From contig NC_092578.1 in the NCBI RefSeq assembly GCF_037975245.1, positions 10,584,359 to 10,648,358 of the forward strand: a stretch of DNA of 64,000 bases, in the 5' to 3' direction. This document shows, one piece after another, positions 1 through 64,000 of this stretch. Numbering within the stretch: position 1 is the stretch's first letter; every line of letters begins with the position of its first letter. The translations under genes and the position numbers were made by a program. The stretch comes from Apostichopus japonicus (Eukaryota > Echinodermata > Holothuroidea > Aspidochirotida > Stichopodidae). The notes beneath the pieces are model-generated. The model was not told where the DNA came from and ran no database searches. It was given only the letters and a program-made list of their open reading frames with translations.

Positions 1-1016
1 TAAGCAAGCATCAGTCATTACAGTGCATGGCATCGTCTACCTTACGGTCCGTGAAAGTTGCACAGTATACCGCTGGATGCTATGTAAACAAAGAATTGTC
101 CTATGTAGATGGAGAAAAATCATACAGATCCATTTATGTCAAAACTCTCTTTTACAGTAGTAATGCCGGCCAAGCTTACAACTTTATTTGAATTACCAAG
201 GAGATCATTTTTTAGCTATTCATTGCTATTTATTTTTCTTTCAGTAGGTTCCCGAAAAAGATGGGGAAAACTTTGGTTGCGGGGGGGGGGGGGAGGGGGG
301 ATGCAGCCACCGCCTCCTACGGGACCTACGCCTATGTGTGTAGTGTTCGGTTTCGATATACCTGATATCGGAAATATCTGCTATTTTTCATTTCCTTCAA
401 CCAAGTTTTATAATAGCCATTATAAGAGGTTGCAATATTTCTACACCAATAAATTAAGTGTCTCTGAATTTTCCAGAATTTCCTCACCAACATTCTTCAT
501 CATATTTTCCTCTACTCGTGCAACTTTGACCTGTCTGTTAGGGGTTCAAGGAGGTTTTTCTATATTGCTTGTCCATAGATTGAATTTTGTGCAACATTAT
601 GGGTATGTTTTGAAGTGATTTTATTCACGAGAAATGTGAATTTTCAAATTCTCAACAAATAATGGGCTTAAAACCTTCAAAAGTGCAGCTTTCGGATATT
701 GTGGGCCGTGACGTAGAATCACCTACGAAAGCAATGATCCATAGGACATGCAATCAGGTCGAACATGATGTGTGACTGGTGACAATCTTCAAAAAGGTTA
801 TGGATGGAAAAAAAAAAACTTTTGGGAAATACTTGGTTCTCAGGCAAAAGTGTACATCTGGTTGCTCATTTTCAAGCCCGAGAAGTGCTATTTCCGGTGA
901 TCTGGGGGGTATCAAAACCAAAAATTTTCTTGTACGCTGCGCGCCAACCGATGGTGGCGCTCCGCTTAGATAGTAATTCGCGCCCCCCGGGTTAGAAAAT
1001 CCTGGATACGCGCCTG
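1..1016 (+). mobile_element. 3' part of a 'CAGGCGCGTATCCAGG' TIR element (family 1, edge copy)
   Basis: This is the right-hand part of a repeat that begins outside the window. Bases 1-170 are the diverged equivalent of about 1867-2035 in the next copy, and the end at about 980-1016 (ATCCTGGATACGCGCCTG) matches the end of that copy near 3133. No protein is recognisable. The open frames here are short and low-complexity. A G-run sits at about 280-299. The copy abuts the next one head to tail around 1010-1020, and the shared GCGCCTGCGTATCCAGG junction means the exact boundary is uncertain. Confidence 0.7.
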
Positions 1017-3133
1017 CGTATCCAGGGGGGCGTTGGGGGCGCGCGCCCCCCGGGTAAGAAAAAGAGGAGAGAAAACAAAGAGAAGGAAAAAAGGAAAAAA
1101 GAGGGGGAAAAGAGGAGGAGGAGAGGAAGGAAGGGAAAAGAAAAAGAAGAAAGAGAGAAGAAGAAGAAAAGGAGGGAGTAAAAGAAAAACGCGAAGACAC
1201 CGGGAAGAGAAAGAGGAACAGTGACATCATTACAGCGCTGAAGGGTAGCCAGTGACGGATCAATGATTTCGTAAAAGTGTGCCTCACCCTACCCCTTACA
1301 CCGACAACTCCATTTTTTTGACGTTTCCATTTTCCTCTCTCACTAATGATCTATATATATACTATATATGGTCTATCATAACGCGTGTGTAGAATTGTGC
1401 TATGAAACCAACTGTGGCTAGTCTCGAACTCGACCGTGTCGTCGGGGAACATGACGCATTTTGGGATGGGGGCGACCGCCCCCCCCCCATTCAGCATTTT
1501 TTTAAATGATATCGCTAAGTAACTTCAAAATAGAAAGTGCTTAGATGCAACTTACAAGGCCTGGGAAGTGTCATTTCCAGCGATCTGGGAGACATTTTCG
1601 GCCAAAATTTGCTTGTACGCTTCGCGCCAACCTATGGTGGCGCTACGCTTAGATAATTTGCCTACAGGCTTCGCCCCTCCCTTGGCAAATTCCTCGCTAC
1701 GCGCCTGTTCGAATTTGTAACGCAAACAGCAGATATCACATCATATCAGTGAGCATGAAAATGGCGTTCCAGGATGAAAATCCTCAAAACTGTCCGACTT
1801 GCCTGAAAAAATAACCAAAAATTTTCGCGCGCCAAGCGCGCGTTCGACGTTTTCATGTCAATATCATATAAGCAAGCATCGGTTATTACATCCCTCGCCA
1901 TCATGTACCGTACGGTCCGTTCAAATTGCGCAGTATACCGCGGGATGCTAATGTAAACAACGACATGTCTCATGTAGATGTATAAAAAACATGGAGGTCC
2001 AATTATGTCAAAATTTTCTTTTACATTAGTAATGGCGAATTAGGGGCTGCACCCCCGCCGCGCAGTGGCGGAGCGTCCATACGGTCAGGGGGCGGATGCG
2101 CCCCCTGACGGACTCAAATGGACTGCTGGCGCCTTTTTCAGCTCTTTACCACTTTTTACTTATTCTAGATTATTGACTTTTTTATTGCGCTCTCATCTAC
2201 TTATTGACATTTCTCACATTTTGTTGGTGTCATTTCGCGATGACACCCTATTCTTCGTTTATCTGCAAATTAGCCAGGCCCTGAAAGGGTCATTTCCGGC
2301 GATCTAGGGAATATCTTTACTCAAAATTTGTCTGTGCGCTACGCGCCGACCAGTGGTGGCGTTCCGCTTAGATAGTGTAGAAAGCGCCCCTACAGACCAT
2401 TCTCTCCCCTTCTGACCAATACCCCTAGCTCCGCCACTGCCGCCGCGCCTCCTACGCCTATGTGTGTAGTGTTCGCTCTCGGAAATATCTGCTATTTTTT
2501 CATTTCCTTCAACCAAGTTTTATAATAGCCGTTATAAGAGTTTTAATATTTCTACACCAATAAATTAACTGTGTCTGAATTTTAGAAAATTTATGACCAA
2601 CATTCTGCATCACACTTCCCTCTACTCGTGCAATTTCGACCGGTCTGTTAGGGGTTGAAGGTAGTTTTTCTATATTGGTTGTCCATAGATGAAATTTTGT
2701 ACAACATTATGGGTATGTTTTCAAGTGAGTTTATTCACGAGAAATGTGAATTTTCAAATTCTGAATAAATTTGGGGCTTAAAACCTTGAAAAGTGGGGCT
2801 GACGGGTATTGTGGGCCGCGACGTAGAATCACCTACAAAAGCAAAGACCCACAGGACATGCGATCAGGTCGAACATGACGTGTGCCGGGTTGACAATCTT
2901 CAAAAAGGTTATGGATGGAAACAAAAAACTATTAGGAAATACTTGGTTCTCAGGCCAAAAGTGTACATCTGGTTGGTCATTTCAAGCCCGAGAAGTGCCG
3001 TTTCCGGTGATCTGGGGGGGGGGGGTATCAAAACAAGAAATTTTCTTGTACGCTGCGCGCCAACCGATGGTGGCGCTCCGCTTAGATAGTAATTCGCGCC
3101 CCCCCGGGTTAGAAAATCCTGGATACGCGCCTG
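1017..3133 (+). mobile_element. Family 1 non-autonomous TIR element, copy A
   Basis: The left end reads CGTATCCAGGGGGGCG and the right end CCTGGATACGCGCCTG, so the termini are inverted relative to each other. The whole unit recurs inverted at 33769-35962 and, more diverged, at 54911-57135. Copies at those sites carry candidate 5-bp target duplications; here the left flank is another copy, so none can be tested. Inside are a homopurine tract, a GCGCGCC/GGCGCGC-type dyad near 1828-1845, and three diverged ~110-bp modules (about 1555-1665, 2276-2375, 2985-3095) ending in a 'TGGCGC(T)..CGCTTAGATA' motif. No transposase is visible. The superfamily is unknown. Confidence 0.75.
1057..1225 (+). repeat. 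Homopurine (A/G) tract
   Basis: For roughly 165 bp the plus strand is almost entirely A and G. The same strand-asymmetric tract is present in the other family 1 copies (pyrimidine on the plus strand at about 35760-35925; purine at about 54960-55085). The lysine/arginine/glutamate-rich or serine/phenylalanine-rich frames across it are composition artefacts. Such mirror-like purine tracts can form triplex DNA; that is an inference here. Confidence 0.8.
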
Positions 3134-5497
3134 TATACGCACATCAAAGCACCACTATAGTGAAAACATTAGTTAGTCACGAATGGCAAAAATCTAGTCA
3201 CAGTGACTAGAGTTAGCTAGTCATTACCAATTCGTTAGTTGCAGACCAATTTGCATGGTCGTTCGACTAACATAAATTAGTCACATAAATTTGTACGAAC
3301 TTTGTTGACACTCACTATGCTTGTCATGTATGTAAGCGTGACGAGAATGTTCTAGTCTTCTGTTTGTTTACTTTCTATAACCTTCAGCTTTGACCAATGA
3401 CGTCATTATTTTTATCCAATCATCGTACCGTAGAATACCGTGTGCTCAGCTGATCAGAGATCAAAAATTCAGACGACGTCCGGCGATTACATGTATACTG
3501 TATGCACGTACGTAGTACGTCGTACGTCGTACATTGCGGCCATTACCTAACTGCAGATAGAACAGGGCCATCAACAAAATAAGAAGATTCTTAATCATTT
3601 AACAAATTGTCAGAAGCAGTTTCAAAATGTGGTCAGTTAGGTAAGTTCAATCACAACTGAAATTCTAATAAATAATAATTGACACAATTGACATAATGTT
3701 CAAAGAAGGTTTGAATATCCGCGATATGTTTGGCTGGAAAGTATGGGTAAAATTATAACGTTAGGCCATAGCAAGCAAAACTGTGGCTAACGCTAGGACG
3801 AAGCTAGGCTAGGAGTGTAGTCTACCTAGTGTAGGCCACATGCACTCGTAGATGTATAGTACTATAGAAGCAGTAATACACACTTATATGACATATTTTA
3901 TATAAATGTGTATTATTAGCTAGTATACTAGGCCTTTATTCTATAATGTTACAAGCGCCTGTGGTGTAGGCTAGCATACATCAAGTTTCTAGACACTTCG
4001 TCGACCACCAACCCGGTCTGCATTTCGTGCACTCTGAACTGAAGATCTTCGGAGTGGTACTTACCTTCTGCTCTAGGCTAGTACATGGTACAAAGTACAT
4101 GGTACTCACATTTTAGGTTATTTTTGATAAAGTTGGAAGTACCTGGTGTTTAACTAAGAACAAAAACTAAGTTTCAATGCATGAAATACCCATAATGTTG
4201 TTAGCTTAGGCCTAGGCCTCAGGTTCATAGTGGCGCTATGTTAGTATCCTACTTCCTAGACCAAATCTACACCAGCTGTAGCACAATGTTGTAGGGTTCT
4301 GTATCCTAAGTAGAGTGGCTGCTGAGTGCTAATACCCTGGACAGAGAATGTTTTGAGTCTTATTTAGCAAATAATCCACAAAGGTATGCATTTTCTGCTC
4401 CTGCATATGTGCATCAAGGGGTTTTGAGCCTACTCAGCCTATCATTAATTTTCTGTTGTTTGTCAATTTTCAGAGAAAGTTGATAAGCCAAGTCCTCAGC
4501 ATTCACAGCTATATACTTTGAATGGTGGTATCAATGGTGGTATCAGTGGTATCAATGGACTCAACTGGTTAGATGAGGTAACAACAAATTCCAAACAACT
4601 CTGACAGCAGAAATAGATATCCTGATACTTCCATGGGAGATCTACTGTAGTAACTATAGGAACCAGTGTTTGCCACCCATGGAGAATAAGGTAATTTGAC
4701 GTTGTTGTTCTTTGACGAGCAACAAATTTGAATGTTTTATCACAAATTATGCCCCCTATCTACCTCTTGTCCCCTACACCTGTCTTTAATACATTGTAAC
4801 AACCTATGGATAAACCTTTAAATGGACTGGATATGTTATTGAGGTGAACTGTGTATTTAGATAGCATTTCAGTAAGCTTTCATTTAGACTACTGTACATA
4901 CTGTTACAGTTAGGCTGTGGTTTACAAATCCCAATGATCCAGTTTTGGCAAAGAACACCTTCAATTCTCTTATTCTAAGTAACTTAACAGTTGCACTGAA
5001 GTGACAGGCAATATCAGTTTAACATGTTCCAAACAGTTCAGGAATACATTGGGGTATGTCCTGTAGGTCAGTTTGGGAGGAATCAACTGAGCTAAACAAA
5101 AGCAGTTTTCAATTTCATCACATTTCAGAGCCAGAGACAAAAAAGCCCTCCCCGCTGACCCTTCTCTGGATGATGTTGCTGCAGGTATGGCAAACCAGAC
5201 CAAGTGGACTGTGATCCAGATACCAATAAAACCTGCAAGAATCATAAATGCACCCAACTTGGTCAAGTTTATCAAAATTGGTGACTGGAAATGTTGTTGC
5301 AGACGTAGACCTGGTTACTGCTTACACAGTATTGCTCATATGTGTATTTACACACTGCACAGTGCATACTGAAATCTCTGAAAAGACATCTTTATGGACC
5401 AAAAATGATAATTGCATTGAAATATGTTGTGGTTTTATATTGTGACGACTATTAAAAGTATCATTTTGGTATGAAAAAAAAAAAATCTCTCACTTAA

Positions 5498-5958
5498 GTT
5501 GGCATACTCCTATTAGAGTCTATATCCATCCCTTCGATTGTTCTCCTTCAGGAAAAGTGCCAAAAAGCAGCGGGGAACATCTTTTTGACCTGTTATCAAT
5601 CATAATATAGTTTTTTGTGGCTTGCATGTTGAAGAGCATGAATGTACATGTGGTGAGAAAATTGGGTCAATTGAGGCAGGTTTAGACCCCTTTAGGCTTC
5701 CCAGGAGCAGCGTAGGAAAATTGTTTACCTCTGAGTGAAGAGGTTTGTTTACAAGTGACGAAAACTTCCGGCTCGAATAGCAAAAAATCTACATGGTCAT
5801 GATACAGAAAATTGTTAGTGCCATGTAAGGCCAACTTGTCAGCTATCCGGTGATAGGTAGCATTTAGCTAGTGAAAACTTCTATCTAGACTTAGAGACCA
5901 CATTACTTTTGTGATTTAGTGTGTAAGTCAATGGAGCTTTAAATGGGCTTATGCTACC
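5498..5958 (+). mobile_element. TTAA-flanked MITE, copy 1
   Basis: The unit is flanked on both sides by TTAA (5494-5497 and 5959-5962). Its ends are inverted: GTTGGCATACTCC on the left, and GGTAGCATAAGCC on the opposite strand at the right. A second copy in reverse orientation lies at 43336-43793. TTAA target duplication is characteristic of piggyBac- and Kolobok-type elements. At 461 bp with no coding frame, it is non-autonomous. Confidence 0.75.
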
Positions 5959-6047
5959 TTAAGTTACATATAAGGAACAATCTGTGATATATAGTGCGCA
6001 TTATGCAATCACTGAAATAACCACAGTACGTAAAGACATAGAGAAGT

Positions 6048-6290
6048 TGTGGCGGAATGGTTGGGGCACTGAACACATGATTCCATGATCGTAGGTTCAT
6101 GTACCAACCTGGTCGATACGTATGTATCTTTAAAGAAGACACTTAATCTCAATTGCCGCTCTTTACCCAGGTGTATAGGGTACCCTGGGAGGTAATTCAA
6201 AAATATAGCATTTGCACCGCTTCATGGCTGCAATGATATGGGATGTCCCCTGGGGAACATGTAGCTGTAGCTCAGCATTGTTTCTACCAT
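6048..6290 (+). mobile_element. tRNA-derived SINE
   Basis: The head resembles a tRNA of the Leu/Ser type: an A-box-like TGGCGGAATGG at 6050-6060 and a B-box-like GGTTCATGTACC at 6094-6105, spaced as in RNA polymerase III promoters. Downstream, CTCTTTACCCAGGTGTATAG (from about 6160) is the central block shared by many marine-invertebrate SINEs. The B box departs from GGTTCRANNCC, so this is an old copy and not a tRNA gene. The 3' boundary is approximate. It sits inside the larger 3153-7408 element. Confidence 0.65.
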
Positions 6291-6666
6291 TCAAGACATA
6301 ACTTATAGTTTGTGATAAAGTACTTTTAGAAATGTTTTAACTACTTTGTTTTCTGTTCCACCCTAATGTTGCGTCAAGGATAATAACATATTCAACTTAC
6401 ATGTTCTGCATTAATATTGTACCATCACATCCATGGTCAGAAACTGATAATAATATCACTTCCAAGTTCCTAATTCGAGATGAAGATTATAAGGATATTT
6501 TCTGGCCCTTTTTAACAGCTAAGGTCATATAGAGCTACTCAAGGCCTTTTCATACCGTTTGATTTGACATGGGGTATTATTTTTATAAATAAATTTAAAA
6601 ATATGATATATTATTTTGTGTATATTTAATATATGTTATGTATATTTAAATATTTATTAAGATAAT

Positions 6667-6981
6667 TTATTTGGCTAAACTTCTATTTTTATATTTGAGC
6701 TGTGTACTCGCAATTTTCCCTTTGTCTGCCCACATCTCTTCCATGCTGCTATTTTGATGAAACTGATGGAGCCCATAATGATGCATGGTCAGTGGACAAT
6801 GAGGGTCTTTAAGAAATTGTAGGTATAGGTCATCAGGGGGTCTAATTGTTTGAAAACTGTTGAACACTGCCAACTTAATGGCTAAGGAGCATTTCAAAGT
6901 AATCCCATAAGTATTCTCAAGATGTTTTGTGGGAAAAGATTTTGACAATTTTGTAAAAATAAGTTTTCCCAATTTTCCCAT
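6667..6981 (-). other. Unrecognised 104-residue open frame
   Basis: An ATG-to-stop frame of 104 residues has plausible amino-acid composition (lysine-rich start, a PPDDLYLQFLKD segment, two His-Tyr/His-Gln clusters) but no motif I recognise. It lies inside the 3153-7408 element, so it may be a remnant of that element's gene or a chance frame. No convincing splice sites or neighbouring exons were found on the minus strand. Confidence 0.15.
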
Positions 6982-7624
6982 AAATATTTATTTTAGTTTT
7001 AAATGTTCTTTAACCTTTAGTGTTTGTTACTGTTCTTTATGAGATGACTTTTAAATGGAATGTTTATTTGTCACATTTTGCATTAATACTGAATGTTAAT
7101 AAAAATTACCATAAAACTTACAATGTGTGTCACTATCTCATTTCTTAACTAATCAGTACTTGATCTTAAACTAGTCTTGTGACCTAAATAAGTAGTCACA
7201 GTTGCAATGACTAATATTTTTGGTCACTAGACTAAGCTTTGGTCGATAGAGGCATCGTAGTAGGACTAATTTTAATTAGTCAGAAAACTCAATTTAATTA
7301 GTCACAAAACTTATGTTATATAGTCAAATGACTAGAAAAAACTGGTCGATAGAGACATCGTTGTGACTAATTTTTTTTAGTCATATTGACTAACTATTGT
7401 TTACAGTGTATGTAATTTTTGGACGATGCATGTTTCTCGGTGTTCCTTAGCTGCCCCCTCCTTTCCCTAGGGATTCTGCGCAGGCTACCGCCCTGCCGTG
7501 TTTTAACCACAAAAAAAAAGATCATTTGACGTCTAATTAATGTAAATCCTCGGGAGGACCACAAATATGGAACGCGAAAAGGGAAACCATATTTCGCTGT
7601 CTAAACTAAATTTGTTGCTGCTGT

Positions 7625-7800
7625 TTTATCATGTTGTTGCTCAAACTTACGTTGTTGTCTACACTTACGTTGTTGTCTAAACTTACGTTGTTGTCTAAAC
7701 TTTCGTTGCTGCCTAAACTTACGTTGTTGCCTAAACTTATGTTGCTGCCTAAACTTACGTTGTTGTCTAAACCTACGTTGCCGTCTTAAGTTGGTTTCGT
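7625..7800. repeat. 18-bp minisatellite (GTTGTTGTCTAAACTTAC)n
   Basis: About nine to ten copies of an 18-bp unit with C/T and G/T substitutions, inside the TA-flanked MITE. Because the period is a multiple of three it opens a long repetitive frame, which should not be read as a protein. Confidence 0.85.
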
Positions 7801-8150
7801 TGTCCAAACTAACGTTATTGCCCAATCACGTGATATAAATTCAACTTGCGCTGTTTATACACGTCGTTAATTTACTGACCAATTACGAAATAGTAAGATT
7901 GACACGTATCCCGACACAATTACAAACCGGTCAACGCTCTCCACCATGCCACATACATGTACTGACCCCGCCCACTTTGCTCCTCTAGAAACCCCCGTAT
8001 ATACGAATAACAGGGGCGGCCTTGTCCACGTGACTGTTTTCCTAAACCCAGGCAGCAAGAACCAACTCGTGCGTATAGTAATCATATGAAGCCCACGTGG
8101 TTGAGCAATTGTTGAACAGCGCCGATGGCAACAACATAAGTTTAGACAAC

Positions 8151-8203
8151 GAAATCAGTTTGCCCTTTTCGCGCGTGCAGCGCGAAAAGGGCAAACTGAT
8201 TTC
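8151..8203. repeat. Perfect 24-bp-arm palindrome, 5-bp spacer
   Basis: Bases 8151-8174 are the exact reverse complement of 8180-8203, separated by GTGCA. The symmetry continues outward with one or two mismatches to about 8130 and 8222, because each arm runs into TTGTCTAAAC-type repeat units. The arms contain the same CCCTTTTCGCG block as the element's termini, so this looks like two terminal sequences fused head to head at the centre. Confidence 0.9.
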
Positions 8204-8376
8204 GCTGTCTAAACTTATGTTGCTGTTGTCTAAACTAAAGTTGTTGCTGCTGCTTTACCATGCTGTTGCTCAAACTCACGTTGATGTATAAAATTCCGTT
8301 GTCTAAACTTAACGTCGTTGTCTAAACTTACGTTAAACTAAGCAACGAAATAAGTTTGCCCTTTTCGCGTTCCATA

Positions 8377-8871
8377 CACAAACCCCCCTAGATACAGACA
8401 GCTTTTTAATGACCAAAGGGCAACAAACCCTCCCTTACAAACTCCTTCATTGGCCTTCTCATAAAGGTTCAGGACCCTAACTTAATCAGTCGGGGTAATT
8501 TTAAATTAGTATTATTTGTTAGCACATTTAACCTTTCGCCTTTAGAGCTATTAAAATCCTAAATCATAGTTTAATATGCCTCACAGAGCACCACTTGACT
8601 CCTATTTCTTTCTTTTTCTTTATTGGGGGGGGGGGGGGGGGAGGAGGTGACTCTCAAACTTCCGATACATGGGAGTTGGTTCAATGACCCAACGGCAACA
8701 CCCCTTCCTTTATAGAATACTGCATTCACGTCTGGCCCTTACATAAAGTCAATCGGGGTAATTTTGGAGTATACATTATTTGTTATAGCACAACTATTCT
8801 GTTAGACTGATCCAGACACAGGTTTCCTGGCGGTGTGATTTCAGCTTGAAAGAAACAATTTTCGAAAAGAG
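8377..8871. other. No gene seen; one poly-G run
   Basis: There is no coding frame or recognised repeat. A 17-base G-run lies at 8625-8641. Confidence 0.6.
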
Positions 8872-9543
8872 ATGCGTTATCATAGCTACAGAGCCGTCTT
8901 TGATTTTGAGTGTCTTCTTGAAACATGTGAAGAGAAAAACGACCCCTCTAAAAAGTTGGTATGGGAGGCTAACATATCCCTATCAGCGCAAGTGTCTGTT
9001 GTAATGTTCCGGGCTCTGAAAACCCCGATGCATCATTTACATTTGGAAACAGAACCAAATGTCTTAGTTCAGAGTATATTAGAGCATTTGTCTAAATCTC
9101 TAGATGCAGATTAATACTTCTGAATGGTACATTTCAACATAAGTTTTGTGACATAGAGGCTAACATTCTAGAAGATGAAATTTACTGGAATTACCCTCAA
9201 AATAAATATCAAGGCAAAAGTCGTCCTATAAGCAACATTATCTAAAGACTTGATGAGTTAATAGTTCGATAAATGAAATGCCTGTTTTGGGATCTAACTC
9301 CGGTACATACGACATTAATTAATCAAAAAAGTATTCTTTAAATGTTTGATTCAGAGTGATAGTATGAACTGTATCATATCTCGGATCATAACTACATGTA
9401 CATTTCTAGACAATAACATTACACCGGGGTTCAGTTATGAGGCTTTCTTAGAAGTAATCGAATGTTCTCAGACAATAAGGTTTCTTCCCATACGAGTGGT
9501 TTTCTATAAGCAAGCTAACCTGCCTGCATTTGCAACCCCATGA
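8872..9543 (+). pseudogene. Decayed family-B DNA polymerase (protein-primed type), N-terminal part
   Basis: The frame starting near 8872 has the segment YRAVFDFECLLE. The D-x-E in FDFEC fits exonuclease motif I of 'DNA polymerase type B, organellar and viral' proteins, which are common in repeats of marine invertebrates. The match then moves between frames: around 8968-9030 a second frame carries a VCCNVPG segment, the first frame resumes with LVQSILEHLSK, and near 9421-9520 APGFSY-like (TPGFSYEAFL) and YEWF segments follow. At least three frame changes and stop codons show it is dead. The second half lies beyond two MITEs, at 10475-10760. The source could be a Polinton-like or related self-synthesising element, or an old integrated virus; I cannot tell which. 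Confidence 0.55.
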
Positions 9544-9552
9544 AGGTGTTTA

Positions 9553-9971
9553 TGGCGGGCCATCAGTCTCAAATCGTGGGAAATCGACATATACCGATTT
9601 AAATCGACATATACCAATTTCTTTCGACTTTTACCAGTTTTTAGCAGCTTAAATTGACTTCCACTGATTTAAATTGACAAATCATCGATTTTAACTGGTA
9701 GATGTCGATGTAAATTGACTTTTGCCATTTTAATTCGAAATTTCATCGATTTAAATCGACGTATACCAACTTAAATCGATGATATGTAAAATAAATCGGT
9801 ATATGTCAATTTAAATCGACATCTACCAGTTTAAATCGATGATATGTCAATTTAAACCGATAGAAGTCAATTTAAGCTGCCAGAAACTGGTATAAGTCGA
9901 ATGAAATTGGTCTATGTCGATTTAAATCGGTATATGTCGATTCCCCACTAATTGAGACTGATGGCCCGCCA
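9553..9971. mobile_element. TA-flanked MITE 'TGGCGGGCCATCAG' with ATCGATTTAAAT core
   Basis: The left terminus TGGCGGGCCATCAGTCTCAA is mirrored by TTGAGACTGATGGCCCGCCA at the right, with TA outside each end (9551-9552, 9972-9973). The interior is a dense series of short self-complementary motifs (ATCGATTTAAATCGA, GATTTAAATCG, GGTATATGTC/GACATATACC) at roughly 20-25 bp spacing on both strands. The element has split the polymerase relic. A relative with the same right end lies at about 55500-55837. Confidence 0.85.
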
Positions 9972-9973
9972 TA

Positions 9974-10470
9974 CATCATCGATTTAATTGACATATACCA
10001 ACTTAAATCGATGATATGTAAAATAAATCGGTATATGTCAATTAAAAACGACATCTACCAGTTTAAGTCGATGATATTAAATTAAATCGATGTAAGTCAA
10101 TTTCTTTTGACTTATACCAGTTTCTAGCAGCTTAAATTGACTCATACAGATTTAAATTGAAATATCATCGATTTAGCTCAAAAACATCATCCAAATCACG
10201 ATTTCGGTGATGATTGACATAAGGCAATTTAAATCGATGATATGTTAAATAAATCGGTATATGTAATTTTAAATCGACATCTCCCAGTTTATATCGATGA
10301 TAATGTCGACTGGACACGGTATATGCCATTTTAAATCGACATATACCAATTGAATTCGATTAATAGCAATTAACCAATTTAAATCGATGATATGTAAAAT
10401 AAATCGGTATATGTCCATTTAAATCGAAATCTACCAGTTTAAATCGATGGTATGACGACTGATGGCCCGC
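9974..10470. mobile_element. Second, left-truncated copy of the TGGCGGGCC MITE
   Basis: Directly after the first copy the same ATCGATTTAAAT/GGTATATGTC motif field continues and ends in GACTGATGGCCCGC at about 10458-10470, without a left terminus of its own. It is either a tandem partial copy or the remainder of an older copy into which the first inserted. The terminal CCATA is degraded to ATTA. Confidence 0.7.
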
Positions 10471-10474
10471 ATTA

Positions 10475-10760
10475 GGTGTTAAGAGTGACCGCAGAAAATA
10501 ATAACTCACTCGAAGACTTCAAGTATACTGTCAACATTTATGGAAAGAAGAAGGTATGTACAAACCATGGGAGATTTCCTCATATGATATAACAATCGGG
10601 ATACAGAACCATTTGTGAAAGCATCTTGTTATTAGTTATGATGCTAATGCCCTCTATTTTTGGTCATGATATGCCGACTGGTGGTAGCTTTACTCGATGT
10701 AGGGCAGAAAATGGTTTTGAGCCTGTACGCACAAGACCAATCAGTATGCATATGAGTGTT
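10475..10760 (+). pseudogene. Decayed family-B DNA polymerase, continuation past the MITEs
   Basis: After the MITE block the same relic resumes: a QHLWKEEGM segment near 10518-10556, then YDANALYFW near 10640, then DMPTGGSFTRCRAENGF near 10668-10725. YDANALY fits polymerase motif A (the D-x-x-x-L-Y type) of this family. The segments lie in different frames with stops between them. Read with 8872-9543, the order (exonuclease, linker, motif A) is that of a normal polymerase, so the MITEs interrupted one gene copy. I deliberately give only short motifs and no joined protein. Confidence 0.5.
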
Positions 10761-10959
10761 AGGTATAACAGATACGTCATAGTATACGTATACTATCGAG
10801 AAAAGGATAGGATTGCGTCGGATATATTTGTGGATGGTCACTGTAAACTAGTATTGTCTTTCAGTTCCATGGTTGTTACTATCATGGACATGCATATATG
10901 TCACATAATCCTCCAGTATACCACAGACCACGGTACACGTACGAAGAAATATCGAAGAA

Positions 10960-11371
10960 AAAAATCTGATATATCATATAATTTATTAATGTACAAATTA
11001 GTCGTACCTAACGACAAACTCTTTTCGCGTTCGATACCCATATGTTGCCATAGTGGTACCGTACCGTGTGTATATGATAAAAAAAAAACAGGAGCATCTG
11101 TCTCATCGTGTGTGATGGGTGATCGATGAGTGATACAATTCGTGATCTGATCTTGAAGTTTCGAAATAAATATTTGTTCATCTCTTGTTTGTTTTCATTA
11201 CAATATTACAATATTACACTATGAACTTGATCTTTTACGAAGCACTGTTATGCGCATTAACAATAGCATAATAACGACTCAGATTGTGTCTCGAAAAGTT
11301 GGGGGTTCGTGGACAACTATGACATCCACAGGGGGTTCGTGGGAGAATAAAGTTAGGGAAACCCTGTTCTA
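10960..11371 (-). mobile_element. hAT-type non-autonomous element, partial copy
   Basis: This is a diverged inverted counterpart of 42387-42896. Shared blocks include the GGGTTCGTGG...GTGTCTCGAAAAGTTGG region, ATTACACTATGAACTTGATC and TACGAAGCACTGTTATGCG. One terminus (AGGGAAACCCTG, ending about 11371) is present. The other end cannot be placed, so the copy is probably truncated. Confidence 0.6.
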
Positions 11372-11654
11372 GATGATTGCTACGAAGTCGAACTAGCTAA
11401 GAACACGATAAACGTTGATCTGCCGTTACAAATAAGCCCATTTGTCTATCAGTAAGCAAAGTTAAGAATGCTACAGTTGCTATTTCGATATGTATAACAA
11501 ACATTTCTGTAATATCGAACATGTATTGCATTGTAGTAAAAACGAGCTTTGTGAAGACAAAAAAATTAAATAAAGATTTGTGAATGTTCATTGGCGAAAG
11601 CGAACCATTTTTGATTCCTTGCATGAAGTCTAAAGGAATCTATGCGATGGTGAT

Positions 11655-11656
<2 letters not shown>
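11372..11656. other. No gene or named repeat seen
   Basis: AT-rich sequence with short chance frames only. Confidence 0.5.

Positions 11657-11685
<29 letters not shown>
11657..11685. repeat. (TG)n microsatellite
   Basis: About fourteen TG dinucleotides at the head of the following tandem repeat. Confidence 0.95.
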
Positions 11686-11699
11686 AAGTGTGTGGGTGC

Positions 11700-12300
11700 G
11701 TATGTGACGCCATTGGCTCGTAAACACGATAACTCAACAATGGCATGTTGTATTGAAGTCATACTTTCTTCATAGATGCTCCATACTGAGTACAAGAACC
11801 ACATTGATTTTGGTGCTCATCTCATGAATAATAATGAGGTCACGGTGCCACACGTGAAAACCTTCAAATGCTAATAACTCCACAACCAAAAGTCAGAATT
11901 CATTTATACTTGGTATTAATATGTTGGTAGATAGTGGGTACATGGTGATATATTTTCAAGTTGATATTATGCATATTGATTAGGGGGAGTGGCTTAAGTT
12001 GATTTTCACTAAAATAGCTTGTAAACACGGTACTGAACAACGACAAGTTGGATTGAAGTCATACTTGGTAAATATATGCGCCATAGTGAGTAGATCAACC
12101 CTATTGATTTGGTGCTCATCTCATGAATAATAATGAGGACACTGGGTCAAACGTGAACATTTGCAGAATTGAATCATACATTGTGTGAAGGTGTTGGTAG
12201 ATAGCCGGTACATGATAATGTATGTTCAATGTGATATTATGCACATTTATTAGAGGGTAGTGCTTGAGTTGATTTTTTTTCTAAAATTAGCTTTAAACAT
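11700..12300 (+). repeat. Tandem repeat, ~305-bp unit, two copies ('GATAACTCAACAA' family)
   Basis: The phrase CTCGTAAACACGATAACTCA (about 11717) recurs as CTTGTAAACACGGTACTGAA (about 12019). CTCATGAATAATAATGAGG is shared at about 11820 and 12119, and TTGGTAGATAG at about 11924 and 12190. The two units therefore align end to end. Related single units occur near 49730-49830 and 60735-61135. The sequence is non-coding. Confidence 0.75.
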
Positions 12301-12628
12301 GGTAAGTTAACATATTTAGTAGGTAGGTCTACAGTCAGTGAAAGAACCTTGTAGATCAATTTAATCAACAATAACGAAAGCTTGGGATTATAATCTCAAT
12401 TGGCAAGGAATCACAATAAGCCCACTGGCTTTCTGGTTTATTTTGGCATGCAGTGCCTATGTGTAATTTGTATTTGATATTGCAATTGCTAGAGCAAGTA
12501 GTAGGAACAACCAATTACTAACTGACAAGTCACACTATTTTGTTGACATATACATCTGTTTTGTTGAGATATGTAATCCGTTTTTATTTTTTTTCATTAT
12601 TAAGAAACTTAATTATTTTCTTCTTTAG

Positions 12629-13594
12629 AACATGCATCCATGTATGGTCTCTTTGCATTGGTTCACCTATTGCCGTCTTTCAACACAAGGAAAAGTGGAA
12701 AATGCAGTCGAGGTGACAATGTCCGTTACTTCATCGTCTGGCAACTAGTAAGTTGTTTTGTGTGTTGAGTGGGAAAGATCTGCCACAATTCTTGCAGAGT
12801 GATCAATCTTTAACCATTTGAGCCTAGGGGATATTGGTGCTGACATACTGTCCTCTAGACCTCAGCCCCCTTGGCTCAATCTGCGCTGGGCGGTCCAGGT
12901 AGGTGCTCTTATTAAATGTGTCTTTCCTTCAGGAGATAAGAGTCAACCACATAAAACTATCTGATACAGATGTGGGTTAATGTAGACTATTCTGTACCTG
13001 AGCCAGATAATCCTTTATTATATATCAAGTTATATCTGCATATTTTTGTAGCTGGTTAGTTATTAATATGGATTTTATATTTGGTTAAAATATGACACGA
13101 GCCAGGCAGCACTTCAGGCAAGATACATATTATTACGGTATAGTGATGCAAGCAGAATGTGAACTAATTGTCACCTGCACTATTTGAATTTTTCAGAGGT
13201 TACTAGAGAAATTGGCACTATTGTAGAAATTAGTGCATGAATTAATTTATTTTCTTCTTAGATCGGAACAAATGTGGAAGAATATGCAAAGAAAGGCCAA
13301 CTCAGCAGAAAACAGCCACACCTCTTGGCCATTGGAAGCAATGTGACTGACTTGCAGCAGTTTTTTTTGTAGTTGGATGGAGTTGCCCTTCCTGTTTCCA
13401 GGCAAGCATGTGGAATTGTAGCAGCTAAAGATATTCGAATGAAAGTTCATTATGTTTTAAATGTAGCATATGCGGTGCAGCTCACAAATTTCTGCACCTT
13501 TATCCAAACTGTGTTGTGTGGCATACCTCCATCAGGTCAAAAGATAAGTAATCATGTTAAGGAGAGAAGGATTGCTTTGCAAAATGTGGAGTAG
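12629..13594 (+). pseudogene. Two-exon pseudogene of an uncharacterised animal protein
   Basis: Exon 1 (12629-12747) follows a good acceptor (TTTTCTTCTTTAG) and ends at CTA|GTAAGT. Exon 2 (13262-13594) follows TTTTCTTCTTAG and runs to a stop. The phases agree: exon 1 ends on a whole codon and exon 2 opens with IGTNVEEYAKK. The second exon encodes LDGVALPVSRQACGIVAA, VHYVLNVAY and TVLCGIPPSGQKISN, a C-terminal pattern that I associate, without a search, with uncharacterised or SAMD3-like proteins of fish and echinoderms. An in-frame TAG at 13370-13372, just after a run of eight T's, breaks the frame, so this is probably a pseudogene or TE-borne copy unless it is a sequence error. Upstream exons were not found. 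Confidence 0.5.
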
Positions 13595-13605
13595 AGACTG
13601 TTCGC

Positions 13606-13969
13606 CAGTGGCGTAGGAAGGTACTTTTGAGTGGGGGGGCTGAAGACTGATGGCCGACCTGGGGAGGGGTCTAAGGGGAGGGGGTGTCCCCCTCCCCTTT
13701 GGAATTTTTTGCATTTCCAGGTGGCCTCAGATGCGATTTGGTGCAATATAGCACACTTAAAAACCCACTCCATTTTGTAAACTTAATTTTGTATTTTCAC
13801 CTGGCCTTAGATGCAATTTGGTGCTCCAAATGAGGTTTTTTTTCTCATTTGGAAATGAAAAAGGGGTTTTCTGACTTGCGAAGCGGGGGGGCGGAATGAT
13901 ACTTCCGCCCCTCCACATTTTTCACTGGGGGGCTGGCGCCCCCCAGCCCCCCCGGTTCCTACGCCCTTG
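13606..13969 (+). mobile_element. hAT-type MITE 'CAGTGGCGTAGGAAGG', copy 1, perfect 8-bp TSD
   Basis: The element begins CAGTGGCGTAGGAAGG and ends CCGGTTCCTACGCCCTTG, so its termini are inverted (GCGTAGGAA/TTCCTACGC). CTGTTCGC is duplicated exactly on both sides (13598-13605 and 13970-13977). An 8-bp duplication with CA..TG ends points to the hAT superfamily. At 364 bp it carries a GGGGGTGTCCCCCTCCCC hairpin and no coding frame. Two more copies are in this window. Confidence 0.9.
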
Positions 13970-13977
13970 CTGTTCGC

Positions 13978-15195
13978 AGTTTAATTTAAAAGCATTAAGG
14001 AAAGTTTCTTGCAAGCATGTGTTAACATTTATCTGTGTTAAATACTAGCATTAACTCTTTCAAGATCTCTCTTAACATTTTTTTAAGTTGCGATGGCCAT
14101 TTTGTAGTAGTAAAACATGCCGTATGTTTTATCTTTGGGATCAGTGTTTCAATTCTAGTAATCCTTTAGAGCTCAGTAAGTAGCTATTATCTAAAGTGTA
14201 GTTGATTTTTGACATTAACAGAAATACAAGGCCTACAACACAGGGTTAACAAATACAAAACTGACCACTACACAACTTAGACCCACATATATCTCTAAAA
14301 TCATCTCCAGATGAATCTGGTCGTGAATGGATAAATTCAGGTTTTGACCAGTTATCCAGGTTGTACAGTTGATGATTTAAGTTTGGGCTTATAAACATGG
14401 GAGGGATACTGCTTGCACCAGATCTTAGCCACAGCCACTCACACGAATTACTCATTACTAATTAATGACTCACAATATGTCAAGTACTTGCTCGCCCCAT
14501 GGGAGCGTAGGTTTACCTATATCTTAGTCTTGATTGGGTGTTGTCACTGTTACTTTTGCCTTTTATCATGTTTTAAAACATTCATTCCGACTTTTAGATG
14601 TTATTCAGTGTTATTTTCCAGTTTATTTTTGCCCCATTTGGGGATCAAGTTGTTATTTTCATTTGACATCATGAAAAGAGTGGTCTGGAGTGAATAGGTT
14701 TGAAGATGTTGTCCAAAATAAGGGACCAGGGGAACAAAGCCTCATTTGGTGGTCAAAAATGGTTTTATATAATTAATTTTTGTCCAATCTGAGATCTTAT
14801 CCAGTTGTAATCTGGATTTTACTGGATTTTAGGGGTGCATAGTCCCATCTCCTGTCAATATCACTCACTAATACAGTAAATTAATATCATGTTTGAACAT
14901 TGTAACATCCATGGCTAAATGTAAACATAAAGTTGGCTAGAACACTATGCAGGATTTCCTCTAGAACTTTTGGTTAACAGCCCTAAATTTTTACAGTATA
15001 TCTGGAGAGAACCAAAGAGCTTAGCAAATTCAAGCATGTTTATTCATGATACTCTCATACTAAAGTTTGTTACAATTAAGGAGAACCCCAAAATTGTTAA
15101 GAAATATATATGGTAAAGATATGACATGCATATACTCCTCAGAAAATAATATTACAAAGTCTTTTGTTTCTGGTAAGCAAGTTTTGAAAAAAAAG
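13978..15195. other. No gene or named repeat seen
   Basis: AT-rich unique-looking sequence. The frames present are short and show no recognised domain. Confidence 0.5.
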
Positions 15196-15198
15196 TAA

Positions 15199-15322
<124 letters not shown>

Positions 15323-15410
15323 GGATTCTGAGTTTACAGTTAGTGGTGCTCGGTAGACCCTTATCCGACCTAAGGACTTGCACTTACAGGATATATAGTT
15401 GCTCTTTCCA

Positions 15411-15573
15411 GTGCTGGTGGTAGCACTTAAAGTGTGGGACTGTTATGGCACTTTGTAGGTGCTGGTATAGTTAGCACCTTTGAGAGTGCTGTTTAAAGCA
15501 CTTAGGGTGCTGTCCCTCTCAGGGCTCTTGGAAAGTGCTGCAAATACAATGCTAAGTGCTGTTTTCAGCACTT
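15411..15573. repeat. Series of four small AGTGCTG/CAGCACT hairpins
   Basis: Four self-complementary units occur within 165 bp: 15411-15426 (GTGCT..AGCAC), 15458-15478 (GGTGCT..AGCACC), 15485-15502 (AGTGCT..AGCACT) and 15554-15573 (AAGTGCT..AGCACTT). Unpaired GTGCTG motifs lie between the third and fourth. It may be a decayed tandem repeat of a palindromic unit. The second hAT MITE copy inserted into the end of the last hairpin. Confidence 0.7.
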
Positions 15574-15578
15574 GGGTT

Positions 15579-15944
15579 CAGTGGCGTAGGAAGGTACTTT
15601 TGAGTGGGGGGGGGGCTGAAGACTGATGGCCGGCCTGGGGGAGGGGTCTTAGGGGAGGGGGTGTCCCCCTCCCCTTTGGAATTTTTTGCATTTCCAGGTG
15701 GCCTCAGATGCAATTTGGTGCAACATAGCACACTTCAACACCCACTCCATTTTGTAAACTTAATTTTGTATTTTCACCTGGCCTTAGATGCAATTTGGTG
15801 GTCCAAATGAGATTTTTTTTCTCATTTGGAAATGAAAAAGGGGTTTTCTGACTTGCGAAGCGGGGGGGCGGAATGATACTTCCGCCCCTCCACATTTTTC
15901 ACTGGGGGGGCTGGCGCCCCCCCCCCCCGGTTCCTACGCCCTTG
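15579..15944 (+). mobile_element. hAT-type MITE 'CAGTGGCGTAGGAAGG', copy 2, perfect 8-bp TSD
   Basis: It has the same ends and internal sequence as the copy at 13606-13969. CTTGGGTT is duplicated exactly on both sides (15571-15578 and 15945-15952). It is very close in sequence to copy 1, so both insertions look fairly recent. Confidence 0.92.
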
Positions 15945-15952
15945 CTTGGGTT

Positions 15953-16477
15953 TTAAGAGTGTACTACAACTAAGCCCGTGTCCAATAGTTCCGCTTCTCT
16001 AATTAATAATATTCTAACAGCTTCAACCTTATCAATAGCGATTTCATGACTTCTAATGCGGGATTAAATATTGCAAATTGGAGTGATCATTTTCCATAAT
16101 ACTAGCCTTGCTTTTATGTTCAAGAGTTCTCGAGTAAACGTATCTCAATTACTTTTTCTTGAAACTTGCTTATTCTGACTGGTACCAACTACTTTCTCAA
16201 ATGTCTCAAATAATGTAATGCTAATATAGCACTTAATAGTCTTTATTGTAAGCTAAGTGCATGAGATCTACATTGACAGTTTCCTATTTGAACTTAACAG
16301 AAAGGGCAGTAAGGTAAGGGCACCTTGGATTACTTCATGGATCTTCAAGTATATTAGGGACGACACATGAACTTTACACAGCTTATTTGAAATCAGCTAT
16401 CCCAGAAAACAAATGTAATTAAACATGATATTTTTATTTTACCAACTTCAATGAGAACAAAAAACGATTTGAAAGGA
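15953..16477. other. No gene seen before the minisatellite
   Basis: AT-rich sequence without a coding frame or recognised repeat. Confidence 0.5.
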
Positions 16478-17562
16478 ACATAGAGCATTATCAATGGTAT
16501 TATATAGATAACTAATAACATAGAGCATTCTCAATGGTATTATATAGATAACTAATAACATAGAGCATTCTCAATGGTATTATATAGATAACTAATAACA
16601 TAGAGCATTATATCAATGGTATTATATAGATAACTAATAACATAGAGCATTATCAATGGTATTATATAGATAACTAATAACATAGAGCATTCTCAATGGT
16701 ATTATATAGATAACTAATAACATAGAGCATTATCAATGGTATTATATAGATAACTAATAACATAGAGCATTCTCAATGGTATTCTATAGATAACTAATAA
16801 CATAGAGCATTATATCAATGGTATTATATAGATAACTAATAACATAGAGCATTATCAATGGTATTATATAGATAACTAAAAACATAGAGCATTCTCAATG
16901 GTATTATATAGATAACTAATAACATAGAGCATTCTCAATGGTATTATATAGATAACTAATAACATAGAGCATTATCAATGGTATTATATAGATAACTAAT
17001 AACATAGAGCATTCTCAATGGTATTATATAGATAACTAATAACATAGAGCATTCTCAATGGTATTATATAGATAACTAATAACATAGAGCATTATATCAA
17101 TGGTATTATATAGATAACTAATAACATAGAGCATTATCAATTGTATTATATAAATAACTAATAACATAGAGCATTATCAATGGTATTATATAGATAACTA
17201 ATAACATAGAGCATTCTCAATGGTATTATATAGATAACTAATAACATAGAGCATTCTCAATGGTATTATATAGATAACTAATAACATAGAGCATTCTCAA
17301 TGGTATTATATAGATAACTAATAACATAGAGCATTATATCAATGGTATTATATAGATAACTAATAACATAGAGCATTATCAATTGTATTATATAAATAAC
17401 TAATAACATAGAGCATTATCAATGGTATTATATAGATAACTAATAACATAGAGCATTATCAATGGTATTATATAGATAACTAATAACATAGAGCATTCTC
17501 AATGGTATTCTATAGATAACTAATAACATAGAGCATTCTCAATGGTATTCTATAGAAAACTG
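16478..17562. repeat. 40-bp minisatellite, about 27 units of three types
   Basis: The unit contains ATAGAGCATT, TCAATGGTATTATATAG and ATAACTAATAAC. Units differ mainly after GCATT: -CTC- (40 bp), -ATC- (40 bp) and -ATATC- (42 bp). There are rarer TTCTATAG and AATTGTATTATATAAATAAC variants. The 42-bp type recurs at the 4th, 9th, 16th and 22nd positions, so the array grew by multi-unit duplication. Three stops per unit exclude coding. Confidence 0.95.
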
Positions 17563-17617
17563 ATAACTTTTCCCGACAGTTTCAGTTCTAGCAATCGACG
17601 TGAAATTACGGACGTAC

Positions 17618-17882
17618 ATGAATTTCTGATGCCGTTGATAAGTATTTTGTAAATCTTGGTCCTTCTTTGGCAAGTTCCATTGAGTCCTCGCACATTTCTT
17701 TAGTTTCCGCGGTATATTCATAATCCTTCCTCGGTGTTTCTTTTCCTGTGTCTGAAACTGTTTCCAATGTTGCCCCTTCTTCGTTAAGTACTAAAACATC
17801 TACTGGTTTTGGCAACCTCAGGCCTGATAAATCACACTGATTATTCCTCATATTGTGAAAACTCTGACTCACATTTCCAATA
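17618..17882 (-). other. Candidate isolated exon on the minus strand
   Basis: The minus-strand frame is open for 88 codons with non-repetitive, protein-like composition (segments LRLPKPVDVLVLNEEG and YTAETKEMCEDSMELAKEG). It could run from an AG at about 17884 to a GTACGT donor just after a GAA-ATT-CAT run at 17618. The acceptor has no pyrimidine tract and no partner exon was found. It abuts the minisatellite. I do not recognise the protein. Confidence 0.25.
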
Positions 17883-17974
17883 CTTAATTTAATTTAGGTG
17901 TTTTTCCGGATCAGTTTAAGATTGAAAAAAAGTTATTCCCCTACTTAAAAGGGAGATGTTCATTAACTAAGTAA

Positions 17975-19316
<1,342 letters not shown>

Positions 19317-21467
19317 TGAAATTCATGTTTGACGTAACCACGACCCCTCATGAATATGTAATCAGCATATACATGTAAACAGTATAACAACCTATTTAAA
19401 CAGTGTAATTGGGCAATTTATTTAACAGTATGATTTGTCTAGGCAAATGTTGATGTAGCATATATGCAGGGAAAGCAACAGACTTTTTCAAAATTTTAAA
19501 TCTCTTCCTACAACAGTGATATTGAAAAACAACCGGGGTTGTTACTGCATGGCAATGAAACGCACATCCAACTCTATGATTTAACATCTGCGTCAAGTGT
19601 ATCATTCACTGTATTTGGTTAGACCAGCTTCAAAGCTGATTTGAGTTCGCGATGCGTGGACCTACCGTGCGGTACCATCGAATTTAATGTACGCAAAGCT
19701 AGACATAGTGTTTAAATACGGCATTTGTGTCAGGTCGGTTGTATGGTTGCCTTTACATCTACACATCTACACTTTACATCTACACTTGTTTAAGAGCTGG
19801 ACAAGTAATCAACATGAGCTCCTTTCCGGTTGATGGTATGTCGTAGGATTTTAACCGAGCATTGAACAGCTGACAATAAATGCAGGTTTATGTAGCCTTG
19901 TTTTCCCATAACGCGATTTATTAATGCTTAATTGGTAATCGAGTTGTTTAAGTGGATTTTCTAGTGACAAGCAATGTGAAACGTATATTGTATGTATTGA
20001 AGAGAAAATCATTTCACTCAGTGCAAGTTGAAGACCCCATCTCGATACCTTGCCCTTAACTCGAGATATGGTTGATTGAATGGTACCTATTTTTGACTGG
20101 CTAAACCTGCAACTACTCCAGGAAGTCTGATCACAATATGGCGTTTGTAATGTCATCTGGGCAAATATACCCTTCGAAAACTTTTCTTGGGCTATTTTAG
20201 TCTTCTTTTTTAATATATATCTTTGAAACCTGAGAAATTTGGAATGATCGCTTAGCCATCAAATTCTTTATTCTTAGAATTTCATCAAATAAAACTTTAA
20301 CAAATCCAAAATGAGCTACGACCATATATTGGATAGCTATCCGACGTAAAGTGTAAGGAATATGCCATTCAGCTGCTACCACATGCATATATAACTGCTC
20401 AACGTTGTAAAAAAACTGCCTTCTAGGCCGACAATCGTAGGTCAAAGGTCATCTAGAGTCGGCAGGGTCAAAGAGGAGCATGGTTGCGCAACATGTCATC
20501 GATTTATCTGCGAGCTTTGTAAACAATAAGGCTATCTCAAGAAGTAAAGTTTGCTAAGTTTTACATTTAGGTAGCCTATGTTGATGAAAACCATAACTTT
20601 GTTGTATAATAAGACTTTATTTAGTTTATGTGGATGAAGGCTTTGAGTCCGGAAGCCACACTGGTTTACGCAATTCAAGGATCTCTTGAGATCGGCATAG
20701 GTCAAGTTGTGAAAATTATGCTTATCTCAAAACTTGAATTGAAACTTGAAACTGACTGACTTGTTACGTATAGATAGATGTACTACATGAAAACAAGAAG
20801 CCGCATTGTGATTAGAATTTTGTATACAGAGTAGTCACTTTGCTGTATAGCACCGTTATCAAGCTCCTACAATATGGGAAATCTTCCTTCTCGTGATCGG
20901 CTATGATATCGTAATCCAACAAATACCCCCACAACTCACTACTGGACATATGGACAGTGTGGTAGTGAGTTTCGGTAATAAATTTCTGTATCGTTTCAAA
21001 TTTAAATACTATTTGATGTGAAGAGAAATTCGACTAAAAAAACAGCAACAAGATGTGTCCCTTCTATAACATGTGTATTTGTTTGTGCTTAGAGTACCGA
21101 ATATGACAGCTTTTCACGTTTATGTCAATCAATGCGTCCAGTTACACAGACAACTTATGGCTGATGTAGCCATTATAGCATTGTCTGTAATAAGGCATGC
21201 CCAGCATGCCCTTTTGCCGCATTCTCTACGTGTGCATTGGCGTTCATGCCCTATTTTTACCAGCAAGTTATGACAATTCTGTTACTTGATCGGTGTTGAT
21301 CGTGATCGAAGTGCTCGTGTATGGGTTTAAGTATACGGTGAGAGGTACTTAAAGCGGCTGTTTCTATGTACATTGATCTGCTGTTGTAGTGCGTTGTTTA
21401 AGTCTAATGGAAAGTAATGCAGGAACAGAAGGAAGACAGCCCTTTCATGACAATTGTTAATTGTTAT
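19317..21467. other. No gene seen
   Basis: Unique-looking AT-rich sequence. Frames are short with no domain recognised. The only regulatory-like motif noted is the AGGTCA direct repeat at 20439-20451. Confidence 0.5.
20439..20451 (+). promoter_or_regulatory. Perfect DR1 (AGGTCA-A-AGGTCA)
   Basis: Two AGGTCA half-sites are separated by one base, the consensus for RXR/HNF4/COUP-type nuclear receptors. Function is not shown; the site belongs to a dispersed repeat context, as similar sites recur near 54 and 61 kb. Confidence 0.5.
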
Positions 21468-22303
21468 CATGGGCGGCGATCCTGGGGGGGGGGGGGGGGA
21501 AGGGGGGATATATCCCCCCATGAAAATGGGTGGAGGGGATGTAATACACCATATCCCCCCACCAAATGCCAGGGATAAGAATTTTTTCATGCCTAAATTT
21601 ATGCATTATCGTGAATGTACGGCTCTTTTTTAGCTTCATTTCTCGCCTACACGGCATAAACGCAGTGCGATCTTTTCAAATAAACCGTCTTTATAAAGCA
21701 AGAATAGTTGACTGTAGGCTTCATTGGCCCTATAGTAACAAAATGTATTATTGCGCCCACGGTATTGATATAGTACATATATGCACCCTCATAGTATTCA
21801 TATAGGCCCTAAAGTAGGCCTACACACGTACATGTTCCCTCGAACAGCTGAGAATCTCATGTTACCAGGGTAGGGCCTGGATGCCCTAGCAATCGGTACC
21901 TAGGAATGTAACTATGTGTAATTGTGTATTGCATGTGTATAGGCCTATAATAGCCTGCATGAGGCCATTTTCTTCATCGAATAATATAAAAGAGCTATCG
22001 AACATTCTAACGTAGCGCCTGAAACAAGATTGACAGGGGCAATTTTCCCAAAATAACACCCGAAATTAAAAAAAAAAAAGTATTTTGGATCCTGATTATG
22101 AGATATTTCGGACATGATATCCCTATTTTAAAGTTGGGTATATGCCGCTTGGAAACCTCGGGAAGTGCCGTTTCCGGCCATCTAGAGGGTTTGTAAATCC
22201 CAAAATTTTCTTGTACGCTTCGCGCCAACCCATGGTGGCGCTACGCTTAGATAGTCAACAAGGTCATATCCCCCCCACTCGGAAATACGGATCGCCGCCC
22301 ATG
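21468..22303. mobile_element. hAT-like non-autonomous element, TIR CATGGGCGGCGATCC, 8-bp TSD
   Basis: Termini CATGGGCGGCGATCC and GGATCGCCGCCCATG are exact inverted repeats of 15 bp. ATTGTTAT is duplicated perfectly outside (21460-21467 and 22304-22311), giving an 8-bp target duplication as in hAT elements. At 836 bp it has a G-run after the left end and no transposase. Its right part (about 22140-22254) contains a module closely similar to that in the family 1 elements. Confidence 0.9.
22140..22254 (+). repeat. ~110-bp shared 'GCGCCAACC..GGTGGCGC' module
   Basis: A block running from CGGGAAGTGCCGTTTCCGG to GGTGGCGCTACGCTTAGATAG inside the hAT-like element. The same block occurs one to four times in each family 1 copy (for example 2985-3095, 33800-33910, 57000-57095). 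Its core GCGCCAACCCATGGTGGCGC is an imperfect palindrome. Confidence 0.8.
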
Positions 22304-22311
22304 ATTGTTAT

Positions 22312-22948
22312 CATTGAACCTTTACGAATAAACTATATTAGGCGACAACAGAAAGGGTGGCTTTGTATATGCTTTTTCTGATTATCGTTTTGAGAGGCTG
22401 GACTGTTCGCTATAGTTTGATTCAAGTTACAATTTACCCCTTCACTGGTTAAAGTCAGAAGGTCGCTAGTAAATACATATATACTGATAAGGTTGTCCAA
22501 TTTATGTCAGCACTGATTGACGCAGGGGATAAGGACCGTACAGCGTAAAGAACAGAGAAAGTCGTGAAAGTATCATTATAGAGAACAGAGGATCATCGTT
22601 TTATTATTAAAATTCGCAGAAGGGTAATTTTAACTCTGATATGACCGTGGGTCGGCCAAGACACAAATGCACACCCATATTTGCTCTTTCCTTAATTACA
22701 ACCTCGTATTACACTGGTTCCGACCCCATAAAATGTTCCCTCGTAAAACAACCCTGAAGTTCCACTCGGGTTTCTGTAATGTGAAATTTAAACTGGCGCA
22801 AAGTTGTATGAGGGTGTCTATAAATACTCATACATTAGTTTAGATTACAAAACAAGTTTTATTATGGGTTGTCTTAATATATAATTGAAATAGTATCCTT
22901 CTATAGCAAACCACAACGTGGTCTATTTGCTGACGGTTCACATTCATT
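22312..22948. other. No gene seen
   Basis: AT-rich sequence without recognised features. Confidence 0.5.
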
Positions 22949-23181
22949 CGTTATTCTGACCATTCATATCTTACTTGACAATTCATACGTTGACCACTCA
23001 TACGTTATTCTGACCATTCATACGTTGACCATTCATACGTTACTTTGACCATTCATACGTTGACCATTCATACGTTGACCATTCATACGTTACTTTGACC
23101 ATTCATACGTTACTTTGACCATTCATGCGTTGACCATTCATACGTTATTCTGACCATTCATACGTTGACCATTCATACGTC
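22949..23181. repeat. Minisatellite of TGACCATTCATACGT (15/20-21 bp units)
   Basis: About thirteen units of TGACCATTCATACGT occur, some extended by TATTC or TACTT spacers, giving alternating 15- and 20-bp periods. Confidence 0.9.
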
Positions 23182-24313
23182 ACTAACACGGGAACGCACA
23201 CTACAGTAACTGGTAAATAACTGCATTGAACAGGCGGTGCACCTGAAATTGGTTGATTCTCTTTTGGAGAAAATTAATTTAGGTAACATATAATTGATTC
23301 ATCCCGGTTGGCCCAACATCATGTGGTCTTCCCGATGTGGCAATGTTGCATCTCCCCTAGGTATTTTTTACTCCTGTGAAAATATTGTTAAGTCATGGCG
23401 TGTCCTATGACGAAACGGACAGTGCTAGTCCTATGATATAAGTGCGGATGAGTGAAACTGAAACGACGTCACAATCTTGTTGAACTCCTTCAGCCCCGCA
23501 CGAGAATGTGATTCATTTGTCAAGCCTTATCCTGTTAAGGATGTTTGGAAGAAAAGTCTGGAATAGTTGATTATAATCAACGTTGAATATGAGAACTTAC
23601 AAAAGTTGGAGTACAGAAACCCATTGAGAAAGCACATTAAATACCTCTTTGAAAACCCCCCATTTTAGCGAAAGAATTTCCATACACACTACTGTAATCA
23701 CTACCGTTCGAACGGCATTTTAAAGGGCACATTATTACTTTCCATTGATATAAAATCGATGCTCATTTGTCACCTCTTTCAAGCGGACAAGATACACCAA
23801 CCTTGTTAGAACTCCGGATTTCTCCTGTTCAAATGATAAGAGATTCATACTGCATTGTGTGTAATGCTCTCTACACGCTACTCACGCCCTTTATTACTTG
23901 CGACTATTGTGTAACACAGACTATATCTTTGCATTGTAAGTCAAATAATTTCTATGAGGTATGCCCTGTACTGTGTTCTTCAAGTGGAAATGCGCGGCAT
24001 GTATGTGGCATCAATTGTCTTAGTTTTCTTCTTCTTACGCCACAGAGAATTGTTGACTTCCTCGTTCAGATCAATTGCGTCTAATTGGAATCGACAACAG
24101 CAGGTTGTCGGTATATTCATGCAAGTTTGTGAAAGCTGTCTACATTTTATGTTTATTTTTGTCGTGAACATGCAAGATTTCAACGTGATTACAAGAAATG
24201 AGTATATATGTACGATTAATTTTTAACTTGAACAATGATCATATATCGTATACCTGATATAGATTATCGTGCGCTAGGAATAAACAATTGTGATAAGCCA
24301 CTGGAGCCGAGCC
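23182..24313. other. No gene seen
   Basis: Several overlapping frames of 60-105 residues occur on both strands at 23767-24226, but none has a recognised domain or splice context. Confidence 0.5.
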
Positions 24314-24315
24314 TA

Positions 24316-24839
24316 TGGAAAGCCGTTTTAACATTTAATAAGGAATTTCAGATATCTCGAAATAATTTCAGATATCTCAAATTAAATTACAGATATCTCA
24401 AATTTATTTAAGATATCTACAAATAATTGCAGATATCTTAAAATCAATTTCAGATATCTCGAATAACCAGAGAATTTCAGATATCTGAAATTGAATTCGA
24501 GATATCTGAAATTGAATTCGATATATCTGAAATAGAATTTCAAATATCTCGAATTCAATTTCAGATATCTGAAATAGAATTGCAGATATCTCGAATTCAA
24601 TTTCAGATATCTCGAATTCAATTTCAGATATCTCGAATTCAATTTCAGATATCTGAAATAGAATTTCAGATATCTCGAATTCAATTTCAGATATCTCGAA
24701 TTCAATTTCAGATATCTGAAATAGAATTTAAGATATCTCGAATTTAATTTAGATATCTGAAATAGAAATTTAGATATCTAAAATAAGAAACAATTTAAGA
24801 TATCTGAAATTACCGATTAAATGTTAAAATGGCTTTCCA
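24316..24839. mobile_element. TA-flanked MITE 'TGGAAAGCC' with AGATATCT core
   Basis: The left end TGGAAAGCCGTTTTAACATT is mirrored by AATGTTAAAATGGCTTTCCA at the right (one extra mismatch), with TA outside each end (24314-24315, 24840-24841). The core is some twenty 21-bp units built on the palindrome AGATATCT joined by GAATTC/AAATT linkers in both orientations. The NSRYLKL repeat frame on the minus strand is a by-product of the 21-bp period. It has no transposase. Confidence 0.85.
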
Positions 24840-24841
24840 TA

Positions 24842-26162
24842 CGAGCCATTGGAGATAGAGTGCTGCACTATACGTGAGCAAAGATTTTGTTCAGAAATTC
24901 CTGTTTTGAAGTTTGTGTCCCGTTTAAAAGACAGACATAAAGGTGTGTTTTTTTAGGACAGCCACTTTAATTGATGAGCCTCAGAGGTTTATATGGAAAT
25001 TTCTCAAAAATTAAAAGTGGCACAGATACAAAACATGGAATGGTAGCAGTGTTTTAAAACTTAATTTTGATATGTTGTGTAGCACACTGCGATCATTCCG
25101 GGTTGTATTTCTGAGAAATGACACTTGAGAAGGATAGTCCAGAGGAAAATGTAATTTGGACCAATAAAAGAAAATATATCGTAAGCATCGTGCTGACATT
25201 TGGCGTTCAGTTCCCGTGAAACGTTTTTGAGATAATGAGATTTGAGGTTGCTATGTTATGTACAAAAAGTGAACCAGATCAAACATATGTGGTGCCACTA
25301 ATGCACATGTACAAAATTGTTTTCTATTATCCTTAAAATCCTACTCCAATTTTCTTCATAGTTAGATGCATTAACAACGAATGTACAATAACATATTTGC
25401 GTTGAAACTGATTTCTAAAACATTGGATTAATATTAACATATAGATCTGCACTGACCGGCCGATATAATATAGTTAGCATATCAAGGATCATTGCAGAGA
25501 TGTAGAATGTTTTGATATTGGATCCATATATCTTGAAAGCGCAAAAGCTATATATAAAAATCACTATGCCAATTAATTTTTTTAAGGAACATAACATTTC
25601 AAGATTAACATTTTGCTTAAAGTCACACTTTGGATCCAGTTGGAGACCAACACTGTCGTAGAGTGCATCCCGTCCTTTATTGTGAGGAAGGGGGGGGGGG
25701 TATAAGCTCACCCTTTGTTCCCCATATGTTGGAAAATTGGTGAATGAACTTACACTTATCATCTATACTATATGTAAAGGCGTATTCTAAAGGCGTTGAA
25801 ATTCTAACCGAGGAAATTGCCAGTTCTAATCCAATCATGCCGGTAATATCTCTATCAATGACCTGATATGTCAAGATTTAAGAACGCGAGGCACATAACA
25901 CTGACGATTTACACTTGTGGTGAGACAATAAAGGAAATTATCGTTTCGTATAGAAAGGAGTAAAATCTGACAAAAGCGGTTTGCATGTCGAGGACGTCAC
26001 ACAAGAGAGAGATAGATGATAATCTTAATATTTATGTTTTGCAAAGATGCAAGGGTGAAACGTTACTTCTTAAAAGGTTATCAATTTGCACGGTTATTAT
26101 ATCTCAAAATAGTTTCCACAGTTTTGACGTTTTGCTAAGATGAAAATGAGTTAAATTGGGGT
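24842..26162. other. No gene seen; one poly-G run
   Basis: Short frames only. A G-run lies at about 25690-25699. Confidence 0.5.
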
Positions 26163-26840
26163 GTTACTAAAACGAATGACAATTGCGTTACACATAACGA
26201 ATGACAATATGTTGTACACACTAAAAAATTGCGTTGACTAAAACGAATGACAGTAATGACAGCACAGACATTTGCTTCAACCGGATATCACAGTTCAGAC
26301 TTCGTGGGTATATTAAAGCCACGGCAAACCAATGGACGCGAAGTGCGTGGCTTACGGATTAAAGTACGGACAAGATACAAACGCACCTTATAGTAAGCAA
26401 AATTGTAAGAATGATTTAAAAAAAGTAAATTAAACGTCATTTTCCGATTTTAATTGTTAGAAACTAACAATACTATAATCTTGAAACGACTTCAGTTATC
26501 TTTCTATTTAAATCTACAGAGGTAAATGTCAAAAGCACAGCACTCAAGCGCATCATCTCACACAAAAACTTTTCCTGTGTTTCTATCCGTAAATTACACC
26601 AAAACCCTGCAACCACGTAACATGCGATTTTTCTCAAATCATTTTTGCGCAGAAAACCAATAACCGCATTTACTCTACTCCATTCTATCGCTTCTCACCA
26701 CCCTCCTTCGTTGTCATTCGTTGTCATTCGCTGTCATTCGTTGTCATTCGCTGTCATTCGCTGTCATTCGCGAATGATAATTAACCCTGTACAAAGTCAA
26801 TTGTCATTCAGTCATTCGCTGTCATTCGTTTTAGTTTGTC
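26163..26840. mobile_element. Inverted-repeat unit with ACGAATGACA ends and TCATTCG minisatellite
   Basis: ACTAAAACGAATGACA begins near 26166 and its inverted counterpart TGTCATTCGTTTTAGT ends near 26835. The motif recurs in direct orientation near 26235. A 10-bp minisatellite (TTGTCATTCG and variants) fills 26700-26835. No clean target duplication was found (TT lies on both sides), so a MITE is likely but not certain. Confidence 0.5.
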
Positions 26841-27180
26841 CCTTAAATTGTTAATGTGTAAAAGTAAGTTGGCCTGACGTTTCGATCCTAGCAGGATCTT
26901 CTTCAGAGGCTAAATGACAGGTAACAGTAACACAAGGGACAAAAACACGTACAAAATACACACAGGTTAATGAGCATGGTGAACACAAAGAGATGGATGA
27001 AAGGGGATCCCTTAATCCTCTCTTTGTTCCTCCACTGTTTATCTCCTACCTCTCCTCTTCGGCTGTTGGTTTCCTTCTTTCGTCTCTACATCCCTTGTCT
27101 ACTAGCGTTTTTAGCGTTTGTCGACAAACAGGTAATGGTTAAAAATGCAGTTTTGGGGTTATCTGACCTTTGAAAAGTAC
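26841..27180 (-). mobile_element. Fragment of a Penelope-like element terminal repeat
   Basis: On the minus strand the sequence contains TCGAAACGTCAGGCC preceded by CTGAAGAAGATCC, the arrangement seen in the terminal repeats of Penelope-like elements that carry hammerhead ribozymes. No reverse transcriptase or GIY-YIG segment was found nearby, so only a terminal fragment is claimed. Both boundaries are approximate. Confidence 0.45.
26871..26912 (-). ncRNA. Hammerhead-ribozyme-like motif (type I, minimal)
   Basis: Read on the minus strand, the order fits a hammerhead. GCCT (stem I, 5' strand) is followed by the conserved box CTGAAGA (CUGANGA), then stem II GATCCT/AGGATC with a GCT loop and one unpaired A before it. 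GAAAC follows, then GTC and AGGC, which pairs with GCCT to close stem I. Cleavage would follow the C of GTC (plus-strand 26876). Stem III is only the self-complementary ACGT, as in retroelement hammerheads thought to act as dimers. Activity is inferred from topology only. Confidence 0.5.
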
Positions 27181-28621
27181 TGGTTCAATTTACCCGTGCC
27201 ATCGTCCAGTAACAAGTATTTCGACGTAGGGTACTAAAGCTTTCTCGCACTGCATGAGTACCTAACTCCAAGAACAACTTTTGGGGATCAAAGTACCATG
27301 TAACAGTTAGAGGGAATGTTACATTGGAATCGAAGTGCCGAGCATGGTTGTGCATTAACCATTTTTCAAGGTTGTTGTAGAGCGTTGTTTGAGACCGACT
27401 TCACTGATTGACTGGCCGAGCAACGTGTAGAAATCAGACCAACAAAAAACAGTCAGTTGTTTAATATTTACAACTACACACTCTTATAAGCTCGGAGTAC
27501 AGTCGGATGCAGCATTTTAAAGAAAAAAAAAACATCTCAGAAAGAGGATGTAAAGTTCTATGGTATGTATGTCTGAGCCTCAAGAGGGAGGTGGGGGGGA
27601 GGGAGCTGAATTTTTAAATATTTCTTATTCTCTTGTAGCTTTCAAACACCACAAAAGAGGCATGTTAGAAAGAGGAAATACAGTTCCCTGGAATGTAACA
27701 CAAGCTAAAAGCGCTGGGGCGAAGCCGCAGCATTCATTGGTAACCTTATATTATCCAACTCTGGGACATGCAACGCAAGAGAGAAACTGAGAGACAAATT
27801 TGTTTTATTTTTCTTCATTTTGTATATTAATCTTCCGTTAATGGTTGTAATACCACGCAGGATTCGGCTCCAATTTTGAAAAAGACTTGATTTTCACTGG
27901 GAGTTTCACTGCCCCCTCACCAGACTCACTTGACCGTATATAGGGTTCGTAATATATACATATACAAATTCCTACTGGTGATGCATGTAACGTAATGTAC
28001 TGACATTAATGGTCATATTGTAGTCACAAGTACAGGTTACGACAATGAACAAGATTGGTTACATAGCTCTCATAATTATAAGCATGTACTTAATAACCAA
28101 TCATCAATATGCTTGGTGGCGGGATGGGCATAGCAAACGGAAATAAAAAAAAATATTAAGAAATAATTGGGACTCAAAACCAGCCCACTGTTTTCTGTGG
28201 ATGGCTGGAAATGCAACATATATACATGATTTATTATTTTCACTGCTTTCACGTGGCATTTTAGTATCGAATACGGTAGCATCGAAAATAAACCATAATA
28301 AATTTCACAATATTTCAGCAGGGTGGGTATAGCGTGTGTGCAAGAAAAATTGCAGTACAAATGCAGGTTTATTGTTGTTATAGCAAGAGCTGAATTTGTA
28401 TCATTGTGATTACGACATGTCTAGGTTAATGTTTAATTAACTTTGCAATCTTTAAGGAAAGTTGAAGGAAGTTTTATCTCTGATTGTAAATGATCAGTGT
28501 ACCACTATTTGGCAATGGTTTAGATTTGTAAAATAAATCAATCCGAGTCCAACTACAGGACGACCAACTACAAATTATCCCAAAACAACGTGATTGAAGC
28601 TGCTTTATACTTACATCCTAT
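27181..28621. other. No gene seen
   Basis: AT-rich sequence. Frames at 27560-27790 and 28076-28360 have no recognised domain. Confidence 0.5.
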
Positions 28622-29780
28622 ACAAATTCAAATTCAAATAAACTTTATTAAGCACCAAAAATGGGCAATTAAATGCTCGCAATAAGACAATACAATGATA
28701 AGATGGAATAAGAATAATACAAATAGTATACATGAAAATACACTAAAAGGATACCAAACTATGAATTGCACATATTAATTTAATAGGATAATAAGAATTC
28801 AAACTATTAAGAAAAATAAGGATTGCAACTGACTGAAGGAATAAGAATCAAAACTCTCGAAAATGGTCAAACTATAAGAATCGAAACTAATAGGAATTTA
28901 AACCTAAAACTAAAAAATTGAAAAACCTATACGACAGTCTAACGGATCAAAAACGAAAGGATCAAAATTCAATTTTGAAAACAATTAAACTTTAAAAGGT
29001 ACCTATAAAGCAATATACTGCTCCTAAACAGATAAAAAAAAAATAATGATAATATGCATAAGAGAAAAGAGACAATAGTCTAGTACCCTACAAAGGTGAC
29101 CCTAAAAACATTGCACAAAGACTAGTGTATTAAGAATGAAATAATCAAACATAGGAATCGAATTAAGAATATTGCACAATGAACCTAACGACACGCTGCC
29201 TATCTGGTGAAAGTATTATTAAAATGTGTGACAGCCATCGGAACGAAGGAATGTTTGTAGCGGTTTGTCCCAGCAGCTGGGGGTCTCATCCTACCACTCC
29301 GCCCAGTGAATCGTCCAACGAGATCACTGTGTAACGGGTGATCGGTGTCATCAAGCACGGTGCGGAGCTTACGTTGAAGGCAGGAATTATAGAAAGAATC
29401 GAGCGGCTGCTGATGATTCCCAATCAGACGTTCAGATTTCCTTATTATGCTATTGATTCTCTTCTTGTCCTGTTCAGTAATGCTACCACCCCAACACACA
29501 ATACAATAAGTGAAAATGCTGGTAATGACGGAACGGTAGAATAATGACAGAAGGGTATGTTCAACATGAAATAATTTCAATTTCCTCAAACAGTATAGAC
29601 GAGAATTTAACTTTGACATAATTAGATCTATATTATCTGACCAGCTAAGTTTGTCATTAACAACAACCCCTAAGTATTTATAAGTATGAACCCGTTCAAC
29701 TGGAGAGTCAGAAATAGTTTTGTGCATTTCTTTATCGTTAATCAACGTTAAAGATAGATTACCACTTACACGCATTCTTA
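28622..29780 (-). pseudogene. LINE 3' end (reverse transcriptase thumb and 3' UTR), 5'-truncated
   Basis: The open frame 29200-29775 encodes the C-terminal part of a non-LTR reverse transcriptase. It carries HTYKYLGVVVNDKLSWSDNI, a SIFTYCIVCWGG segment and the usual terminal PPAAGTNRYKHSF, ending at a stop. Below it is about 570 bp of A-rich 3' UTR finishing in TTTGAATTTGAATTTG on the minus strand, a microsatellite tail common in CR1/L2/Rex1-type LINEs. The catalytic palm is absent, so the copy was 5'-truncated at about 29780. The frame is intact over 191 codons, which suggests a younger insertion than the other LINE relics here. It is not the same family as 61341-62930. Confidence 0.75.
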
Positions 29781-29932
29781 AAACGGGGTCCGAACAAGTG
29801 AGGGCAGGACATCTTTGCTCTTTTCAAGTTTGCTTCAAACTTTCCGGTCAACTTCCATCGTTCATTTACTAAGCCATTTGAAACACGGGTCCCAATGACA
29901 AGTTACTTAACACATGTACGAGGTCACGAAGG

Positions 29933-30150
29933 TCAACTCGTCAACTTATCAACTTCCGTCTGGTGGCAATACAGACCAGAAAGAAAGAGCGAAAGAATGA
30001 ATCTGCCCAATTCTGTATTCGACCCAAGTTTGAATTCGCGTTGATTCCAATGAGCATTACCGCCAACAAATGGAATCGAACAGCCAAAGTGGGATATGAG
30101 CCCACGACATATATAGCATGATTCTCCGCACATATTCCCATCAGTCACAT
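29933..30150 (-). mobile_element. Possible tRNA-derived SINE
   Basis: On the minus strand, GTGGGCTCATATCCCAC followed by GTTCGATTCC resembles degenerate RNA polymerase III B boxes. The 3' part (CTGGTCTGTATTGCCACCAG) is a strong dyad. No second copy in this window supports it, so the call is weak. Confidence 0.3.
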
Positions 30151-31124
30151 ATAAAGTAAAATGTGTGATGTTTCAAAACAAAATCTTATGTGTCAAAATC
30201 CTTTATTCCAATATAAATATGCAACAATTTATGTATATGTTAAAGAATAAAAAATGAACATTCATACTAAAACAGAAATATAAATTTAGTGGAATAAAGT
30301 AACAAAATCTTTCCATGTATATATGTAAAATATGTTTTATAATATTGTTAAATCCCTTCTGTATTATGCATTGCCAATGAAAAGAAAATCACTGTAAAAA
30401 TCAACTAAAGCTGCTAAAAAAATCGACTAAATGAGATAGCAACTTCCACATCACTGATATTTTCAGGGCGATTAACCAGCGAAGTACCGATTGAATAAAG
30501 TATATTCAATATTAATGAAATAATTAAGTAAAATTTACCAGTTTAGGGAATACATGTCTTTTGTTAGATTGTGAAAATCAATTAAGACATAGTTTTATTG
30601 ACCTTTGTCTTTCTTCAATGTTTTCGTTACGCTTCACATGTTCAAGGCTTCAACAAGTTGTTTCTGACATCATTTCTCATTCGCGAGTATGAATGTCTTG
30701 CATTGTGTGTTTGTTTTACTATTTATAGCTGCTGTTGTTTGCTGCTCATCTCTGGTTACTTTTTTAACCTTACTGTAAACATTCCTTTACTTTTCAATGT
30801 TTTTCAGGATAAATATTTCTACCGAACTAAGTTAAACGGAATATTTCATTCACTCAGTATAGGACTGTTTGATTTGTAGCCAAACCTACAATCATATCGT
30901 GTTTCTGTCGATTTTATTCTGTGAAGACGCTATCCATACATGATGAGGCAATTGGTGCTAGAAGAAAGCATGGGGTCCCCTCCCACCCCCGCACGTGTAG
31001 TCGTACTTACACAAAGTTATTATATACAAGCCATCGAGGGGCTTCTTAACAGATACATGTTACCTATAGTTTATAAAGTTGGTATACTTTTGTTACGTTA
31101 TTAACATGCCCACCGATATAACCA
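30151..31124. other. No gene seen; 3' flank of the GPCR
   Basis: AT-rich sequence. It may hold the 3' UTR of the minus-strand GPCR. The 93-residue plus-strand frame at 30598-30879 has no recognised domain. Confidence 0.5.
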
Positions 31125-32660
31125 TTACTTAAAAACGTTGTTTCTATTTTTTGAACCTAAAAGGAACTTTAACAGTCTAGACTGTTCTGGTACTTTCGAA
31201 CATTCTAAGAGCACCATAGGCTTAAATACCTGTCTAAACTGAGGATGTTTCCAAGCGTACAATGCTGGATTTATGGCATTACTTAATGCGTAGAAAACAG
31301 CAACATAAGGAAAGACTTGTTCAAACACCTCTGCTATTAAGCAGACCATATACGGAGTGATGCATATTAGGTACGCAGCAACAACAATAAACATGTTTAT
31401 TGTGATTTTAACTTGACGTGCATTAAGAGTCTCGCGTAAATTTTGACTGTGTGACATGGTAGATATTTTAGGAGACTTCTTCCTCATTTTCACTTTATCT
31501 CTGTAAGTATCATTTGTGTTGTATCCGTCATTATTATCATCATCCTCATAAGTGGAGACCGCTGATTTGAGATCGTCTTTGCTATTTTCTGACCATGAAA
31601 TATTTGTTTTAGCTGGTGAACCCTGTGAATTTCTATGGTAAAAAGTGACGTCACCCCTGTCACCCATGGAGGTTGCATTCATAGGCAATGCCATTCTTAA
31701 TTTATGTCTTTCATCGTCGACATGTCCAGTAAAATGAGGTTCACTTATCGTGTTGACCTGAACATGGTCACCACTTCTTGAAGTAGTACCTCTTTCTGTT
31801 TCTATGTCGACATGATCCACAGAGGTTCCCTTATCACACAATTCAATTACATCGGAGGTTGACAATCCTTGAATTGTACTTTTACTTCTTTTGTTTACAC
31901 CTGTAACTTTAGGAGAACTTGGTGAATGTCTCTTTTCAATACTTGACTGTAACATACTTATTAATTTTTTGTTATGACGATAGATATAGATAAGTATGGC
32001 GGTGTAACATATAAGTACTAAAATTAAAATAAACAAATCTATGGTCGTGGCTCTAACGATGCTAACTTTGGCCACATTAGCGTCGAGGATATCTGGCAAG
32101 CACACTCGGTATTTTGTGCTGTAGCCAAATTGAACCTGAGTTACCACTGCCCAAATAACTGAAAGGCTCGCATACAACCAAGCTGTACATAGCATTATCA
32201 GAACACGGAATTTTGTAAACATTCGACTATATTTGTATTGCGGTCTCGTAATCCTGTAAAACCTGTCGAATGCAATTAGAGCATGGGCTACATTGGTCCC
32301 AGAAAAGCTAATGTAGCTCATAATACCTGAATAACTGCACAGTTGCGTGTTGATAACACTACTCTCGGTGTTAGCAATCATGTTTACAATGGTAAATGGC
32401 AGAGTCGTACACGCTAACCCAGCTGCAATCGTCAAATTTAGAACAAACACGTTGGCAACGGTCTGAAGTTTCTTGGACAGCATCACAGCAACAACCGTTA
32501 GTATATTTCCTATGAGTCCGAATACAGTGATGATCAAAAGTAACGAAGCTACAATAATTCGTTGGTTAATGTCATCGAATATCCACTCTTCGTCAGCTTC
32601 CATTGAATCATTGTTTGATAAGCTCCGGCTAAAGCCTTGGCTTATCCCTTTGCCATGCAT
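31125..32660 (-). CDS. Rhodopsin-class (class A) G-protein-coupled receptor, orphan
   Basis: A 511-residue single-exon receptor. Seven hydrophobic segments are visible: TM1 with GNILTVVAV (about 50-58), TM2 LNLTIAAGLACTTLPF (about 74-89), TM3 ending in DRF (132-134, for the usual DRY), TM4, TM5, then an unusually long third intracellular loop of about 185 charged residues, TM6 with CITPYMV (for CWxP), and TM7 with NPALY (the NPxxY motif) followed by helix 8. The ECL1 cysteine (about 108) and a cysteine in ECL2 (RVCLPD) can form the usual disulfide. By overall motifs it is nearest to melatonin-receptor-like, moody/Tre1-like or other orphan class A receptors; I cannot assign a ligand. The start was chosen at the ATG at 32660. 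The frame is open to 32738 but without an ATG, and a CCAG acceptor just upstream leaves a 5' exon possible. The sodium-site aspartate of TM2 appears replaced by glycine. Confidence 0.88.
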   Translation of the reverse strand: MHGKGISQGFSRSLSNNDSMEADEEWIFDDINQRIIVASLLLIITVFGLIGNILTVVAVMLSKKLQTVANVFVLNLTIAAGLACTTLPFTIVNMIANTESSVINTQLCSYSGIMSYISFSGTNVAHALIAFDRFYRITRPQYKYSRMFTKFRVLIMLCTAWLYASLSVIWAVVTQVQFGYSTKYRVCLPDILDANVAKVSIVRATTIDLFILILVLICYTAILIYIYRHNKKLISMLQSSIEKRHSPSSPKVTGVNKRSKSTIQGLSTSDVIELCDKGTSVDHVDIETERGTTSRSGDHVQVNTISEPHFTGHVDDERHKLRMALPMNATSMGDRGDVTFYHRNSQGSPAKTNISWSENSKDDLKSAVSTYEDDDNNDGYNTNDTYRDKVKMRKKSPKISTMSHSQNLRETLNARQVKITINMFIVVAAYLICITPYMVCLIAEVFEQVFPYVAVFYALSNAINPALYAWKHPQFRQVFKPMVLLECSKVPEQSRLLKFLLGSKNRNNVFK

Positions 32661-33768
32661 GTCGGCGTTACTACCTGCTTCCTGCTGCTTTGCACAACAA
32701 TTACTCACAGAAAGCACTGACAAAGATTGGTTGTTCACTGGAAAATGTTATCCATATTTTAATTTGTAAGGATTAACATCAGTATGTAAAAGTCAGCTTT
32801 GGGACAACTTGATGGTAATTTACAAACGTGACGTTGATTCAGCGCCTGTCGCGTAGATATCCATCCAAGTAATAAAGGTACATGTGTCAACATTGATGTA
32901 ACGAGTTAAGTTCGTTAACTATTAAGCTACATCCATCGGTGTAATACAGGCCTGTATCTGTCTAGCTGTATCAATTTAAGTTGGCTAAATGTTATATAGT
33001 TAATGTTCAATATTCTGTTGTGTAAGATACCGGACAGAAACTGTAGGTTCTGTTCGAAACACTTCTTCAGTTTCTTCTTTGTTCACACGTCAATCACTCT
33101 TTGTTCTGACTAATAAGCTTACGGTATCTAAATTCGACGTAAGGTTATATTGCTTATGCACGATTCTAAAGTACTCATTATTTGTCCATTTCAATGAAAG
33201 ATTATGAAACAGAAGTTTTTTTATAAGGACTATCGGATCAAAGATTTGGTCAAAGCCTCTGACTAGTTAATTTGAAGAACCATCAGTCACGAAGTGAAAC
33301 GAACAGGCTACCAAACTGGACGGTAAATGAACTGATATAACAGGACATACGCTTCTGAGGTAAGGTTAAAGAGAAAAAACAATCAACAAACCCTTCCACT
33401 CACAGTTGTCTTCGTCGATCTGCAACTTGAGACGTCAAGGAAACTACGTTTTCTCCTCTGAATGTGTACTCAACATATATAGGTACGTATATATGTATTG
33501 TGCACACAGTACAAACAACACAGTAAAAGCTAATCAATATGATGCTGACGAAAACTTATAGACAATGATAGGTAAAGATTATCATGTACCTCTGTTTGCA
33601 GTAGCATTACCCTGATCGTGGAATACTCCCCAGTTGACAATATTATGTTCTTAACTACCGAGTGCGAGTGCATGCCATCTCGTTTTATGATTGGTAAAGC
33701 TGCCAATCTTCACTAGTAATCAACTGTTGTTCAATGGTTGTAGCCTACCTGCAATAGTTCATCATTAC
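32661..33768. other. 5' flank of the GPCR; no other gene seen
   Basis: AT-rich sequence upstream of the minus-strand receptor. It probably holds its promoter or 5' exons, but no element could be defined. Confidence 0.4.
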
Positions 33769-35962
33769 CAGGCGCGTATCCAGGATTTTCAAACCCGGGG
33801 GGCGCGAATTACTATCTAAGCAGAGCGCCACCATCAGTTGGCGCGCAGCGTACAAGAAAATTTCTTGTTTTGAAACCCCCCCAGATCACCGGAAACGGCA
33901 CTTCTCGGGCTTGAAATGACCAACCAGATGTACACTTTTTGCCTGAGAACCAGGTATTTCCTAATATTTTTTTTTCCATCCATAACCTTTTTGAAGTTTG
34001 TCAACCCGGCACACATCATGTTCGACCTGATGGCATCTCCTGTGGGTCTTTGCTTTTGTAGGTTATTCTACGTCGCGGCCCACAATACCCGTGAGCCCCA
34101 CTTTTCAAGGTTTTAAGCCCCATATTTGTTCAGAATTTGAAAATTCACATTTTTCGTGAATAAACTCACTTGAAAACATACCCATAATGTTGTACAAAAT
34201 TTCATCTATGGACAACCAATATAGAAAAACTTCCTTGAACCCCTAACAGACCGGTCAAAATTGCACGAGTAGAGGGAAGTGTGATGCAGAATGTTGGTCA
34301 TAAATTTTCTAAAATTCAGACACAGTTAATTTATTGGTGTAGAAACATTAAAACCTGTTATAACGGCTATTATAAAACTTGGTTGAAGGAAATGAAAAAA
34401 TAGCAGATATTTCCGAGAGCAAACACTACACACATAGGCGTAGGAGGCGCGGCGGCAGTGGCGAAGCTAGGGGTATTGGTCAGGAGTGGCGAGAATGGTC
34501 TGTAGGAGCGCTTTCGACACCATCTAAGCGGAGCGCCACCACTGGTTGGCGCGTAGCGTACAGAAAATTTTTGAATAAAGATACTCCCTAGATCGCCGGA
34601 AATGACCCTTTCCGGGCCTGGCTAATTTGCAGATAAAGGAAGAATAAGGTGTCATCGCCAGATTACACCAACAAAATGTGAGAAATGTCAATAAGTAGAT
34701 GAGAGCGCAATCAAAAAGTCAATAATCTAGAATAAGTAAAAAGTGGTAAAGAGCTGAAAAAGGCGCCAGCAGTCCATTTGAGTCCGTCAGGGGGGGGGGG
34801 GATCCACCCCCGACCGTATGGACGCTCCGCCACTGCGCGGCGGGGGTGCAGCCCCTAATTCGCCATTACTAATGTAAAAGAGAGTTTTGACATAATTGGA
34901 CCTCCATGCTTTTTATACATCTACATGAGACATGTCGTTGTTTACATTAGCATCCCGCGAAATACTGCGCAATTTGAACGGACCGTACGGTACATGATGG
35001 CATGCGACGTAATAACGGATGCTTGCTTATATGATATTGACATGAAGACGTTGAACGCGCGCTTGGCGCGCGAAAATTTTTGGTTATTTTTTCATGCAAG
35101 TCGGCCAGTTTTGAGGCTTTTCATCCTGGAACGCCATTTTCATGCTCACTGATATGATGTGATATCTGCTGTTTGCGTTACAAATTCGAACAGGCGCGTA
35201 GCGAGGAATTTGCCAAGGGAGGGGCGAAGCCTGTAGGAAAATTATCTAAGCGTAGCGCCACCATAGGTTGGCGTGAAGCGTACAAGAAAATTTTGGCCGA
35301 AAATGCCTCCCAGATTGCTGGAAATGGCACTACCCAGGACCATTTGTTAGCGCGAAGCGTACAAGCAAATTTTGGCCGAAAATGTCTTCCAGATCGCTGG
35401 AAATGACACTTCCCAGGCCTTGTAAGTTGCCTCTAAGCACTTTCTATTTTGAAATTACTTAGCGATATCATTATAAAAATGCTGAATGGGGGGGGGGGCG
35501 GGCGGTCGCCCCCATCCCAAAGTGCGTCATGTTCCCCGACGACACGGTCGAGTTCGAGACCAGCCACAGTTGGTTTCATAGCACAATTCTACACACGCGT
35601 TATGATAGACCATATATAGTACATATATAGATCATTAGTGAGAGAGGAAAATGGAAACGTCAAAAAATGGAGTTGTCGGTGTAAGGGGTAGGGTGAGTCA
35701 CACTTTTACGAAATCATTGATCCGTCACTGGCTACCCTTCAGCGCTGTAATGATGTCACTGTTCCTCTTTCTCTCTCTTCGCGTTTTTCTTTTACTCCCT
35801 CCTTTTCTCCTTTTTCTCTCTTTCTTCTTTTTCTTTTCCCTTCCTTCCTCTCCTCCTCCTCTTTTTTCCCCTCTTTTTTCCTTTTTTCTTCTCTATTTTT
35901 TCTCTCCCCTTTTTCTTACCGGGGGGCGCGCGCCCCCAACACCTCCCCTGGATACGCACCTG
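33769..35962 (-). mobile_element. Family 1 TIR element, copy B (inverted relative to copy A)
   Basis: It begins CAGGCGCGTATCCAGG and ends CCTGGATACGCACCTG, the best-preserved termini of the family. ATTAC is duplicated immediately outside (33764-33768 and 35963-35967). The interior is the reverse complement of 1017-3133, including the pyrimidine-rich strand at 35760-35925 and the GCGCGC dyad near 35057-35075. It carries four ~110-bp modules (about 33800-33910, 34500-34620, 35225-35335, 35345-35425); the last two are adjacent, a local duplication not present in copy A. Confidence 0.85.
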
Positions 35963-35967
35963 ATTAC

Positions 35968-37109
35968 CATGAAACAGGGATTGCGTGTAGTTTGTGTTAC
36001 AAACTAAATCGGGAAGAAAGGCTGACACCACAAGTTTACTTTGGAATGCTGGCTTAGGCTAAGTAATTTCAGTCTAGCACTACTTCTTTTTCTTAGTAAT
36101 TTCACGCCAGGACTACTTTCCTATTTTTTCGGCCCACACTGCTGCAGTTCAAATTTGAACTACACCGCTAAAGGGCTGTGAAACGTATACAATACCATTG
36201 AACACCGATGTATTCTTATTTTAACACATATGTCGTATATCATCTAGTTCTCAAATAATATATTTATCTAAATGTTGTCTTCAGTGGAATACATGGGGAA
36301 ATCTACGATAACAGAAATGATATATATATATATTTGCAATAATTACGTATTGAAAATTTCGATACAGTCCTTCAAACTTATCTTCACCAATTAAAACATG
36401 TGGGACAATAATGATACATGACTGCCATGTTAGTGTTTCCGAGATTTGATATGCTATTGAAGGATACTATACAACAGTGAGAGTTTTAACTTACTTTTTC
36501 CTCCTTTTAATAAGCTTGTTGGGCATGTATGCGCTAAGTTTGTGTGGGGCCATAATTTTCACGGAAGGTTAATGGAGGTAATTAATCATGTGATGCCAGG
36601 CTAATGAAATGGTGCTTTTTGTTACACCATTGACTTACGTACCAAACGTGTGGCAACCAGCTCCAGTGGTGCTTTGTTTACTATTATCACGCTAGCTGTT
36701 TGCCAAATGCCAAAATGCAAAATATCACAGAATCTTAGTCCAATATCTAGTCAGTCATTTTGCATTTAACGCAATTAATAGCCTATGTGAGCAAAAGCTC
36801 AGACACTCAACAGATTGGTTTCGCCCAACGAAATTGCCTGGCTTCAAATCATTTAGATTTGGAATATTGTATGTCATCTGTTTGGTCACGTAAGTGCGTT
36901 TTTACCGTCAGTATTTTGAAACTCTAACTTGAAAAGTAGTTAATGCTGTAGCTTTTGGTATCCTGTCAAGGAGGTTACTATACTTGTGAATAATTCATAC
37001 ACATTGTGATGCTTGATTCTCGTAATTAAAATACAAGAGCTACAAATTTTATATCGGGTAACTGTCACGTTGTTTGAGGAGTTAGCATTACTGTATTAAT
37101 TTAACTGTT
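35968..37109. other. No gene seen
   Basis: AT-rich sequence between copy B and the copia element, with no coding frame or named repeat. Confidence 0.5.
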
Positions 37110-37114
37110 ATATG
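37110..37114. repeat. Target site duplication of the copia element (ATATG)
   Basis: ATATG here matches ATATG at 44120-44124, directly outside the two LTRs. Confidence 0.9.
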
Positions 37115-37403
37115 TGTTGGCCAAGCACTTGAAACTAGCGGTTAACTAGCTAGACACGACTCAGTCAATTGGGTTTCTCTTCTCTTTGTACAGAACTTTA
37201 TTCTATGAAATTACAGGCTTGAAACTGTCCCAGCAGGCTACAGTACGTATCACGCACATCTCTTAGACATCACAGTGTACATCAAAAGTAATTTCTTGAG
37301 GGTTCACATACAACACATATATACAACCAAACTACCACTAACGCATAACACAAGGATACAGTATACATATAGTCCGACAAGAGTGAACTTTGATATTTTA
37401 ACA
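37115..37403 (-). repeat. 3' LTR of the copia element
   Basis: It aligns along its length with 43825-44119. Shared blocks are TGTTGGC at one end, GACTC(A/T)GTCAATTG(G/A)GTTTCTCTT, ATGAAATTACAGGC and ATATTTTAACA at the other. The two LTRs differ by many substitutions and small indels, so the insertion is old. Confidence 0.92.
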
Positions 37404-37415
37404 TTCCTTTTCACT
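37404..37415 (-). promoter_or_regulatory. Polypurine tract of the copia element
   Basis: AGTGAAAAGGAA on the minus strand directly precedes the 3' LTR, the expected primer position for plus-strand DNA synthesis. Confidence 0.75.
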
Positions 37416-37802
37416 TGCCGGCGGAATGTCCAGTCAATTCTTTGACCCCAGCCATCTCTATCAGTTGATTACATTAGTCCCGATGCGATCTTTTCTTAAG
37501 CATACCGCCACCATCTCCTCCGTTCTGCAACACTCGAGCTTCACGTTTCCTCTCTGAACTTAATAATAATAATTAATCAGGCAGTTATTTTTACAACGCT
37601 TAAGCGACCACAAATGTGGGAGAAACCCGCAAGAGCTTACGGATTACAACTTTCATTTACACTTGTTGGCGAATAAACTGGCATTTAATGTCTATGTACT
37701 TGGCTCTTCCATGCAACTACGGATTTTTCGCCATGTGAATGTAAGACTGGTTATCTTAAAAGGTGACGGTAACAGAGGTTGGTTCACTCTTGTTTAGTCT
37801 CC

Positions 37803-37980
37803 GCAACCAACTACTTCTTGTGCAGCCCTCGCAAATGCCATGTATTCGGCTTCCGCAGTAGAGAGTGCAACACTTGTTTGCTTTTCCAACCGATTGCAGT
37901 TCCCCTCGTCTGAATCAATTAGCCTGAGGTTGACTTTCAGTCATTGATATCTCCTGCCCTGTCAGCATCTAAGTATCCAA
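37803..37980 (-). pseudogene. copia RNase H relic
   Basis: Minus-strand segments GYLDADRAGDIND, KSTSG (after a stop) and LSTAEAEYMAFARAAQEVV are the RNase H signature of Ty1/copia polyproteins; the E in AEAEYMA is the catalytic glutamate. At least one stop (after DIND) disables it. Confidence 0.85.
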
Positions 37981-38257
37981 TGACGTCTTTTGAGCCATCT
38001 TTGCTGTACATTAGACCAAATTTCAGAGTATCTTTAAGATGACGCGTATTACGTTTGATGGCAGTTCAGTAACGCTGGGTTTTGTTGGCACTGAACCTTG
38101 CCACACTGCTCACTGCAGATTGGAGCAGTCCTTGATCTACACTAGCACACTCGTATGTTGCGCTGGAGTCAACTGGGTTGGCAAATACTTTGGCATTTTC
38201 CATGCCGAATTTGTATAAGAATATCTCGGCATATGCCGGTTGACGAATCCAAATTTG

Positions 38258-38690
38258 TCATTTCTCATGGTCCTGAATGACATTCACTCCCCAGAAATAC
38301 TGGAGTTCTCGCATATCTATACACTTCAAACTGATCGGCGAGAGTGACTTGACTTGTTCCATTCGTTCATCATTCATTCCAGCCAAGCGAATACCATCAA
38401 CAAATATTACAGCAATGATAAACATCTCTCCTTCTGAGGCTATGTAGAGGCAGGGATCACTGTTTGTAGTCTGCACAAAGCCCATCTTGATCAGTTGTTA
38501 TGTAGTACAAAATTTCAACATCAGGGTGACTGCTTCAGGCCATAATGATTTGTCTTATCTTGCAAACTCGCTGTTCTTGGCCATTGGCGACTAAATATCT
38601 GACTGTTTCAATTACACCTCCTCTTCGAGGTTACCATTTAAGAAGGCAGTGGCCACGTCCATCAAAAGGTTGCGTCATAATCTATTCCAA
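38258..38690 (-). pseudogene. copia reverse transcriptase relic
   Basis: In order on the minus strand: MDVATAFLNGNLEEEV (the copia MDV-AFLNG box), an NHYGLKQSP segment (copia YGLKQSPR), and MGFVQTTNSDPCLY in the 75-codon frame 38258-38485, followed by the catalytic region as IFVDGI where YVDDI is expected. Loss of the second aspartate plus several stops means it is inactive. Confidence 0.85.
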
Positions 38691-38769
38691 ACTTCTGAGA
38701 GAACCATTGTGCATTCAGTATTTCACAACCAGCATTAGTGCATCTGGTCATATTCCCAGATTCTGCTGC

Positions 38770-39011
38770 TTTGACACGCTGAGCAAGTTATAAAGACAGT
38801 ATCGGCACGTACAGCACATCGTGTAGTTTGTAGTCCCTTCTTTCGCCGTTTGACAAGTTAACTTCAAACTCAACAACTCCGTGCCCTGCCGCTTGCTGTG
38901 GGTGTCCATCTCCCTATTAACATGACTGTTTCAGGCTATCAAGTTCAACGAACAGCTATCATCTTTACACATGTAACAGGTTGCTCCTGGGTCCACCACG
39001 ATCCAGATGTC
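38770..39011 (-). pseudogene. copia protease and pre-integrase relic
   Basis: Minus-strand DIWIVVDPGATCYM corresponds to the copia protease WIVDSGATCHM. The active-site serine position is proline and one residue is inserted. It continues as GDGHPQQAAGHGVVEFEV and KLHDVLYVP, the usual GAG-pre-integrase leader, interrupted by stops. The relic then jumps to reverse transcriptase around 38690 with no HHCC or DDE segment, so the integrase was deleted. Confidence 0.8.
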
Positions 39012-40948
39012 TTATGGACCACCGGCATTAGCTGACACCACGTGGCGTACTACCAACCCAACACTCTGATTTTTTGAGCTACTGCTGTCTCTTTGCTTAG
39101 CCTTTACATTGTAAGCCCTCTGCCTAGCATTACTCTCACGCCTCTGGCCTGAATCATACTTCGTCTCAGCTTGAGCAGGTTCCATACAAGTTCGTTAGGC
39201 CTGTTATCTTGTTCTCTGCTTCATTATCAATGCCTGTCCACCGCACCATTCACACTTGCACCAACCAAGCAGAAATTGGCATATTTCTGGGAAAATAGAG
39301 CTACAGCACATGCAACAAAGGTAGTGGCTCCATCACTGTTAGTGCATGGGAGACATTTGCGACCAAAAGATAATATTGTTGGCTATAAGTTACCGAAGGT
39401 CAACATAGAAAAAGGTGAAGCATAAGGTAAAACTACAACAAAATATATACATAAATGCAGGGCGTATAGCTAAGGCCTGATGATTGGGGGGGGGGTGGGG
39501 TGAAGTGGCTGAAATTCCAACTGGATGGGTTTTTAAGCCAGAAAATTCCGACTGCTGCCTTGTACCCACCCCCCCCCCCGCTACTCGTCAATGATACACC
39601 CCATCTTTCGCGACTGCACTTTTGTTCCGAACTTTTTCGATACATTTGTACCCACTGGCCCTAACTTCACAAACTTATTAATCACTCTAGTTTAGCAAGT
39701 AAGCAACTGAGTATAAGTTATCTGCTTGAAGGCTACATAGACTACTAACTACAAAACCTATGTTAATGTAACGAAGGGGAAATATTTTTTCCCAACAAAT
39801 TATATTCGACGACATAGTGAATTACCAAAAAATACAGTGCTTTTTCCTCGCGCGCTTAATATATTTTTATTGGGGGGGGGGGGGGGGCGGCGTTGGGGCT
39901 ATTTATCACTCACATGAACAATCTGCCTATCATCTTCGTCAAGGACCAATAGAGTTCTTAGAAATAAGTATAAAAACATACTAAAAACATACAGTTTTAA
40001 GTGGTTGCGGTTCTCACATAGGCCTAAATATAAATTCGATATGGACAAATTCGGTGGCGATATACGCCAAGCCGTAGTAACTAATAACCTGATGGTTAAC
40101 TCTGCTCTAAGATGAATAGATAAAGTTCGCAGATGAAACAACTACAACCGTGACTAAAACTAGTAGTGTTTTCGTGGCAGTCACATACATATAAAATAGC
40201 TGTAAAGGGCGCTAATTGTCAATTTTAGTCAGCCTGCCTCTGCCAATGCGAAACCGTAGCCGGGAAATATCTCTAGGGCGGGGAGGATGCAGTTAAGGAA
40301 CATACTAAGTATCGCCCACATGTTACATACACCAAATTATTTACCCAATAATTTTTAAAGAAAGTGCAACCTTCGATAATGGTAAAATCGAGAGGTTTCT
40401 CAACTACATGGATTTCTCGGCCACTGTACAATTGATAATCAGTTGTTACTAATTAAGCCTAGCATAGGGCCCAATGGAATTTGGAAAAGCCGATACTTTG
40501 AAGAATATAATTCGTACAACAACAAAATTAAGGAAATCACTGACTAGCATTGAGTGTTGTAATTGTATACCATAGAGTTAATATATATATGTTATGCGCT
40601 GTCGACCGATTAGCGCCATCGATCGATAGCGCTGCGCTATCTATGGATCCGTTGTTAGCGCAAGCATCGGTAGATCGCGCAGGTATCGATCGACGGATTG
40701 TATGTCTAGTTTTGATAATGACAATGTTTTTTTCTTAAACTTCAGGACAACGCCAAGTGCTGTTTAATGGACACATCACCGATTTTTCCAAAAATTGCCC
40801 GTTTAATTATCATTTTCTATGTAAATATTTATGATAAATTCAATAAAATTTTATCAATTGATAGTGATACAATGAGTTCCAATAAATTGGTTGTATCATG
40901 GAGATATCCTCAATCCATTGCTGAATCAGGCATATATATCAGGTTAAG

Positions 40949-41340
40949 CAGTGGCGTAGGAAGGTACTTTTGAGTGGGGGGCTGCAGACTGATGGCCGGC
41001 CTGGGGGGGGGGATCTAAGGGGAGGGGGTGTCCCCCTCCCCTTTGGATTTTTTTGGCATTTCCAGGTGGCCTCAGATGCAATTTGGTGCAATATAGCATA
41101 CTTCAACTCTCACTCCATTTTGTAAAGAATTTTCACAATTTTCATTTTTTTAAGCATTTTCACCTGGCCTTAAATGCAATTTGGTGCTCCAAATGAGATT
41201 TTTTTCTCATTTGGAAATGAAAAAGGGGTTTTCTGACTTGTGGAGCGGGGGGGGGGGGGGGGCGGAATGATACTTCCGCCCTCCAATGTTTTTCACTGGG
41301 GGGGCTGGCGCCCCCCAGCCCCCCGGTTCCTACGCCCTTG
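40949..41340 (+). mobile_element. hAT-type MITE 'CAGTGGCGTAGGAAGG', copy 3
   Basis: It has the same ends and internal blocks as the copies at 13606 and 15579, with a longer G-run and a small internal duplication. TCAGGTT occurs on both sides (40939-40945 and 41341-41347), but three extra bases (AAG) separate it from the left end, so the 8-bp duplication is imperfect. It lies inside the 40582-41941 element. Confidence 0.85.
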
Positions 41341-41446
41341 TCAGGTTGTACCATATCACTTCAGGCCTTGGTTCTAAGAAATCTGCTAAATTACTGATAT
41401 GATTGGGCCAACAGTGACTATCGACCTCATATAGTACTGATATATA

Positions 41447-41719
41447 GTGACGATATTCGTAAAAATGGAAAAAGAGCCAGCTTTTCGAAAACACATGCAG
41501 GAGACCGTCGACCACCAAGCTGCTTCAACAAAGAGCCCAGTCATCAGCGCGGAGAAGTACGATGCCATAAAATCTCATCTTCTTCATCCAAGCATCAAGG
41601 TGGACTCGCACTTCCGACATTGGGTCAAAACACGGAATTTTCAGATTGTCGACCTTCCTGGCCTTGAGGGAAGCGCCAAGTTCCTGCGAGTTGTCAATGC
41701 TGAAAACGTGCATTCGTAA
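41447..41719 (+). CDS. 90-residue frame, possibly NOL4/Ginger-type N-terminal domain
   Basis: An intact ATG-to-stop frame with protein-like composition. The segment EKYDAIKSHLLHPS followed by SHFRHWVKTRNFQIVDLPGL resembles the small N-terminal domain found in NOL4-like proteins and some Ginger/integrase-type transposases (pattern YxxI..L, then HF+xWVK++xF). It sits between the long inverted ends of 40582-41941 and next to the MITE at 40949-41340, so it may be the remnant first exon of that element's transposase. The family call is from memory of the pattern and is tentative. Confidence 0.4.
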   Translation: MTIFVKMEKEPAFRKHMQETVDHQAASTKSPVISAEKYDAIKSHLLHPSIKVDSHFRHWVKTRNFQIVDLPGLEGSAKFLRVVNAENVHS

Positions 41720-42386
41720 ACTGTAAAGGGTATTCACGTAGACGAACTCAGTCTACGTCAAGGGTATTCACGTAGACGAGGCCTGCAGTTCCCCTTTAAA
41801 TCTCATCCTACACGACCCACGAACTATCGATTGATAGCGCAGCGCGATCTACCGATGCTTGCGCCAACGACGGATCCATAGATAGCGCAGCGCTATCGAT
41901 CGATTGCGCAAATCGGTCGATAGCGCATAACATATATACTGAACTTACTTGAAGCTAGCGAACAGGGTCAACCCACCCAATAGCAAAATTAGTACATAAA
42001 TACACCGAATTGAAGCTGGCAAACGTTGTACGGTAGTTTTATTAGGCATTTTTTTTTAGAGTATTCAAAATCATACGAAGTTTTGTATGGTGGAGTATAA
42101 GGATCACGAGATACAATTTCTCAAAGTGGCAAGGAAAACGTGGTAAATATGACTGATTAAAGGTCAATTTTTAGGTCATTCACAATCACAGGAATATATG
42201 AATAAAGCCTAGGTAAATGAGAGTGCGACATTCGGAAATTCAGACTGTCGCACTCCAATTTTCCAACTATCGTCAGTTTACCTAGTTTTAAGGGGGGGGG
42301 GGCTAGGGTAAGAAACCCCCAAACCCCCTCTATACGTCCCTGAATAAATGTATACATACATAAAATGCATGAGTGACTTTGTTTAG

Positions 42387-42896
42387 CAGGGTTTCCCTAA
42401 CTTTATCCCCCACAAAGCCCCTGTGGATGTCAGAGTTGTCCACGAAAGTCCAACTTTCCGTGACACGAACTGAGTCATTATTATACTATAATACGCAAAA
42501 CAGTGCTTCGTAAGAGATCAAGTACATAGTGTAATGTTGTAATGGAAAAAAAAAACAAGAGATAAACAAATATTTATCCGGAAAATTCAAGATCAGATCA
42601 GCTCTTTATCTTCACAACGTACTGTCATGCGTATACCAACTTCACCAAAGTCATGCGGCCTGTGTCTGTTTCATAATTCAGTTATTTATCACATGCACGG
42701 TACGGTACTACTATGGCAACACATGCGTATGTAACACGAAAAAGTTTGTCGTTAGGTACGAATTTTGTACATTACTAAATTATATGATATATCCGATTTT
42801 AATTCAACAAAAAGTACTCTAGTTTTGACTTTCAGAAACGTCTCACGAACACCCTGGGATGTGTTAGGTTAGTGCATCCCAGTTAGGGAACCTCTG
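42387..42896 (+). mobile_element. hAT-type non-autonomous element, nested in copia
   Basis: It starts CAGGGTTTCCCTAACTTTAT and ends CCAGTTAGGGAACCTCTG, inverted hAT-style termini (CAGGGNTTCCCTAAC). Flanks TTGTTTAG (42379-42386) and TTGTATGG (42897-42904) agree at six of eight bases, a plausible decayed 8-bp duplication. A partial inverted relative is at 10960-11371. It has no transposase. Confidence 0.75.
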
Positions 42897-43335
42897 TTGT
42901 ATGGTGTATATAGTGTATATCGGTGTAAGACAAATACATAGAGATACGAATACAGTAGGCTACGTATACAGGCAACGTGTTTTTATTTGCTCTCTTTCTG
43001 ACGCTGGGCCCAACACAACACACTTTTAGCAGAATAACGTACAATATGGATTTTGAATTTCGTAGATTTGGCAACTACTATGCAAGTTGAAAGACAGAAC
43101 CAACGTACGGAGGTGTTGACTGGTGAAGGCTGAATCATCCGGGAGCTTATTAGGGAGGAAAAACAAATCAGACATAATTATGCTCAGAAGACTGTTTTAT
43201 TGATGCGTAAAAATCATCCGAGCGTGAAATCCTGATTCGTTTCTTGGAAAAGCTTTTTACACATCATAGCAACTATACTTTGGTTCAAATTTGGGACTTC
43301 TAGCACTTAATTAAAAGATTCACAATTTTACTTAA

Positions 43336-43793
43336 GGTAGCAGACTCCTAATCAAAGGCCCCATTGACTTACACACTAAATCATCAAAGTAATGTGGTCT
43401 CTAAGTCTGTATAGAAGTTTTCACTAGCTAAACGCTACGTATCACTGGATTGCTGACAAGTCGGCCATTCATGGCACCATCATTTTTTTCATGATGACTG
43501 CGGAGTTTTTTTCTTGCTATGAGAGCCTGAAGTTTTCGTCAACTGTAAGCACACTTTTTTACTCAGTAGTAAACAATTTTCGCACGGTGCTCCTGGGAGG
43601 CCTAAAGTGGTCTAAAATTGCCTTAATTGACACAGTTATTGCACCACATGTACTTCCATTCATGCACTTCAACATCCAAGCCAAAAAAAACCCCAGATAT
43701 TGCTTGATAACATAAAAAAGACGTTCTCCTGATGCTTTACGGCACTTTTCCTGATGGGAGGGTTGATATAGACTCTAATAGGAGTATACCAAC
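43336..43793 (-). mobile_element. TTAA-flanked MITE, copy 2, nested in copia leader
   Basis: Reverse-oriented counterpart of 5498-5958, sharing its ends (GGTAGCAGACTCC and the GTTGGTATACTCC complement) and its internal blocks throughout. TTAA is kept at one flank (43332-43335); the other is TAGT. It lies about 17 bp beyond the primer-binding site. Confidence 0.75.
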
Positions 43794-43810
43794 TAGTGCA
43801 TGTAGTCCAC

Positions 43811-43824
43811 CTGGGCCCATAACC
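43811..43824 (-). promoter_or_regulatory. copia primer-binding site
   Basis: Minus-strand GGTTATGGGCCCAG directly follows the 5' LTR. It is the copia-type site complementary to an internal (anticodon-region) fragment of initiator tRNA-Met. Confidence 0.88.
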
Positions 43825-44119
43825 TGTTGGCGAGGCACTGGATATTAGACGTCAACTCGCTAGAGACGACTCTGTCAATTGAGTTTCTCTTTACTTGATT
43901 TAAAACTTTATTCTCATGAAATTACAGGCATGAAACTTTCCCAGCATGGCTACATCCGTATAATGCACAGCTCTTAGACATCACAATGTATATCAAATGT
44001 ATTAAAATGACGCAATTTCTTGAGGGCTCACGTAATTAACAAAACTACCACTAACGCATAACACAAAGATACAGTATTGATAAAGTCCAACAAAAGTGGA
44101 CGACTTTAATATTTTAACA
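43825..44119 (-). repeat. 5' LTR of the copia element
   Basis: TGTTAAAATATT...CCAACA on the minus strand, matching 37115-37403. It should hold the promoter of the element; no TATA box was assigned. Confidence 0.92.
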
Positions 44120-44124
44120 ATATG
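44120..44124. repeat. Target site duplication of the copia element (ATATG)
   Basis: Exact partner of 37110-37114. Confidence 0.9.
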
Positions 44125-45144
44125 TACTGCTTGGCATTAGTATATAAATCATATATTCGTCAGAGTCTATAAGCTAATTGAGGAAGGATCGGTGTTTATT
44201 TATTGAATTCTTAATTTAAGTTCATAGTTACATGAACCTTCCTTCATATTAAATTATTATTTACACTTTTAATTTGTAAAGATATTGGGAAAATATTTGG
44301 AAAGGGACTTAGAGGAGCTGCCCGTCTCAATTCCGGAGTTGAGATGAGTTTCATCAGATACTCTATTGATGAAAACTTAAAGTTGAATGGAAACACATCG
44401 CTGCAAGTGCTGAGGCCTGAATACACTGGGACTTATGGTAATATGTTTACATTCTGCACATATACGCACTACACCACACGCTTGGTTCGTTGCCGGTTGT
44501 TGTGATAATCAACTATACATGGTCAAGTACATTGTACAGTTTACATGTATATGTACCAGACGTGGTTCGTGACAGGTGTATATGTACCAGACGTGGTTCG
44601 TGACAGGCGATACTATACAGACATGTACACAGGGGGTAGGAAGCTTCCAAAAAGTGGGGGGGTGGGGCACAATATCAGAGGGGCACTTTCTCATTCCACA
44701 ACCACCACTCGTTATGCTATAAACCGATACACGCCGGCCATGTCACTTAAATATGTATGATGTATTAGTATGCTATCAATACTATTTGTTGAGATTGTTT
44801 AATATTGTTAACCGTGCTACAAAATATATGGGATGCTATTTAAAAAAATAGCATGTACAGACTAAAAATAAGTAATTAAAATAAAATATTAAAATTAACA
44901 AAAGCTTAAGATATCCAAAAGACAGTTCTTCATCAAGGGGCAAGTTTTATTTGCCAGTAGGGTACGTTTGCTACTTTTGGAAAAAAGTGGGGGCACGTGC
45001 CCCCAGTGCCCCCGGCTCCTACCCCTGCATGCACACCCATCCGGGCGGTGTAAGATCCGCTGGAACTCCATTCCTCTCAGAAATCTATTTTTGTATTTTG
45101 AGATCATCAGGACTTGCAATACATTCTAACGTACTGTAATTCCT
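44125..45144. other. No gene seen; small direct repeat
   Basis: AT-rich sequence. A ~34-bp segment (GTATATGTACCAGACGTGGT...) is tandemly doubled at about 44545-44607. A GGGGGCACGTGCCCCC palindrome lies at about 44988-45003, resembling a decayed transposon end (followed by CCGGCTCCTACCCCTG). Confidence 0.5.
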
Positions 45145-46135
45145 CTGGCGTGTTTTTGTTTTTTATAAGTCCCAACGGGAGAACAAGACACACGCACTAA
45201 ATACTACAAATTCAGGGGTTTGCCCTCTGGAACCAACAACGCTTTCAATACATTCCAGATGAATTAGATTCCTGTCTTCCAAATGCTGTATGCTGAAGAG
45301 AAATTGAATACTTCTCTTAATATATATTTTGGTGTTTTATACTCGCAACGAGAGAGCAAGAAATATCTTAAACACGCTGCAGCTTCAGGGACTGTGCCTC
45401 TTGGATCCCGGCTAGGGCTTTTTAAAGCACATTCCAGGGAAATTGAATACTCCTCTCTCGTATGTATTTGTGTGTTTTATACTCGCAACGATAGAGCAAG
45501 AATTATATGAAAACGCTGCAGCTTACAGGGCTTTGCCTCCAGGACCAAGACTTTTACATACATTCCATAGAAATTGAATACTTCTCTCTCGTATGTATTT
45601 TTGTGCGTTATGCTCGCTACGAGAAAGCAAGCATTATCTAAAAACGCTGAAGCTTCCGAGACTTTGCCTCCACTACCCCGACTAGGGCTTTTACATATAC
45701 ATTCCAGAGAAAGTGCATACATCTTTCTCAGATGTATCGTTGTGCTTGAAACTCGCTACGAGAAAGCAACTAATGTCTATAAACGCTGAAGCTTTCTGGG
45801 GGTTTACTTCATGTACCCCGACGAGGACTTTTAAGTACATTCCACTTAAATTGAGTACTTTTCTTTCGTATGCCTATGTATTATTTGTAATTCGTACCCC
45901 AGGGGCTTAGCAACCTGGACCCCGGCTAGGGCAATTAAACAAAGTACAGAGAAATTGAAGTCTTCTCTTTTATATGTATTTGTGTGCTTTAAACTCGCCA
46001 CACACGAGCAAGCAAGAAATATCTAAGAACAATGCAGCTTCCGGGGCTTTGCCTCGTATACCCCAGGAAAGCTTTTAAATACTATCCAGAGAAATTGGAT
46101 ATGTTTCTCTCTCAAATAATAGCGTTTTTGTCCAG
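45145..46135. repeat. Tandem repeat, ~130-150-bp unit, about seven copies
   Basis: Recurring blocks in each unit are ACTCGC(A/T)ACGAGAGAGCAAG, AACGCTGCAGCTTCCGGGGC, TTTGCCTC, CCCCGACTAGGGCTTTTA, and CATTCCAGAGAAATTGAATA with TTCTCTCTCGTATGTATTT. Units start near 45170, 45345, 45480, 45605, 45750 and 45985. Two further diverged units are at about 47935-48250. The frames across the array are repeat artefacts. Confidence 0.8.
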
Positions 46136-46309
46136 AGATATACTTGACGTACTGAAAGTGAAGCCTTAATGAATTTTAATGCCGCATATATGTTTTAATG
46201 CATCCCAGATCGTAATTGGAAATAAACTGGTATATTCCGGTGTGATTTTTTGTTCATTCTTTCCAGAAAGACTAGTTTCCTACCATTAAATCCATGTTAA
46301 ACGTCTCAA

Positions 46310-47060
46310 TTGTGCCTGTGTTCTTGTTTTACGAAAACTACGAAGAAAGAGATAGTTTTGGTTGCTGTCTTAGGAATACGGCAAAGCAGGTTCACGAAAC
46401 GAAGAACCGAGTCAAATGTATATCCACACAAATTGGCTGCATCATTACGTGTATACGAACACGCTGCGAGATATCGTATTGTCAAAAATTTGTCAAAACT
46501 GTGTCTTGTTTTACGAAAACTACGAAACCAAAAATAGTTTTGGTTGCCATCTCAGAAATACGGCAAAGCAGTTTCACGAAACGAACAACCAATCAAATGG
46601 ATATCCGAGCGTATACGCGCAAGTTGGCTTGAATATTAAGTGCATACGAACCAAAGAAATCGAATATTCTTAAATACTTTTCTCATATCCATTAAGATAT
46701 TTACTTCAATTTCTATTATACGAACACGCTACAAGATATCATATTGTCAAAAATGTACGTCTGCAAACGCGCGCGTTTATTTGCTCACGTGTTTATGTGT
46801 AAGAAGTATATGATTCATCTATCTAGCGCCTTCGGTGCTATACAAAATCAATGGCAAAGTCAACCGAAGACACGAGCGTATACGAGAAAGTTTGCTTCAT
46901 CATTACGTGTATGCAAACGCGCTGCTGCAAGAAATTACACTGTCAAAATCGTACAAGTCGTGTGCAAACGCGCTCGTGTACTGGCTTAACGTTTTTGCGT
47001 GTAAAAAAGATAGGTGCAACAAATCTAGCGCCGCGCTCAAATATTTAAATCAAGCGTACG
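46310..47060. repeat. Tandem repeat, ~182-bp unit, degenerate
   Basis: CTTGTTTTACGAAAACTACG at about 46324 recurs at about 46505, each followed by AGTTTTGGTTGC and an ATACGGCAAAGCAG block, then by CATTACGTGTATACGAACAC. More diverged units (CGTGTATGCAAACGCGCTGC) continue to about 47000. Confidence 0.7.
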
Positions 47061-47404
47061 AAACTTTCAAATGCCGTGTTTCTGCACACTAGCCTAGATG
47101 CTTCAGATATTTGTCTGGAACTGTCCATTTTGAACTGAACAAGAACAAGCAAAGACGATTGAACGGTGCAATTGAAGAGGTAAAACTTTCTTCACTTAAA
47201 TATTAAAGTTCATTTGTTAAAAAAAAGTAGCTTAATTAACCTTTATGTCTCTCGTAGTTATATATAGTCTAGACGTATAGAGTAGCTGGATATAGAGGTA
47301 AAGCAAACCAAAAATTGACATCGTCAAAAAATTGCTAGAGCTCAATGCCCCTTGGTATTATTCCTGTGATTTCTGACTTTCGTCTAAAAGTTATAATCTT
47401 GACA

Positions 47405-47700
47405 TTAAGGCCGAGTAAAAGAATGATTAAGGACTCCTAACTGCTGACGATAGATATGTGTTTGTATACGGTAACTACAAGTGTCCCTTAACTTTGCGTA
47501 TACTGATTTATATTCATTTTCGATCGTAAATTTAATCTGCACAACATTAATTAGACACTAGGACCGAGTAAAAGAATGATTAAGGACCAACTGCTGACGA
47601 TAGATATGTTTTACGCTTTCCCCCTTAACTTTGCGAACTAAATTATACACATTTTCGATCGTAAATTCATAAATGTGCACAATTTTAACGAAAATTTGCC
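47405..47700. repeat. Direct duplication, ~155-bp unit
   Basis: GACCGAGTAAAAGAATGATT (about 47563) repeats a block at about 47410, each followed by CTGCTGACGATAGATATG and later by CATTTTCGATCGTAAATT. Confidence 0.8.
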
Positions 47701-48259
47701 AAAATGGAACAAGGAAATACCAATTTGTACTTGAGACATTTTCTTGAATTACTTACGAAGTATACAATAAATGTCAATGCATGCGCGAAGTTAGGAAAAT
47801 TGCTTCGAGGAGTTAAACTCACGACCTTTACAATTATATAATTCTTTATATTTCTTGTCAAATGGGGTGGGAGGTCGATAGGGAGGGGGGGGGGGGGGGG
47901 TGGAGAATATCAAAGTAGTAAAAGTAGTCAAAAAAGAACAAGAAATATCTCGAAATGTTATAGCTTCCGGGGCTTTGCACTCTGGCCCCTTCTGGGGCTT
48001 TCAAATTCATTCCAATGAATTTTATTTTGTCTGACAAATGGCCTTGGTGCTCATATTAAGCATCTGAAAAGTAAAAACTTGAAAAATTCACAACTGAAGT
48101 CCCTAGGACACCCCCCCCCCCTCCCGCGCTTAGAATAAATTAGGAGAAACGTAATTTCTCTCTATGATATGTATTTTCGTGTTTTAAACTCGCTACAAGA
48201 AGCAAGAACTTCGGAACGCTGCAGCTTTCGGGGCCTTCTCACTCTGAACCTATACTATA

Positions 48260-49064
48260 GGGTTCTGAGCTATGATACGCCACAGAGTAAAATATTAGTA
48301 ATTCCTCTTTCTGACATGTGTTTCCGTGTGCGTATTCAAAATCTCTCGCAGAGGCCAGGAACTATCTGAAAATACTGCATCCCTCTCCTCCCAAGCCAAT
48401 AACAGTGTTCGACTTCCTATACGCGTCTGAGTATTCAGCTGTAATTATCAAATAAATTGTCACTTTATAGGTTTAATTTTAAAACGTTGCTCAGCAAGTC
48501 ACTGCTGTCGGTCTGAAAGATTGGTCGGTCTCAGAATCGATCTACTATACACCCTCCGAAGAGATAATTGGCCAAATCGGATAGCAATCGACCAAATAAC
48601 AAAATACGGTACGGTACTGAGAGAAAGTACCACAGACAGCGGTGTGACAAGAACCGAAGGCAAAAACATCTACTGAAGTCAGCCCAAGTCAAAAGAATAC
48701 ATGTTATCATCAGAAAAAGCCCGAGAGTGCCATATTAGGTCGTCTAGTGGAGCCAAAAAAAAAAAAAAAAACCCATTCGAAACCACGGATTGGATGAATA
48801 TTGACTTTTCTTTGGGTATCTATTACATTGCTGCACTATTCCTTGCTACGCGACCCCCATGCAGTCACAGATAAGTGGATCAATATTGATTAATTCTTGT
48901 ATTGTAAACTGTTTTATTGTTTGGACAGTTAGCCATTTATTGAAGAAAAAGTTTGCTTGTAAGTCCTAGCAATGATTGGTTTTTGTCAATTGAATGAAGA
49001 CCCAATCTACATTAGGCAAAAATGCCCTATTTTGTTCTTTCATTTAGTTCGCGGAAAATTCGAG
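48260..49064. other. No gene seen; likely 5' flank of the LGR-like gene
   Basis: Contains an A-run (about 48754-48772). The promoter of the gene starting at 49065 should lie here or in the last few hundred bases, but no motif was defined. Confidence 0.4.
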
Positions 49065-49294
49065 ATGGTTCGTTTTAAGATGTTTACACTGACGGTGGCT
49101 CTAGTGTTGCACGTTATCTCTCCCAGCGGAGCGTTTCCTTTCCCATCCATACCGAAGTTGTCTTCATGGTTCTTTAGAACCGACGGACCTCTCGGGCCTT
49201 GTCCTTCCTCCTGCCACTGTAATGGTGAGACAGCCAGTTGCTTCAAACCTCTGCCTGAAACCGAAGTTCCTTTACCTTCGACCATCGAATCACT
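49065..49294 (+). CDS. Exon 1 of an LRR receptor gene: signal peptide and LRRNT (LGR/glycoprotein-hormone-receptor-like)
   Basis: The exon encodes MVRFKMFTLTVALVLHVISP, a clear signal peptide, then a cysteine cap CPSSCHCNGETASC (C-x3-C-x-C-x6-C, the LRRNT pattern) and a TEVPLPSTIESL end that begins the first repeat. It stops at CACT|GTGAGT in phase 2. An upstream in-frame ATG at 48972 exists, but the signal peptide fits the one at 49065. Exons 2 and 3 (51506-51577, 52359-52427) continue in the same phase. In vertebrate FSH/LH/TSH receptors exon 1 likewise holds the signal peptide and cysteine cap, and each following ~70-bp exon encodes one repeat. The rest of the gene (more repeats, hinge, seven-helix domain) is not seen and may lie beyond the window. 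Another LRR receptor type (RXFP/LGR4-6 or a non-GPCR) is possible. Confidence 0.72.
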
Positions 49295-50124
49295 GTGAGT
49301 ATGGCTATGAAGGTTCAAGATGATCGAAAACATTGTTTTGTTCTACAATCAGTATGACTGAGAGAGTATACTAGCGAGAACTTATATACATTGTTTACAT
49401 TATGACATGGTGAACATTTATATATATATCAATAAAGAGATTTATAAAATGAAATAGTTTCGTGATTTTAAAGCATCAGTTCAAATAAATCGCACTATCA
49501 AGATTATGAAAACAAAAGCATATTAGCTCTGTTGGGGAAACTAAATATTTCAACTTTTGTAAATACAAAAAAAACGAGGTGGGTTTATAGCGATCCAATT
49601 GTCAAAGACGCAAAGTGGATTGAGAGCGACGAATATAGCGGAGATACTTTCAAGGGCGACCTTCTTTGTTTTTGGTTCCTTGCTGGAAGCAAATGAACCG
49701 ATGCAGTCACGTTAGGGTGGGTGTGTGCGTCGGTGTGTACGTCTGTGGCAATTGTTTGGGTCCGCGATAACTCAACAACGGAGTGATGGGTATTTATCAT
49801 ACTTGCTATGTATTATAGATGGGAAGGTGTGCCATATCGCTTGGATAATGTGATGTTCCTCTTTTCAAAGACAACAAAATATATCCAAAAAATCGTCTTA
49901 TGCCACAAACCTGTGTTCAGTGCCCTTAAAACACAAATGAATAACATAACAGAAAATTTGGTAGTCACTCCCTGTACATCATAAATGTGCTTAGGTTTGT
50001 TCATAAATGAAACTATAGTTAAGAAAAGACTTGAATGGTCAATCTTTGATAGATTTTGAGTTGCAGCTATTTTCATGATTTCTGGTGCCTATATTAGTAT
50101 GATTAGGAGAATGTTGTTCCTAGG

Positions 50125-50690
50125 TGTCCCTAGACGTCGGATTGTAGCTTAACTTGGTATACAGTTGTTGGTTTACAGTTGGTACATGCAAATATTTTGG
50201 GACCATCTGAGCCCAAACAATTCCGGGCCCATTTTTGCGCCGGGTGGACCCAAATTTTATTTCCTCATCATATGCATTTTGGGACACATTCTTTAGGCCC
50301 GAACTTGTGGGGCCCAATATGTTTGGGACCATTTGGGTCCATATCTTGTTACATTGCAATAACTCTGCAATATTAAGTCGGATTGTAGCCAAACTTGGCA
50401 TCAAGTTGTTGATTAGGAGCTGGTACATATAGACCATCTCGGCCCCCAAACATTGGGCCCATTTTTTCGGCCAGGTGGGCCCAACTTTTATTTCCACCTC
50501 AAATATATTTGGGACACATTCTTTGAGCCCGAACTTGTGAGGCCCTTGTTAGACGCAAAACTTTATCGGGCCCAATGTCTTTGAGAGGGACCAACATTTA
50601 AATTACAATCACTCCACAACCTTAAATCAGATTATGTCCAAACTTGGAATACAGTTGTTGGTTAATAGCTGGTACATATACTGGTGGGCA
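50125..50690. repeat. Tandem repeat, ~247-bp unit, 2.3 copies, in intron 1 of the LGR-like gene
   Basis: GTCGGATTGTAGC..AACTTGG starts units at about 50136, 50382 and (as ATCAGATTATGTCCAAACTTGG) 50625, each followed by GTTGTTG and GGTACAT. The units are rich in GGGCCC-type motifs and contain TTTGGGACACATTCTTT. Non-coding. Confidence 0.85.
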
Positions 50691-51505
50691 TAAATATTAT
50701 GCTATTGGGTGATGACATACAAGACTTTAATATTCCACCGACTACGGAACCGTAGTGCCCGTTGGGCTCTTGTTACATATTAAGGGCCAGATAGATAAAT
50801 TTGGTAATATTATAGCAGCTTTGATAACTATCCAACGACGTTAAATATGATCTCGTTGTTGGTATAGCAGCACAAAAAAGAAATGGTTTGATTATTTGAA
50901 GCTGTTGGATTCGTTTTCGATTCATGCATCACGTACGCATCGGAACTACTCTCGATGTCGTTAGCGCATGCGCAGAGACTACCGATTTCGTTTGTATGTT
51001 GGAAGATTGTCAATTTTATTATAATTTTTGAGCTGTTCCCTTACTTTTTGCAACACAAAAGTAGAAACAAGGATAAACATCACCACTTAGCCTATAGACT
51101 TGCATCATATCTTCGTGGTATATGTATGTACCTGCAGTCGGTTTAAATGTTTCATAAAAATCACAACTCAATAGTTTACCCTAGTATTTTCCATGTCATG
51201 ATAATATTTACGAATCCCTGTGTACTCTGAGTCAGGTAAACATTGCTTAACACTTCATATGTACACTACGGGCAACTCTGCCAGCTCCAGGGAGTATCCT
51301 TTACAATTTTGCCACAGCATGCTATCAAAGAACCTTAAATTACACATGTGGGAAAAAAACGAAACTTGGAGAAACGCAAATGCCGTAGGAAACATCGAAT
51401 ATCGAATAATTGTTTTTACTTATTGGTCGATTCTGACTTATTCGTTAATTATGTTATTTAGTGTTTTGAGCACACTTTCTAATTTACCAACCAATTTCAT
51501 TTCAG

Positions 51506-51577
51506 AGTGCTGATTGGCCTGACTCCTCAAGATATATCGCGTTACATTGCCAGTACACCGAATTTGAAAAACATTGT
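51506..51577 (+). CDS. Exon 2 of the LGR-like gene (one LRR, 72 bp)
   Basis: Acceptor CATTTCAG| and donor |GTAAGT frame exactly 72 bp. Joined in phase 2 to exon 1 it reads as one leucine-rich repeat (VLIGLTPQDISRYIA then STPNLKNI). The length and phase match the one-repeat-per-exon layout of LGR genes. It is too short to appear as an open frame with its own start. Confidence 0.7.
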
Positions 51578-52358
51578 GTAAGTTTTCCATTGGCTCGTTA
51601 ATGAAAAAAAATTGGAAGACGTTTATTATTAACATTGCGTTTACAATATATAGAATTTTGCCTTTAGTAGATGGAGAGTTGGGTTATATGTTTCAGAAAA
51701 TACGGAAAGTTACAGAAAATTCTTAGCCTTCCAATTATGACTTTTCACAACCCCTGTGTTTCTTATACAACAGAATGCCACGGTAACGGGCATTTTACGG
51801 TAAATTTGAGGTTGCTTGATTGATTGCTTATTATTTCAATTTGACCACCATGACCTCTTAGAATATGAGATAGAAGTAGAAATTTAGCTCCAACACATCT
51901 GCCAGCTTTTGCTCCGGAAAAGTTTTGATTTAATCAGAAATTTGATTTAAATCACCTTCAATCCTCCCGAGTTTTAGAACGTCGGTAGTTTATGTCATCC
52001 TATTCAGCATCCAAGCATCTAAAAGAATGATGATGACTGGGAACTTGATAAAAAAGTTACTTCAGAACTATTTCTTGACTATGTGCTATACAACATAGCA
52101 TTCAATCAATTTTGGTCATAACAGACCAGAATTGCCATTGTTCTACTGTCTATGCACGTTAGTATTTTCATCCTTGTCTCTTTTCCGCTAAATAAATAAT
52201 ATGACATCATCTTGGGACAACATACATTGTCAAAACGGTGTGACACTGCTGGTTTGGCATATTTAGTGAGTGGTGTTCTGACCTCTATTCTAAGATATAC
52301 TTGTTTTACTTTCCTTCAATTCTTAAGCCTTGATAACCTGTGTTCATTTTTTTTATAG

Positions 52359-52427
52359 GCTCAAGGAATCGAATGATGTCTTTATTGAAGAGACCGAATT
52401 GTTTGATAACAGAGGAATGGTTGATCT
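52359..52427 (+). CDS. Exon 3 of the LGR-like gene (one LRR, 69 bp)
   Basis: Acceptor TTTTTTTATAG| and donor |GTATGT frame 69 bp, again phase 2 to phase 2. It encodes LKESNDVFIEETELFDNRG and MVDL. The 'NDV....E..LF' spacing is the one seen in the second repeat of vertebrate gonadotropin receptors. A possible later exon (53951-54007, AG|AAAGAGG to GG|GTATTT, same phase) is too weak to annotate. Confidence 0.65.
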
Positions 52428-52594
52428 GTATGTATCAAACTGCTTTCTACTTACTATCCTTTATTTAACCAGCGTTTATATATCGTGACGTTGTTAACCT
52501 TCCATTAAACAAGACGGCAACTCACGGAGTTGCATATCTCATCACAGATACTTTTAATGAATAACTGATTATGGACTACCGTCATAACAGGGTT

Positions 52595-52720
52595 GTAGTC
52601 GAATCCAACAGTCCAGTCAGTCCGAGACAAGTCCGAATCCAAAGCAGGCCGAGTCCGAGACAAGACTAAGTTTAGGGCATCCCAGTCTAAGTCCGAGTCC
52701 AGGCTCTGAACTATGCACTC
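52595..52720. repeat. Degenerate GTCCGAG minisatellite
   Basis: About eight GTCC(G/A)A(G/A)TCC-like units occur with variable spacers. Confidence 0.6.
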
Positions 52721-52977
52721 TATCTCGATTTCACTTAACTAAATTCCTTCCCTTAATCCACACCCCACCATCCGAATCACACCTCTGACCACGTCATAGC
52801 TGTATATGTTCTTCAAACATGTCTGATGTATTCAGTCAAGCTAGGTGGGCAGGGGTACACGTACTGTCTAGCTATTCCAGTGCATAGACAATGTATTGAA
52901 GACATTTTTAAGAGCACCTTATTCATTTAAATGGTCATTAAGGCGCCTTCGGAAAGTTAGTATATCATAAGGATGTA

Positions 52978-53339
52978 AAGGCGCATTTACACGACACGAC
53001 CAAATCGTCTGCGATTTTTTTGTTTCTAGCCGACTTGACTTGTACGATTTTGTCGGTACGTGTGTATGGCTTCTCCTCTTGTCGTGAGAAAATACCGTTC
53101 ACGACAAAATCGTCGACGATTTCTTTAAAAATCGCGCACGACTTGATCGCAGCGTGTGAATGGAATCTTGCTCAACATCTGTCGCGCACGACAAGATCTT
53201 GAGTTGTCGTGCAAAGTTGAGCACTTTCAGTTTCAGATTCAGTTTCTGCGAAAAGTCCATTCACACGCCACGAATTTATCGCGCACGACTGTCGTGCACG
53301 ACAAATCGTGAGGAAAATCGTGTCGGGTAAACGCGCCTT
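52978..53339. mobile_element. MITE with AAGGCGC..ACGACACGA inverted ends
   Basis: The left end AAGGCGCATTTACACGACAC is mirrored by GTGTCGGGTAAACGCGCCTT at the right. The interior is full of CGTGCGCGACAA/TTGTCGTGCACG-type inverted motifs. A-T-rich flanks prevent a certain duplication call. It has no coding frame. Confidence 0.75.
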
Positions 53340-54910
53340 ATCGTAATGTTGACTTTTATGTCAAACGTTGAATGCGCCTTGTCTTGCTAAATTGTACGTT
53401 TAATCTTGACATTTTGTTTCCCAATTTAGGCCTATATTTTGGAAATATCGACAGAACAATTTCAGCTGAGAAAGTACATCTTCAGTTGAAGGTGGCGGCA
53501 GAAACATCATTTTGCCCCACACCACCTGTTCCTTTGTCTATTCCTGGTTCTTCCACTAAAGATATGTACCCCACATAAACTCGAAGCCTACAACAATGAC
53601 TGGCTCAATATCTTTCATATCTCCTAAAGAACAAACCCTATTTAAGACTGAACTACTGTAGCACACTATGGTCAAAAGCACACTATGACTAACATTTCTG
53701 CCTCTTCAAATATATAATAGAGTTAAATATGCATCAGGTAAGGGCGGTATGCCAAAATAGGAATGTTCATTACGTCATCGGTTACATTGACCACCAAAGG
53801 TTTCTGTGGAGTGATCAATGACTTGCTGAAACTCTTTTGTTAGAAGATATGATCTAGTTGAGTGATCAGAGCTACTAACTGGTTGACTGAAGTATATTTA
53901 TTATTTCAAATCGCAATTTTAAAAATGTCTTAAATAAGTTTTCTTTGTAGAAAGAGGATACAGAAGGAAATATTGTTAATAGGCAACATGCCTCTAAAAT
54001 GCACTGGGTATTTTCTTTTTCTTTCCTATGAATTATCATTTCCGCCTAAAGTAAACTTTCAAATTTTCAATAGTCTCCTATTGACTTCAGAGGGGGATAA
54101 TCCTCAACTACCTTTTACTGAGCAATTATACTAAACTAATTCTTATCCAGTGCTGTAGTTCTCATCTCATATTTTGTATGTAATTGTGACACGTTAAGTA
54201 CAAGAAGCCATTTTTGTGGAGGTCAAAGGTCATTTGGAGTCACCATAGATCAGATTGTGGAAACCTTGTTTCATAATCTACCGTATCTCCAACCGACCAG
54301 CATATTAGATAACATGTGCTCCACGGCCTCATAAGAATAGGAGATCTGGTTGTTTACAATTGAAAATTAGCTTATGGGCATCCGTAGATAGTATCAGAGA
54401 AGTCGATCAAACCACCATTGCTTTAATTAATTGTGTCGCTACCTGGATATCCGTCGCTGTACATGTGAATAAAGGTGCATGTCCTGCTTGTACATACAAC
54501 GGTAAGGTAAAATTGGGTTCGTTAAAATAAAAAGGTGAAGGAATAAATGTTTCGTTTCAGAATACCTATACACTTAAGGTGGCTAAATATCTCCTAAATG
54601 ATATCTTGGGGCATTTCCTACATGCCATTCAGTCATAATTCCAAAATATACAACTATTAAAGGAGTTTTTTAGACAAGTTAGCTGTTATTGCTGCTAGGT
54701 TTTTTGCAAAGATTTTCACTCAACATCAGTTACAAGTGGAAGATAGGTGCTCTTTCAACCTTAAATTGATATTGCGTAAAAGATCGCTTTGATTTAGGAG
54801 TAATAGCGATATTTTTCGTGCACCAATCTGCAGCTAAAAGACAAGATAAATAATTGCAAAATGTATGAATCGCGCTAATCGAGTAGCGGTTCAAAGTAGC
54901 AGTGAGGTAG
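53340..54910. other. No confirmed gene; AGGTCA-bearing repeat near 54.2 kb
   Basis: Possibly intron of the LGR-like gene. A weak exon candidate is at 53951-54007. A dispersed repeat around 54120-54300 carries the DR1 at 54220. Confidence 0.4.
54220..54232 (+). promoter_or_regulatory. Perfect DR1 (AGGTCA-A-AGGTCA)
   Basis: The same 13-bp sequence as at 20439 and 61110, within a dispersed repeat. A candidate RXR/HNF4/COUP-type site by consensus only. Confidence 0.5.
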
Positions 54911-55223
54911 CAGGCGTGTTTCCAGGGGGGGGGGGTGGGCGTTGGGGGAGCGCCCCCCCGGGTAAGGAAAAGAGGAGAGACAAAAGAGAGAAGAAAAAAG
55001 GGAAAAAGGAGGGGAAGGAGAGGAAGGAAAGGAAGGAGTACAAGAAAAACGCCAAGACACCGGTAGGAGAAAAGAGGAACAGTGACTACCGTGAGCGCTG
55101 ATCCTTATTATATACACAAGGTAGCCAGTGACGGATCAAGGATTTCGGAAGGGGCGTGCGCCTCACCCTACCCCTTACACCGACAACTCCATTTTTGACG
55201 TTTCAATTTTTCCTCTCTCACTA

Positions 55224-55269
<46 letters not shown>

Positions 55270-57135
55270 TGGTCTATCATTACGCGTGTGTGTGTGTATG
55301 GACGCCTTAAACAATTGTACAATTGTGCTATGAAACCAACTGTGGCTGGTCTCGAACTCGACAAAATATATACCCAGGTGGATTAACAATTACAGTATTC
55401 AAGCTCAAATCATGCATTCCACTGTACTCGTGTTTATTTCAATAATTCGCCCGCGTTGTCAGGTGACTGCACGTCATTTATCTCCACATGTCAATCATCA
55501 CCGAAATCGGAATTTGGAATATGTTAATGAGCTAAATCGATGATATGTCGATTTAAATAGGTATATGTCAATTTGAGTTGCTAGAAACTGGTATAAGTCC
55601 AAGGAAATTGACTTCTACAGATTTAATTCGACATATCATCGATTTAAACTGGTAGATGTCGATTTAAATTGACATATACCGATTTATTTTACTTATGATC
55701 GATTTAAATTGGTATATGTCGATTTAAATCGGTATATGTCGATTTAAACTGGTATAAGTCGAAGGAAATTGGTATATGTCGATTTAAATCGATATAAGTC
55801 GATTCCCCCGGCACGATTTGAGACTGATGGCCCGCCATAGATCAGGCCCGAAAAATCCCAAGAAATCCCAAGGACACTGTACCGTATGGATATCTAGCAA
55901 TATCTACGGATGAAAATCCCAAGATCTTCCCTAAATTGAAGGCAGATAGAAAATCGAAGCCTTCAGTGTGTAATGAACACTGAAAGTGTGCGTCTTTCGA
56001 AATGAAAAGAACGTGGGGCATTGCACAATAAACGGATAAAATGATTTCAATTACTCGAATTCGTAAAGCAAACAGCAGATATCACATCATATCAGTGAGC
56101 AGGATGAACAGCCTCCAAACTGTCTATGTGTGTAGTACTAGTCATAGAAGCCCAATTTGGGGGGGGGGGGGGGGCTGCAACGACTTGCCCGAAAAATATA
56201 ACCCAAATTTTCGCGTTGTAACATGTTAATGTACATATCATATAGGCATGCATCGGTTACTACATCGCATGCAAAATTACATGCAATCATTTGCCGTGTT
56301 ATTACCGAATTAGTCGGGCAAGCTTAGAACTTTAATTACCAAGGAGATTTTTTATTAAACTATTGATTTCCTATAGCTACATCATTGCAATTTATTCTCA
56401 GCATATTGCCCGAATTTCCACAACAATATTTGGTTGGGGCTGCAGCCCCCCCCCCCCCCCCCCTCGCCTCCTACGGTTATGTGTGTAGTGTTCGGTTTCT
56501 GAAATATCTAGTATTTTTTTTATTTCCTTCAACGAAGTTTTATAGTATCCGTTATAAGGGGTTTTAATATGTCTACACCAATAAATGAACTGTGTCTGAA
56601 TTTTCGAAAATTCCCTCACCAACATTCTTCATCAAACTTTCCTCTACTCGACCGGTCTGTTATAGGGGTTGAAGGAGGTTTGTCTATATTGGTTGTCCAT
56701 AGATGACATTTTTTGCAACATTATGGGTATGTTTTGAAGTGAATTTATTCACGAGAAATATTTTCAAATTCTGAACAAATAATGGGCTTAAAACCTTGAA
56801 AAGTGGGGCTGAAGGGTATTGTGGGCCGCGACGTAGAATCACGTACAAAAGCAATGATCCACAGGAGATGCGATGAGGTCGAACATGATGTGTGACTGTT
56901 GACATTCTTCAAAAAGGCTATGGATTAAAAAAAAAAACTATTTGGAAATACTTGGTTCTCAGGCAAAAGTGTACATCTGGTTGGTCATTTTCAAGCCCGA
57001 GAAGTGTCATTTCCGGTGATCTGGGGCGTATTAAAACCAGAAATTTTCTTGCTCGCTTCGCGCCAACCTATGGTGGCGCTCCGCTTAGATAGTAATTCGC
57101 GCACCCCGGGCTAGAAAATCCTGGATACGCGCCTG
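54911..57135 (+). mobile_element. Family 1 TIR element, copy C, with nested repeats
   Basis: It begins CAGGCGTGTTTCCAGGGGGG and ends CCTGGATACGCGCCTG. Flanks GGTAG (54906-54910) and GGTAC (57136-57140) agree at four of five bases, consistent with the 5-bp duplication seen for copy B. Its beginning and end match copy A (purine tract at 54960-55085, ~110-bp module at about 57000-57095). The middle carries a (TA)n run (55225-55268) and a truncated TGGCGGGCC MITE (about 55500-55837). Confidence 0.8.
55500..55837. mobile_element. Truncated TA-type MITE with ATCGATTTAAAT core, nested in copy C
   Basis: The right end TTTGAGACTGATGGCCCGCCA followed by TA (55838-55839) matches the element at 9553-9971, and the interior has the same GATTTAAATCGA/GGTATATGTC motif field. 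The left terminus was not found. Confidence 0.75.
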
Positions 57136-57140
57136 GGTAC

Positions 57141-58905
57141 TGTATAGTCTTAGGACTCGCGCACACCTAGCTACTGTATATTATATGCCTAGCACTAGAG
57201 GAGCCCTAATGTAACAGGAGCCAAGCTATCTTCGTAGGTATTTTTGCAGATATTTTATGTTTAATTGTTTGAAACACTACAATAGGCCTAGCTGCTTCTT
57301 TATGATTCTGCGACATGTTTTACTTTATTACAACAGTTACTTTTAGTGGAAAAAAGTTTAAATTTTATACTGCAAAGAAACATACATTTCCATGTGCATC
57401 TGCCTAAGTGCCTTACCTTTGTTCACAGAAACTATATGGAGACTTGAACAGCAATCACAATGGCGAGTGAATTTTGAGTTTTGGCGAGTAGAATTTAAGT
57501 CGCTAAATAGCGAGTACTTAAAAAATATTTGTCGAGGCCTGAAAACCTTTAAAACATGATTTCTCATGGTAGTAATCATGGATACTTTTCAAATATGGTG
57601 TATGTTATTGCCATACTGAGTACAAGAATCATATTGCTTGTGATGTCAAATCTCATTTGAGGTCACCAGAGGTCAAACTCTGAAAACCCTTTTAATATGA
57701 TATCTAACGATGGGAATCGTTGATACTTCTCATACTTACAGTAGACTGACCTGTGTTTATAATGCCATACTGTAATTGTACATCAAAATAGTGGTTCGGG
57801 CCATTTATATTATAATAGCTATTTCTGGTTACCAAGCAGAAGTCTAGTGCAATGAAGTCATCGAAACCACAATGTATTTTGCATTCTGGTTATCTATTGA
57901 GCTTTGACCTCTGCCGCCATTGTAACTATTTATAACAGTTATTTCATTACATGGCAACAAGTCACCTTTCGCTTAATTTGACGTTTCGCCTGTGACCAGT
58001 ATAGTTAAAAGGTCTTCAACGGAAAAGTCCTATCACGCGGCAATTTTGAAGGTTACCCGTCGAGTGATTAAGGATACCTTCACACATATAAGCACTAAAA
58101 TTATACATTTGACCTTTGTTACCATGTTACCCACACATTTCTTATATAATTTAACACAATGACTATGCGTGTGAAGGTTGTCCCCTGCCTCCTTCACCCC
58201 CCCCCCCCTCCCCTTCGTTTTATAGCACAAAAAAATCTCGTTTCACTTAATTTGACCTTTGAACCCAAATTTCATGGAAACCACACAATTTTATAATACC
58301 TGACATACTCATTATAACTGTGAATGTTGCAAGCCAGTTTAATGCACCCATTTTAGTTATAAATAAGACCTGTTTTGCTTATTTTGACCTTTCACCTTTC
58401 GTTCTCAAAGTCTGCGAGACTGTGAAAATCCGTGGATTGGCCTCTTGTATTTTTCTTTCCAACGATATTTCTTACCTAATAATTTAACGTCGAATTGTTA
58501 ATGGAAACAGTCATATGATAAATATACTTGAAAAGAAAGGTTTTCCAAAGCAATCTGGGAGGTGAGGCTACCCAGCGTTTCGGAAATCTCTACAGAGAGT
58601 CCTGTCATATATAGGCAAGATACCGAGGAGTAAATTTCAAAAGGGGTGAATATATGATTGAAATATTTGTCACTGAGTAAACTAACGGCGACTTCGCACA
58701 AAACAGTCTGCACACAGAAAAGATTTAATTATAGAAATTTCAATCATATATATTATCCCTACCTACACAACATAGCATAACCATTACTAACTGTGCAACC
58801 AAATCGTAAGTTAGTGCATCAACGTTGACAATCACAACACAAGGGTATACATCACAAGCGAATCAAGACGGCAATCCACGGAGTTGCATTGCTCATCGCA
58901 AACAC
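57141..58905. other. No gene seen; dispersed AGGTCA/TGACCT repeat
   Basis: Segments such as CTCATTTGAGGTCACCAGAG, TTTGACCTTTGTTACCATG and AATTTGACCTTTGAACCC belong to a dispersed, partly tandem repeat. A C-run lies at about 58196-58211. Confidence 0.5.
57660..57675 (+). promoter_or_regulatory. Perfect DR4 (AGGTCA-CCAG-AGGTCA)
   Basis: Two AGGTCA half-sites four bases apart, the consensus spacing for thyroid-hormone-receptor/LXR-type heterodimers. Repeat-borne; function not shown. Confidence 0.45.
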
Positions 58906-58909
58906 TTAA

Positions 58910-59151
58910 GCCCGGGTCACATCTGCGCGATTCAACACGCGATTCAACTCGCAATACAATTGAAGGTTGAATCGCGTAGTTAGACACGGGTATCAACTTG
59001 TTGCGCAATAAAAGTTGCGCCGTCGATTTGGGTTGATTTGCAATAGAGCAATGTCCTAATCAGCGCAACTTCTTAGATGCAACTTTTCTGATGCGCGTGA
59101 TTTTAGTTGCGAGTTGAATCGCGTCTTGAATCGCGCAGATGTGACCCGGGC
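58910..59151. mobile_element. TTAA-flanked MITE, TIR GCCCGGGTCACATCTGCGCGA
   Basis: The ends are exact inverted repeats through GCCCGGGTCACATCTGCGCG and stay nearly symmetrical for about 45 bp (ATTCAA.ACGCGATTCAACTCGCAA). TTAA lies on both sides (58906-58909 and 59152-59155). At 242 bp with GCGATT/AATCGC motifs inside, it is a non-autonomous piggyBac/Kolobok-type element, inserted into a dispersed repeat that is also present at about 52510-52560. Confidence 0.9.
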
Positions 59152-59155
59152 TTAA

Positions 59156-59764
59156 CCCTAACTGTTGATGATTGTCCTCAAAATAGCATGGTGACAATTT
59201 CCTTCATTTCTTTATTCATTAACTCCGCACTGAACAACAAAACATCTTGCCCTCTCAGCCCTTGAGATTTGACTTCAGTTGCAGTTGTTGAATACATATT
59301 TTGAAAACTGTGAAGGTTGTAGAGCTATTTAACATTTGTCCTCGCTTTCTTAATGTGTCACTTTACAGATCCTTTTGACCTCTGACCTTTCTTTCTGTAG
59401 GTATGCAAGGCACGAGTACATATTGATTACCCTGAAGGAGGATGTTTTACACAAAACTTTTAATCCTTGACCCTGACCTTTGATTTCAGATACCATGGCA
59501 CCACATAATTATTTAGATAGTACTTGACATACTTATTATGCATGTGAAAGTTTAAAAATATATTTGTCGTGGACTTTGACCTTTTTATTTTTGCCCTATA
59601 CATTTCCCTAAGGCACCTTTCTAACAAGATTGAAAGAAAATGGCCCTGCCGTTGAAGAGGGGTTTTAACACAATATTGATGTTATAGTCAAACACTCACA
59701 CAGGAACATCTGTTTACCCCCTTCCATATTTATGTGGAGTTTTGGTGGTGACCGGATAACACCC
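59156..59764. other. No gene seen; more TGACCT-rich repeat
   Basis: Contains the inverted DR1 at 59376-59388 and the related TTGACCCTGACCTTTGA at about 59467. Confidence 0.5.
59376..59388 (-). promoter_or_regulatory. Perfect DR1 (AGGTCA-G-AGGTCA)
   Basis: On the minus strand, two AGGTCA half-sites are separated by G. It has the same properties as the other DR1 sites in the window. Confidence 0.5.
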
Positions 59765-60000
59765 CTTGGACAATTACCCCCGGACAATTACCCCCAGACA
59801 ACCCCCCCTGGACAAGTATCCCCGGAAAATTCCCACTCAGACAATTCCGACCCCGGACAGTTCACACCCTAGAAAACTCCCCCCCACGGACAATTTCCAT
59901 CCCTGTCGACTCCCGACCGGACAAATACCCCCCCTCTGGACAATTCCCCTCCCGGACAATCCCCCCCAGACAATATCCCCGGACAATTGGCCAACAGATA
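59765..60000. repeat. CCCCGGACAATT minisatellite, ~11-14-bp units
   Basis: About eighteen imperfect units of GGACAATTCCCCC occur, with substitutions and spacing changes. The Pro-rich frame across it is an artefact. Confidence 0.85.
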
Positions 60001-60579
60001 ATTGTCAATCGGGAGCACCCAATTTGGACGATTTTATAACGCTAGTCACCAATAAAAACTGCGTGTGTACTATATTATTTTATATTAGCATAACCAACAG
60101 GCCCAACTCAAATGAGAAAAAAATAATCGAGAAGTTAAAGATACGAACAACGAGTATCTTTGTGCGAGATTCTCGTGCCATAGTGAAATATTTATTTATT
60201 TCCGTTTTCTGTGTGTAAACCATGTGCCCTATAGAGAGTGACTTTCGCTGAACTTTTCCACATAAAGGTGTGAGATATTGGTTATCTTTGGTCTACTTAC
60301 ATAGAGATCTGAATTACCACTTTTGTCCTGTCACGCTATCAATGTAACAATTTTGTAATGTAGTAAAACATACGAACACCGTTGAATTGAAAAGCTTAAA
60401 TAACAAAACGACTGTATTTTACGAGACAAAGTACCAAAACATTTTTTTGTTTCGCGTGCATTGTGTATACTATAGCTTCACTGACACAATGATAATATTT
60501 TGGTTGTCAATTTAGTAAATTTGTGGAAAAATAGATTTGGTGAGCTGCATTGATGCTGTGAGAATTATTTACTCCTTCC

Positions 60580-61140
60580 ACATGCATGTTAGCTAGATAA
60601 CCTTAACATTTTCTGCGCACTTCGCGCGCACTCTAGCTGCATTTGTTTCCGGGTAGACTTTTCTTTGACTCTTTGTTACTCCTTGCCAGAGGCAAAAGGA
60701 ATATAAGCAGTCACGCATATGTGTGTTCGTGTGTTTGTCTGCGTGTCTGTGACGCCGGCTTGTAATCACGATAACTGAACGATACAAGATCTGATCGGTC
60801 TCATACTAGTGAGTAGATGGTCCCTATCGTTTTTGGTGCCAATTTCATTAATATTCGTAAGTGGACGGACTCCGTATCTCGGCAACAGAAAGGCCGATTT
60901 TGTTCACACTTGTTTGGTGGCATTGGTAGGAGGTGGGGTACATGCGTAGGTTAATACCTTATCGCGTCTCATTCATATTCACGAGGGGCGGAGCCAAATG
61001 TAATTTCTTTGAAAATTGCTCGTAATCACTCTAAGTCAAGGTGTGATCATTCTCATACTTCGGTGGTGGATTATCCATAGTGAGTAGATGATTCTTTTTG
61101 TTTTGGTTAAGGTCAAAGGTCACCTGAAGTCAACAGCGCT
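60580..61140 (+). repeat. Dispersed/tandem repeat with ATGCATGNTAGCTAG head and GATAACTGAAC units
   Basis: A head block (ATGCATGTTAGCTAG, then CGCACTTCGCGCGCAC and CTAGCTGCA) is followed by two diverged ~300-bp units of the family seen at 11700-12300 (CTTGTAATCACGATAACTGA; then CTCGTAATCACTCTAAGTCA). The second ends in the DR1 at 61110-61122. Related heads occur at about 62934 and 63028, and inverted at the right edge of the window. Confidence 0.65.
61110..61122 (+). promoter_or_regulatory. Perfect DR1 (AGGTCA-A-AGGTCA)
   Basis: Identical to the sites at 20439 and 54220. Located at the end of the GATAACT-type repeat. Confidence 0.5.
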
Positions 61141-61340
61141 AGGTCAAACAATTATACCTGGCTTCAAATCCAAAGGCAAGGAACCACGAAGCTCTATACT
61201 CTTGTTATGCATTATAGCCAGCTACTATACATTCCCCGTAGCATTTATGTTGTGTTACGGTAAATTTACGCATTTTGCATGCCTGGTAACTGGCTTGTGC
61301 CAACAATTTGTTCGCGCGATTCACGTGCACTAGCTAGGTT

Positions 61341-62930
61341 GATATTTTATTTCTTTTATTTTCGTTTATTTATTTGTTTTTTCACAACATATATACAACA
61401 AAATGTAGCGAACACAGAGAGTTGTGGAATGTGAAAGGAAGTGTATGAAGAAAGTCTTGTGGGCTTGTCTAGTACACTCCCTGTACATAGAGTACACAAA
61501 TAACTTACAAAAAAAGAATTAAGAAAAGAACTAAGAAAAAGAGAAGAAAAGAAGAAAGGAAGAAAAAGAAAAGAAGGAAAGAGGAACCTCAATCTCAGTA
61601 TAAGTTGAAGTAAAATCTCTTTAATTTGTATTTAAACGAATTTCGGGAAGGTTGTGACCTGATATTAAGAAGCAAAGAATTCCATGTGATGCTTGTACGA
61701 TGTCGAAGGCTATACTTCCCTACATTGGTGTGAATGCAATTAGGGCATAAACTTTGTATGTGTCGTGTGTTATAAAATAACACAATTGTGAATGGCATGG
61801 TTGTGAACAAAGAAACTGTCGAATGCAGATAGGACCTGTCCATGAATAGCTCTATAGGCAAATGTGGCTACATATTCATTTATTAAATCAGGGAGCTTGA
61901 GAATGTTAAGATCTTTGAAAAGTTTACTTGTATCATTGTGGTCATTGTAATTGGTAAATGAAACGTGTCTAATTGCTCTTTTTGAATATAAAATAGTTTT
62001 TTAAACATGTGTGACTGGTACCAGACCATACTGGTATGCAGTATGTAAAATGTGGTGCGATTAAAGTAAGATATAACGAATGCAAAATTCTCTTGGGTAA
62101 AACATGCTTAAGTTTTGAGAGAATGCCACAGCCCTTAGCAGTTTTAGTTGCAACATACTGTATGTGATTGTTCCATGTTAAACGGGAGTCAATATAAACA
62201 CCTACAAACTTAGTGCAATCCACTCTTTGCAGACTCTCATTGTTCATTTTAAGATCTAGATTAACTTCATCAGCCTTATACGCTTACTGTTACTGAAAAC
62301 GATATAGTTAGTTTTCCTGACGTTTATTGAAAGTTTGTTAGCAGTAAAACAATCATGAAACTTAACAAGTTCTAAGTTAATAATATGTTCCAAGACATTT
62401 GGGTCATGACCAGTGAAAAAGACACTTGTATCGTCTGCGAGAAGGATCGTAGAGCATAGAGTAGAAACATTACTTATATCATTTATATATAAATAATAAA
62501 AGTAGCCTGGATCTAAGATAGAGCCTTGAGGAACACCGCAGCGAATAGGATGACTTATAGACTTAGTATCGTTAAAACTTGTAAAATGGATTCTATTATT
62601 AATGTAACCTGCATGTTATCCACTCAAGGAATTTTCCTATGATGCCATACTGATTAAGCTTATAAAGCAAAATATTGTGGTCGATGGTGTCAAACGCTTT
62701 CGAAAGATCAAGAAAAATTCCAATTGAAATCTTATTATCTAGGGCATTGGACAACTTGTCAACTGCATCAGCAAGTGCCAGCTCCGTTGAGTGTTTAAGC
62801 CTGAATCCATATTGACCATTATACAATACATTGTGATTGTTAATGAAGTTAAAAAGAGAAACTGGTCTATAGTTATCAAATTGTGTTGGGTCACCTTTCT
62901 TGATATGTGTGCTAGTTTTTTTCTCCCTTT
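61341..62930 (-). pseudogene. LINE relic (CR1/L2/Jockey-group reverse transcriptase), 5'-truncated
   Basis: Minus-strand order: DNYRPVSL (about 62860), then NGQYGFRLKHSTELALADAV and FLDLSKAFDTIDHNILL (62599-62826), GVPQGSIL (about 62530), LLADDTSVFF with the catalytic aspartates (about 62420), and thumb FVGVYIDSRLTWNNHI (61969-62247). A final SITWNSLL segment lies in the 88-codon frame ending at 61595, and a 3' UTR follows with an A-rich tail at about 61341-61380. Frame changes between the blocks inactivate it. Between YRPVSL and the NNHNVLYNGQYGF region a stretch of the fingers domain normally present is missing, an internal deletion. Family shared with 17975-19316 through the 3' UTR. Confidence 0.85.
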
Positions 62931-64000
62931 CTATGCATGGTAGCTAGCCTACCACAACATTTTCCGAGCGTTTCGCTCGCCGCACTAGCGGCACTGTTTT
63001 GTTAACAGTCCTTTCATCGGCCAACTTCGTATGCATGGTAGTTAGCAACTACACAATTTTCAGTACGCTCACTAGCTGCACTTCTGCTGTCAGTGATACA
63101 GTAATACTTTGCACATTTTCCATGCTTCGCGTGCGTTTTCATCCTTGGTTTCACGTTTTAGGCTAAATCAGAAACCTTGAATCCCAACATGACCTATATA
63201 CGACTCCTAATGCAACCATTCTAAACACACGCCGTTTTGCTCGCGCTTTGAGCTCGCAATGGGTATCTTTGGCATGGTCATTAGAATGTTGCCCCCCCCC
63301 CCCCCCGCCCTGACACGAAAACATAGATACTCCACTGTTTGTAAGCTTAATTCAGGTAACTCATTGTTTCAACCAGAAGAACGGCAACTGTTTGAAGAAA
63401 GCTGAGGTGATACAAGTATCGAAGATACATTGATAAACTACATAATAGTGTTTACTAACCGTGTTAGAGCACTTAAAACAGTTACAAAACTGACGGCATA
63501 CAATCCCCGCCAAAAAATACACGGGACAAACCTCGCTCCCCATGCCAATGTTGGAAACTGCGAGACTTCACGACCAACATGTTAAAAGAATTGTCTGGTA
63601 GCCATTAGAAGTTACCTTAAAAAGCGATAACTAATTATCCAAACATGTTTTTCAAAATATGAGAACGCTAGTGTTGCGTTTGATAGAGAAACGATTTTTT
63701 AATCGTGTAGGATGGATATTTGAAGTATACTTTGAACAGTACAGAACGTGACGTCACCTTCGAAAATGCAGATTGCGACATAACCCACGCTCCATACAGT
63801 TCCTACAGTAATCACAACATAAACCGCGTTTGAATACAGATTAATTTCTTCCTTAATTTTCGGTGAAATTTCTTATAAATAATATATGTTTGAAAATCAT
63901 TAAGCCTGCATTATGTTTATCAAGAATGCATGGAATTAAGGATGAAAACACTCGCGAAGCGCGCGAACATCTGTTCTAGCGAGCTACCATGCATGCGAAA
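62931..64000. repeat. ATGCATGGTAGCTAGC repeat heads; otherwise no gene
   Basis: Heads lie at about 62934-62995 and 63028-63090 (ATGCATGGTAG(C/T)TAGC...CGCTCGC..ACTAGC). An inverted one lies at about 63955-63997 (CTAGCGAGCTACCATGCATG). A C-run of about seventeen bases is at 63291-63306. The rest is AT-rich with no supported frame. Confidence 0.55.

What the first reader, a model, noticed from the sequence alone, without database searches (positions are those of the whole stretch)
49065..52427. Three exons of a candidate echinoderm glycoprotein-hormone-receptor-like (LGR) gene
Seen: a signal peptide, an LRRNT cysteine cap and two exons of 72 and 69 bp. All junctions have consensus GT-AG and the same phase (2), and each short exon encodes one leucine-rich repeat. 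Known: FSH/LH/TSH receptors and other LGRs have one LRR per phase-2 exon. Inference: this is the 5' end of an LGR, nearest in repeat spacing to the type A (gonadotropin/TSH receptor) group. The two short exons would be missed by open-frame searches.
Basis: partly seen in the sequence, partly recalled or inferred. Interest (0 to 1): 0.72.

Follow-up and report, generated by a model that had tools for sequence, protein, structure and literature searches.

The report
Start of a secreted leucine-rich-repeat gene
The three small coding pieces look like the real start of a gene for an extracellular leucine-rich-repeat protein, but nothing found here shows that it is a hormone receptor; it more likely runs into a very long repeat-built exon just outside the window.

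Summary
Exons 49065-49294, 51506-51577 and 52359-52427 join without a stop, all in phase 2, into 123 residues: signal-peptide-like start, LRRNT cysteine cap, two LRRs. Among 17 comparable plus-strand candidates in 162.2 kb the two short exons rank 3rd and 1st.

The receptor reading is not supported. None of 25 PDB matches is an LGR; the meaningful ones are weak matches of the cap (best E 0.025) to variable lymphocyte receptors, Slit and AMIGO. No seven-helix candidate was found in 98.2 kb downstream. No cluster of further LRR exons was seen, though five scattered candidates far downstream score like the real exons. One LRR per 72-bp phase-2 exon also occurs in brown-algal ROCO genes (PMC11378527), so it does not mark LGRs.

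Preferred reading, likely but unproven: a 62-bp exon (61892-61953) carries the chain into an 8.2-kb exon starting 3.5 kb past the window. That exon holds 13 near-identical units, no cysteine, acidic coiled-coil-like sequence, a stop and a poly(A) signal: a secreted, LRR-capped, about 324-kDa repeat protein. RNA-seq would settle it.

The parts
49065..49294 (+). Exon 1 (230 bp): signal-peptide-like start, linker, LRRNT cap CPSSCHCNGETASC, first leucine of LRR 1; ends in phase 2
   Evidence: a possible acceptor (AG at 49046-49047) just upstream suggests a non-coding 5' exon (read by eye)
49295..51505 (+). Intron 1, GT-AG, phase 2
51506..51577 (+). Exon 2 (72 bp), one LRR: VLIGLTPQDISRYIASTPNLKNI
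   Evidence: rank 3 of 17 on the plus strand
51578..52358 (+). Intron 2, GT-AG, phase 2
52359..52427 (+). Exon 3 (69 bp), one LRR: LKESNDVFIEETELFDNRGMVD
   Evidence: rank 1 of 17 on the plus strand
61892..61953 (+). Candidate exon 4 (62 bp, phase 2 in, phase 1 out): ELENVKIFEKFTCIIVVIVI, joining in frame to the 8.2-kb exon beyond the window (starts at L002:3484; C18:10651842-10660006)
   Evidence: best of 13 candidates; 4 of 316 controls score as high; suggestive only

Best explanation
These are the first three coding exons of a gene for a secreted or extracellular LRR protein of the general LRRNT-capped kind, not an LGR. Most likely exon 4 (61892-61953) completes the short LRR block and splices in phase 1 into an 8.2-kb exon at C18:10651842-10660006. 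That exon adds 13 near-identical units (12 spacings: eleven of 173 residues, one of 129), acidic and coiled-coil-like, then a unique tail and a stop. The LRR cap would bind a partner while the long cysteine-free rod gives reach, multivalency or self-assembly; RQKR sites before the repeat blocks may be cut in the secretory path. Shown: open frames, phases, repeats, stop, poly(A) signal. Inferred: splicing of exon 4, secretion, cleavage, function.
For: Exons 1-3 verified and well placed against control. The cap aligns without gaps among its cysteines to variable lymphocyte receptors, E 0.025 at best. No 7TM candidate found downstream; no LRR exon candidate between exon 3 and the 8.2-kb exon scores like the verified ones (best 10.8 against 13.1 and 13.4). 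Of 8 signal-peptide-like initial exons that could join the 8.2-kb exon directly in phase, the two with the best donor are exon 1 itself with an inner donor. The exon 4 candidate fits both phases and is the best of 13 for LRR rhythm. Poly(A) signal 142 bases after the stop. Repeat body: 2720 residues, 0 cysteines, net charge -205.
Against: No transcript or homologue joins the LRR exons to the 8.2-kb exon. 4 of 316 control candidates fit the LRR rhythm as well as exon 4, so with 13 candidates a chance fit has a probability of roughly 0.15; the exon was picked by eye before that test, and its hydrophobic stretch alone could explain the fit. Six other initial-exon candidates for the 8.2-kb exon exist, the best with donor score 3.1 against 3.6, and starts made of several exons were not scanned. 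Five candidate LRR exons beyond the 8.2-kb exon score as high as the verified ones. Pfam gave 0 families for the 123-aa chain (E up to 10) and for the 185-aa extended chain (E up to 1). The LRR block would be very short and lacks a C-terminal cysteine cap. pN/pS between repeat copies is 0.70, weak evidence of constraint.
Confidence: 0.52

Rival explanations
1. The exons belong to an extracellular LRR gene whose other exons were missed, have weak splice sites or lie further off; the 8.2-kb repeat exon is a separate gene.
For: Exons 1-3 stand on their own and the join to the repeat exon is only suggestive. Five of 136 scanned candidates beyond the repeat exon score as high as the verified exons.
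Against: No LRR exon candidate of that score before the repeat exon; the five lie scattered from 84 to 156 kb and look like hydrophobic stretches, not LRRs (my reading); the repeat exon has no better single signal-peptide exon than exon 1.
Confidence: 0.25
2. It is a leucine-rich-repeat G-protein-coupled receptor (type A or other LGR), with a seven-helix exon far downstream.
For: Signal-peptide-like start, LRRNT cap and phase-2 one-LRR exons; gonadotropin-receptor introns are said to be all phase 2 in PMC11378527 (passages).
Against: No LGR among 25 PDB matches up to E 10 or among 17 for the extended chain. No 7TM candidate on the plus strand in 98.2 kb downstream (a 7TM domain split over many small exons could be missed). 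The same exon pattern occurs outside LGRs.
Confidence: 0.1
3. A broken or decaying LRR gene fragment with no full product.
For: Only two or three LRRs found, no C-terminal cap and no Pfam match.
Against: Three exons open with matching phases and usable splice sites.
Confidence: 0.08
4. Alternative splicing: an inner donor in exon 1 (exon end 49224, phase 1) joins the signal peptide straight to the 8.2-kb exon, with the LRR exons skipped.
For: The inner donor scores 3.6, best of the 8 initial-exon candidates that fit that exon's phase.
Against: It would cut the LRRNT cap in the middle; no transcript data.
Confidence: 0.05

Closest known systems
Extracellular LRR proteins with an LRRNT cap (variable lymphocyte receptors, Slit, AMIGO)
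   Same: Cap with C-x3-C-x-C-x6-C, aligned without gaps among the cysteines to variable lymphocyte receptors in the three alignments shown, followed by LRRs
   Different: E-values only 0.025 and higher; very short, irregular LRR block; no LRRCT cap seen; probably joined to a long repeat region
Type A LGRs (FSH/LH/TSH receptors)
   Same: One LRR per phase-2 exon; signal-peptide-like start; LRRNT cap
   Different: No LGR match in PDB; no 7TM candidate and no cluster of further phase-2 LRR exons found in 98.2 kb downstream
Brown-algal ROCO genes (PMC11378527, passages read)
   Same: 72-bp phase-2 exons, one LRR each
   Different: ROCO proteins carry ROC-COR GTPase domains; none was seen here. They show that the exon pattern is not diagnostic of LGRs

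Membership tests
LGR (leucine-rich-repeat GPCR) | Signal peptide plus cysteine-rich LRRNT cap | tested here: met
   (hydropathy and pattern only); shared with many LRR families
LGR (leucine-rich-repeat GPCR) | LRRs encoded one per phase-2 exon of about 69-75 bp | tested here: met
   2 of 2 short exons; not specific
LGR (leucine-rich-repeat GPCR) | A series of further LRR exons (about nine or more LRRs, recalled) | tested here: inconclusive
   No cluster found. Of 136 candidates scanned to 161.5 kb, 5 score as high as the verified exons; they lie scattered at 84-156 kb beyond the repeat exon and I rejected them by eye. Before the repeat exon none does
LGR (leucine-rich-repeat GPCR) | Seven-helix rhodopsin-type domain downstream on the same strand | tested here: not met
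   None found in 98.2 kb past the window by frames, motifs and hydropathy. The PF00001 genome search scored only 147 of 891 candidates; none of its 149 matches lies near, and it does not list the window's own receptor, so its silence proves little
LGR (leucine-rich-repeat GPCR) | Sequence match to LGR ectodomains | tested here: not met
   0 LGRs among 25 PDB matches up to E 10, 0 of 17 for the extended chain
Type A LGR | GnHR_trans (PF12369) segment | tested here: inconclusive
   0 matches in the own genome, but the control also rang in 0 of 14 genomes
Extracellular LRRNT-capped LRR protein | LRRNT cap followed by LRR motifs | tested here: met
   by pattern and weak PDB match only; Pfam listed no family at E up to 10

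The most novel reading that the evidence does not exclude
A single gene makes a giant secreted protein: an LRR cap of about four repeats on a 2,720-residue, cysteine-free, strongly acidic body with 13 near-identical coiled-coil-like units, possibly cut at RQKR sites. I found no such mix of an LRR recognition head with a repeat rod in three literature searches (listings only). It could serve adhesion or matrix building.
Probability: 0.48. Interest if true: 0.45.

Novelty: new variant of a known kind. Interest (0 to 1): 0.3.

Why it matters
As an LGR it would have borne on the evolution of reproductive hormone receptors; the evidence does not support that. If the join to the repeat exon is right, gene predictors working on open frames alone would split one giant secreted protein into an orphan repeat frame and a missed LRR head, and its near-identical repeats would be a good place to study how such arrays expand.

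Tried and rejected
Phase-2 LRR exons downstream: scanned at several splice thresholds. The thresholds were too strict and would have missed verified exon 3, so I loosened them. In one search, 5 of 136 candidates reach the score of the verified exons (13.1 or more: at 84081, 106535, 113635, 150639 and 156054 in extended window coordinates). I rejected these by eye as hydrophobic, scattered and beyond the repeat exon; that is a judgement, not a test.

Pfam on the repeat exon gave many families (Nup88, TolA_bind_tri, KIF9 and others, 18 and 9 rows). I treat them as composition matches to coiled coil, since they hit the same repeats and disagree.

Very long open frames around a few seven-helix matches looked at first like receptors with giant exons; the stretches fetched and read showed that the length comes from withheld N runs, so I dropped the idea.

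Literature: searches are search listings. Passages only were seen of PMC11863921, PMC4079206, PMC6564038 and PMC11378527; the passages of the first two held no exon-phase rule for type A LGRs. No whole paper was read.

Not obtained: the paralogue search of the 123-aa chain and of the repeat unit in the own genome; both stayed unanswered. The species was not identified.

Full report
What was checked. The window is C18:10584359-10648358 of an unnamed 671.6-Mb genome in 35 contigs. Exon 1 (49065-49294, 230 bp), exon 2 (51506-51577, 72 bp) and exon 3 (52359-52427, 69 bp) have GT-AG borders, all in phase 2, and join to 123 residues without a stop. The start is hydrophobic as in a signal peptide (hydropathy only). 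Then come CPSSCHCNGETASC, an LRRNT-type cap, and LRR-like pieces IESLVLIGL..., LKNIVLKESND..., MVDL.... Exon 1 DNA matched only itself in the genome (1 match; the tool warns that no match does not prove rarity).

Chance. On the plus strand of 162.2 kb (window plus 98.2 kb downstream, fetched) 17 open phase-2 segments of 63-78 bp have acceptor and donor scores of 0 or more; exon 3 is 1st and exon 2 is 3rd, both within the 3.1 kb after exon 1. On the minus strand there were 30; 14 score 5 or more, 11 of them copies of one piece of the downstream repeat array, and one of the other three scores 10.4, higher than exon 3. The cap pattern occurs twice in six frames, once here. Two good candidates directly behind a cap are what supports the observation; it is confirmed as a probable gene start, without transcript proof.

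Is it an LGR? PDB comparison of the 123 residues gave 25 distinct sequences up to E 10, best 0.025: nine named variable lymphocyte receptors, four (O13, RBC36) that I recall to be derived from them, one each of Slit, AMIGO and a platelet glycoprotein, and nine unrelated viral proteins; no LGR. The extended 185-residue chain gave 17, again no LGR. Pfam listed no family for the 123 residues (E up to 10) or the 185 (E up to 1). Downstream on the plus strand, five frames of 60 residues or more have two or more helix-like stretches: three are low-complexity, one (109161) is rich in Ser, Pro and Leu, and one of 77 residues (113561) is simply hydrophobic; none holds an LGR-type motif (whose only plus-strand hit downstream lies in the repeat exon's tail). 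A receptor domain cut into many small exons could escape these scans. A phmmer search with the window's own rhodopsin-type receptor found only itself above the inclusion threshold. A PF00001 search of the genome listed 149 matches, none near this gene, but scored only 147 of 891 candidates and does not list the window's own receptor, so its silence proves little. PF12369 gave none, with a silent control. One LRR per 72-bp phase-2 exon is also reported for brown-algal ROCO genes, in a paper that states that gonadotropin-receptor introns are all phase 2 as well (PMC11378527, passages); Tetrahymena LRR genes have 90-bp phase-2 exons (PMC6564038, passages). So the exon pattern points to LRR exon duplication in general and not to LGRs in particular.

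What follows exon 3. Between 52.4 and 67.5 kb no candidate LRR exon scores like the verified ones (best 10.8 against 13.1 and 13.4). Beyond the repeat exon, 5 of all 136 candidates in that scan do (84 to 156 kb); I judged them by eye to be hydrophobic stretches. At 67484 in extended window coordinates (L002:3484, C18:10651842) a fair acceptor opens an exon in phase 1 that runs 8.2 kb to a TAA, with a poly(A) signal 142 bases after the stop. It encodes 13 units that start with DKSQESN; of the 12 spacings 11 are 173 residues and one is 129. It has no cysteine in 2720 residues and a net charge of -205; the full five-exon chain would be 2865 residues, 324 kDa, pI 4.7. The best heptad score of one unit is reached by 8 of 500 shuffles. 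RQKR-DLGRFPRDD occurs before the first unit and again at the short spacing; that RxKR suits furin-like cleavage is recalled.

The bridge. Exon 4 candidate 61892-61953 (62 bp) takes phase 2 in and gives phase 1 out, and joins as ...MVDLELENVKIFEKFTCIIVVIVI-D-NPNITADQQQRL..., a continued LRR rhythm. I noticed it by eye first; then, scored for that rhythm, it is the best of 13 candidates, while 4 of 316 controls from elsewhere reach its score, so a chance fit among 13 has a probability of roughly 0.15. That is suggestive, not strong. In favour: of 8 signal-peptide-like initial exons that could join the 8.2-kb exon directly, the two with the best donor (3.6) are exon 1 itself with an inner donor; the next scores 3.1 (starts made of several exons were not scanned). 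Against: the repeat copies show pN/pS 0.70 (pairs under 70% identity were left out, and the divergent tail of the last unit raises pN), no homologue was found, and no transcript was seen.

Verdict. A real 5' end of an extracellular LRR gene (about 0.85 by my judgement); LGR about 0.1; the same gene as the giant repeat exon about 0.5. Function is inferred: a secreted recognition head on a long acidic rod, for adhesion or matrix.

Noticed in passing
window 31125-32738 (-): An uninterrupted class A (rhodopsin-type) receptor of 537 residues (PF00001, E 4.5e-30); best PDB matches GPR84 (E 3.1e-14) and rhodopsin (E 1.5e-13). It is a separate gene, not an LGR.
   Followed up: partly
L002:3484 to L003:1848 (C18:10651842-10660006), 3.5 kb past the window end: An 8.2-kb exon with 13 near-identical units, mostly 519 bp; the tandem repeat finder, whose longest period is 500, did not report it in L003 (L002 was not run).
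   Followed up: yes
window 29200-29775 (-) and 61972-62943 (-): Reverse-transcriptase-like fragments of retroelements, judged by reading the translations.
   Followed up: no
window 50150-50700 (+): Degenerate repeats in intron 1 with recurring GGGCCCATTTTT and TTGGGAC-like phrases, probably a transposon remnant (read by eye).
   Followed up: no
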